Below are positions 1 through 36,799 of a stretch of 36,799 nucleotides of DNA, one piece after another (positions within the stretch are counted from its first letter, which is position 1; every line of letters starts with the position of its first letter). Below the pieces are notes generated by a model. It saw nothing but the letters and a program-made list of their open reading frames with translations, did not search any database and was not told where the DNA came from. The position numbers and the translations under genes were made by a program. Source of the DNA: a virus; the IMG/VR virus record IMGVR_UViG_3300031851_000069, positions 1-36,799 of that record, one strand, 5' to 3'.

Positions 1-127
1 GAATTACTCTGAAAAAGAAAAGTGTATAGGTTATTTAATCTACGCAGGTAGATTTGGTGGCTACGAGCTACAAAGGGACTCAAGTCTACAAGGATATGGC
101 ATAACCTTTAACACCAAAGAGAGATGA
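1..127. repeat. Direct repeat, left copy of 35774-35900
   Basis: These 127 bases are identical to 35774-35900. The two copies part at base 128, just after the TGA of the gene they contain. The left copy is followed by a 33-nt spacer, the right copy by an 860-nt gene module, and then both passes rejoin (161-199 equals 36761-36799). The simplest reading is a circular or circularly permuted genome read slightly past one full turn, with the two passes coming from different variants. Confidence 0.95.
2..127 (+). CDS. Small unknown phage protein, 3' part only
   Basis: Partial gene: only the last 41 codons are present because the window begins inside it. The full copy is at 35673-35900 (75 aa), and the shared codons are identical. 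The protein ends in FNTKER, encoded by the junction element that recurs ahead of several genes here. I do not recognise the family. The stop overlaps an ATG that opens only a nine-codon reading frame, unlike the right copy, where a 70-codon gene follows. Confidence 0.75.
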   Translation, partial: NYSEKEKCIGYLIYAGRFGGYELQRDSSLQGYGITFNTKER

Positions 128-161
128 GTCGTTGCACTCCTCACCGCAAATAAATTTGCTT

Positions 162-335
162 ATGAAAACAAACTACAAGTCAAAGAGAACAAGCGGAAGC
201 AAAAGGGTAATCAGCGATATTCGCAGTTACGCAATAGCCAACGCTAAAAAGACAAAGGTCAAATCAGAATTGTACAATCGCATAGTTCAGCTTTGCGAAA
301 GAGATTTAACAGAGTATGGTATTGAGTATGATTAA
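162..335 (+). CDS. Small basic unknown protein (57 aa)
   Basis: The start is the ATG at 162, because the duplicated sequence at the right end (36762) resumes at the same ATG. The protein is Lys/Arg-rich at its N-terminus and becomes acidic at the C-terminus. No domain is recognised. It overlaps the next gene by eight bases, which suggests translational coupling. It opens the left part of the plus-strand operon that carries the helicase and nucleases. A nucleic-acid-related role is possible from its charge, but that is inference. Confidence 0.6.
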   Translation: MKTNYKSKRTSGSKRVISDIRSYAIANAKKTKVKSELYNRIVQLCERDLTEYGIEYD

Positions 336-525
336 ATCTTACAACAGGAAGAGACGTCACATACGCGAGGTAGAAAAATATCTGGAGATGCTTATGTTAG
401 ACAATGTAAATCTCTCTCTTCAAGCCAGTAGGTTTGGATGGAACGATGACTTACAGAATCAATTAACCAACTCTGCCTTACTTATACGCAAGTATCAAAG
501 AAGGTTGAGATTAATAATAATGTAA
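328..525 (+). CDS. Small basic helical unknown protein (65 aa)
   Basis: The start is the ATG at 328, overlapping the stop of the preceding gene in the ATGATTAA arrangement common in this phage. The product is strongly basic (RKRRH near the start, KYQRRLRL near the end) and looks helical throughout. I do not recognise the family. It lies one base before the next ATG, so it belongs to the same transcript. Confidence 0.6.
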   Translation: MIKSYNRKRRHIREVEKYLEMLMLDNVNLSLQASRFGWNDDLQNQLTNSALLIRKYQRRLRLIIM

Positions 526-526
526 T

Positions 527-832
527 ATGAGTGACGAAGGACAAATGATTTATGACGTTGGTGTACGCCTTGCTTGGAAAAAGAAGCGAGGTAACGGATA
601 CGTCAATATGTATCAAGGTACAAAGGACAGACCCTTTCAGTTTGTTACAAGAGCAAAGTCTCTTGACCATATCAATCGCAATCCAGAAATGATAGCAAAG
701 ATGATGTCGTTTGTAGGAGCAACAGGTAAGAGCGTTTACGATTTCCATATCATAGAAGAGTTCTATCGTAAGGAAATAAGCAATAGCTTTTCACATAAAA
801 AAGAAGATTACATTAAAGAATTTGGCGAATGA
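527..832 (+). CDS. Unknown phage protein (101 aa) upstream of the helicase
   Basis: Soluble protein of mixed charge with no signal peptide or membrane segment and no domain that I can name. Its last codons overlap the start of the helicase gene by four bases (ATGA), so the two are probably translated together. The position suggests a helper of replication, but nothing in the sequence shows that directly. Confidence 0.7.
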   Translation: MSDEGQMIYDVGVRLAWKKKRGNGYVNMYQGTKDRPFQFVTRAKSLDHINRNPEMIAKMMSFVGATGKSVYDFHIIEEFYRKEISNSFSHKKEDYIKEFGE

Positions 833-1815
833 CAACGAGAAATTTTATCTATAGGGCTGAAGAGTTAAAAGATTCTCTAACAGAACTCCGCGAGAACGGA
901 GTAACAAAAGGTGCTTGGACAGGGTTTAGCTCTCTGTTTGATAAGTATTCAATGAAGTTGGGTAGTACCACTTATATATATGCAGGAGCGCATCAAGGGA
1001 AGTCGCAGTTTGCATTTGAAATGATGATGAACCTATCCCAATACTCTGGTTGGAAGTGGGCTGTATACTCCCCAGAAACAGGTTCGCCAACAGAAGTATT
1101 CGCAGAGTTCCTATGGGTGTACCTGCGTAAGCCGTTCCTTGTTAATGATAAGGTTATGGCTACAGATGAAGAGAGCCAAAGGGCTATTGAGTTTATAAAT
1201 GAACATTTCTATATTATAGATAGTGGTCTGCAAGACCTTACCGTAGAAGGTTTCTATAACTGTGTAACAAACATAGAAGAAGATTTTGGGGTTAAGATAC
1301 AGGGCTGTCTCATAGACCCGTTTACAGAGATTAAAACAGATATAAGCGTAGGTGTTCGTGATGACATTGCTATTGGTCAAGTGCTTACAAAAGTCAGAAA
1401 GCATAGTGCGGATAACAATTACCACACACTACTTACCGTACATACTAAACACCAACAACCTAAATATCGTAGTGGTATAGCATATATAGATAAACCTACT
1501 ATGAATGATATAGCAGGTGGTATGCAGTGGAGCCGTAAGGGTATGATGGTTATAAATATATGGCGATGTCCATTTGGATTAGAGGATTTAGATGGCGTAC
1601 CTTATGAACCTAATCAAGTTGAGATTACAGTTGTTAAGGCGAAACCTAAAATCGTAGGTAGGTTAGGAAAGATAACAATGTACTACGACAAGGTTAAGAA
1701 TAGATACTATGAGGTTGATAAGCAGGGCAATCCCTTGTACGCATATCAGAACCCCGATTACGAACCAGAAGAAGTAGCATTGCCTACACCTTCACAAGAG
1801 GAATTAGAATTTTGA
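829..1815 (+). CDS. DnaB-like replicative helicase / RecA-fold ATPase
   Basis: A 328-residue RecA-fold ATPase. The Walker A motif is GAHQGKS at residues 53-59 and the Walker B aspartate is in CLIDPF around residue 163. An HTKH motif near residue 206 sits where DnaB-type helicases carry the H4 region, and a Gly-rich stretch (DIAGGMQWSRKG) follows. It is shorter than host DnaB (about 450 residues) because it lacks the N-terminal primase-interaction domain, as many phage helicases do. It is the only replicative helicase seen and no primase or polymerase gene is visible, so the host probably supplies those. A RadA/Sak4-like role in recombination is the main alternative. Confidence 0.8.
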   Translation: MTTRNFIYRAEELKDSLTELRENGVTKGAWTGFSSLFDKYSMKLGSTTYIYAGAHQGKSQFAFEMMMNLSQYSGWKWAVYSPETGSPTEVFAEFLWVYLRKPFLVNDKVMATDEESQRAIEFINEHFYIIDSGLQDLTVEGFYNCVTNIEEDFGVKIQGCLIDPFTEIKTDISVGVRDDIAIGQVLTKVRKHSADNNYHTLLTVHTKHQQPKYRSGIAYIDKPTMNDIAGGMQWSRKGMMVINIWRCPFGLEDLDGVPYEPNQVEITVVKAKPKIVGRLGKITMYYDKVKNRYYEVDKQGNPLYAYQNPDYEPEEVALPTPSQEELEF

Positions 1816-2078
1816 AAAGTTGGTCAGAAGCATATAGAAAGAGTTGGTGCGAGATGATTCGTGCCTACCTAAAGTTTAACATAGCCTCCGCAAAGGAGGT
1901 TGAAGTTTTAGAATGGAACAAGATGCTAATCAATGGTAAGGAGTTCAAAGTGGATGTAACGGACTACACTGGTAATTCCGAGAACTATATATTTCTCAAC
2001 CCTTCCAACGGTAGGATGGTCATTGAAACAAAGGGTATACAAAAAATTTATAAGTTTGAGGTAGAACTTACCAAATAA
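1812..2078 (+). CDS. Unknown protein (88 aa), TTG start
   Basis: The reading frame begins at a TTG that overlaps the helicase stop in a TTGA arrangement. The first in-frame ATG is 14 codons later and would remove a Trp-rich N-terminus. The C-terminal half looks like beta strands. No family is recognised. A 19-base gap separates it from the next gene, so it is probably co-transcribed with it. Confidence 0.6.
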   Translation: MKSWSEAYRKSWCEMIRAYLKFNIASAKEVEVLEWNKMLINGKEFKVDVTDYTGNSENYIFLNPSNGRMVIETKGIQKIYKFEVELTK

Positions 2079-2097
2079 TTAACTATATTAGTATCAA

Positions 2098-2376
2098 ATG
2101 ATTAGTACAAAAGACTTAATTATAAAGACATCGCAGGAGGTAACAGACCTGCTCCTTGAGAAGAATGCTGCCTACGGGGATTCAGCCCTTTACCCCGTAG
2201 GTATCTTCTCAAAGGGAAACGCTGTGGATAGCCTATGCGCTCGTATAGACGATAAACTTATGCGTATCAAATCAAGGGGCATTACCGATGCCACCGAAGA
2301 TACTGTGCAAGACCTAATAGGATACCTTATCCTGTTAAAGATTGCGATACATAACAATAATGAGTTGGAAGAATAA
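2098..2376 (+). CDS. DUF1599 / Nmad1-like protein (nucleotide-modification-associated)
   Basis: A 92-residue all-helical protein with the family pattern: KNAAYGDS at residues 22-29, RIDDKLMRIK at 49-58 and EDTVQDLIGYLILLKIA at 67-83. DUF1599 is linked in the literature to phage nucleotide-modification loci and has a MazG-like helical layout, so a role in nucleotide metabolism or DNA base modification is plausible. No partner transferase or base-synthesis enzyme is visible here, so the actual chemistry is unknown. The next gene starts inside its 3' end. Confidence 0.7.
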   Translation: MISTKDLIIKTSQEVTDLLLEKNAAYGDSALYPVGIFSKGNAVDSLCARIDDKLMRIKSRGITDATEDTVQDLIGYLILLKIAIHNNNELEE

Positions 2377-2758
2377 CGAGCAAAATCTCTTTGAACACCT
2401 AAAACAAAATTACATAAGCGACCTTAACTGGTCGGAAGGGGATTACTCACACCACGATTGCTACTCCTTACAACTCAAATGCGACATAGAATTAAAGTGC
2501 CGCAACAAGCATTATGACGGTTTAGTCATAGAGAAATACAAGTACGATAAGCTGCTCGCAAGAGCTGAAAGCCACAATACTATTCCAGTATATATATGCC
2601 AAACACCTAAAGGCATATTCGCATTTAACCTCGCTTCACTTGAAGAACCCTCTTGGGAAACCAAAGGGATGCCGAAGACCTCACACTTTAACCAACGACA
2701 ATTCGTTGACAAGGTGGTGGGGTTTTTGCATATAGATAAATCCAAATCGTATGATTGA
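2360..2758 (+). CDS. PD-(D/E)XK-type nuclease, small
   Basis: The start is the ATG at 2360, giving 132 residues; the frame is open a few codons upstream, but only from a TTG. The core pattern is D33, then CDIELK with E44 and K46, followed by basic residues, which is the D-(X)n-ExK arrangement of restriction-endonuclease-fold enzymes. The gene precedes RusA and overlaps both neighbours, so it sits in a DNA-processing group. Proposed role: cleavage of host or branched DNA. The fold assignment rests on the motif only. Confidence 0.6.
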   Translation: MSWKNNEQNLFEHLKQNYISDLNWSEGDYSHHDCYSLQLKCDIELKCRNKHYDGLVIEKYKYDKLLARAESHNTIPVYICQTPKGIFAFNLASLEEPSWETKGMPKTSHFNQRQFVDKVVGFLHIDKSKSYD

Positions 2759-3101
2759 GATAGACCTTAACTTACCTAAACCCCCAAGTCTTAACGCTTA
2801 TTACGCGGGTAAGCATTGGGCTATTCGTAAAAAACATAAAGATGAGTATTCTAAAAAATGTAAGGAAGAGATTGAGAAGTTTGACTACTTCACTTTTGAA
2901 AGCTATGAAATTCATATTAGCTACAATTCTCGGCACGATGTTGATAATGTTATTCTCGTTTCTAAATTTCTCTCGGATACTCTCGTTAGTATGGGTATGG
3001 TTAAAGACGATGGTAACAAGTATTACAAAAGGCTTAACATCAAGATTGACAAAGACCTTCCGAAAGACACATTCATCGTAAAATTAAGATGTTATGATTA
3101 A
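2751..3101 (+). CDS. rusA: RusA-family Holliday junction resolvase
   Basis: The 116-residue length is normal for RusA. The conserved acidic residues that bind metal are visible: D63 and D65 in DVDN, D76 in KFLSDTL, and D86/D87 in MVKDDG, with the N-terminal signature PKPPSLNAYY. RusA dimers cut four-way junctions symmetrically. In phages they resolve recombination intermediates and branched concatemers before packaging. The gene overlaps both neighbours by about eight bases. Confidence 0.85.
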   Translation: MIEIDLNLPKPPSLNAYYAGKHWAIRKKHKDEYSKKCKEEIEKFDYFTFESYEIHISYNSRHDVDNVILVSKFLSDTLVSMGMVKDDGNKYYKRLNIKIDKDLPKDTFIVKLRCYD

Positions 3102-3303
3102 TCAGAAGAACTATCAGACTTGTAAATTAATTAGAAACAGGATTGACCTGTACCTCTACGAGATGGCAAGTCTGTTTACTAATATAGGTATAGACTCCAC
3201 AGTAGAGGAGATTCAATATGCCTACAGAAAAGAAAGGGAATACATTGAACTAATAGCAGAGCTTGACCCAGAGAAAGCTGATAGGTTACGCTCGTCCTAC
3301 TAA
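3094..3303 (+). CDS. Small unknown protein (69 aa)
   Basis: Helical, mixed-charge protein starting at an ATG that overlaps the RusA stop. No motif is recognised. The stop is one base from the next start, so it is part of the same operon. A role in DNA metabolism would be a guess from position only. Confidence 0.6.
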   Translation: MINQKNYQTCKLIRNRIDLYLYEMASLFTNIGIDSTVEEIQYAYRKEREYIELIAELDPEKADRLRSSY

Positions 3304-3304
3304 T

Positions 3305-3538
3305 ATGTTGTTTGAAGAACATTACGAAGATTTAACAGATGCAGAAGCAAATCTCATACTTGATATATACAGAGTCATTGACGAGTTGGTATACTTCGGT
3401 GAGCCAGTCACATTGGTTAGATTGGGATTTGAGCTTGGCATAAGACCAGATGAGCTTTCTGACTATCTTGCTATTATTGTTACCATACTAAATAAAGTAG
3501 AGGAAGAATATGCCGAGATACGACAAGGCTCTAATTGA
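3305..3538 (+). CDS. Small acidic protein with possible helix-turn-helix (77 aa)
   Basis: The start is the ATG at 3305, directly after the preceding stop. Residues around 30-55 (VTLVRLGFELGIRPDELSDYL) have the spacing of a helix-turn-helix: helix, LGI turn, helix. The whole protein is strongly acidic, which is unusual for a DNA binder and would also fit a protein-interaction module. It precedes, and overlaps by 29 bases, the possible sigma-like gene. Confidence 0.6.
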   Translation: MLFEEHYEDLTDAEANLILDIYRVIDELVYFGEPVTLVRLGFELGIRPDELSDYLAIIVTILNKVEEEYAEIRQGSN

Positions 3539-3914
3539 GGAGGAAGCATTTAAATCTGTAGAACAAGGATGTCTAACAGAAGAACTTGGTGCATTTATTC
3601 TACAGCGTGCTATTGAGATTTCTGGTTCAGCTTTTGTAACCGATGGAAACAAGGAATTAAAGCAAGCCTTAATAGATTCTGCCGTAATGCGTACTTGTGA
3701 AAAATTCCTGCATTATTATCAAAGCGGAAAATCTGCTGCAAATCTTGTGATTAGTATTATATACTCAACGATGACTAATAAAATAGTTTCGTTAAACCAT
3801 AGTGATGTTTATGGACATAATATCAAAGGATATGTAGTGTCTATAGAAGATGGAGAAAAGAAAATTAGATTAGTGCGCTATACAAAAGATAATTATTTAA
3901 GTGAAAAATTGTAA
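3510..3914 (+). CDS. Possible sigma-like / late transcription factor (134 aa)
   Basis: Residues about 45-95 (KELKQALIDSAVMRTCEKF, then SAANLVISIIYSTMTNKIV) have the spacing of sigma region 2 as found in small phage sigma factors such as T4 gp55: a first helix, then a helix ending before a basic/aromatic stretch. No region 4 is present. If right, the protein would direct host RNA polymerase to the late promoter of the 22-kb minus-strand block. This is a weak, pattern-based call. The alternative is simply a conserved unknown phage protein. Confidence 0.4.
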   Translation: MPRYDKALIEEEAFKSVEQGCLTEELGAFILQRAIEISGSAFVTDGNKELKQALIDSAVMRTCEKFLHYYQSGKSAANLVISIIYSTMTNKIVSLNHSDVYGHNIKGYVVSIEDGEKKIRLVRYTKDNYLSEKL

Positions 3915-4162
3915 TGATGGAGATTTATAACGATTGGATTTTAGTAAGTTCTGTAGGATTAATGTTTGCATTCCTATTTATTTTTGAACCTTACGGGTGG
4001 GTAATGGAAAGAGTATTGCCGTTTAAGCCATTTAACTGCGTTCTATGCCTTTCTTTCTGGTGTAGTCTACTCTTGTATGCTTACCTTGAAGTCAATCCCT
4101 TATACGCCATTTATACGTCTTTTATTGCAGAGCTATCGTATAGAAAGTTGGTTAATGAGTAA
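3914..4162 (+). CDS. Small membrane protein with Cys cluster (82 aa)
   Basis: There are two hydrophobic segments, residues about 8-26 and 43-62, the second containing NCVLCLSFWC, so three cysteines lie at the membrane edge. Family unknown; similar CVLCxSFW membrane peptides are, as far as I recall, common in phage genomes. The ATG overlaps the preceding stop (TAATG). Translation could start at 3914 or 3917. A lysis-related or exclusion role is possible but not shown. A terminator follows it. Confidence 0.65.
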   Translation: MMEIYNDWILVSSVGLMFAFLFIFEPYGWVMERVLPFKPFNCVLCLSFWCSLLLYAYLEVNPLYAIYTSFIAELSYRKLVNE

Positions 4163-4190
4163 AGAGAAAAATGTAAATTATAACAGTGGT

Positions 4191-4224
4191 TGGCTCTTCC
4201 TTTATTGGGACGAGCCTCTTTTTT
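4191..4224 (+). terminator. Rho-independent terminator within the left operon
   Basis: GGCTCTTCC (4192-4200) pairs with GGGAcGAGCC (4207-4216, one bulged C) around a six-base loop, followed by TCTTTTTT. It lies between the Cys-rich membrane protein and the lysis cassette. It may lower read-through into the lysis genes or delay them. Confidence 0.65.
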
Positions 4225-4245
4225 CTAACTCTAATATTAACGACA

Positions 4246-4401
4246 ATGCCGATACCAGTTCCGAATCTAAAGGAAACAAGACCAGAGTTCACAAATAGAT
4301 GTATGAGTAACGAATCAATGATGGATGAATACCCAGAAACATCCCAGCGATTAGCAGTATGTTACACATCGTGGACATCGGAGATTAAAAAAGTAAAGTA
4401 A
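4246..4401 (+). CDS. Small conserved phage protein, MPIPxP...RCM type (51 aa)
   Basis: The start is the ATG at 4246. The frame is open upstream, but that stretch is the terminator hairpin. The pattern PxPNLKE...FxxRCM...EYPxxxQRLAVCY is one I know from many short phage proteins and from tails of prohead proteases. Its function is not established. Two cysteines about 20 residues apart could bind metal. The stop overlaps the ATG of the endolysin by one base. Confidence 0.65.
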   Translation: MPIPVPNLKETRPEFTNRCMSNESMMDEYPETSQRLAVCYTSWTSEIKKVK

Positions 4402-4778
4402 TGGAAGGACTAACAAGAGCATTCCATATGTTCTTTGAGTATAGCGAGTTTGACTCACCCGATGAAAGAGGGAGCTATATAAATATGGATGTAGCGTTTT
4501 TAAATAAACTATCTAAAGCTCGTGAGCTTGCAGCTATAGGATTTAAAATTACAAGCGGGTACAGAAGTCCTGCTCATAACGCAAAGGTAGGTGGCGTACC
4601 CTCAAGCAGTCACACAAATGGACACGCAGTAGATATCTACGCACCCACCTCAACACAAAAATATCTAATTATTAATTCTCTTCTCCAAGCAGGGTTTAAT
4701 CGCATAGGTGTAGCAAAGAACTTTATACACGTTGATGATGACCCAAACAAAAGTGAAGATGTAATCTGGACCTATTAA
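4401..4778 (+). CDS. Endolysin, M15 peptidase (D-Ala-D-Ala carboxypeptidase type)
   Basis: Zinc peptidase of the M15A / VanY group, 125 residues, typical for a single-domain phage enzyme. SGYRSPAHN (52-60) is the substrate-side motif. SSHTNGHAVDI supplies H71 and D78, and FIHVD supplies H110 as the third zinc ligand. It cleaves the peptide stems of peptidoglycan in the periplasm. There is no signal peptide, so it depends on the holin encoded just downstream. Confidence 0.88.
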   Translation: MEGLTRAFHMFFEYSEFDSPDERGSYINMDVAFLNKLSKARELAAIGFKITSGYRSPAHNAKVGGVPSSSHTNGHAVDIYAPTSTQKYLIINSLLQAGFNRIGVAKNFIHVDDDPNKSEDVIWTY

Positions 4779-4904
4779 ATGAAAAATGATTTTGATGTAA
4801 GCGATTCGTTCGCTGACTTCGTAGACGAAATGACTAATGACGAGAAAAACAATAACGCTCAATGCTCCATTGATAATCCAGAGTGTGAAGCGTGTGGTAG
4901 CTAA
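4779..4904 (+). CDS. Short acidic Cys-containing peptide between endolysin and holin (41 aa)
   Basis: The ATG follows the endolysin stop without a gap, and the stop lies two bases before the holin ATG. The first 27 residues are acidic and the end is CSIDNPECEACGS with three cysteines. No hydrophobic segment, so it is not a spanin. It may be a regulator within the lysis cassette. Translated position and tight packing are the only support. Confidence 0.5.
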   Translation: MKNDFDVSDSFADFVDEMTNDEKNNNAQCSIDNPECEACGS

Positions 4905-4906
4905 CT

Positions 4907-5272
4907 ATGGGAAATCCGATAAGAAGACTTTTTACGGGGGGTGCGAAGGAAGCTGTGGAAGCAGTTGCCAATGTGGTAGATAGGTTCGTAACTACACCCG
5001 AAGAAAAAGAAGCTGTGCGTCAAAGCATAGAACAAGAAATCACCAAGCGTTGGAAGGCCGATAGCCTCACCGATTCTTGGTTGAGTAAGAACGTTAGACC
5101 ATTAACCCTTGCAACCGTTATGATATTTCTGGTGCTTATGACCTTCTTTGAAGGCTTCGGTATTAGTAGTGTTAACGAGAGATGGATTGGATTATGGGAA
5201 ATGGTAAGCGTAACGGTGATAGGCGGGTACTTCGCAGTAAGAAGCGTGGACAAGCGAACCAGGATAAAGTAA
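4907..5272 (+). CDS. Holin, 3-TM type (GTA-holin-like)
   Basis: A 121-residue protein with an amphipathic N-terminus (GGAKEAVEAVANVVDRFVTTPEEK), the signature WLSKNVRPLTLA at about 59-70, two clear hydrophobic segments (about 67-85 and 100-113) and a basic tail RSVDKRTRIK. This matches the Holin_3TM family found in gene-transfer agents and phages. It would form membrane lesions that let the M15 endolysin reach the periplasm. Its 3' end overlaps a different reading frame that encodes a Cys-rich peptide. Confidence 0.75.
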   Translation: MGNPIRRLFTGGAKEAVEAVANVVDRFVTTPEEKEAVRQSIEQEITKRWKADSLTDSWLSKNVRPLTLATVMIFLVLMTFFEGFGISSVNERWIGLWEMVSVTVIGGYFAVRSVDKRTRIK

Positions 5273-5334
5273 CCTGGTGCGAATCTGCACCAATAGAATG
5301 TACCTGTAACGGTACTTGCAATAAAAAGGGGTAG
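5182..5334 (+). CDS. Overlapping Cys-rich basic peptide (50 aa)
   Basis: A second frame begins inside the holin gene (ATG at 5182, or 5194) and runs 62 bases past its stop. The first 26 residues are basic, then come four cysteines in CESAPIECTCNGTC before the stop. This resembles a small metal-binding or disulfide-rich domain. The stop codon lies in the left arm of the terminator. The holin frame constrains the first 90 bases, so only the Cys-rich end is independent evidence. Confidence 0.5.
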   Translation: MDWIMGNGKRNGDRRVLRSKKRGQANQDKVTWCESAPIECTCNGTCNKKG

Positions 5335-5360
5335 GCTTTAGTCTATCCCTTTTCTTTTTT
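5324..5360. terminator. Bidirectional terminator between convergent operons
   Basis: AAAAGGGGTAGGC (5324-5336) pairs along its whole length, with two G-T pairs, with GTCTATCCCTTTT (5341-5353) around a four-base loop, followed by CTTTTTT. The A-run in front serves as the T-run for minus-strand transcripts. It separates the plus-strand lysis genes from the end of the minus-strand virion operon. Confidence 0.85.
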
Positions 5361-5501
5361 ATTCATATAATACCAACGCTGTGCGGTATATCCTATAGAT
5401 GCTATAAGAAGAATAATTTTTAAAGCGTCTTCAACATTTGAGAATGACACAGCCATACTAGAGGTGTTGAAAAGCAATACTTTGATATCTGTAGTATCCA
5501 T
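5343..5501 (-). CDS. Small membrane protein at the end of the virion operon (52 aa)
   Basis: The start overlaps the stop of the connector gene by one base (TAATG). Residues 25-40 (DALKIILLIASIGYTA) form one membrane segment, followed by a basic end YYMNKKEKG. The stop lies in the terminator stem, mirroring the convergent gene at 5182-5334. Function unknown; small single-span proteins after the connector gene are, to my knowledge, common in related phages. Confidence 0.65.
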   Translation of the reverse strand: MDTTDIKVLLFNTSSMAVSFSNVEDALKIILLIASIGYTAQRWYYMNKKEKG

Positions 5502-6040
5502 TAGTAGTCGTAAGTTACTCCTCCGTCTTCGCAGGATTTATCTGTAACACCATCTTGAGGGTAGAAGACATCACTTTGGTAGGTGTCTTGCGCATCAAAT
5601 AAGTCATTGTCACAACCATCGGCTGTAGCGACTGCCTTAAGTATAGGATTGTCAAGGATATAGTTTGTAATACGTTTATTGATATAGGATAATTTACTAT
5701 CAATAGTAGAAGATATAGTGTCAAGGATGTATTGGTCTTGCTTTTGCTCCTCAGCTTTTGTTGTAGCTGTTGCTGTTCTTAAAATAGAGATAGCCGCTTT
5801 AGCAGAATACATAGCTAAAGTATACTTAACCAGCTTAAATAAACCTTGCTCAGATGTAGACAATGTTTCCGCTAATACCTTAGCTTCAATGTCTTCATAC
5901 AAACAGCTACCTAGTAAATCTTGTATAGATGTGAACTGCTCTAACTGTATTAATGACAATAAAGCACCTCTGTCCATACGCTTAGGTAAAGGAAAGTTCT
6001 GGTACAAATAGTTATCGTCTATGAATATTACATCAACCAT
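5501..6040 (-). CDS. Head-tail connector / adaptor candidate (179 aa)
   Basis: Mostly helical protein directly downstream of the portal gene. The region LSLIQLEQFTSIQDLLGSCLYEDI resembles the DUF6712-type proteins that follow portals in Bacteroidota phages, though I cannot verify this by a search. Connectors of this size bind under the portal ring and link it to the tail. The C-terminus is acidic with two cysteines. The function is inferred mainly from position. Confidence 0.5.
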   Translation of the reverse strand: MVDVIFIDDNYLYQNFPLPKRMDRGALLSLIQLEQFTSIQDLLGSCLYEDIEAKVLAETLSTSEQGLFKLVKYTLAMYSAKAAISILRTATATTKAEEQKQDQYILDTISSTIDSKLSYINKRITNYILDNPILKAVATADGCDNDLFDAQDTYQSDVFYPQDGVTDKSCEDGGVTYDY

Positions 6041-6042
6041 TA

Positions 6043-7275
6043 TTATAAATCTTCAGTGTTAGCACCTTTGATGCTCTCCAAGTTAATAGGCTCTTCAACA
6101 ACAGCGAGGTTCATCTGGTCGTAACCCACAGTAGCGAAAATTCTATTCACAGAGTCTAAAAGAATCTCTCTATTAGGTAGCGTTTCAGTCGCTCTAAATA
6201 TTTGATAAGCCGTAACAAGTTCGTTACCTGTGCCTCCCAATTTACCACTAACCATAACACCAAATAGAGTAGGAGAAGTAACGTTGTGAGCGGTGAGTAT
6301 TTTGGCATCATTAAGTTTTGATAAGACATCTACGGTCTTGTCTAGGTTTGCAATATCAAGCGGTTTAAAAACGGGAGCATCTTCTTCTTTCTTTACCCAC
6401 GATACAATAAAGTTATCTGCGTCTGCGCCTGTAAAGGACTCCTTGAACTTGTTATACTCCTCACGCTTCTGCTCTGCACTCATATTTCTACCAATGAAGG
6501 TAGCTAATACTTTAGGCGTAAATCCGTTCTCGGCAGAGTTCTTAATGTGCTTACCAAAGCTGAAGTCAGATTCAATGTAGTGGAATGCAGATATGTAGCT
6601 GGGTACACCATAATATGGGTTACCACTATATGGGTTACCTACATAAAGCACCGCTTCAGTACCACTCTTATCAAACTTATTAAATGCCTTAATCTTACGA
6701 GGCTCATTGTGCTGTACAGAATTAGAGCCATAGCCGAAGCTTCTACGGACGATATAGTGTGTTACCTCACCCTTCTCATTTGGCTCCGCTACACGCACTC
6801 CTTTAGGGTCTAAAGACTTAAATTCAAGTATCTTTGTACGGCCCTTGTTCCAACGCACATAAAATGCTAATGCACCTTTATGCTCGTATTGGAATGACGC
6901 GTGAGTTAATACTTCGTATAGACCTTTATTGTTCCCACCACAGTGGTTAACAAAAGCCTTTAGTTCTGCTTTAGCCTTATTCGTTTTAGCAAAGTCATCA
7001 GAGTAGTCAATGTCGTTACCGACTACCATCTTTGCTTTTTTAGTTAGTATACCGCTATGCACAGGTGATTGGCGTAACATCTTCTCAAGAATAACTGGGA
7101 AGTCATCGTTTACACCGAACTTAATGTAGTCCCCTACAAGAGTGTGTCCTAATTTATAACGACCATTAAGGTCTTCAATAGAGTTTTCTAACTCGTTGGT
7201 TGCAATAGAATTTTCTGTAGCCTGCACATAAGTGTTGGTAGCAAAAAATTCTGATATATTAGATAGTAGTCCCAT
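6043..7275 (-). CDS. Portal protein
   Basis: A 410-residue protein of PBSX/HK97-portal type. Residues about 68-84 (LRQSPVHSGILTKKAKM) are the start of the wing. YYGVPSYISAFHYIESD precedes the stem helix. TSPTLFGVMVSGKLGGTGNE at about 331-350 matches the portal pattern of an N-xxSPxLxG-type segment followed by a helix. The portal forms a dodecamer at one capsid vertex, through which DNA enters. It is nearly last in the operon, about 19 kb from the terminase, which is not the usual order. Confidence 0.82.
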   Translation of the reverse strand: MGLLSNISEFFATNTYVQATENSIATNELENSIEDLNGRYKLGHTLVGDYIKFGVNDDFPVILEKMLRQSPVHSGILTKKAKMVVGNDIDYSDDFAKTNKAKAELKAFVNHCGGNNKGLYEVLTHASFQYEHKGALAFYVRWNKGRTKILEFKSLDPKGVRVAEPNEKGEVTHYIVRRSFGYGSNSVQHNEPRKIKAFNKFDKSGTEAVLYVGNPYSGNPYYGVPSYISAFHYIESDFSFGKHIKNSAENGFTPKVLATFIGRNMSAEQKREEYNKFKESFTGADADNFIVSWVKKEEDAPVFKPLDIANLDKTVDVLSKLNDAKILTAHNVTSPTLFGVMVSGKLGGTGNELVTAYQIFRATETLPNREILLDSVNRIFATVGYDQMNLAVVEEPINLESIKGANTEDL

Positions 7276-7291
7276 TGTATTAATTTACAAT

Positions 7292-7627
7292 TTATAGGTC
7301 AGTAAACCTCACGGTAGAGCCATAAATACCTGTACCTGTTTGAGTAACTGTGTAATCCTGTACCTCTGTAAGATACTTGTAGCTTTCACCACTGTTAGTT
7401 ATGGTAAGCTCGTACTCTCCACCTTCAATGTCATTAGACAAAAGGTCTATGTTAATCTGAATAAAATCCTTACAAGAGTCAAGGTTGTTTAGGTCAGTAA
7501 GATTGGTAATCGTTAGACTACCTGTTCCCACTACCTTGTCCAATGTAACGTCAAAACTATTTACCGTAAATGTAGATAGCTTGACAAAAGATAGAGTATT
7601 AACAACTCCTGTTTTTAGACGCTTCAT
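7292..7627 (-). CDS. Unknown beta-rich protein (111 aa)
   Basis: The sequence alternates polar and hydrophobic residues and ends with SYKYLTEVQDYTVTQTGTGIYGSTVRFTDL-type strands (written here only to show the strand pattern up to the stop). GGEYELTITNSGE suggests an immunoglobulin-like or jelly-roll fold. No family is recognised. It lies between the outer-membrane-like protein and the portal, overlapping the former by four bases. A minor virion or receptor-binding role is possible. Confidence 0.55.
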   Translation of the reverse strand: MKRLKTGVVNTLSFVKLSTFTVNSFDVTLDKVVGTGSLTITNLTDLNNLDSCKDFIQINIDLLSNDIEGGEYELTITNSGESYKYLTEVQDYTVTQTGTGIYGSTVRFTDL

Positions 7628-8037
7628 ATTTTAATTTTGAATCCTAATGTTATGTGACTCATATTATAGTTTGTTTGATACAAATAAGAATAGGCAAATA
7701 GTCTTTTGTATACCTGTTGATTATATCCTCCATAGAGTACCCAACCTTTATTTGATACACCGCCTCCTGCGGCTAATCTATTATCATATCCTATAAGTCC
7801 GTATATCTCACCATCCATATTAGGCATTCTTTCTGCCCTACTCATTACTACCCCGTCAAGCGTTAATCCTCTGTAGTTCATTCCGTATCCAAAGGAGTTG
7901 TAATGAAAACAAGCTCCTCCGTAAACATTGAACACTACTTGGTCTCCACCACATACCGTTTTCTGCTTATAATAAGGACTACAGTTTGTCTGACTAATCA
8001 GACAAAACGGTATTAACAAGGCAAGCAGTATTTTCAT
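7624..8037 (-). CDS. Exported, outer-membrane beta-barrel-like protein (137 aa)
   Basis: The N-terminus MKILLALLIPFCLISQTNCS is a clear signal peptide; C19 is not in a canonical lipobox. The rest is Gly/Tyr-rich with alternating strands (GWVLYGGYNQQVYKRLFAYS) and ends in HITLGFKIKI, like the final strand of a barrel protein. Such a protein would sit in the host outer membrane rather than in the virion, for example as a superinfection block or a receptor mask. It is placed among fibre genes and before the portal. Family not recognised. Confidence 0.6.
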   Translation of the reverse strand: MKILLALLIPFCLISQTNCSPYYKQKTVCGGDQVVFNVYGGACFHYNSFGYGMNYRGLTLDGVVMSRAERMPNMDGEIYGLIGYDNRLAAGGGVSNKGWVLYGGYNQQVYKRLFAYSYLYQTNYNMSHITLGFKIKI

Positions 8038-8300
8038 TAATCAAATATTTTACTTGGTACAATTTCTCCTGTTTCAATATTAAACTCACTTCCTTTTCCG
8101 TATTCTTTTTCTAAATCATTTGACACTTTTGATAATTCAACGGAAACCTTTTCAAACAATTCAACACTTTCGTTTAGTTTAGATTCAGCAGCAAAGCGTA
8201 TTCTTGAATCTTCAACAATTTGTTTTTCAAGTTTCGTCTTTGCCGTTAATAAATCAACTAATTTTTCAGCAACGTTTTTATCTAGTTTTTTCTTCTTCAT
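8037..8300 (-). CDS. Coiled-coil protein (87 aa)
   Basis: Almost entirely Lys/Glu/Leu heptads from residue 5 to about 68, so a helical coiled coil, with a short C-terminal tail containing FNIETGEIVPSKIF. The stop overlaps the next ATG by one base (TAATG). It could trimerise a fibre or act as a chaperone for one. No family is recognised. Confidence 0.6.
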   Translation of the reverse strand: MKKKKLDKNVAEKLVDLLTAKTKLEKQIVEDSRIRFAAESKLNESVELFEKVSVELSKVSNDLEKEYGKGSEFNIETGEIVPSKIFD

Positions 8301-8309
8301 TTTTTATTT

Positions 8310-8546
8310 TTATGTTCCAAGAAAATCTTCTTCACTTATCCAATTACGCCATTCTTCACTGGCTTCATTGTATCTCCATTGATTGCACTCGTTTGACGTT
8401 TCAAATCTTTGCAAATGGTTTTCAATGTTTTCGTCATCATTAGTTTCAATAATACACTTCGTATTATCAAATGACCACGCAATAAATTGTTTTGTGTTTA
8501 TTGACTGACTTTGAAATTGGTTAGCACTAATTAAAAAATAAGCCAT
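8310..8546 (-). CDS. Unknown acidic protein (78 aa) after the fibre genes
   Basis: Short protein rich in Asn, Gln and Trp. The end (NECNQWRYNEASEEWRNWISEEDF) resembles short cell-surface or fibre-associated peptides in marine phages, where such small open reading frames commonly follow fibre genes. No known domain. It lies two bases after the lectin-like protein. Confidence 0.55.
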   Translation of the reverse strand: MAYFLISANQFQSQSINTKQFIAWSFDNTKCIIETNDDENIENHLQRFETSNECNQWRYNEASEEWRNWISEEDFLGT

Positions 8547-8548
8547 AC

Positions 8549-9469
8549 TTAATACGCTACGGTGCTTCCACCTGTTATTGTTCCACTGTAATCGCTACCA
8601 TATGGGTCAACGGCATTTCCAGCATCAAACCTTAAGCTTTCACTTAAATTGGTTGTAAGCAATGTACTAGCATCTTCAGAAGTTCCAGAGTTCCAAAGAG
8701 TAGCAACCTGTGTTGAAGTTAATACACTGTCGTAAAAAGCCCACTCATCATAATCAACATTTGCATTTCCACCGCTGATATTGTGTTGTGCTGCACATAA
8801 TGATAAAGATGCAAACGTTGCCGCACTTCTTGAACCGCTAGATGCCGAACGTTGTGTAGTCATTTCTGAATCGTTCCAATATAATTTGAAAGCATTTGCC
8901 GCATTTGTTTGACTGCTATCATATGTTAATGTCAACATACACATATTGTCCGAATTGACATTTCCACGTTGTCCGCTGGTCCAACCTGTTCCCGAACTTG
9001 TGATTCCAGTTACACTTGAGTTGCTGTGAAGATTCCATTGACGGTCAAAATTCCTTGAGTTTGTTCTTACCCTTGCAATGAATTTATTATTATTACCTTG
9101 GTATTGTAGGAACACACGGTTTGCGGTGTTTCCACTGTTCAACGTTGCGTTTGCATTGAAGTCCCACAATTGTTGTGAACTCTTTGATGTTTGATTTTGA
9201 CGTACAAAAAAACGAATACTCCAATCATTATTGTGCAATGATGTTTGACCACTCCAAGTACCTTTAATATAATCATTCACTCCATCGTTTGAATAGTAGT
9301 AAAGGTTTGTGCGTGGTGCAGCACTGTAACCGTAAAATTCTGAAACAGAATCGGGCGTTGTAAACCCAGCACTTGAACTCATTGAACGCAATGACACGTC
9401 TGAAATACTAACTTGTAATTCAGTTGCAATATCTTCAAGTGATAATTGTCCGCTAGTTGGTAGTGCCAT
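8549..9469 (-). CDS. Tail fibre/adhesin with LamG (concanavalin-like) domain
   Basis: The first 50 residues (LPTSGQLSLEDIATEL... then FYGYSA) are an N-terminal virion-attachment segment that I know from marine phage tail proteins. Residues about 58-260 form a LamG/ConA-like jelly roll: a polar strand pattern, WSIRFFVRQN, CMLTLTYDSS and DEWAFYDSVLTSTQVATLWN, the last being a typical LamG closing helix and strand. The domain would bind host surface glycans, so this is a candidate receptor-binding protein. Confidence 0.72.
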   Translation of the reverse strand: MALPTSGQLSLEDIATELQVSISDVSLRSMSSSAGFTTPDSVSEFYGYSAAPRTNLYYYSNDGVNDYIKGTWSGQTSLHNNDWSIRFFVRQNQTSKSSQQLWDFNANATLNSGNTANRVFLQYQGNNNKFIARVRTNSRNFDRQWNLHSNSSVTGITSSGTGWTSGQRGNVNSDNMCMLTLTYDSSQTNAANAFKLYWNDSEMTTQRSASSGSRSAATFASLSLCAAQHNISGGNANVDYDEWAFYDSVLTSTQVATLWNSGTSEDASTLLTTNLSESLRFDAGNAVDPYGSDYSGTITGGSTVAY

Positions 9470-9472
9470 TAT

Positions 9473-9844
9473 TTATAAGGTTGATGAGAATGCGATGACA
9501 TCGCCTTTGATATGCAAATCGCCATCTTCTTCTAAACGTCCAACGTGTACGCCTCCAGCGTAGAAATCAATGCGATTGTTGCCGTTGTCAAATGTGATAT
9601 AATTTGATGTGCTGACCCCAATGTGCGTGATTCCGTCTCGCAAATCTTCTTCAACACTAAATGAACCACCCGTTAAATCCAATCCGCTTCCCGCTGAAAC
9701 GTGTTGCAAAACACTAGAGCTACTAACTCTAGCATCTGCAAACGTTCCCGTTGTTATTTTTGCCGTGTCTAAATTTGGAACATCACTTGCGGTGATATTC
9801 ATTGAACCAGTCACGTCTAAATCGCCAAGAATTTTGATTGCCAT
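9473..9844 (-). CDS. Short tail-fibre protein (123 aa)
   Basis: The N-terminus MAIKILGDLDVTGSM matches that of the next larger fibre (MAIKFLNDVDLSGNL), so both probably attach to the same tail site. The middle carries Gly/Ser-rich fibre sequence (SAGSGLDLTGGSF) and the end a beta-strand repeat (ITFDNGNNRIDFYAGG, HVGRLEEDGDLHIKG) seen in many marine phage fibres. It may be a trimmed duplicate or a separate fibre segment. Confidence 0.65.
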   Translation of the reverse strand: MAIKILGDLDVTGSMNITASDVPNLDTAKITTGTFADARVSSSSVLQHVSAGSGLDLTGGSFSVEEDLRDGITHIGVSTSNYITFDNGNNRIDFYAGGVHVGRLEEDGDLHIKGDVIAFSSTL

Positions 9845-9854
9845 ATTATTTTAT

Positions 9855-11555
9855 TTATGCTCTAACTCCGCTAACCGCTACATAATACGTTCCACTTGGT
9901 AATCCTGCAATCGCAATGTCTCCTGTACCCGTATCTTGTGTAGTCTCTGCAAATACTTGCGCTCCAGTGCTATCATACAAATTGATGTTAGCAGGGAACT
10001 CTGCTCTATGCAATGTTTGTGCAATTGATATTGAGGTTACACTTGTAAATGAGGCATTGTAAGAAACGTAGTCATTCGTCAAATCAACACCGTTTCCAGC
10101 ATCATCATCCGATGCACTAATTCCAACGTGTGTTGCGTTTGTAACCATTACATCACCAACCAAGTCAAATATTTCCTCGTTAGTTCTCTGTGTATTTGCC
10201 GATGCAATTGTAAAGTTTGGATACGTTCCCGTCACCGTTACGTTTGAACCAGCAGTCAACGCCACCGTTTGGTCTGGTGAGGAGTTGGTGATAGTTAATG
10301 TATCGCCTGTAACAGCAGTAGTAATACCTGTACCGCCAGAAATTGTCAAGGTATCGTTATTGTCATCTGCAACAGCAGTGCCGCTGTCGGATGCAACGTT
10401 CTTGAAAATTAATTGCGATGAACCTTTGTCGTTATTTGTTAGGGTTACAGAACCCGATGTTCCTCCACCCGACATTCCATCACCTGCGGTAACCCCTGTG
10501 ATGTCACCAACGTTGTTGGTATATTCCGAACTGATTGGGATATTGTAATAGGTTGTCCCGTCATTTGTAAATTCCCAACGGTCCGTACCCTCGTTCCATC
10601 TTGATAATACGTTGTTTGATGTGCCACGTTCTACTTCAAGACCTGCATTTTGCGTTGGTGTACCTGTTACGTCAGAATTTACTGTGATTATATTATCAGC
10701 AACATCAAGAGTTTGAGTATTAATAGTGGTTGTTGTACCATTAACAGTTAAATCTCCACTGATTACAATATCGTCTCCGAATGTTTTATCACCACCAATT
10801 GCTTGTGTTCCACTTGTACGGACAACTGTGTTGTCAACGTCAAATGTTATGGTTTCGTCTGTCGCTTGGTCAGTTGTAAAATCACCACCTGTCTGAAGTC
10901 CATCACCTGCGGTCAATGTTATTGTTGAATCGTTTGCTGCTGCAGGTATTGTTGGCTTGTTTGTTAGGTCAGTATAAGAACCACTAAAGTCACTAGCCCC
11001 AATAAGTGTGCGAACCTCTGCTGCTGTTATCCCTGTAGCAAGCGTTGGCGTTCCACCGCCACGATTAATTGCAGGCTCCTCAGTGTTTGTTGCACTAGCA
11101 GCAATTCCGTCAAGTTTTGTTTTTAATGTTGATGTAAAGTTCTCGTCTGATTGAACATCAGCACTGATGACACCAGAAGCAATTGTAATTCTTGAACCAA
11201 TTTTAACACCACCAAGAGCGGATGCTGTTGCCGTGTCCAATGCAATATCATTAGCGTTTGCTGTAATACCTGTACCACCTACAACATTTAGTGTGACATC
11301 ACCACTTGTTCCTCCTCCTGTCAGACCACTTCCTGCTGTTACCGAAGTAATATCACCAGATGACGATGATAGATTTGTCCAAACGCTTCCATTGAAAAAA
11401 CGAATTTCATTGTCGTTTGTATTGTAGTAAATCTGCCCTGCACTTGCGCCAGTTGGATTTGACGAATCGTTATTTAAACGAGCATCAACCAATTGATTTC
11501 CGTTTAAATCTAAGTTCCCGCTTAGGTCTACGTCATTTAAAAATTTAATTGCCAT
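9855..11555 (-). CDS. Large tail fibre (566 aa)
   Basis: Low-complexity fibre sequence of Gly, Thr, Ser and Asp. Repeated units are visible: SVTAGSGLTGGGTSGDVTL near 72-90 and GVTAGDGMSGGGTSGSVTL near 352-370, with related TAGDGLQTGG and TAGSNVTVTG segments. NQLVDARL and QIYYNTNDNEIRFFNGSVW form an N-terminal fibre module. The end (VFAETTQDTGTGDIAIAG, then GTYYVAVSG) resembles a bacterial pre-peptidase-type beta sandwich. Together these indicate an elongated homotrimeric fibre with a C-terminal binding domain. Confidence 0.78.
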   Translation of the reverse strand: MAIKFLNDVDLSGNLDLNGNQLVDARLNNDSSNPTGASAGQIYYNTNDNEIRFFNGSVWTNLSSSSGDITSVTAGSGLTGGGTSGDVTLNVVGGTGITANANDIALDTATASALGGVKIGSRITIASGVISADVQSDENFTSTLKTKLDGIAASATNTEEPAINRGGGTPTLATGITAAEVRTLIGASDFSGSYTDLTNKPTIPAAANDSTITLTAGDGLQTGGDFTTDQATDETITFDVDNTVVRTSGTQAIGGDKTFGDDIVISGDLTVNGTTTTINTQTLDVADNIITVNSDVTGTPTQNAGLEVERGTSNNVLSRWNEGTDRWEFTNDGTTYYNIPISSEYTNNVGDITGVTAGDGMSGGGTSGSVTLTNNDKGSSQLIFKNVASDSGTAVADDNNDTLTISGGTGITTAVTGDTLTITNSSPDQTVALTAGSNVTVTGTYPNFTIASANTQRTNEEIFDLVGDVMVTNATHVGISASDDDAGNGVDLTNDYVSYNASFTSVTSISIAQTLHRAEFPANINLYDSTGAQVFAETTQDTGTGDIAIAGLPSGTYYVAVSGVRA

Positions 11556-11568
11556 TTTTTTTGTTTTA

Positions 11569-11892
11569 TTAGTTGAATACGGCCCTGCCGAATATTGGAA
11601 CCTTAAATTCTATTATTACTCTATTGTTTGTTATGTGATGAACGATTGCGTAAATAACATAATCGTTTGAGTCAAAAACGGAAACCGCTGGTTTTTTGTT
11701 TAAGTTATGCGTAACATCCCATTGGTCGCTGGCCACTGATTGCGTGTGTTCAAAATGCAAATCACCACTACCTACCGCTACTTGGCTAACAGTCACTGAG
11801 TTAGGTACAGTGTTTACTAGCTCAACAGAACCAATTACATTTCGTTCTATAGTAACTTCGTTACCTTCTATTAAGTTTATAGTTACACTCAT
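11569..11892 (-). CDS. Tail/fibre protein with WxVxHNL tip domain (107 aa)
   Basis: The start is the ATG at 11892, giving an ATGA overlap with the preceding gene; the frame is open further upstream without support. The C-terminal half has SDQWDVTHNLNKKPAVSVFDS and ends GRAVFN, a pattern common at the tips of phage fibres. It is placed between the BppU-like protein and the large fibre and probably contributes to the baseplate or fibre base. Confidence 0.68.
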   Translation of the reverse strand: MSVTINLIEGNEVTIERNVIGSVELVNTVPNSVTVSQVAVGSGDLHFEHTQSVASDQWDVTHNLNKKPAVSVFDSNDYVIYAIVHHITNNRVIIEFKVPIFGRAVFN

Positions 11893-12245
11893 CCAGTAAC
11901 ATCTCCTTGTATTACAAATAGCCCTCCAAGCCAAGTGCTTACATCGTTAGTAGATATGTGTGTTGACTGCAAGTCGTAAACATAAACACCTGGTTTAATA
12001 TTCATATTAGCAGCACTTTTAACCATAAGCAGATTCCCACTTGCATCCTTAGTGAAGTCACTGTTTTCAAATGTAAGTAAGATAGCGTTTGAAGACTTTT
12101 TTCTTACTTCAGATTTAAAGTTGTAACCTGTTAAGTCTATAGGATTGTTATTACCATCTACCCAATTCATATCAAGCTTAAACGTGTCGTTCTGCATACA
12201 CGTTATATCAAGGTTTTCTTTTACTACTAGGTTTATTGATGCCAT
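11889..12245 (-). CDS. Baseplate/fibre-associated protein, BppU-N-like (118 aa)
   Basis: NDTFKLDMNWVDGNNNPIDLTGYNFKSEVRKKSS has the order of the N-terminal domain of baseplate upper proteins and similar fibre anchors: a Thr-Phe strand, then DLTGY, then a charged strand. GVYVYDLQ closes the beta sandwich. Proposed role: linking fibres to the tail end. It shares an ATGA overlap with the next gene. Confidence 0.6.
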   Translation of the reverse strand: MASINLVVKENLDITCMQNDTFKLDMNWVDGNNNPIDLTGYNFKSEVRKKSSNAILLTFENSDFTKDASGNLLMVKSAANMNIKPGVYVYDLQSTHISTNDVSTWLGGLFVIQGDVTG

Positions 12246-12275
12246 ACATTTTATTTTTTTTGGTGATGTAGGTCG

Positions 12276-12803
12276 TTAAGCAAAAATGGTTTGGTCAGTA
12301 AACGGAGTCTTGTCATCAAGAACCAAAGAAGCAAGTCCGCTTTCCGTGTTTAGTGTGATATTTATGAAAGACTTCTCCGAAATATTCGTGCCGCTATTAG
12401 CCTCGTAATTCATCGTTAAACCATCCATCCATCCCGATATAGTAACACTCTCATTATTATGTAAAAGAATAGCTACAATGTCCTCTCTGCGACTCATATA
12501 GTCAATCTGATTTACCTTATTGTCAACAGAGGGTATCTGAACAACTATACTAGTGCTAACTACACCGAGTCCGTTTGATATATTTTTATTCTCATCAAAA
12601 GAAGTTACACCATCCTTGATGTTATGCTCAAAAACAACAGTGTTGTTTGTATCTACCTGCGTAACAATAGTCTCATCAAGAGGGTCAAACGTGATAGTTA
12701 AATCCTGCTTCAATAAAAGTATTACTTTTTGAATACCACCTGTAACACGCTTGTTACAATTGATATCAATATCACTAAGTAATATAGAACAGTTAAACGC
12801 CAT
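12276..12803 (-). CDS. Tail-tube-like paralogue 3 (175 aa)
   Basis: One of three related proteins in a row. Shared features: MAxNCSxLLSDIDxNC at the start, a VFEHNxKD segment, an IPSVD / LPAID strand, HNNxxxTISGW and SGTNxSEKSxINITL near the end. These are beta-rich proteins of tail-tube size, and this copy is most similar to the 189-residue copy. Possible roles are a second tube protein or a tail terminator; the sequence cannot tell which. Confidence 0.6.
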   Translation of the reverse strand: MAFNCSILLSDIDINCNKRVTGGIQKVILLLKQDLTITFDPLDETIVTQVDTNNTVVFEHNIKDGVTSFDENKNISNGLGVVSTSIVVQIPSVDNKVNQIDYMSRREDIVAILLHNNESVTISGWMDGLTMNYEANSGTNISEKSFINITLNTESGLASLVLDDKTPFTDQTIFA

Positions 12804-12814
12804 AATTATTTTTT

Positions 12815-13957
12815 TTACCTAAATTCAAAAGTTAAACTCAATTCACACTCAAAGCTAAACCCACTAGGGAATCCAGATGCTGGGTTTGATGAATTACCGT
12901 ACTGTAATCTTGGTTGATAGTATATTCTTCTAAGTCCATTCATTTTGTTATCAATCCAAGTAGCATTTGGTGTAGGTACTACGTTTTGTTGACACAATGT
13001 AGCACCTCTCTGATAGTGGCTAATTAGACCCAAACTACTTGGATTATTATTCCAGTTTAAAGAATAAAAGTCACTAAACTGAAATAATGTTTGGTCAATT
13101 GAGCTAAGACTACTACCGTTAGCAGGTGTTAATAACTGAGAGCCTATTCTAATCCTTGAATCAATACTACCTAATTGACCGTAAGTAATATTCATCAATG
13201 TGTGAGTCGCTTGACTTGGGTCTGTTGTTAAATCTCCAGCGGGGATATTAGATGTTACCGTTCTTGCTACTATTCTATGTTGTGTATAAGTATCAAATTC
13301 TGGAGCATTAAGAAAGTCAACATTAGGAGCTGGAGACTGAAGGTAATATACCAAATTGGGAGATACTCCAAACGGCCCAGAAAGTTGAGGGTTGTAAGTT
13401 CCTGAATGTGACACACTTGTATTTCCTCCATAAGTGCCATCTGCAACCATATTTAAGGTATACGTTCTTGTTACACCCGAATTTTGTGAAGGGGTCGTAA
13501 CACTCCAATTACCCACACTTGGATTCTGCACACACAAAAACTGATAAAGCATATTATCAGCAGGTATTGTATAATAGTCTCCATCTGGTAAGTTTGCAAT
13601 ACTACTAGAGCTACTGTTAGGGAAAACATATATATCCCTTGTTGATGTGTTAACTATACTTATAATAAGACCCAACTGAGGAGCAGGTAGCTTAACAGCA
13701 ATGTTGCTTGAGCTAGATGAAGTGACTAAAGAAACACCCGCACCGAGAATAGTTCCCGAAGATAAAGTAGTACCATTAGCAGCGACAGTTGTCTGTGTTT
13801 GTATAATCTTATTGGCTTCAATCTCGTCAACAACAATCTTTGTCACATCTTGACCCGCGCCATTTTGAAGAGTCCCTTGTGTTGGTGTACCCGCAGTAGA
13901 ACCTATTGTTAATAGGTTACCATAAGTAGACTCAATGCTTTCGTTAGTTAAATTCAT
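12815..13957 (-). CDS. Structural protein, beta-rich (380 aa)
   Basis: Gly/Ser/Asn/Thr-rich with an N-terminal segment TPTQGTLQNGAGQDVTKIVVDEI that I associate with phage virion proteins, and later strands (LIISIVNTSTRDIYVFPNSSSSSIANLPDGDYYTIP). There is no enzymatic motif. Lying between two tail-tube paralogues, it may be a tube decoration or head decoration protein. Family uncertain. Confidence 0.55.
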   Translation of the reverse strand: MNLTNESIESTYGNLLTIGSTAGTPTQGTLQNGAGQDVTKIVVDEIEANKIIQTQTTVAANGTTLSSGTILGAGVSLVTSSSSSNIAVKLPAPQLGLIISIVNTSTRDIYVFPNSSSSSIANLPDGDYYTIPADNMLYQFLCVQNPSVGNWSVTTPSQNSGVTRTYTLNMVADGTYGGNTSVSHSGTYNPQLSGPFGVSPNLVYYLQSPAPNVDFLNAPEFDTYTQHRIVARTVTSNIPAGDLTTDPSQATHTLMNITYGQLGSIDSRIRIGSQLLTPANGSSLSSIDQTLFQFSDFYSLNWNNNPSSLGLISHYQRGATLCQQNVVPTPNATWIDNKMNGLRRIYYQPRLQYGNSSNPASGFPSGFSFECELSLTFEFR

Positions 13958-14527
13958 TTATCCCCAGATAATATTATTGTTAGACCAAATTTGATTAGCG
14001 GTAGCCCAAGGTGTTCCAAGACTGATTAAAGATTGGTTGCTCGTAGCTATAGACGATTCCCAAGAAGTTCCTTTTAAGGTTACATTTATACTTGACATAT
14101 CTTTAACTGAAGTACCACTTGATGTAGAGTAATCCATATCAAGCCCTCTTATCCAGCCACTTATAGTTGCACTACCATTGTTGTGCATAAGGACACAAAC
14201 TATATCGCTTCTATAAGACATTTGCTCTACCCTTGAAGCTCTACTGTCTATAGCAGGAAGCTTTACAAATATCTCGGTTTCTATAACAGGTACGCCTAAA
14301 TTTGTCTGTTTAGTTTCTGAGAAGTATGTAGCCTTGTCTTTTGGGTTATGCTCAAATGTTACAGCATCACCTAAGTTAGCACTTAAAAGAACTGTCTCCG
14401 CTGATGTATCAAGTGTTAAGGTTAAGTTTTCTTTTAGACCTAAATACACTTTCTTGATTCCTCCTGTTGAACTATTAGAACAATTGGAATCTATATCACT
14501 CAGTAAAACAGAACAGTTAAAAGCCAT
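13958..14527 (-). CDS. Tail-tube-like paralogue 2 (189 aa)
   Basis: This shares with paralogue 3 the N-terminal MAFNCSVLLSDIDSNC, VTFEHNPKD, FVKLPAIDS and the SGTSVKD-INVTLKG segment, and adds a C-terminal extension rich in Trp, Ser and Asn (ATANQIWSNNNIIWG). It follows the terminator after paralogue 1, so its expression is probably lower. The role is likely a variant tube or tail-cap component. Confidence 0.62.
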   Translation of the reverse strand: MAFNCSVLLSDIDSNCSNSSTGGIKKVYLGLKENLTLTLDTSAETVLLSANLGDAVTFEHNPKDKATYFSETKQTNLGVPVIETEIFVKLPAIDSRASRVEQMSYRSDIVCVLMHNNGSATISGWIRGLDMDYSTSSGTSVKDMSSINVTLKGTSWESSIATSNQSLISLGTPWATANQIWSNNNIIWG

Positions 14528-14542
14528 ATATTTTAAAATAAA

Positions 14543-14571
14543 AAGGGGCGAGGTTTTCGCCTCACCCCCTT
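14543..14571 (-). terminator. Terminator after tail-tube paralogue 1
   Basis: On the minus strand GGGG-T-GAGG (14569-14560) pairs with CCTC-G-CCCC (14553-14545), with one mismatch around a short loop, followed by TTTTTATTTT. It lies between paralogues 1 and 2 and would reduce transcription of everything downstream relative to the capsid and first tube gene. Confidence 0.7.
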
Positions 14572-14593
14572 GTGTTAATTTACAAGATTGCTA

Positions 14594-15124
14594 TTAAGCA
14601 GTTGCAGTAGCAAACTCAGCAGCACCGATGCTGTAAGACAAACCAAGCTCATCACCTGTTAGGGTAAGTTGGAAGCGGTTCTTTTCAGAACGACCAGTTC
14701 CAGAGTTAGCGTCAACAGTACCTGCGTACAAACCGTAGTCTAAACCACAAACGTGGTAAGTTCCAGCAGCAGTCTCTACAAAAGCAACCAACTCTGCACC
14801 ACCTTTAGAGATGTCGTTAAGAGCTGTGATTTTGTCAGCAGTCATTTTAGGAAGCTCTACAGATACGGTTGGTACAGTTGATACAACACCATCACCAGAT
14901 ACAGTTTTCACTTCACTGAATACGGAGAAGCCATCCTTGTTGTTAAAAGAAATTTGTGATACTCCAGTTACAGCAGTAGCAGCAGTTACTTCACGGTCAG
15001 CGTCTGTTCTTGTCAAAGCAGTCAGAGCGTCAGAGCGGTTAGCAACGTGCAATTCTACGATACCGCCAATTGCAACATCGTCACAAGAGTAAGAAATATC
15101 AGCAAGAGTTACATTACAAGCCAT
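14594..15124 (-). CDS. Major tail tube protein candidate (paralogue 1, 176 aa)
   Basis: Directly follows the capsid gene and lies between two hairpins, as expected for a very abundant protein. It starts MACNVTLADISYSC, contains NNKDGFSVFSEVKTVSG and ends with SGTGRSEKNRFQLTLTG, the pattern shared with paralogues 2 and 3. The even, low-bias composition (many Thr, Ala and Val) is typical of tube proteins. Its high copy number makes it the best candidate for the main tube subunit. Confidence 0.65.
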   Translation of the reverse strand: MACNVTLADISYSCDDVAIGGIVELHVANRSDALTALTRTDADREVTAATAVTGVSQISFNNKDGFSVFSEVKTVSGDGVVSTVPTVSVELPKMTADKITALNDISKGGAELVAFVETAAGTYHVCGLDYGLYAGTVDANSGTGRSEKNRFQLTLTGDELGLSYSIGAAEFATATA

Positions 15125-15146
15125 ATTATTATATTTTTTAAAGTAA

Positions 15147-15168
15147 GGAAAGGGCAGAAGCCCTTTCC
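15147..15168 (-). terminator. Hairpin after the capsid gene
   Basis: GGAAAGGGC (15147-15155) pairs perfectly with GCCCTTTCC (15160-15168) around AGAA. Minus-strand transcripts reach it just after the capsid stop. The run after it is only partly T-rich, so it may be a partial terminator or a 3' mRNA stabiliser for the abundant capsid message. Confidence 0.6.
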
Positions 15169-15181
15169 CTAATTATTATTA

Positions 15182-16066
15182 TTATGCAGCGTAGACAATC
15201 TCAGCACCTTTCAAGTAAGAGAAACCTAACTTGAACTGTCCCCAGATTTTATCAGAAGACAATTCAGCTTCGTACTTCATATCAATGGCACGAACGTCAT
15301 TGTACTCATCAGTCAACATTACGATGTTCTGTGCAGCAGAAATCATAAATTGGCCAGCAGGCATAGATGGGAAGTGAATAACCTCCATACCGAAGTAGTT
15401 CGGTACACCACCTTCTACGACACCTTGTGGAGTTGTAGTGTATAAACCAGCGATTGCAATTTGGTAAGCTTGCATAGCAGCAGTTCCCAAGAAGATAGCA
15501 GGTTTGAAATCACGGTCAGCATCACCGTAAACAGCAGCTAACATTACATCACTCATTGTTTCGTAAGCACCTTCCAATTTGTCAAGTACGTTAGCAGAGG
15601 TAATAGCTCCACCAAGTGCGTAATCTAAGACAGCAGCATCAGCAGCCATTTCAGTAGTCAATTCAGTACCTGCAACAGTCAATGCTTTTTCAGCAGACAA
15701 TTTTGCGAAGTAGTCAAATACCCAATCCTTGAACTCAGCGTCCATAGTCTCTGGGTTGTTCTGACCTTTCTTTAAAAGAAGACCACGGTAAGAAGACTCA
15801 AGAGCATTTTTACAGTTTAAGAAAGACCACTTGTAAGTAGTTACAGTCATTTCTTTTTCTCCGATTGTAGCATCAGAGTCACCGTTAAATACACAAAGGT
15901 CTGAACCGAAAGTTAATGAAGCGTCAAAGATAGGTACGTTTACTTTAGCTTTAACACCGTCTACAAGACGGAAACGGTTTAATACCGCTGCCGATTTTAC
16001 CATAGTATCAATGAAGAGGTCTGGACGTCTGTCACCGTATGGCAAGTTTGATATTACTATACTCAT
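15182..16066 (-). CDS. Major capsid protein (294 aa)
   Basis: Follows the XkdF-type protease/scaffold, as HK97-fold capsid genes usually do. Length and even composition fit the fold; the segment AEFKDWVFDYFAKLSAEKAL would be the spine helix, and AIFLGTAAMQAYQIA and GMEVIHFPSMPAGQFMISAAQNIVMLTDE the A-domain strands and helix. There is no obvious long scaffold-type N-terminal extension, because scaffolding is in the neighbour. The hairpin behind it fits high expression. It is not similar enough to a named family for a finer call. Confidence 0.75.
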   Translation of the reverse strand: MSIVISNLPYGDRRPDLFIDTMVKSAAVLNRFRLVDGVKAKVNVPIFDASLTFGSDLCVFNGDSDATIGEKEMTVTTYKWSFLNCKNALESSYRGLLLKKGQNNPETMDAEFKDWVFDYFAKLSAEKALTVAGTELTTEMAADAAVLDYALGGAITSANVLDKLEGAYETMSDVMLAAVYGDADRDFKPAIFLGTAAMQAYQIAIAGLYTTTPQGVVEGGVPNYFGMEVIHFPSMPAGQFMISAAQNIVMLTDEYNDVRAIDMKYEAELSSDKIWGQFKLGFSYLKGAEIVYAA

Positions 16067-16109
16067 TTTATTTTAATTTAAGAGGATTCGTTTAATTAAT
16101 TTACAATAA

Positions 16110-17162
16110 TTACTTGCGGTTAAAGAAGTTGTTAATCATATCTACCTTCTCAGAAGTGATACCATTAAAAACTACTGTCTTGTCTTCTACCGTTTCAGCA
16201 ACTTCTTCAGCCTTTTGTTCAGCAGCAAATTGCTCCTCAACTTCAGCTTCTGTAGCTTCTTCTTCAGCAGTAAATTCTTCAGAGACTTCCTCAGCAACTT
16301 CTTCAGTAGCTTCGTACTTGTCATCCTTCATTTCTTCTTTCTCTTCCTCCTCTTTGTGTTCGGGAGTATGAGCCATTTCTTCTTCATCTTCTTCTACAGC
16401 AGCGTTCTCTTCTTGAGACTCTCCCATAGATGCGATGTGCTTTTGAATCATTTCAATGGCCTCCTGTAAATCAGAAACACCAGCAAACTTATCTTCAAAA
16501 GATGTCACAGCTTCAAGGAGCGAGTTGTTCTCGTTCTCCAAAGCTTCAATTCTTGCTTCGTACTTGTTAGTCATCGCCTCAAATTGAGCCTCCAACTTAC
16601 CAAGTTCTTTGCCAAAACTAAATTCGTTCATTTGTTCTTCGTTATTAATTGTTGGTTTAATATCTGCCTTAATCTCAATAGAGAAACCATTTATCTCTCC
16701 GTTTTCAATTGCAGTAAATAATTCGTCAGACTCAATCTTTGCCTTCACGAATACTGTTCCGTTTGGTAGTTTGTAACCATAGTCTACAGACTTATCGTTA
16801 TCACTCTCTTTAGTCCAAACTTCAAGCATCACTACATCGTCAGTATCATTCTGATGGTTAATGCCAAATGCGTTAAATAATCCTTCCTTGGAATACTTGT
16901 ACATAATCTCTTGGATTGTCTCCGCAGTGAAGCGTACATAGTAATACCCCATTTCGGGTGAGAAGCGTAGGATTTCCTTGTTAGGAATCATAATAGGTCC
17001 TACAACCTCTTTCTTCTTTTCATCAGCAAACATCTGTACCTTCTCTACTTCATTGAAGTGGATGAAGTCTTCCTCAATAGCAGGCTTGTCTACAAGAGAA
17101 ATCTTGTACATCCCTTGAGCGATGTCATCTAATGTTATATCAAATAATGGTAAGTTATCCAT
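16110..17162 (-). CDS. Prohead protease (XkdF/S78-like) with acidic scaffold domain
   Basis: The start is the ATG at 17162 (350 aa), overlapping the previous gene by eight bases; the frame is open upstream but lies inside that gene. Residues 1-170 are XkdF-like: ISLVDKPAIEEDFIHF near the start, INHQND with H103, and YGYKLPNGTVFVKAKI followed by NGFSIE with S161 as likely catalytic Ser. After residue 180 comes a long coiled, very Glu-rich segment that fits an internal scaffold. A protease-scaffold fusion is known in tailed phages. Confidence 0.8.
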   Translation of the reverse strand: MDNLPLFDITLDDIAQGMYKISLVDKPAIEEDFIHFNEVEKVQMFADEKKKEVVGPIMIPNKEILRFSPEMGYYYVRFTAETIQEIMYKYSKEGLFNAFGINHQNDTDDVVMLEVWTKESDNDKSVDYGYKLPNGTVFVKAKIESDELFTAIENGEINGFSIEIKADIKPTINNEEQMNEFSFGKELGKLEAQFEAMTNKYEARIEALENENNSLLEAVTSFEDKFAGVSDLQEAIEMIQKHIASMGESQEENAAVEEDEEEMAHTPEHKEEEEKEEMKDDKYEATEEVAEEVSEEFTAEEEATEAEVEEQFAAEQKAEEVAETVEDKTVVFNGITSEKVDMINNFFNRK

Positions 17163-17934
17163 TCTTCTTTGCTTTTTTATGCCACTTTGGTAGCAGGTCG
17201 TTATCTTGTACATACTTAGCGTTAGAAGGTCTTCCGTTCTTTACCAAGTACATAAATGCGTTTAGTCGGGCAAGTCCCCATTGTGTAGCACTTGTAACCT
17301 TTGGTGAGTGTCCTGTATTAAAAGCACCCATACCACGAAGTACAACTTTCTTTGCAGCTCCCATACCCAACTTCTTATCGGGGTACTTCTCATTATAGGT
17401 GTTTACTTTAGTCTCTATAGATTTAATAATCTTTGGAGATAACTTTCCACCTTTGCCAACACCTTTAGGATTCTTGTTAGGAGTATCGCTTTTAGGTGCC
17501 TTGGGAGATTTCTTAATGCTGCCATCCTTGCCTTGTGTAGCATAATCATCTTTGACTTTACGGTCACCCCACGGGACGTTAGCCACATCAACACTTGCCT
17601 TAACTGTTCCGTTTCGTATGCTTTCAGCTTTTCTAATTGCCCAGTTAACACCGCTTGTTCCTCCCCAACCAAGCCAAGCAACATAGCCTCTATCTTTCCA
17701 AGGCGTGTCCTTATACTTAGGGTCAATCGCAGCATTCTTTCTATGGCGATTAAACGCAGCCATTCTTGCAATAGTCTCATACGATAGTTTTCTTTTTGAT
17801 GCTAACTGATTGGCACGAGTCCAACCCACATTAGTCATACCCTTAACTTCCTCTCCATACTTCTTCTTCCACTCAAGAACTTTCTTGGCGTTGTTAGTAG
17901 CAGATTGTGGGTAGTCGTTGTATGTAGCCATCAA
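17155..17934 (-). CDS. Phage structural/morphogenesis protein, DUF5824-like C-terminus (259 aa)
   Basis: There are two recognisable parts. Residues about 8-110 (YPQSATNNAKKVLEWK, GWTRANQLASK, ETIARMAAFNRHR, WLGWGGTSGVNWA) form a module I know from many phages, often near or fused to prohead proteases. Residues about 190-255 (GMGAAKKVVLRGMGAF, ATQWGLARLNAFMYL, NGRPSNAKYVQDNDLLP) match the DUF5824 pattern. The middle is basic and Pro/Lys-rich. The function of neither part is established. Being next to the protease points to head assembly. Confidence 0.65.
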   Translation of the reverse strand: MMATYNDYPQSATNNAKKVLEWKKKYGEEVKGMTNVGWTRANQLASKRKLSYETIARMAAFNRHRKNAAIDPKYKDTPWKDRGYVAWLGWGGTSGVNWAIRKAESIRNGTVKASVDVANVPWGDRKVKDDYATQGKDGSIKKSPKAPKSDTPNKNPKGVGKGGKLSPKIIKSIETKVNTYNEKYPDKKLGMGAAKKVVLRGMGAFNTGHSPKVTSATQWGLARLNAFMYLVKNGRPSNAKYVQDNDLLPKWHKKAKKNG

Positions 17935-17946
17935 ATTAATTTACAA

Positions 17947-20661
17947 TCATATCAATAAGCCTTCTATGGTAAGGTATGCGTATTCTTGGTAAACCTCTCC
18001 CTTTGCGCTTTTCACATAAATACTTGAAGAAGTGTTTATTCTTGAGGAATTGAATTGAGATAAAAAGAAATTTAAAGAACCTAGTTCCGATACAGGAACT
18101 ACCATATCAAACTCAATAGTTGGTTTTTCTAATTGATTTATCTTATCAGCATTTGCAAATATGTTTGTGTATGTATCTGTTACATCTCCATTCTCATCTT
18201 CAAACTTTAAACTCCAACCTAATGGGTTAGCTGAAAATAACCTGCCATTGAATATATGTTTGCCCCCAAGGTTTTGAGAGGTAACACCATACTGGCTGTT
18301 TGAGTATATTCTTTCAACTTCGGTAATCATCTTACCACTTGTGTTAAAACCCTTCAATACAGTGTAAGGCACAAGAAGATTGCTTTGATATAAAGGCTTA
18401 TCTAAATATGCAAACCTAAACCCAACCTTTGTGTTTTGAGTAAATACATTAGGAGTTAATCCTAAATCGTTTGCGCTAAACGCACCATTTTGATAATTTT
18501 GATTAGTATCGTAATCATTAGATACACCACCACAAACGGAGTTTTCGTATATAGAACTCTTTAAATCAATCTTTATTTCTGCTATTCCGTCTTCGTTTAT
18601 CTCTTGAGTAGTAGAACCTACAATTATATCGTTATCATCAATGTCATCGTAGTAAAGACCAAAGTCCTTGTTTGTTATTTCTAAAGACTTAACCCTATCC
18701 CCACCATTGCTTATCTTAAAAGAGTTTAAGTCATCCACATATTCGTCTATATTTAATGCAGCCCCACGAACAATATGCAGTGGGTCAAGGCGAAGTATGT
18801 TTTGAGGAACGGATGAATCATAATCATAGTATAGGCCACAATCAAATCTTTTGGCAATACCTAATAAAACATCATATACGTTGTATGAACAAGTCTTGTT
18901 TATGGATTCCTGTATTATAAACTCATCACTTTTCTTGTAAGGAAGAAAATCTTCTTTAGCTTCAAACTTTAGATTTAATCTTCCGTAACCTCCTGTACCT
19001 CCATCGGGGTCACCAAACCTTGTTATACCTTTTAATATATCTGTGTAAGAAAATGTAGCTTGAGTAAAACCCGTTGCATTGTGTGGATTTGCATTATCAA
19101 AGCTTGTAACGTAAGAAAGATTTATATTACCCGATATAGGTTCAAGCCAATAGTTAATACTATATCTACTTCCGCTATTTATAAATAGTTCTTCTTCCTG
19201 CGGAAAGTGGGCTTCAATAGGCTCAAAAATAAGTGTATCAGCAAATGCGTATCCACTGCTAATTATTGATGGGTCACCATCCCTGCAATCAAAATAATGA
19301 AAATTAGGTCCTGCTGTAGAAGACTTGTTTGAATATCCTTGAACCGCCCCTTGAATGTTTGAACTTGTTATAACTAAATCATCACCATTAGCGTCTTGCA
19401 TAGTAATGCGTTTGACTTCAAGCCCTTCTTCAAAAACACTTGTATGTAGATTAAATTGTATATCCGTGTTGGGGTCAAAGGTGTTTAATTGAGCTACCAT
19501 TTTATCCTCTTCTATAACAGGTATCTCATATAGAGCATCAATAATAGTAACAGACGTTAAACCATTTGCTAAAGATATCTCTGAATTAAAAGCGACTTTT
19601 GGAGCAAGAAATCCTCTTACGGGTTCATCGTCATCTGGATAAAAACCATTTCTTTCCTCTGCTGCCCATTCTTGTGTCTGTGGATAAGAAGGCCCGCCAC
19701 CTGCGGTAGTACCATAGTTACCCGAAGTTTCTGAATCGCTAAAGTAAATAGTGCTAAAATCCTTTATTGATTGAGATAGGTCTTCACATCTATTTAGGTT
19801 GCTGTTTGTACCTACCCAAGCAGGTGATTGCCTAACAACGAACTGCCTTGTGTTTACATCTTGCTTTGCGAGAAGTCTTGAGGGAAGCAACATATGTATC
19901 TTCTCTGGCTGCATATCAGCGAACTCTGGATTCCCTGCAAAAGCACCAACACCGAGAAGTTTAGAGTCTATTCTAAAAGGAAAGTTAGCATCGTTTATAT
20001 ATGAAGATAAATAATCTAAAAACCCTTTTACAGAAAAAACAGGCACTATACCCGCTCTTGTCATATCGGGTCCATACTCAACAAACTGACGTGCAGCATA
20101 GTTGAATTTACCTTTCACATCATTAACAAAATCAACATAGGGGAATGAGATAGGACGTGAATAGTCTGGATTAGTATTAATCAAACCTGCTTCACCACCA
20201 CTTGCTGTAGGTGTTAGAAACTCCGTAAAAGTATGTCTTGATGTGTAATAATTATCAGCATATATATCACCCAATGGAACATCTTTAATCTTTGAAAGGT
20301 AGCTTGATATAAAGTCTTTTAGTCCAATTTCAATGTAAGGCTCCGCGGAATTATATTCTATGGCGTTTACAGTAAGTAATCCGTTTATGGTGTTTGATGT
20401 CCCTTCAATTTCCACCTTAAAATAAAAATCATCTAAAGGAAAATTAGAAGATGGAGATAGATTGGGATTAAAGTTAAAAAGATTAGTCTCTTGATTTTTT
20501 TCTGTTAAAGGAATCTTTAGTTCCGTGTAAAAAGGTAGCTTAATCTTATCTATGTTTATTGTCTCGTAAAACTCAATATCATAGTTAAGAGATTGTTCTG
20601 GGAATAAGTCCAACTCGTAAAATGTAGAGTTGTCCCTACTAATCTTTAGTGAAAAATACAT
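17947..20661 (-). CDS. Large tail tip / baseplate hub protein (904 aa)
   Basis: The second-largest virion protein, placed two genes after the tape measure, where tail-tip or hub proteins lie. It begins MYFSLKISRDNSTFYELDLFPEQS, which I associate with tail-tip proteins of flavobacterial phages. It then shows many short beta stretches, RPISFPYVDF near 170 and IFANADKINQLEKPTIEFDMVVPV near the end. No enzymatic site is recognised. Confidence 0.65.
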   Translation of the reverse strand: MYFSLKISRDNSTFYELDLFPEQSLNYDIEFYETINIDKIKLPFYTELKIPLTEKNQETNLFNFNPNLSPSSNFPLDDFYFKVEIEGTSNTINGLLTVNAIEYNSAEPYIEIGLKDFISSYLSKIKDVPLGDIYADNYYTSRHTFTEFLTPTASGGEAGLINTNPDYSRPISFPYVDFVNDVKGKFNYAARQFVEYGPDMTRAGIVPVFSVKGFLDYLSSYINDANFPFRIDSKLLGVGAFAGNPEFADMQPEKIHMLLPSRLLAKQDVNTRQFVVRQSPAWVGTNSNLNRCEDLSQSIKDFSTIYFSDSETSGNYGTTAGGGPSYPQTQEWAAEERNGFYPDDDEPVRGFLAPKVAFNSEISLANGLTSVTIIDALYEIPVIEEDKMVAQLNTFDPNTDIQFNLHTSVFEEGLEVKRITMQDANGDDLVITSSNIQGAVQGYSNKSSTAGPNFHYFDCRDGDPSIISSGYAFADTLIFEPIEAHFPQEEELFINSGSRYSINYWLEPISGNINLSYVTSFDNANPHNATGFTQATFSYTDILKGITRFGDPDGGTGGYGRLNLKFEAKEDFLPYKKSDEFIIQESINKTCSYNVYDVLLGIAKRFDCGLYYDYDSSVPQNILRLDPLHIVRGAALNIDEYVDDLNSFKISNGGDRVKSLEITNKDFGLYYDDIDDNDIIVGSTTQEINEDGIAEIKIDLKSSIYENSVCGGVSNDYDTNQNYQNGAFSANDLGLTPNVFTQNTKVGFRFAYLDKPLYQSNLLVPYTVLKGFNTSGKMITEVERIYSNSQYGVTSQNLGGKHIFNGRLFSANPLGWSLKFEDENGDVTDTYTNIFANADKINQLEKPTIEFDMVVPVSELGSLNFFLSQFNSSRINTSSSIYVKSAKGEVYQEYAYLTIEGLLI

Positions 20662-20662
20662 A

Positions 20663-21247
20663 CTATCGTGTTGCGATATTAAATTCTATAGTAGACTTGA
20701 ACCTATTTTTGAATATTTCAAAAGTTTCTTCCGTAAAAGACACGCCATAAGCAGCACCTCCACACTCATCAACATAACAAAGTTGAGGTATGTATCCACT
20801 TGTTGTTTCTTCGTAATCTAAAAGCTCTCCTATTGTGTCTGAGCCATAAAGATTCCTGCGGTTGTTAGGAAGTATTAATTTATATGAAGTGTTTGATGAA
20901 TATTTTATGTATTGCTTTGAGTAAGAGCCTTGCTGAACATCAACATCTATTCTAAATATATCTTCTGGGAAGTATTCTGTAGTTTTAAATAAACCACCCA
21001 CTGCATTAAAAGAAGATGGAACGCCCTTGTATATGTTCTTATCAAACGAGAATATATCTGCCGCGCCATCAATACACAATGCGTAAAAGCCGTATGTTAT
21101 AGCTCCAATGACATATTCTACTCTAACCACATCACCTGTGTTGAAATTAGACGCTCCAATCTCTCTGAAGGTTCCATCGCCATTATTTGTAATGGACATA
21201 AAAACGCTTGGTGATTCGGGTACTCCCGCTCTAAAATGATTTGCCAT
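20663..21247 (-). CDS. Tail protein, small (194 aa), next to the tape measure
   Basis: Starts one base into the tape-measure stop (TAATG). Short beta-strand-rich protein with FTEETFEIFKNRFKSTIEFNIATR at the end. No family is recognised. Position between tape measure and tail tip suggests a distal-tail-like role, which is inference. Confidence 0.55.
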   Translation of the reverse strand: MANHFRAGVPESPSVFMSITNNGDGTFREIGASNFNTGDVVRVEYVIGAITYGFYALCIDGAADIFSFDKNIYKGVPSSFNAVGGLFKTTEYFPEDIFRIDVDVQQGSYSKQYIKYSSNTSYKLILPNNRRNLYGSDTIGELLDYEETTSGYIPQLCYVDECGGAAYGVSFTEETFEIFKNRFKSTIEFNIATR

Positions 21248-24096
21248 TATACTTTATCGTTTCTGTCTCTTATTCTACGTTCAACTTCATTTGTTCTCAA
21301 GTCCTTGTCTGCGACATAAGCACGTACTGGCTTGCTTACACCTATAGCAGTTGAGGTAGTAGCCTCTGCAATAGCCTTTAGGTAATCTACACTTTCATTT
21401 ACTGGTGAAGACACTAATCCTCCTTGAGCGAAGTTAAGCTTACCTAAAGTTGGTACAACTCTTGTTGAGTCGTTTATCCTTTTTAACAAATCATAATTTC
21501 TTGAGGTAGCATCTTTATTTACAATAAACTCTCCACCTTCCATCTCGTATCCGCTCCTGCCTTGAACGCTGAATGGTACACCGCCTTGTGCGTGCGAAGG
21601 ACCATTGACCACACCACCTTCAGCGAACCTTTTAGGAATGTATTGACGTTGGTTAATTGCAGCCACTTGACCTGCATATGATATTGCCGCGCCTCCCGAA
21701 GTGATTAATGCGTTAACAACATTTGCTGGGAACGGTGTTCCATCAAGGACTTCATTTATAAATGATTGAGCAAGTGCCGCCAAAAAATCAGCTCTTGCTG
21801 TTATTAAGTCTTGTTTCTTTTCTGCGTTAAATCTCTTTTTTTCTACTTCGTTTTCTTCAATAATTTGCGCTTTTTGTATGTCTTTTTGCTTGCTTCTGAA
21901 TTGAGCCTCAGTAATTAACTGATTATCTAATTGAGATTTTATTATATCTTGTTCAATTTCATACCTGTTCTTAATTAAGTCAAGTTCAGCATCAAGTTCG
22001 TCTTGAAGAACTTTTAAACGCTCATCGGCTATATTTTGATATATGTCATTGGTCATCTCAGCACCTTCTTGAGCGAGTTCTTCTCCAAGTTGAAGGAGAG
22101 AATAAGCTGCTTCATCACCAAGTTTCTGGAAGAATGTCCTTGCCTCCTCTATGGATTCTGGAGGGAATATTGGTGCTAACTCTAAATCTTCAAGAGGTTT
22201 ATTTAAAATCCTTTCAACAGCTTCGGTTACTTGTTCAGAACCAGAGGTGTTCATTGCTAAAGAAAATGATTTATAAAGTTTTTTTACAATAGCTTGTATA
22301 TCAGCATCATCAAACTGAAAATCTGCAATCTGTTTTTGTAATGTTTCTAACCTTCCTATTTCAGCTACAGTTCTTTTGTATTCGTCAGAGCCTTTGGTAA
22401 GTTTATCAAGGCTGTCTTTTGAAGCATCTATTTGCGTTTGAAGGTTTTTGTATTCTTCATTAGCAAGTCTGTTGGCTTCCAAAGCTTGTTTTTGATTTAT
22501 TATCTCATTTTTTTTACTTTTTAAAAGCTCTTGTCCAGCTTCTGTAACTTTTAAAACCGCTCGTTCTTGACCTTCTGTAGCTAGTAAATCATCTTTTTTT
22601 GTTCTTATAAGTGTTTCGGTTTCTTTAACAAGACCGTTATATGCTTTGCGACCCTCTTCGGTCATTTCATTTATACTATATCCATTTTTTAGTATCTCCC
22701 TATCACTATAAGATATCCTCCCTCTTGCGACAAGAGTTTCTCTTGTTACTCTTTCAGCTTCTTTATATATTTTCTTTCCGTTGGTTAAAACCTCTCCAGC
22801 TGCTTTCTCAGAGCTTTCAGATATAAGCTCAAAAAAATCATTATTCTTTAACTGCTTGTAAGCTTCTAATTGATTCTCTACAGCCTCTGGTAGAACAATA
22901 TTAAAGAAGTTTTTAAATATAGTACCCCCAATAGTGGAAGTGTCGGCGAGCTTAATTAAGAAAGCATCAAAAGCAGAATTTAACAATTTAAACTTACCCG
23001 AAAGTGTGTCTATTTGTTTTGCTGAAGCTTGAGTTGCGGCTCCTAACTCACCAAATTTACCAGAATATTCTTCAAGCTTGTCAATATTATTAACAAGAAC
23101 TGTAGCTTGCGCTACTGCTGTCTTTCCAAATATTTCAGTAATGTCATTTAGCGATAGCTGCTCATCTTTTAAATTTTGTAATGTTTCCTTTAAAGTCTCA
23201 CCAGATTCCCCTACCTCAAGCAAAATCTTACGAAGACCTGTACCAATACGAGAGGCTTGGAAACCACTGTCTGCAAGAACACCCATTGCCGCAGCCGTCT
23301 CTTGGAATGTAATACCTAACTGCCCTGCAATCGGTGCAACATAAGCGATTGAAGTACCAAAAGATTCAAAGGATAGTGCAGAACCATTAACAGCTGACGT
23401 AAGTGTATCTGCCACAGAAGCAGCTTGAGAAGCATCAAGGTTGAAAGCACGAATAGTAATACCAACCTTTTGTGCAATATCAGATAAACCTACACCTAAT
23501 GCCTGTGCCGCATTTGCTATAGCGAGTGTAGACTGTTGTATTTCCGATGCTGAAAAACCAAGTTTACCGAGTTCAGTTTGTAGCCCCGCTATCTCAACGG
23601 CAGTAAATGTTGTGGCACCTGCTACATCAAGGGTGTTATTTTTTAAGGATTCAAGTTCACTTCCTGCAGCTTTAGTGACAGCACCTACTCTAGCTATAGC
23701 TGATTCTAATTCTGAAAATCTCTTTACAGCACCTACTGTAAATGTTTGAGCAAGTCTTAAAGCTCCATTAAGTAGTAAGTAACCACTATAGAAAGATATA
23801 ATGGTTTTAACATTCTTGAGCATCGTTGCTCCAAACCCTTTAGACTTTTTGTTATTGTCATCAGTGTTTTTACCAAACTTCTTTTGCTCGTTATTAGCTT
23901 GCTTTAAATTATCCTTGTACTTTTTAGTTTTAGCTGAAGCCTTGTCTACTTCTTGCTCAAGTTTCTTTGTACTACCCGTTATTTTAGAAATAGTCTTGTC
24001 AAGGTCAATTAAACCTCCCGATACTTCTCTTACAGCTTTCGCTAATTTGCGTAGCGCATCTTGTAGAAACTGTATTCTATTACTTTGTTCTGCCAT
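21247..24096 (-). CDS. Tail tape measure protein (TP901 type, 949 aa)
   Basis: Coiled N-terminus (residues 1-90), a membrane-like stretch around 95-115, then the TP901 core (about 120-360: SELESAIARVGAVTKAAG, TTFTAVEIAGLQTELGKLGF, ALGVGLSDIAQKVG, FQASRIGTGLRKILLEVG). A long helical middle section follows, and the C-terminal part has RFAEGGVVNGPSHAQGGVPF and MEGGEFIVNKDAT, typical of tape measures in this group. By the rule of about 0.15 nm per residue the tail would be about 140 nm, which fits a siphovirus. Confidence 0.9.
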   Translation of the reverse strand: MAEQSNRIQFLQDALRKLAKAVREVSGGLIDLDKTISKITGSTKKLEQEVDKASAKTKKYKDNLKQANNEQKKFGKNTDDNNKKSKGFGATMLKNVKTIISFYSGYLLLNGALRLAQTFTVGAVKRFSELESAIARVGAVTKAAGSELESLKNNTLDVAGATTFTAVEIAGLQTELGKLGFSASEIQQSTLAIANAAQALGVGLSDIAQKVGITIRAFNLDASQAASVADTLTSAVNGSALSFESFGTSIAYVAPIAGQLGITFQETAAAMGVLADSGFQASRIGTGLRKILLEVGESGETLKETLQNLKDEQLSLNDITEIFGKTAVAQATVLVNNIDKLEEYSGKFGELGAATQASAKQIDTLSGKFKLLNSAFDAFLIKLADTSTIGGTIFKNFFNIVLPEAVENQLEAYKQLKNNDFFELISESSEKAAGEVLTNGKKIYKEAERVTRETLVARGRISYSDREILKNGYSINEMTEEGRKAYNGLVKETETLIRTKKDDLLATEGQERAVLKVTEAGQELLKSKKNEIINQKQALEANRLANEEYKNLQTQIDASKDSLDKLTKGSDEYKRTVAEIGRLETLQKQIADFQFDDADIQAIVKKLYKSFSLAMNTSGSEQVTEAVERILNKPLEDLELAPIFPPESIEEARTFFQKLGDEAAYSLLQLGEELAQEGAEMTNDIYQNIADERLKVLQDELDAELDLIKNRYEIEQDIIKSQLDNQLITEAQFRSKQKDIQKAQIIEENEVEKKRFNAEKKQDLITARADFLAALAQSFINEVLDGTPFPANVVNALITSGGAAISYAGQVAAINQRQYIPKRFAEGGVVNGPSHAQGGVPFSVQGRSGYEMEGGEFIVNKDATSRNYDLLKRINDSTRVVPTLGKLNFAQGGLVSSPVNESVDYLKAIAEATTSTAIGVSKPVRAYVADKDLRTNEVERRIRDRNDKV

Positions 24097-24097
24097 T

Positions 24098-24766
24098 TTA
24101 TAGCTTGCTTAACATTTTATCTAACTTATTGATTACCGTTCCATAAGTGTAATCATCGTAATCATTTAAATAACGAGTGAATGCTCTTTGTAAAGCCCCG
24201 TTAAGTCCATTCTTTCCTTTAAGGAAATCCAACCAACCCGTTTCTCTAACACCTACAACCTTTATCTTTTTAGTAATGTGATAGGATATGTTCCAAGCTG
24301 CGCTTGTTGTCATCTCGGAGCCACTTATTGGACCTCCTCTATAGTACCACTGACCTGTAGGATATCTGTTTGCTTTTGCTAATACCCATCGGTATATGTC
24401 GTTTTGTTCAACTTGAACCATACCTCCGCTATCAAGAGTATCTCCATAAGCTTCCATATCAATTCTTGCCGAAACTTGCTCAATGCCAATACCTAACCCC
24501 AAATAAGCGTCAACTTTGATTTTTGATGTTATTCTTTTACCCCAATTTTTTTGACCGTCTTTATTAGGGGTGATACTTTTCTCCAACCTACCAGTCGCTT
24601 TGTGTATATAAGGTTCCCCGTCTATAGCCGTTCCTTTTAAGTTGGATTTTAACCTGCTTATTATCTGTGATTTATTAAGCTCTTGTTGTATGTAGAAACG
24701 TAAAGCACCCTGCTGCTGTTGTTTAGCGGCATCTGGATTCTTCATTCTATTTACATCAACAGCCAT
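24098..24766 (-). CDS. Neck/tail-completion candidate (222 aa)
   Basis: A basic N-terminal half and a helical C-terminal half (LQRAFTRYLNDYDDYTYGTVINKLDKMLSKL-like ending). The ATG overlaps the previous stop by one base. Position between the tail-completion candidate and the tape measure resembles HK97 gp10-type proteins, but the sequence gives no motif. Confidence 0.5.
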   Translation of the reverse strand: MAVDVNRMKNPDAAKQQQQGALRFYIQQELNKSQIISRLKSNLKGTAIDGEPYIHKATGRLEKSITPNKDGQKNWGKRITSKIKVDAYLGLGIGIEQVSARIDMEAYGDTLDSGGMVQVEQNDIYRWVLAKANRYPTGQWYYRGGPISGSEMTTSAAWNISYHITKKIKVVGVRETGWLDFLKGKNGLNGALQRAFTRYLNDYDDYTYGTVINKLDKMLSKL

Positions 24767-25206
24767 TAAATGTCAATGTCTCTCAAGTACGGATTTCTTC
24801 CTACAACGAATGTAGCATTACTAACTGAAGCTGTTATGTTGTAGTCTTCTGAAGAGAAGCCTCTCATACTAACCTCTTGAAAGCTTTGCTCACCATCAAG
24901 GTTTTGTATGAAGTAGTCTTGTAACTGACCCATAACGAATAAATTCTCTTGATTAGAGTTTATAAGTGATAAAGGCTCGTCTACAGCTACTTTGTCTACA
25001 ATCACTATATTGAAGTTAACATCGTATATAGGGCTGCCACCATCTCTTGAGATGTTAGCATCCTCTAATGCGATGAACAATCCTCTATGATTGATTTGTA
25101 TGTTCTCTAAATCGTCTAATGAGTTGAGCAGCTTAAATTCGCTAACCATAGAATGATTAGTTCCAAATTGCTCAAACAACTCGTATATAGTGGTTAAATC
25201 GTTCAC
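24766..25206 (-). CDS. Tail terminator / completion candidate (146 aa)
   Basis: An alpha-beta protein with a strand-rich centre (HRGLFIALEDANISRDGGSP, IYDVNFNIVIVDKV) and a C-terminal strand NATFVVGRNPYL. The order of helix, strand and strand fits small tail-terminator folds, and its place before the tape measure supports that, but no signature is recognised. Confidence 0.45.
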   Translation of the reverse strand: MNDLTTIYELFEQFGTNHSMVSEFKLLNSLDDLENIQINHRGLFIALEDANISRDGGSPIYDVNFNIVIVDKVAVDEPLSLINSNQENLFVMGQLQDYFIQNLDGEQSFQEVSMRGFSSEDYNITASVSNATFVVGRNPYLRDIDI

Positions 25207-25223
25207 AGCGGTCTTTTCTTAAT

Positions 25224-25934
25224 TTACAATTTACGGAGTGCCTCTGATTGTCTTCTGTTTGCATTATCTATCTTGTTCCTCTGAGCTATGTATGACATTT
25301 CTGGCAAAACTACACTCATAGGAAGCATATATATATCTGCATACCTTCTTATGTCTTCTTGTGCCAGCATACGAACTATAGAATACCAGTGCCACTGATT
25401 TTGAAAAAGCATTTCTGAATTTTTCTCTGCTTGCTCTTCTTCATCTTCCTCTTGGTCATTTTCTTTTAAATCGTAGAATACCCCTGCGAAGTCCTTAAAC
25501 AATACCTTGTTTCTGTCCTCTAAAAAGAGATTCATCACGCAATACAAGTCTGAAGTCTCCGTGTTTAGTATTTTATACTCATTATCTTTTTCCTCTTCTG
25601 GTTTTTCGTTATCAAAATAGGTGTGGTGTTTAGGACGTAGTATTAGTTTAAGTATTTCTAAATCTATTTGATACTCTTGCAAACTTGTTTTACCTGTGAT
25701 TATCTGCTCAATCATTATAAACTGTCCTAATACAAGGTCGTTTATGGAAGTGTATATATTAAACTCATATTCTATCTTCTCAGAAATGGTTTTTTTAGGC
25801 TTTAAGGGATAATCCTCTTTTATGGAACGGGATATTTTAAGCTTCTCTACACCTCTGAAGTTTTCCAAGAAGGCTGGGATATCATCGGACTTCTTTAAAT
25901 GCTTTATAAGCTCTATGTGATTCTTAAAATTCAT
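25224..25934 (-). CDS. Tail assembly chaperone-like protein (236 aa)
   Basis: The start is the ATG at 25934, which overlaps the terminase stop in a TAATG arrangement. It contains an acidic middle (DQEEDEEEQAEKNSE) and a C-terminal segment HWYSIVRMLAQEDIRRYADIYMLPMSVVLPEMSYI resembling the helical end of tail chaperones in Bacteroidota phages. Such proteins load the tape measure. There is no obvious -1 slippery site for a longer product. Confidence 0.5.
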   Translation of the reverse strand: MNFKNHIELIKHLKKSDDIPAFLENFRGVEKLKISRSIKEDYPLKPKKTISEKIEYEFNIYTSINDLVLGQFIMIEQIITGKTSLQEYQIDLEILKLILRPKHHTYFDNEKPEEEKDNEYKILNTETSDLYCVMNLFLEDRNKVLFKDFAGVFYDLKENDQEEDEEEQAEKNSEMLFQNQWHWYSIVRMLAQEDIRRYADIYMLPMSVVLPEMSYIAQRNKIDNANRRQSEALRKL

Positions 25935-27184
25935 TATAAAAACATTGTTATACCTCCGTCCTGCTCCTCTGTGGTGCAATAAGCGGCAATAGCTAAACTC
26001 ATTACGCAGTCATCGTGCTTACCATCGGTGTTAGAAAACTGTAAGTTACCTGTTATTGGGTTTCTCTTACTTTTGTAATCGTACAATTCTTTTACCAATA
26101 CATCATACTGTGGTATTTTAATCTTACCATCCTCAAAGAGTTTGATTAAATTTCTTATAATCTCTGGCTTACTCTTACTTGTGGTCTGAAAGGGTATAAG
26201 CTTATACATCCTATCGTCATCCGTAATCTCATCAAATAGTAAATCATTGTTATTGACCTCAAAGTATGCCGCTGCGAGGCTATCAAAGTGTTTAAGGTAA
26301 AAGTCCTTTATACGTTGTTTAAACTCCGTAGAGTCCATCCCCTGTTCCTTGAAGTTGAACCTATCAACATCTATCACCTCGTAGTCTTGAGTCATCGCAG
26401 TAAGCACAGTATAATCCTGCGCCACACCAATATCCATACCGATATACAGCCTATCGTACTGCTCTGTTACTTCTTCAACAATAGCTTCCTCAATATTGGA
26501 GAATAACGCATCAGCACTCACGGGTCTACACAAAAACTCTTGGTCAAACTGTGCTTTAGTCATAGACTTCCTAATCCCTAACACTGTTTCCTCCACCTTT
26601 TGGTCATTTAGGTCAAGATATGTTCTTTTGATGCTCTTTATCTGTCCCCAATCCTCTTCCTGTAAGCCCCTTTGATACCAGTCCCAATACCAGTTCTTAC
26701 CGTTAAAAGTAGAAGACATTACTACCCTACCGTTAGTCCTTGTAACCATAGGCAGCAATACCTCATTGATAAATGCCTCCTTAATAAAAGCACCCTCATC
26801 AATATAGATAAAATCTAATGTAGCACCACGAAGGTTATCCCCCGCTTCAGAAGAACGGAACTTAATAAAACTACCGTTGTAGAAGTATATCTCGTTGTGC
26901 TTCCTATCAAACCTTGTGACTATTTCTGAAAACAAATCTTGGTGGTTACTAAACATACTCTCTATGTCTTTCATCACCTTATTGGCTTGGTCTTGTATAG
27001 GCGACACCCAGAACATCCTATGCTTCTTATTATTTAATGCCCTCATCACAGCATCGTTCATCATCGCATAGGTCTTACCTGTCTGCCTACCCATAGCTGC
27101 CAATGTAATAAACGGCCTATCCTCGTAGATGATGTTTAAGAAGTCCTTTTGAGGTTGTGTAGGGTTGTATAGCTTAATCTCCAT
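25934..27184 (-). CDS. terL: Terminase large subunit (ATPase-nuclease)
   Basis: A 416-residue motor. Walker A is GRQTGKT at 32-38, Walker B DFIYIDE at 124-130, and the coupling motif MSSTF at 156-160. The nuclease part has D251 in IGMDIG, E309 in YFEVNNND and D391/D392 in KHDDCVMSLAIA, the three acidic positions of the RNase H fold. It cuts and pumps DNA concatemers through the portal. The start overlaps the stop of the small subunit by one base. Confidence 0.95.
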   Translation of the reverse strand: MEIKLYNPTQPQKDFLNIIYEDRPFITLAAMGRQTGKTYAMMNDAVMRALNNKKHRMFWVSPIQDQANKVMKDIESMFSNHQDLFSEIVTRFDRKHNEIYFYNGSFIKFRSSEAGDNLRGATLDFIYIDEGAFIKEAFINEVLLPMVTRTNGRVVMSSTFNGKNWYWDWYQRGLQEEDWGQIKSIKRTYLDLNDQKVEETVLGIRKSMTKAQFDQEFLCRPVSADALFSNIEEAIVEEVTEQYDRLYIGMDIGVAQDYTVLTAMTQDYEVIDVDRFNFKEQGMDSTEFKQRIKDFYLKHFDSLAAAYFEVNNNDLLFDEITDDDRMYKLIPFQTTSKSKPEIIRNLIKLFEDGKIKIPQYDVLVKELYDYKSKRNPITGNLQFSNTDGKHDDCVMSLAIAAYCTTEEQDGGITMFL

Positions 27185-27633
27185 TAAATATCAATATAGT
27201 CCATATCATCATCGTCACTACTTGCTGTAAGGTCAATAGTAGCCTTGACATCTATCTTGGTCTGATGCACCTTCGTAGGTGCTTTATACCCTTGCATATC
27301 ATTAAGAATCTTTATCGCCTCCATAGCAGCTTTATCATCTCCTGCACGCAGTGCTTTGTCTCTGATATTAATTAAAGCCTTAATGTTAGAACCCTTCGCT
27401 GCCTCTATCTGCATACCCTCGGATGCTACAATCTTCATAAGCTCATTATAGAAGGCTGTGCCGATAGTTCTCCTGTCTCGGTAGTAGTTCGTATACTTCA
27501 TCTCGGTAGCTATCTTTGCAGCCTCCTCAAAGCCATACTTCTTTACCTTATCAATAAACTCACTCTGCATATCAGTAAGCTCTGAACCAAGCCCCCTAAC
27601 TACATTGCCATTTGTATCTCTAACACTTGCCAT
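27184..27633 (-). CDS. terS: Terminase small subunit
   Basis: 149 residues. LTDMQSEFIDKVKKYGFEEAAKIATE at 19-44 is the usual DNA-binding helix-turn-helix opening of TerS (LTxxQ..F...G...AA..A), followed by a helical oligomerisation stretch and a flexible acidic C-terminus (SSDDDDMDYIDI). The gene lies directly before terL, overlapping by one base, and marks the head of the packaging genes. Confidence 0.85.
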   Translation of the reverse strand: MASVRDTNGNVVRGLGSELTDMQSEFIDKVKKYGFEEAAKIATEMKYTNYYRDRRTIGTAFYNELMKIVASEGMQIEAAKGSNIKALINIRDKALRAGDDKAAMEAIKILNDMQGYKAPTKVHQTKIDVKATIDLTASSDDDDMDYIDI

Positions 27634-27914
27634 TACTTCACAACTTTGTATAAGGGTATGTTATGTGCGCCCAACCTTCCCATAAACTCCAACTCACTAT
27701 AGGTTGGTGCTTTCTCATCACTATGATACCATTTCCAAATAGAAGTCTTCACTCTCTGGATACAACTTCCACAAGCAGTCTTTGGATTCTCCTGCTTACT
27801 AAAATACTTACTCTTGCCCACCATAGAATTATAGAACTTAAACATCTCCTTCTTCACATCATTCTTCGGTAGACCACCACCTGCTAAAGCTAACATTAAC
27901 TCTTTCTGTGTCAT
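27633..27914 (-). CDS. Small CxxC protein upstream of terS (93 aa)
   Basis: The ATG at 27914 is preferred; a TTG at 27944 would add ten residues. A C48-GS-C51 pair lies in a basic helix (TACGSCIQRVKTSIWKWYH), which suggests a metal site or a disulfide. Similar small proteins are found before terminase genes in other phages, to my knowledge without assigned function. It is the first gene of the virion operon, and the AT-rich palindromes lie upstream. Confidence 0.6.
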   Translation of the reverse strand: MTQKELMLALAGGGLPKNDVKKEMFKFYNSMVGKSKYFSKQENPKTACGSCIQRVKTSIWKWYHSDEKAPTYSELEFMGRLGAHNIPLYKVVK

Positions 27915-27997
27915 AACAATCTTATCGTTTACACTAATATACAATTAGTGAATGATATTTCAATTCATTAAGCATATTATTTTCTCGCGCGTAGTAT

Positions 27998-28036
27998 ACT
28001 AATATATTACTTGTATATATTACTAATATATTAGTA
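27998..28036. repeat. AT-rich palindromes upstream of the virion operon
   Basis: The perfect palindrome TACTAATATATTAGTA occupies 28021-28036, with a near copy ACTAATATATTACT at 27998-28011, 23 bases apart. The core TAATATATTA also lies in the perfect palindrome AGTAATATATTACT at 32123-32136 in front of the DnaA-like gene. Palindromes of this size are typical sites for a dimeric regulator, and shared sites would tie late transcription to the replication region. Confidence 0.55.
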
Positions 28037-28060
28037 GACCTCTAATAAAGAGGTCTACTA
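28032..28060. other. Perfect 12-bp hairpin in the pre-terminase region
   Basis: TAGTAGACCTCT (28032-28043) and AGAGGTCTACTA (28049-28060) form a perfect stem around a five-base loop. There is no T-run, so it is a weak terminator at best. The left arm overlaps the palindrome at 28021-28036. It could be an operator, a replication or packaging signal, or an RNA element in the leader of the virion transcript. Confidence 0.6.
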
Positions 28061-28259
28061 TATTAGTATACTACTACATATACCCATAGGATATAATGCT
28101 ACCCTATGTATTGGCATAGATGTATTTCCCTTCAGCAATGGCTAATGACTATAGCTCTTTTAAGGGTGTTTAGAAGATGTTTAAGAGCGTTTCCGTATAA
28201 AGTGATACCAATGTATAGTAGAAGGTATTTAAGTCTGTTAGAAAGGATGTAATAGATGT

Positions 28260-28440
28260 GAGCATAAAGCAACTCCCCGCCCCCGTTTCCCCGCAGGGAG
28301 TTAGGTCTAAGTATATACTTCACCTTCCCTCGTCGGTCAGTCCTCCCGTACCCCCTTAATACCCCTTTTTGCGCCCTGTATTGCGTAAAGGTTGGCGGGG
28401 GGCGTAGCTTCTGGCCCTTATAACCCTATTAACTTTCCCC
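28260..28440. other. C-rich, strand-asymmetric non-coding stretch
   Basis: The plus strand carries runs of four to six C (for example CCCCGCCCCCG, GTACCCCC, ATACCCC, TTTCCCCC) with few matching G, apart from GGCGGGGGGCG near 28395. AACTCCC (28271-28277) pairs with GGGAGTT (28296-28302) across an 18-base C-rich loop. One possible minus-strand frame (28323-28132) has no support. Between the packaging genes and the accessory block it is a candidate packaging or origin site. Confidence 0.4.
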
Positions 28441-28460
28441 CTTATTACTTCAGCGCATAA

Positions 28461-28493
28461 AAAATAGGGGTATCCAATGGATACCCCTATTTT
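28461..28493. terminator. Terminator of the minus-strand accessory operon
   Basis: AAAATAGGGGTATCC (28461-28475) and GGATACCCCTATTTT (28479-28493) are perfectly complementary over 15 bp with a three-base loop. On the minus strand the stem ends in TTTTTT. It lies 17 bases past the stop of the last accessory gene (28510), so that block is transcribed separately from the virion operon. Confidence 0.88.
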
Positions 28494-28509
28494 AGTTCGT
28501 TTACTGGTT

Positions 28510-28695
28510 TTATATCCAGTTGAGCAGCCGTTTAACTTTGCTTTTATCCTTGTTGAAAATATATGTTTTTCCGTCTGTTAAGCTGCTGTAATTGTTAAGC
28601 GTTGGCAGATACACGCGTGCCCCTGCTTTTATGTAGTGCCGCCCTTTTGGGGACGTTTGCACCTTTGCCGCTTTCGTTGTGAGTGCATCAAACAT
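28510..28695 (-). CDS. Small basic unknown protein (61 aa)
   Basis: The last gene of the accessory block, eight-base overlap with the preceding one. Basic, with AGARVYLPTLNN and YIFNKDKSKVKRLLNWI at the end; the strand pattern may be a small SH3-like barrel. Family not recognised. Confidence 0.6.
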   Translation of the reverse strand: MFDALTTKAAKVQTSPKGRHYIKAGARVYLPTLNNYSSLTDGKTYIFNKDKSKVKRLLNWI

Positions 28696-29122
28696 ATAAA
28701 CAAAGATTTTTGAGTTGTGTACCTGTGAGGGCTTCCACTGCTTCGCCTATTGTGGTGCATTGTGGCGCGGGTATTATTCCTACTTTTTGGTGCGCCTTGT
28801 TTACTATTAAATAAAAATGTGCTTTGTTCATCTCTGGCGCGTATTGGTGGCGTTCCAATTTGATATCTATATTTTCAGACTCTAACACGTTGTTTATATC
28901 GCTCCGCCTTTCCAGATATTCGGCCCGTGTTAATAAGCTGCGCAAATGGTCAAAAGTTTGAACGGCTTCAATACTTACCCGCTCCCAATCTTCGGGCGGT
29001 GTTTCGTTATACTTACTTTTTAGGTCTTGGTAAGCTTGTAAAGCAAAACGGCCATAAATGAAGGTGTTACCTGTATACGCCTCTTTTAAATTGGTTAGGG
29101 TTATTTGTTTTTTGTTTTTCAT
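28688..29122 (-). CDS. Unknown protein of the accessory block (144 aa)
   Basis: A mixed alpha-beta protein with an Arg-rich middle (LLTRAEYLERRSDINN) and a strand-turn-strand in HFYLIVNKAHQKVGIIPAPQ. There is no catalytic motif or membrane segment. It lies between two small genes on one transcript. The whole block has no recognised function; candidates are host takeover or anti-defence, which is inference from position. Confidence 0.6.
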   Translation of the reverse strand: MKNKKQITLTNLKEAYTGNTFIYGRFALQAYQDLKSKYNETPPEDWERVSIEAVQTFDHLRSLLTRAEYLERRSDINNVLESENIDIKLERHQYAPEMNKAHFYLIVNKAHQKVGIIPAPQCTTIGEAVEALTGTQLKNLCLYV

Positions 29123-29126
29123 CGTT

Positions 29127-29405
29127 TCAAAAGTTTAGTTTAAATACTGCGATTAAGTGCGGCTCTTCTGTTTCTTCCTCTTCTTGCAAATAGGTTGCAA
29201 CGTCTTGAAGTGCTTCGTCTTCGCTCCAACTGGTAAGCAGGTGCAACCTTGCAAAATTACCCGCTTCCTCCGCGACTAAATAAGGCTCTGCGCTGTCTTG
29301 CTTGATTTCAAAAAGGGACTCGTTGCAGTGTATAACGTGCGGGCGTTCGTGGCCTAATTTCGTCTCAATGTATAGGCTGCCGTCAAAATTCGCTTTTAGT
29401 TTCAT
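29127..29405 (-). CDS. Unknown acidic protein (92 aa)
   Basis: Acidic, with a run TYLQEEEETEEPH near the end and beta strands at both ends (KLKANFDGSLYIETKL, LIAVFKLNF). The start overlaps the stop of the preceding gene by four bases (ATGA). Family unknown. A very acidic surface is typical of phage DNA-mimic inhibitors, but this is only a suggestion. Confidence 0.6.
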   Translation of the reverse strand: MKLKANFDGSLYIETKLGHERPHVIHCNESLFEIKQDSAEPYLVAEEAGNFARLHLLTSWSEDEALQDVATYLQEEEETEEPHLIAVFKLNF

Positions 29406-29818
29406 AACTCCGCTTTTTTAAGTTCTTCTTTTAATTCTTCGCATTCCTTTTGCACTTCCTCAAAAGCCCACGCATAGCCATACAATAAGCCCTCGTTTAC
29501 GGCTTCTTCATATATTGCCGCATATGCTAACTGGCTTATGTTGTTGGGTAGTTCACCGCCTAACATTTGCAAATCTTCCCACCCGTTGTAATATCCAAGT
29601 TCCGCCACTATTTCGGCTGCGTCTCTGTAATACATTACAAAGTTTTCAAAAAGCTCATAAACTCGCTGTGTTATATCTTCTTCGTAAAGCTCTGCCAGTT
29701 CTGCGGCTTCTTCTTTTTTTTCTTCTGGGCTTAATCCGCTGTGAATTTCTGCGGCTGCTTCTTTGATTTCTTCGTCTATCCTATTAAGGATTGCAAATTT
29801 TGTATTTTCTTTTTTCAT
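29402..29818 (-). CDS. Very acidic helical protein (138 aa), possible DNA-mimic or regulator
   Basis: Glu/Ala/Leu-rich helix almost throughout (IDEEIKEAAAEIH, EEKKEEAAELAELYEED, VQKECEELKEELKKAEL) with a Tyr/Gly-rich centre (ELGYYNGWEDLQMLGGELP). The strong negative charge resembles antirestriction or other mimic proteins, which are acidic and short, but no family signature is visible. It is the largest neighbour of the 92-residue acidic protein and is co-transcribed with it. Confidence 0.6.
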   Translation of the reverse strand: MKKENTKFAILNRIDEEIKEAAAEIHSGLSPEEKKEEAAELAELYEEDITQRVYELFENFVMYYRDAAEIVAELGYYNGWEDLQMLGGELPNNISQLAYAAIYEEAVNEGLLYGYAWAFEEVQKECEELKEELKKAEL

Positions 29819-29843
29819 TGTTTTAAATTGTTTGTTATTGGTT

Positions 29844-30023
29844 TTAATCTTCTATTGAGTTGAGTATTATTTTTAAAATAGCCTCTTCTATTTCACAGCC
29901 TATTAACTCGTAATTTTCAGCTTCTACCCATTCGCACAATATTTTTAGTTTTTTATGTGCGCCAGTGTCGTTTAAAATATCGCTAATGTCAAATAGGGTC
30001 TTTTCTTTTTCGTGTGTGTCCAT
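29844..30023 (-). CDS. Small acidic unknown protein (59 aa)
   Basis: ATG at 30023, stop at 29844. Helical and acidic with two cysteines (ILCEWVEAENYELIGCEIEEA). It has the same orientation as the other acidic genes and fills the gap between the 138-residue gene and the membrane peptide. No family is recognised. The tight fit and consistent acidic character support it as real. Confidence 0.55.
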   Translation of the reverse strand: MDTHEKEKTLFDISDILNDTGAHKKLKILCEWVEAENYELIGCEIEEAILKIILNSIED

Positions 30024-30031
30024 TGTTTAAA

Positions 30032-30148
30032 TTATTTCACAACGGCGGCAGCCGTTGCAGTTAATAAAAAGAATAATACAAGGGCCTCAAATGTACCGCT
30101 GTTGTCGTCGTTGAACCTTTCAAGGGTTTTAAAAATTGCTTTTAACAT
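30032..30148 (-). CDS. Small single-span membrane peptide (38 aa)
   Basis: The ATG at 30148 gives MLKAIFKTLERFN, then a hydrophobic segment FEALVLFFLLTATAAAVVK. The frame is open to 30226, which would add a basic N-terminus. It is the first gene of the leftward accessory transcript. A role at the inner membrane is likely, the mechanism unknown. Confidence 0.5.
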   Translation of the reverse strand: MLKAIFKTLERFNDDNSGTFEALVLFFLLTATAAAVVK

Positions 30149-30255
30149 TGCTTTTGGTTTTAATGATAACGGGCGTTTATCGCTCGTTTGCACTCGCAAT
30201 TTATGGCGGCTTTTTCTACTGTGCAAGGGTTTTGCTCTTTAATTGGGCAAATTGA

Positions 30256-30341
30256 GTTTAAACACTCAAGGCGTAGTATTAAACACTCATTTTAGGTATA
30301 AACACCTATTCATAGGTATAAAATACTGGTATTAAATACTC
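30256..30341. repeat. Five phased direct repeats (iteron/operator-like)
   Basis: Five copies of GTATWAAAYACTC start their AAAYAC core at 30260, 30281, 30300, 30321 and 30334, that is 21, 19, 21 and 13 bp apart, so four lie on the same face of the helix. The first contains the palindrome GTTTAAAC. They lie between the two divergent transcripts and are probably binding sites for a phage or host protein that controls both, or replication iterons. Confidence 0.7.
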
Positions 30342-30358
30342 ACGGAGGCGATTTTGGT

Positions 30359-30385
30359 CGTCAAACCGTTACACGCGGTTGGACG
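30359..30385. promoter_or_regulatory. Dyad symmetry element in the divergent control region
   Basis: CGTCaAACCG (30359-30368) is complementary to CGGTTgGACG (30376-30385) with a one-base mismatch in the same place, around ttacacg. It is a good operator-like dyad 18 bp from the last phased repeat. Bases 30386-30540 hold no recognisable gene and no repeat that I can see. Confidence 0.5.
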
Positions 30386-30545
30386 GATAAAAGGTACTCG
30401 TTTTACTTGGAAACGCGAACTCGTCAAAAAATTGGGGACTTTTTCTGTAACGGAAATCCCTGTGGAATTGGGGCCTTCAGAATTAATGTAAAAGTTTTTT
30501 CAGTATTTCTTTTGTATAAATTAGGATATTAACAAATATGTTCAT

Positions 30546-30553
30546 TACATTTG
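30546..30553 (+). promoter_or_regulatory. Bacteroidota-type -7 element upstream of the early genes
   Basis: TACATTTG matches the TAnnTTTG -7 consensus of the Bacteroidota primary sigma factor. A TTTG at 30511-30514 is too far upstream (31 bases) to be the usual -33 element. A start site near 30560 would give a leader of about 20 bases to the ATG at 30583. This is a candidate promoter of the rightward early genes. Confidence 0.5.
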
Positions 30554-30582
30554 AAGTGTTCAATCACTAAAACCAAAATGAT

Positions 30583-30747
30583 ATGAGAACTAAAGAGAAA
30601 GGCGCAGCATCAATTAGAATTGATTTAAGAGGCGCAACCATTACCGTGTATCACGGAAGTACTAACGAGGTCTTAAAGACCTTTACAGCTTACGAGGGCG
30701 CGTGGGAGAGTATATGGGAAGGAATTAATAATGCTAAACAATTATAA
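30583..30747 (+). CDS. Small unknown protein (54 aa), first early gene
   Basis: ATG at 30583, stop one base before the next ATG. Strand-rich and mildly basic N-terminus (KEKGAASIRIDLRGATITVYHG) and a helical Trp-containing end (AWESIWEGINNAKQL). Not recognised. It is the first gene behind the -7 element, so it should be expressed early. Confidence 0.6.
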   Translation: MRTKEKGAASIRIDLRGATITVYHGSTNEVLKTFTAYEGAWESIWEGINNAKQL

Positions 30748-30748
30748 A

Positions 30749-31057
30749 ATGAGTAATTCAATCTATCAAGAAGGAGACAACACCGTTGTCCTTACAGACA
30801 AAGAATCATTATCGCGTATCGTGAGTGAATTAAAATCCACAGGAGTAATCTTCGGTGGTGAGTTCACAAAGAAAGATGGAAGCGTGAGTAAGTTTAATGG
30901 GAGGTTTGGTGTAGCCAAGCACGTTAAAGGAGGAGTGAACTGCAACAAGGCAGAAAATTGGACTATCTATGATATCAACCGTAAGCGTTATATGCAGATA
31001 ATTCCAGACTCTGTTAAGCAGCTTAAAGCCTTTGGTTTAATTAGAAAATTGATTTGA
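30749..31057 (+). CDS. Small SH3-like phage protein (102 aa)
   Basis: The start is the ATG at 30749. The centre EFTKKDGSVSKFNGRFGVAKHVKGG is the FTKKDGxxxxxxxxLGVxxxxKGG pattern that I know from many phage proteins annotated as SH3-fold or unknown; then WTIYDINRKRYMQIIPDSVKQLKAFG. No function is established. Probably a nucleic-acid or protein-binding small domain made early. Confidence 0.6.
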   Translation: MSNSIYQEGDNTVVLTDKESLSRIVSELKSTGVIFGGEFTKKDGSVSKFNGRFGVAKHVKGGVNCNKAENWTIYDINRKRYMQIIPDSVKQLKAFGLIRKLI

Positions 31058-31058
31058 T

Positions 31059-31226
31059 ATGAAAAGGAAAGAAGATATAGCAATATGGTATGCCGAACAG
31101 ATTATGAATCATTGGCAATGCCCCTACGATGAGATTGAGTGGTTGGTACAGAACCTAAAGGAAGATGCTTTTCAGTCCTGTGCAGAAAGCTACGATGCGT
31201 ATATGAACGAAAAAATGGTAGGGTAA
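31059..31226 (+). CDS. Small acidic unknown protein (55 aa)
   Basis: ATG at 31059, stop overlapping the next ATG by one base (TAATG). It is helical with two Trp, a cysteine pair 20 residues apart (C21 and C41) and no recognised family. Early operon member. Confidence 0.55.
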   Translation: MKRKEDIAIWYAEQIMNHWQCPYDEIEWLVQNLKEDAFQSCAESYDAYMNEKMVG

Positions 31227-31447
31227 TGTGGACAGTAGAGGAATTTAAAAAGGTTCTAAAGTCTTGGAGACGAAACGATGGACGTGGCGTTGTAAGCAAG
31301 GTAGATATAGCCATTGTATGCGCTTGGAACTACGACAAGGTAGACGATAATCTATTTGCAGATATACTCGGTTACTACCTTTTAGATACAGAGGCAGAAG
31401 GCGTTAAAGATTTTGTTCAACAAACACTATATAAAGATGAGCGATAG
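31226..31447 (+). CDS. Small unknown protein (73 aa)
   Basis: The ATG at 31226 is chosen because it overlaps the previous stop; the frame is open upstream but that codes the other gene. Helical with Trp-rich N-terminus (MWTVEEFKKVLKSWRRNDGRG) and an acidic end. No family is recognised. Confidence 0.6.
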   Translation: MWTVEEFKKVLKSWRRNDGRGVVSKVDIAIVCAWNYDKVDDNLFADILGYYLLDTEAEGVKDFVQQTLYKDER

Positions 31448-31652
31448 AAGCTATTACACGATAGAGACAGCCGACATTTATGTAGAGGCTACCATCAAGG
31501 TTAAGATTAATATGAATGAGAGAACCAGTGTTCCATTGAAAGACCTTATCATAGATTACGTTTGGGAAGGAGAGTTTACAGAGGTTGAAGTTAAGAGCAT
31601 TGACTTTGAAGAATACTCAAACATTCAAGAGGAGACAGAAGAAATCGGATAG
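31437..31652 (+). CDS. Small acidic beta-rich protein (71 aa)
   Basis: The start at 31437 overlaps the previous stop by eleven bases. Strands (YYTIETADIYVEATIKVKINM) and an acidic C-terminus (YSNIQEETEEIG). Not recognised. Confidence 0.58.
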   Translation: MSDRSYYTIETADIYVEATIKVKINMNERTSVPLKDLIIDYVWEGEFTEVEVKSIDFEEYSNIQEETEEIG

Positions 31653-31955
31653 ATGTCAGATAACCTACACAGATTATTATTTGCTAACGACCTTAAAGAG
31701 TTGGGCTATATCATTAACGAGTTTATTGAGATAGCTAAACTCTTGGAGGACAGCAGAGAGGTAGCCAAGTTGATTGGTTCATTAGATAGGTTCTATTACG
31801 CTTATGAAAGCCGTGTACGGGAAATCTCTGAATTATTGGGGAAGATAGACAAAGCGAGAGAGAAACATAGAATGGTTATCGCACAGCGTGAGGACTATAA
31901 AAAAGAAGTAGAAAGATTAACAAACATATTACAGCGTTATGAGAGTGATTTATGA
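31653..31955 (+). CDS. Coiled-coil protein (100 aa)
   Basis: Helical throughout, with a heptad region from about residue 50 to 97 (ESRVREISELLGKIDKAREKH, EDYKKEVERLTNILQRYE). It shares 17 bases with the next gene. No family is recognised; it could oligomerise or bind another early protein. Confidence 0.6.
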   Translation: MSDNLHRLLFANDLKELGYIINEFIEIAKLLEDSREVAKLIGSLDRFYYAYESRVREISELLGKIDKAREKHRMVIAQREDYKKEVERLTNILQRYESDL

Positions 31956-32106
31956 TACAACGGATTTAAGAGGCTTATTCGTTGATGATGACTACCAATA
32001 CTACAAGTGGATAGAAGGTGGCTTAAACGCCTCCGCAGATACCTTAAATGAAATCTCTTGGGACATAACTGTACCAGAGAATGAGGACTACCCACTGGGG
32101 ATTTAA
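31939..32106 (+). CDS. Small acidic unknown protein (55 aa)
   Basis: The ATG at 31939 overlaps the previous gene, and the stop lies just before the AT-rich region. Acidic, with VDDDYQYYKWIEGG and ITVPENEDYPLG. No family is recognised. It is the last gene of the first early group. Confidence 0.55.
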   Translation: MRVIYDTTDLRGLFVDDDYQYYKWIEGGLNASADTLNEISWDITVPENEDYPLGI

Positions 32107-32279
32107 CTTCCTAAACACCCGTAGTAATATATTACTTATATTAGTAATATATATATATTAGAAGTAATATAATAGTAATATATAAGAATATATCTTTAAG
32201 ATATATTCTATATTAGAAATATAATAGAAGAATACTAATATACCCTACTGATATAAGGGTATTTATACAGAAGTATACT
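32107..32279. other. AT-rich palindromic region, candidate replication origin
   Basis: A 173-base non-coding stretch, almost only A and T. It has the perfect 14-bp palindrome AGTAATATATTACT (32123-32136), further AGTAATATA half-sites at 32143, 32163 and 32174, and a 25-base dyad AGAATATATCTT-T-AAGATATATTCT (32185-32209). A 7-bp hairpin ATACCCT/AGGGTAT (32240-32262) follows. It lies directly upstream of a gene with a DnaA-type DNA-binding domain. AT-rich unwinding DNA with repeats next to the initiator gene is the usual layout of an origin, though these are not classical DnaA boxes. It could also be a promoter/operator region. Confidence 0.55.
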
Positions 32280-32804
32280 ATGAAAGAGAAAGATTTTTTA
32301 GACCTGTCGCAAAAGAAGTTAGCCGCAGATGTGTGGGCTAAAATCACAAAGTATAAAGAGATACCATTGAAATCAAGAAAGCGTGAGTATGTCATACACC
32401 GCCATAGCTTTTTAGTAGCGATGCGTAAATACTCTACGATGTCTCTTGATGCTATCGGAACGGTATTAGGTAAAGACCACGCCACAGTAATCCACGCTTG
32501 TAAACAACACGAGATGAATTACAAATTTGATAGGGACTACAAATCTGTGTACTATCAGATAGACAATATCGTAGCCAAGACGATGCTACCTTATAGCTTA
32601 CTGGAGGAACACACCTACGATGAGTTTATGGAGCGTAACAAGGCTGTACGGGAACGCCTTATGAAATTGGCAAGACAAAACAGAGAGTTGATAAGCACTA
32701 ACAACCGCTTAACCCTTGAGAATGAATCTCTAAAGAAGCAGTCAAAGCAAGTTAATAGTGAGATTTCTGCATTAAAAACAAAAATTTCTGGTGTTGCGTG
32801 GTAG
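32280..32804 (+). CDS. DnaA domain IV-like DNA-binding protein with coiled coil (174 aa)
   Basis: Residues 32-92 follow the DnaA C-terminal domain: KSRKREYVIHRHSFLVAMRKY (basic helix), MSLDAIGTVLGKDHATVIHAC with the DHxTVIHA signature at 66-72, and a following helix. Domains I to III, including the AAA+ ATPase, are absent. A coiled coil occupies about 130-170. In host DnaA this domain reads DnaA boxes. Here it probably recognises the AT-rich repeats just upstream or host origin sites. It may be the initiator, or a protein that diverts host DnaA. Start ATG at 32280. Confidence 0.72.
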   Translation: MKEKDFLDLSQKKLAADVWAKITKYKEIPLKSRKREYVIHRHSFLVAMRKYSTMSLDAIGTVLGKDHATVIHACKQHEMNYKFDRDYKSVYYQIDNIVAKTMLPYSLLEEHTYDEFMERNKAVRERLMKLARQNRELISTNNRLTLENESLKKQSKQVNSEISALKTKISGVAW

Positions 32805-32844
32805 TTATTATATAATTTTATCTATATTTGAATAGACAAAGTTG

Positions 32845-32852
32845 TACTTTTG
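32845..32852 (+). promoter_or_regulatory. Bacteroidota-type -7 element before the recombination genes
   Basis: TACTTTTG fits TAnnTTTG. A TTTG lies 14 bases upstream (32827-32830), closer than the usual spacing of about 19, so the -33 element is imperfect. It would start the transcript of the annealing protein and exonuclease with a leader of about 100 bases. Confidence 0.5.
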
Positions 32853-32871
32853 TTTACATTGTTTAAGTAGG

Positions 32872-32927
32872 AGGGGGAGTTTTTCTATTGGTTTTGGTTT
32901 TAAATAGTGCAACGCACTGCTCCCCCT
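32872..32927 (+). promoter_or_regulatory. Structured 5' leader of the annealing-protein gene
   Basis: AGGGGGAG (32872-32879) pairs with CTCCCCCT (32920-32927), and inside the loop AGTGC (32906-32910) pairs with GCACT (32914-32918) around AAC. The structure lies in the leader downstream of the -7 element and 35 bases before the start codon. It may control translation, act as an attenuator, or bind a protein. No ligand class is recognised. Confidence 0.55.
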
Positions 32928-32961
32928 TCAAACAATTTTAGTAACTAATTAAAGTTTATAT

Positions 32962-33495
32962 ATGAGTCGTTATCAGTTTAAGACCACCAACATCAAAGGA
33001 AAAGAATATGTTGAGGTCAATCAAAGAATCAAATACTTCCGTGAAAGCGGACAATACGAAGGTTGGTCTCTGACCTCTGACGTATATCATTTAGATGAAG
33101 TATCTTGTGTAATCAAGGCTTCTGTACTCAACGATAAAGGAGATATAGTAGCCACAGGTTTTGCTCAAGAGGATAAGTCCAGTAGCTACATAAACAAAAC
33201 AAGCTATGTGGAAAACTGTGAAACAAGTGCTTGGGGCCGTGCATTGGCTAATCTTGGTATTGGGATTGATACTTCTATTGCGAGTTCAAACGAGGTTTCA
33301 ATGGCTATCTCAAAACAAGGAAGTAAACCTAAAGCTGCGGTTAAGGCAACTGCTAAAGTGAGTCTATTAGAACTTACTGATGAAATCAAATCAAAGATGG
33401 TTAAGGCTGTCAAAGATGGTAAGAAAGATGCAGTAGTTAAAGCACTGGATAAGTACGAGCTAACAGCAGCACAGCGTAATGAGATTCTTGCGTAA
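32962..33495 (+). CDS. Probable single-strand annealing / recombination protein (177 aa)
   Basis: Residues 14-110 have a pattern that I know from phage recombination operons: KEYVEVNQRIKYFRE, ASVLNDKGDIVATGFAQE, and INKTSYVENCETSAWGRALANLGIGID then SIASSNEV. It resembles Erf/Rad52-type annealing proteins. The direct downstream neighbour is a RecE/RecB-type exonuclease, overlapping by one base, the standard pair of the exonuclease-annealase system. The C-terminal 50 residues are Lys-rich with a short helical domain. Assignment is moderate because the family is divergent. Confidence 0.6.
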   Translation: MSRYQFKTTNIKGKEYVEVNQRIKYFRESGQYEGWSLTSDVYHLDEVSCVIKASVLNDKGDIVATGFAQEDKSSSYINKTSYVENCETSAWGRALANLGIGIDTSIASSNEVSMAISKQGSKPKAAVKATAKVSLLELTDEIKSKMVKAVKDGKKDAVVKALDKYELTAAQRNEILA

Positions 33496-34253
33496 TGACT
33501 GATTTAGAAAGATTCAAGGACGATGAAGCGTACTACTCGGACAAATCTTATATGTCCAATAGTGCCTTCAAACTCCTGCGCCAATCACCAACAAAGTTCC
33601 ACCTTTGGAAGCAAGGTAAGTGGAGTTACCCTTCTACCTCATTCTTTGATGTAGGTACTGCACTACACGCTCTATTCCTTGAGGATAAAGAAGTAGCTGT
33701 AAGATGGGAAGGAACTCGTAGAGGCAACGCTTATAAAGAGTTTAAGATGGAACACGAAGGCAAACTTGTGCTGCCCGAAAAGGATTATGATTTAGTCTAT
33801 GGTATGTACGATAAGCTGCTTAAAGTTCCAGAGGTAAACGATATTATGGGAATAGAAGCCAAGCCCGAAGTTGCAGGTATAAAAACATTTGTAACGGAAA
33901 GCGGAAACGAGATTGCAGTAAAAGGTAAAGCTGATGCAATAGTGTTTGATGGCGAGAAGAACTATATCGTAGACCTAAAGACCACCGCTAAATCACTTGA
34001 GGATTTTAAGAAGTCAGCGAGATTTATGCTGTACAATCAACAAGCCTATCTCTACAAGACTATCTTTGGAATGGACGATTTCTATTTCCTCGTAGTGGAA
34101 AAGGTGTTCCCATATGAGGTGGGTATATTTAAAGCCTCTGATGACTTCCTACACTGGGGAGAAGTAGAGTTGAATACAAGTATTAATGTTTACGAAAAAA
34201 GATTTTTAAATGAGCAATTCAGACCTTACAGCGCAATGGTTGGAGAACTGTAA
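33495..34253 (+). CDS. RecE/RecB-like PD-(D/E)XK exonuclease (252 aa)
   Basis: Motifs in order: GTALHAL with H58, then E121/E125 in IEAKPE, D147 in GKADAIV, D160 and K162 in VDLKT, and the QxxxY motif NQQAYLY at 181-187. This is the lambda/RecE/Cas4-like nuclease fold (DUF3799/exonuclease VIII type). It would chew 5' ends to expose single strands for the annealing protein. The start overlaps the upstream stop by one base. Confidence 0.8.
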   Translation: MTDLERFKDDEAYYSDKSYMSNSAFKLLRQSPTKFHLWKQGKWSYPSTSFFDVGTALHALFLEDKEVAVRWEGTRRGNAYKEFKMEHEGKLVLPEKDYDLVYGMYDKLLKVPEVNDIMGIEAKPEVAGIKTFVTESGNEIAVKGKADAIVFDGEKNYIVDLKTTAKSLEDFKKSARFMLYNQQAYLYKTIFGMDDFYFLVVEKVFPYEVGIFKASDDFLHWGEVELNTSINVYEKRFLNEQFRPYSAMVGEL

Positions 34254-34641
34254 CCACTTTGAAAAGATGGTGGTACTCAATGCAGTAGACGTAACAGGAG
34301 TAGATAAAGAGCATTTCTACACTGGTCGTAGGTTTCCTATCGTAGTGAGAACCAGAGCGTTGATAGCAAGAGTCCTCCGTGATTCACATTACACGATGAA
34401 GAACATCGCAAGTGTATTGAAGATTACCGCAGAGATGGCAGCTAACTACTGCACGGCAAACCATAACGAGTACCTTCAAAAAAATCCAGACTATGAGGGT
34501 ATGTACAATCGTTTGACAAATGCGATAGAGCAAGTCCACAGCAGCGACAATGGCGTTGAACAACGTCTATCAGATGTGGAAATTGAGATGAGTAGAATGA
34601 AACAAAGAGTAGACCACCTCTCCAAACTGGTCGTAGAGTAA
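34210..34641 (+). CDS. Divergent DnaA domain IV-like protein with C-terminal coiled coil (143 aa)
   Basis: Residues 38-100 align with the DnaA-like part of the 174-residue protein: RRFPIVVRTRALIARVLRDSHYTM, IASVLKITAEMAANYCTANHNEYL, PDYEGMYNRL. The helix-turn-helix is retained in spacing, but the DHxTV signature has changed to TAEMA. A coiled coil occupies residues about 110-140. It overlaps the exonuclease gene by 44 bases. It is likely an old duplicate with changed DNA specificity, or a partner of the first protein. Confidence 0.6.
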   Translation: MSNSDLTAQWLENCNHFEKMVVLNAVDVTGVDKEHFYTGRRFPIVVRTRALIARVLRDSHYTMKNIASVLKITAEMAANYCTANHNEYLQKNPDYEGMYNRLTNAIEQVHSSDNGVEQRLSDVEIEMSRMKQRVDHLSKLVVE

Positions 34642-34670
34642 TTCTTTTTATTAACTAAATATCTATTAAG

Positions 34671-34907
34671 ATGACTGAAAAGAAATTTGTAGGAAGTACG
34701 CGTGTAAAGACCACGAAGTACGGACAGATTATCAATCTTGGGCTGAAAGCTTCAGACCTTGAAACACTAAAGGCTAACCTCAATGATAGAGGTTGGGTAA
34801 ACATTGACCTCAAGTCTAAAAAAGACGGTGGTTTTTATGCAGAGATTCCTACGATGGATTTCAAAGGAGCTGCTGCAACTAATGCACAAGATGACGACTT
34901 GTTCTAA
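34671..34907 (+). CDS. Small protein with SSB-like acidic tail (78 aa)
   Basis: Begins with a basic strand pattern (FVGSTRVKTTKYGQIINLGLK), then a helix and strands (WVNIDLKSKKDGGFYAEIP), and ends DDDLF, like the acidic C-terminal tip with which SSB proteins recruit partners. The size is too small for a normal OB-fold SSB, but the end and the recombination neighbours suggest a single-strand-binding or partner-recruiting role. The start lies 29 bases after the preceding stop. Confidence 0.55.
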   Translation: MTEKKFVGSTRVKTTKYGQIINLGLKASDLETLKANLNDRGWVNIDLKSKKDGGFYAEIPTMDFKGAAATNAQDDDLF

Positions 34908-34915
34908 AACGTTAA

Positions 34916-34983
34916 AGGGGAAAAGGAAATAGCTTTACTGGGGAGTAGGTTAATAGGGGGGTTCAATTCCCCCCTCCCCTCCA
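34916..34983 (+). ncRNA. tRNA-like hairpin element
   Basis: GGGGGG-TTCAATT-CCCCCC (34956-34974) has exactly the length and loop of a tRNA T-arm. The next bases TCCCCT can pair with AGGGGA (34916-34921) as an acceptor stem, and CCA follows at 34981-34983. Only about 34 bases lie between, too few for normal D and anticodon arms, and I see no anticodon loop, so it is not a functional tRNA. It may be a decayed tRNA, a small structured RNA or an attachment-site-like remnant. Confidence 0.35.
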
Positions 34984-34995
34984 AAATCAATTACT

Positions 34996-35136
34996 ATGAA
35001 TAAGATGAATCAGTTTCTTCGCATAGCAAATGCGAGGTTGAGAAAGTTGTACCCTAACAAGATGCAGAGAAAGGCTTGGGCTGCTAATATGTGGCGCAGG
35101 TATGTTGAGAGACAGAACATAGAACACGACCTTTAA
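34996..35136 (+). CDS. Small very basic peptide (46 aa)
   Basis: ATG at 34996, stop at 35136. Rich in Arg, Lys and Trp (IANARLRKLYPNKMQRKAWAANMWRRY). It could bind nucleic acids. It is the last gene before the next promoter, 15 bases after the tRNA-like element. No family is recognised. Confidence 0.55.
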   Translation: MNKMNQFLRIANARLRKLYPNKMQRKAWAANMWRRYVERQNIEHDL

Positions 35137-35180
35137 TGATACAAGTAAGGGTATAAACTGACTTTTAATAATACATTGTC

Positions 35181-35229
35181 AGGCGATAGCTTGACAAAAA
35201 TAGGCGCACACATATAAAAGTAGGCGCAA
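35181..35229 (+). promoter_or_regulatory. Sigma-70-like promoter with phased AGGCG repeats
   Basis: TTGACA (35191-35196), 16 bases, TATAAA (35213-35218) is close to the E. coli-type consensus and unlike the TTTG/TAnnTTTG of Bacteroidota. AGGCG repeats start at 35181, 35202 and 35222, 21 and 20 bases apart, the last two as TAGGCGCAnAC, on one face of the helix and around the promoter. An inverted repeat TTGTCA / TGACAA frames the first. It is probably the promoter and operator of the small-gene operon that continues into the left part of the window. Confidence 0.6.
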
Positions 35230-35249
35230 ACCTTTAACACCAAATAGAA
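35219..35249 (+). repeat. Junction element, first copy of the series
   Basis: AACCTTTAACACCAAATAGAA directly before the ATG of 35250. Close copies precede the ATGs at 35897, 36106 and 124 (AACCTTTAACACCAAAGAGA with small changes), and weaker forms precede 35461 and 35673. The elements cover the last codons of one gene and the leader of the next. They may serve as a translation-start or RNA-processing signal in a phage with no Shine-Dalgarno, or as recombination sites for gene exchange. Confidence 0.8.
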
Positions 35250-35447
35250 ATGAAAATAATAATAGGAATCATTGTAATAGCACTACTTGCAATAGGTGCT
35301 TATTGGACGGGCAAGGCTTTTACTCCCAAAGAATTTTACGAAGAAGCCGACTGCTATATATGCTATGGACTTAAGATATGGGCTTTGTTTTGGTTAATTG
35401 TGGTAGCATCTTGGGGTGTTGGTAGTTTGGTTATGCAGTTACTTTAA
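35250..35447 (+). CDS. Small membrane protein with CxxC (65 aa)
   Basis: Two membrane segments, residues 2-20 (KIIIGIIVIALLAIGAYW) and 44-62 (ALFWLIVVASWGVGSLVM), with CYIC in the loop between. It is the first gene behind the sigma-70-like promoter. Family unknown. Membrane proteins made early by phages often block superinfection or change the host envelope, which is a suggestion only. Confidence 0.65.
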   Translation: MKIIIGIIVIALLAIGAYWTGKAFTPKEFYEEADCYICYGLKIWALFWLIVVASWGVGSLVMQLL

Positions 35448-35460
35448 CAACAAACGAGAA

Positions 35461-35676
35461 ATGATTGAAGTCACACTACTAATTATCGCAATTGCATTTG
35501 TATCACTCATCGTAGTGAAGGAAATCCAAGACTATCTTTTTTGGAGGCGCATTGACAAAGCATTTGAGAATGGTTTCAAAGAGATGAATGAATTATTGAA
35601 AAAGAAACTTGAAGGAGTTGAGGATAAAGACTTTTATTCTTATTGTATGAAAACCTTAAAAACAAAAGAGAAATGA
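35461..35676 (+). CDS. Small membrane-anchored helical protein (71 aa)
   Basis: The ATG at 35461 follows the junction-type leader. One hydrophobic segment (EVTLLIIAIAFVSLIVV) then a charged helix ending TLKTKEK. The ending is encoded by the junction element. Function unknown. Confidence 0.62.
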   Translation: MIEVTLLIIAIAFVSLIVVKEIQDYLFWRRIDKAFENGFKEMNELLKKKLEGVEDKDFYSYCMKTLKTKEK

Positions 35677-35900
35677 AAACATTAGTTCAACTATTAAACG
35701 ATGCCGTAGTAGAGGCAGATATTCGTGGACACAAAGGAAAAATCAATGTATCCCCTGCTTTTTTTGATATAAGGAATTACTCTGAAAAAGAAAAGTGTAT
35801 AGGTTATTTAATCTACGCAGGTAGATTTGGTGGCTACGAGCTACAAAGGGACTCAAGTCTACAAGGATATGGCATAACCTTTAACACCAAAGAGAGATGA
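35673..35900 (+). CDS. Small unknown protein (75 aa), complete copy
   Basis: The start at 35673 overlaps the previous stop by four bases. The centre is IRGHKGKINVSPAFFDI and the end FNTKER comes from the junction element. The last 41 codons are repeated at bases 2-127. No family is recognised. In this copy the gene is followed by the variable module, in the other copy by a 33-nt spacer. Confidence 0.68.
   Translation: MKTLVQLLNDAVVEADIRGHKGKINVSPAFFDIRNYSEKEKCIGYLIYAGRFGGYELQRDSSLQGYGITFNTKER
35774..35900. repeat. Direct repeat, right copy of 1-127
   Basis: Identical to bases 1-127. After it, this pass has 860 bases with four genes before identity to the left end resumes at 36761. The repeat ends exactly at the stop codon of the 75-residue gene, within a junction element, which points to exchange at the element. 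Confidence 0.95.
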
Positions 35901-36109
35901 ACTACATAAAAATAGCAAAATGGTTTTATCAGCAAGGGCGTGATGACCAAGTATACGATAAGAGTAGAACTTTTGAAGAGGCTTTGAATCATTACATAGA
36001 AACCCAAAACGCCAAAGAGGAGTTCAAAAGAACTTACCAAAAGCGTACTAAAAAACTTGGAATGTTTCTTTGCCCTTATTTTGAAACCTTTAACACCAAA
36101 GAGAAATGA
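35897..36109 (+). CDS. Small basic unknown protein of the variable module (70 aa)
   Basis: ATG overlaps the previous stop. Basic and Tyr/Lys-rich (IAKWFYQQGRDDQVY, TYQKRTKKLGMFLCPYFE) and ends FNTKEK, coded by the next junction element. Its absence from the left pass shows it is dispensable. Function unknown. Confidence 0.65.
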   Translation: MNYIKIAKWFYQQGRDDQVYDKSRTFEEALNHYIETQNAKEEFKRTYQKRTKKLGMFLCPYFETFNTKEK

Positions 36110-36222
36110 AACAAAATTATTTTTGTGGGGGATGCGACAAGCAAATCCCAATCGTGATAGGAGTTAATCAGTTGCATATATGTGAGTGTGGTACACTCAA
36201 TAATATTGGTGATGCGGAATGA
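36106..36222 (+). CDS. Small zinc-ribbon protein (38 aa)
   Basis: CGGC at 7-10 and CEC at 26-28 give a C-x2-C ... C-x-C arrangement with a short loop (NQLHICECGTLN), a rubredoxin- or ribbon-like metal site. The ATG overlaps the preceding stop and is preceded by a junction element. It probably binds zinc and, like many phage ribbons, DNA or a polymerase subunit. Too short for the family to be named. Confidence 0.6.
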   Translation: MKQNYFCGGCDKQIPIVIGVNQLHICECGTLNNIGDAE

Positions 36223-36305
36223 CACTTGAAGATGTCATATGCTGTTTCATCGTATTAGCTTGGAACGGCTACCTAATTTATAAATGGAGAAAGGATGACA
36301 AATAA
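36219..36305 (+). CDS. Tiny membrane peptide (28 aa)
   Basis: ATG at 36219 overlaps the zinc-ribbon stop by four bases. The sequence is hydrophobic through DVICCFIVLAWNGYLIY, then KWRKDDK, so a short membrane segment with a basic end. It overlaps the nuclease gene by eleven bases. A single peptide this small could be chance, but the tight overlaps favour it. Confidence 0.4.
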   Translation: MTLEDVICCFIVLAWNGYLIYKWRKDDK

Positions 36306-36765
36306 AGCTTGGGACGATTATATGAATAAGCTGGGCAAGTCTAACGCTGCGGTTTGGCGTGTAGCAATGTACCTGCACAGCAAGAAGGTGACAGTTACTG
36401 TACCTGCTTTACATATCGCAGGCTCCAAGAAAGAATACAGAGACTTCATAGACGAGGGAGATATACTCCTGCACCGAGATGGTAAGAAAGAAATCATTGA
36501 GGTTAAACACCAATCTTTTGACTTCACCTCTCACGATGAAATACCTTGGAGCAGTATAATAGTTTGTGCTAAAAAGTCATATGATAGACACGAGGTTAAA
36601 CCGAGTGCCTACTTCTTGGTGAACACACAGCTAACACACGCTATCGTAGTGCCTTCATCAATGTATGAGCATTGGTTTGAGGCAGATGTATATGACAGTA
36701 GAAAGGATTGGACACAGACAATGTATAGGACTGACCCAAATAAATATAAATTTATAGAACTATGA
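36295..36765 (+). CDS. PD-(D/E)XK-type nuclease of the variable module (156 aa)
   Basis: The core is D56 in EGDILL, then KEIIEVKHQ with E69 and K71, then strands SSIIVCAKKSYD, which is the order of restriction-type or VRR-like nuclease folds. The N-terminus is helical (DDYMNKLGKSNAAVWRVAMYLH). The gene is present only in the right pass and ends within four bases of the next ATG, so it behaves as a cargo gene. Possible roles are attack on competing phages or host DNA, or recombination. There is no recognisable DNA-specificity domain. Confidence 0.6.
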   Translation: MTNKAWDDYMNKLGKSNAAVWRVAMYLHSKKVTVTVPALHIAGSKKEYRDFIDEGDILLHRDGKKEIIEVKHQSFDFTSHDEIPWSSIIVCAKKSYDRHEVKPSAYFLVNTQLTHAIVVPSSMYEHWFEADVYDSRKDWTQTMYRTDPNKYKFIEL

Positions 36766-36799
36766 AAACAAACTACAAGTCAAAGAGAACAAGCGGAAG
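36762..36799 (+). CDS. 5' end of the basic 57-residue protein, second copy (partial)
   Basis: Bases 36761-36799 equal 161-199: ATG and the first codons of the gene at 162-335 (MKTNYKSKRTSG...), cut by the end of the window. The overlap shows that the window ends where the circle re-enters its own start. Confidence 0.9.
   Translation, partial: MKTNYKSKRTSG

Follow-up and report, generated by a model that had tools for sequence, protein, structure and literature searches.

The function of one stand-alone homologue of DnaA domain IV is known from Caulobacter, where GafY (= HdaB) interacts with RpoD and binds DNA both in front of its own genes, gafYZ, and in front of the main gene transfer agent (GTA) cluster (PMC9632790, PMC11150451). 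Its partner GafZ, which has a sigma-like helix-turn-helix (HTH), is an anti-terminator (PMC9632790, PMC11150451), and Rhodobacter GafA, in which both proteins are fused, contacts the omega subunit (PMC9638019). An early report, cited in PMC9632790, described an effect of overexpressed HdaB on chromosome replication, which the GTA authors later reinterpreted as GTA activation (PMC9632790).

Stand-alone DnaA C-terminal-domain proteins are also found in phages, including Flavobacterium phage mumin (gp028), Olleya phage Harreka_1 (gp24, which adjoins an SSB gene and lies a few genes from RecE/Erf), Tenacibaculum phage Gundel_1 and uncultured Caudovirales. In phage genomes, single stand-alone domain-IV proteins are often annotated, widely as 'replication initiator' without tests, and the literature searched contained no functional test of these proteins. 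In lambda O-type initiators, a DNA-binding domain is joined to an interaction tail, and the origin iterons lie inside the initiator gene.

Genome and features of the window

We analysed a stretch of 36,799 bases from an IMG/VR virus record, referred to as a whole as the window. The DNA is that of a tailed phage. Besides a gene for the large terminase subunit, it carries portal, capsid and tail-type genes, which lie on the minus strand; the plus strand holds the genes of DNA metabolism (Table 1). Two of the latter encode the DnaA-like proteins that we call P1 and P2. The phage is uncultured, and its host is probably a member of the Bacteroidota, as suggested by the lack of Shine-Dalgarno-like sequences before P1 and P2 together with the presence of TAnnTTTG-like elements. 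A terminase search for the host among bacterial genomes gave distant matches only (22–30% identity), and the phage family has no close cultured member, with terminase identities below 27% among the matches listed.

Table 1. Features of the window, in bases counted from its first position.
Feature	Position	Strand	Description
DnaB/primase-helicase-like gene	829-1815		phrog_5482, primase/helicase relatives
RusA-like resolvase	2751-3101		DNA-metabolism neighbour set
First gene of terminase/structural operon	27633-27944	-	
Late control region	27997-28068	-	Early-region repeats around hairpin 28033-28059, upstream of terminase/structural operon
Early control region	32122-32262	.	Palindromic AT-rich repeats TATTAGTAATATA, AGTAATATATTACT, TACTAATATA, directly upstream of P1
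P1, 174 aa	32280-32804	+	DnaA domain-IV-like DNA-binding domain (~residues 13-102) and long C-terminal helix (110-172)
Single-strand annealing protein-like (annealase), 177 aa	32962-33495	+	phrog_11717, E 8e-36; one relative annotated mgM101-like
RecE-like (exonuclease VIII) exonuclease, 252 aa	33495-34253	+	phrog_412, E 8e-38; Pfam DUF3799, PDDEXK_1
P2, 143 aa	34210-34641	+	Diverged DnaA domain-IV-like domain (~residues 16-111) and C-terminal helix (114-142)
Conserved 78-aa protein	34671-34907	+	Ends in SSB-like acidic tip, DDDLF; closes the conserved block as far as seen

Domain identity of P1 and P2

The initial annotation of the window had placed two stand-alone DnaA domain IV-like proteins without an ATPase around the recombination genes, and this arrangement proved correct, including the positions of the reading frames. 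Its description of P1, as having a DHATVIHAC signature and a predicted coiled coil with no AAA+ domain, was likewise borne out. Bac_DnaA_C (PF08299) matched residues 25–76 of P1 with an E value of 2.3e-12 (47.2 bits, against a curated cut-off of 31.5), no AAA+ profile of Pfam matched, and the AlphaFold model (pLDDT 92), with a predicted helix at 110–172, consisted of an HTH domain and the C-terminal helix only. The recognition helix is of the DnaA type (KDHATVIHAC), with the signature D-H-(T/A)-T-V-x-H, and P1 keeps equivalents of DnaA R399, D433, H434 and T436 (assigned after Fujikawa et al., as cited in PMC9638019). Across the P1 family, the equivalents of E. coli R399 and T435 (Ala in P1) are nearly invariant, and the last stretch of P1 (KISSIAW-like) is kept within the window's clade. 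The long terminal helices of P1 and of P2 are each predicted to form a coiled coil.

P2 is a more distant case. As a single query it had no DnaA match in Pfam or PHROGs and no match of any kind by phage tblastn, it fell below the Pfam threshold for Bac_DnaA_C on its own, and BLASTP of P1 against P2 gave no match; the kinship is seen only through family profiles and structure. PF08299 matched 23 of 26 P2 relatives at E values up to 0.1 (best 1.7e-8), and hhalign of the P1 family against the P2 family (n=26) gave an E value of 2.8e-11. A profile built from P2 proteins alone, run against 6,693 ORFs and an equal number of reversed decoys, found the proteins at the P1 position as well as DnaA proteins, the best of these matches being the DnaA-like protein of phage mumin (3e-10), while none of the decoys scored at E<10; the reciprocal search with a P1-only profile had the same outcome in reverse. 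The AlphaFold model of P2 (pLDDT 78) also contained an HTH domain and C-terminal helix only, with no AAA+ part. A structural comparison with DnaA, which the initial annotation had suggested, placed the DnaA DNA-binding domain at the top of the solved structures for both models, with VIA-align Z scores to 3pvp of 10.9 for P1 and 12.6 for P2; P2 also scored 11.9 with 1j1v, and its next unrelated fold only 4.9. Judged by these profiles and models, P2 is a true relative of domain IV.

The initial annotation had regarded P2 as a relative that had lost the signature. Both the kinship and the absence of a DHATVIHAC-type signature stand, but P2 relatives keep a different recognition-helix sequence (NTDPKGVHTYIHSHDNRMAD, GVSQRMAYEYIHSHENRMAD or, in the window, KITAEMAANYCTANH), indicating that P2 is diverged rather than decayed. 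A heptad-like end, YEHLKELL or VNHLSKLI, is common to the P2 families. From the sequences of their helices, P1 and P2 would read DNA differently. Compared to bacterial DnaA domain IV (1j1v, 3pvp), the two proteins share the fold of the DNA-binding domain, and P1 shares the contact-residue equivalents, whereas the AAA+ domain is missing from both and the recognition helix of P2 is different.

Gene order in related phages

Viral contigs were scanned with the annealase and exonuclease, yielding ~100 loci, in most of which the annealase is preceded by a DnaA-like ORF and the exonuclease followed by a P2-like one. The full order P1-annealase-exonuclease-P2 was present in 66 of ~110 contigs, representing an uncultured phage family, so that the co-occurrence of the pair in other phages, raised by the initial annotation as a point to check, is well documented. 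The window and all long relatives have two DnaA-IV proteins each, the second of G009 being cut at the contig end. However, 14 contigs of another subgroup had annealase-exonuclease loci with no DnaA-like genes nearby, indicating that the twin arrangement is a trait of the lineage and not a rule for recombination genes of this kind. The stand-alone DnaA-C proteins of other phages consist of the same domain alone and are similar in size, but Harreka_1 and mumin have one copy, which does not flank an annealase and exonuclease, in contrast to the two copies here.

In the window, the P2 gene overlaps the exonuclease gene by 44 bp. The 78-aa protein at the end of the block had no match in Pfam, and its acidic tip was kept in all 19 relatives read (DDMPF, DDLPF, DDFPF or similar), making it a candidate ssDNA-binding protein or mimic of the SSB tip. 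The gap between P1 and the annealase (32805-32961, + strand) contains a strong hairpin (z -2.8) and is a structured element in the wider clade of the window. It starts with the promoter-like sequence TATATTTG, and in relatives a loop may form pairs, with changes that compensate each other (CGGAG/CTCCG, CGAGG/CCTCG, CGGGC/GCCCG).

In 36 of the 66 twin contigs, the operon is headed by a sigma-70 region-4-like gene located before P1, which overlaps the P1 reading frame by ~140–210 bases in another frame. Sigma70_r4 was matched by 7 of the 13 sigma-like proteins examined, and DUF6456, the GafZ family, was not among the families that they matched. Two examples (L055:1605-2303 and L042:3947-4660) end within P1 and keep both ends, including an AMSFLYS tail. 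The window and its clade have no sigma-like gene. A small ORF upstream of P1 (31921-32103, + strand) has a DDDYQYYKW motif. Related motifs (DDEYxYxxW) are found in the equivalent small ORFs of relatives and are similar to DDEYNxYL, a segment of the sigma-like proteins; the small ORF is possibly a remnant.

Repeats at two control regions

The AT-rich DNA upstream of P1 carries repeats of TAGTAATATA, and has hairpins at 32185-32209 and 32240-32262. The palindrome TATTAGTAATATA had 13 matches in the window at up to two mismatches, compared to 3.6 expected, a number never reached in 100 shuffles, and 11 of the 13 fell into two clusters, one upstream of the terminase operon (28003-28030) and one upstream of P1 (32128-32223). 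Early and late clusters of clade-specific palindromic repeats were present in all ten longer genomes compared (the window and nine relatives). The palindrome was TATACTTAGTATA in G001 and G003, ATAGTATACTAT in G008 and G017, and TACTATTATAATA in G007, G009, G010, G011 and G013. G006/L123, in which the interval set close to the terminase gene had no late cluster, is outside the ten-genome count. The early cluster lies at the head of the P1 operon, in front of the sigma-like gene where there is one, and the late cluster before the late operon. G011 has one further pair of sites, and a third repeat cluster was seen in the G009 contig (9988-10030), away from both operon heads.

The early and late regions of a single genome had 15–33 nine-mers in common, exceeding all 500 shuffles of equal dinucleotide make-up for each genome. 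For the early region of the window, the number in common was 30 with the late region of the same genome and no more than 9 with that of any other, and the between-genome matrix fell into blocks by motif class. The repeats track P1 and P2: the repeat spectrum of the early regions correlated with P1 (Mantel r 0.74) and P2 (0.78), and at 0.20 with the annealase. Because the correlation of this control is so low, the partial Mantel test says little against common descent. The annealase serves poorly as a control, and shared ancestry confounds the co-variation of repeats and proteins.

The AT-rich iterons and the hairpin immediately before P1 also fit a replication origin, which P1, with P2, would melt or mark as the initiator of the phage. 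The coiled coil would then load the DnaB-like helicase of the phage, and the second cluster would be a second origin or an enhancer. Domain IV is an origin-binding domain in DnaA, the proteins searched included no other recognisable initiator, and the neighbouring genes of DNA metabolism (annealase, exonuclease, SSB-tip protein, DnaB/primase-helicase-like and RusA-like) are in keeping with such a role. The arrangement is also similar to that of lambda O, in that a DNA-binding domain with a tail is encoded near AT-rich iterons in a replication region, although lambda O has another DNA-binding fold, and the iterons here are located upstream of P1 and again at the late operon. We nevertheless consider an initiator, the chief alternative to transcriptional control, rather unlikely. 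It leaves the second cluster unexplained, the same repeats being found at the head of the late operon in all ten genomes, and where a sigma-like gene is present the repeats are upstream of that gene and not beside P1. P1 and P2 have no loader or AAA+ part, and the changes of GC skew in the window go with gene direction and mark no origin.

Canonical DnaA boxes were not clustered in the window, where 5 matches to TTWTNCACA were scattered over 36.8 kb, and by its sequence the clade-specific repeat is not a DnaA box. This bears on the proposal of the initial annotation that the two proteins recruit host DnaA or helicase to the phage origin, or occupy the DnaA boxes of the host oriC and so stop host replication, in which case P1 would bind boxes of the TTATCCACA type. 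KDHATVIHAC, the DnaA-box signature of DnaA-type sequences, is indeed kept in P1, and the first report on HdaB pointed in the same direction. However, that report has since been reinterpreted, the phage offers no cluster of boxes, P2 does not have the DnaA-box residues, and domains I and III, through which DnaA oligomers or helicase could be contacted, are missing from both proteins. The palindromes that track P1 and P2 are also found upstream of the terminase operon, which favours transcriptional control over a role involving host DnaA, and we now regard this proposal as very improbable.

Each control region has a hairpin, and its stem varies in sequence while pairing is kept, with 25 distinct stems in 34 early regions. 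Such conservation of pairing might be expected of recombination or concatemer-processing sites, and it is conceivable that P1 and P2 assist the annealase-exonuclease pair as accessory factors, directing recombination-dependent replication, or packaging, to these defined sites. The strict flanking of annealase and exonuclease by P1 and P2 in the 66 contigs, and the presence in each genome of two elements combining a cluster with a hairpin, one of them beside the terminase genes, would agree with this. We judge it improbable, however, as both elements are positioned just upstream of operon heads, where promoters are expected, the late element is followed by a promoter-like block, and half of the contigs have a sigma-like gene in the same operon.

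The promoter-like block is a conserved sequence, TGAAT..ATTCA..TTGTANATT, located downstream of the late cluster and before the first late gene, and it looks like a promoter. TTGTANATT alone occurred 8 times in the window, not far above a rough expectation of ~4, and its weight derives from position and conservation rather than from the count. A further sequence, TTGTA(A/T)ATT(AA), occurs shortly upstream of the late-gene starts at 27944, 25229, 17946, 16106, 14585 and 7290 (- strand) and of the same genes in relatives, and is a candidate late promoter or translation signal.

A possible switch of early and late transcription

Our preferred interpretation, for which we estimate a probability of roughly 0.5, is that P1 and P2 are transcription regulators that would control the early and late operons of the phage. 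Each would combine a box-reading domain IV with a C-terminal coiled coil for association with itself or a partner, and one or both may bind the clade-specific palindromic AT-rich repeats, probably as dimers. The putative targets are two operon heads, that of the operon encoding them (P1, annealase, exonuclease, P2 and the SSB-tip protein) and that of the terminase/structural operon. P1 and P2 would autoregulate the early recombination operon, and would activate the late genes or set their timing, as GafY and GafA do in GTAs. We infer binding and dimerisation, and likewise the direction of regulation, the division of labour between P1 and P2 and the role of the hairpins.

Transcriptional control is the simplest reading of repeats that stand at two operon heads, one of which belongs to the operon of the DNA-binding proteins themselves. 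It is further supported by the occurrence of domain IV in both proteins, by the twin order in 66 contigs, by the two clusters in 10 of 10 genomes, by the nine-mers common to the early and late regions of one genome, by the tracking of P1 and P2 by the repeats, by the promoter-like block downstream of the late cluster, and by the sigma-like gene that heads the operon in 36 contigs, recalling GafY with sigma-like GafZ. Several observations argue against it. P1 keeps the residues that contact a DnaA box, which the repeats are not, an origin would equally have iterons next to an initiator-like gene, the clade of the window does without a sigma-like gene, and the hairpins within clusters and the third cluster of G009 are unexplained.

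Relationship to known systems

The locus resembles the GafY/GafZ system in several respects. Both have a small DnaA domain-IV protein without AAA+, both have an adjacent sigma-like HTH gene (here in 36 relatives), and the binding of GafY upstream of its own and the packaging/structural operon is paralleled by matching repeats, which are putative target sites, in the ten genomes. In contrast to GafY/GafZ, two DnaA-IV proteins flank an annealase and exonuclease, the repeats take the form of palindromic AT-rich iterons accompanied by a hairpin, the window's clade has no sigma-like gene, and the carriers are uncultured phages rather than alphaproteobacterial GTAs. Because the sigma-like proteins of the relatives do not match the family model of GafZ (DUF6456), we do not file the twin system as GafYZ. 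More tentatively, and at somewhat less than even odds, we suggest that a two-protein DnaA-IV switch with an optional sigma-like partner, and with repeat-hairpin elements that co-evolve with the proteins across the whole phage family, constitutes a GafYZ-type module outside GTAs, hinting that GafY-like regulators descend from phage regulators.

The initial annotation knew of no described system of this form. This is too broad for the single proteins, since GafY/HdaB is known and single DnaA-C proteins are common in phages, but we found no description of the twin operon with its two-site repeats in the literature searched. The twin family offers natural sequence evidence for a role other than initiation, the timing of early and late phage transcription. 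If this is true, the GafY-type activator would extend from alphaproteobacterial GTAs to a phage lineage, automatic annotation as 'DnaA' would call for caution, and the exact DNA sites given here could be used in a binding test.

Downstream of the conserved block, a short sequence at 34957-34983 (+ strand) resembles the T-arm/3' end of a tmRNA, at an Rfam E value of 0.002. A complete tRNA or tmRNA is lacking, and the sequence is a possible remnant of an attachment site.
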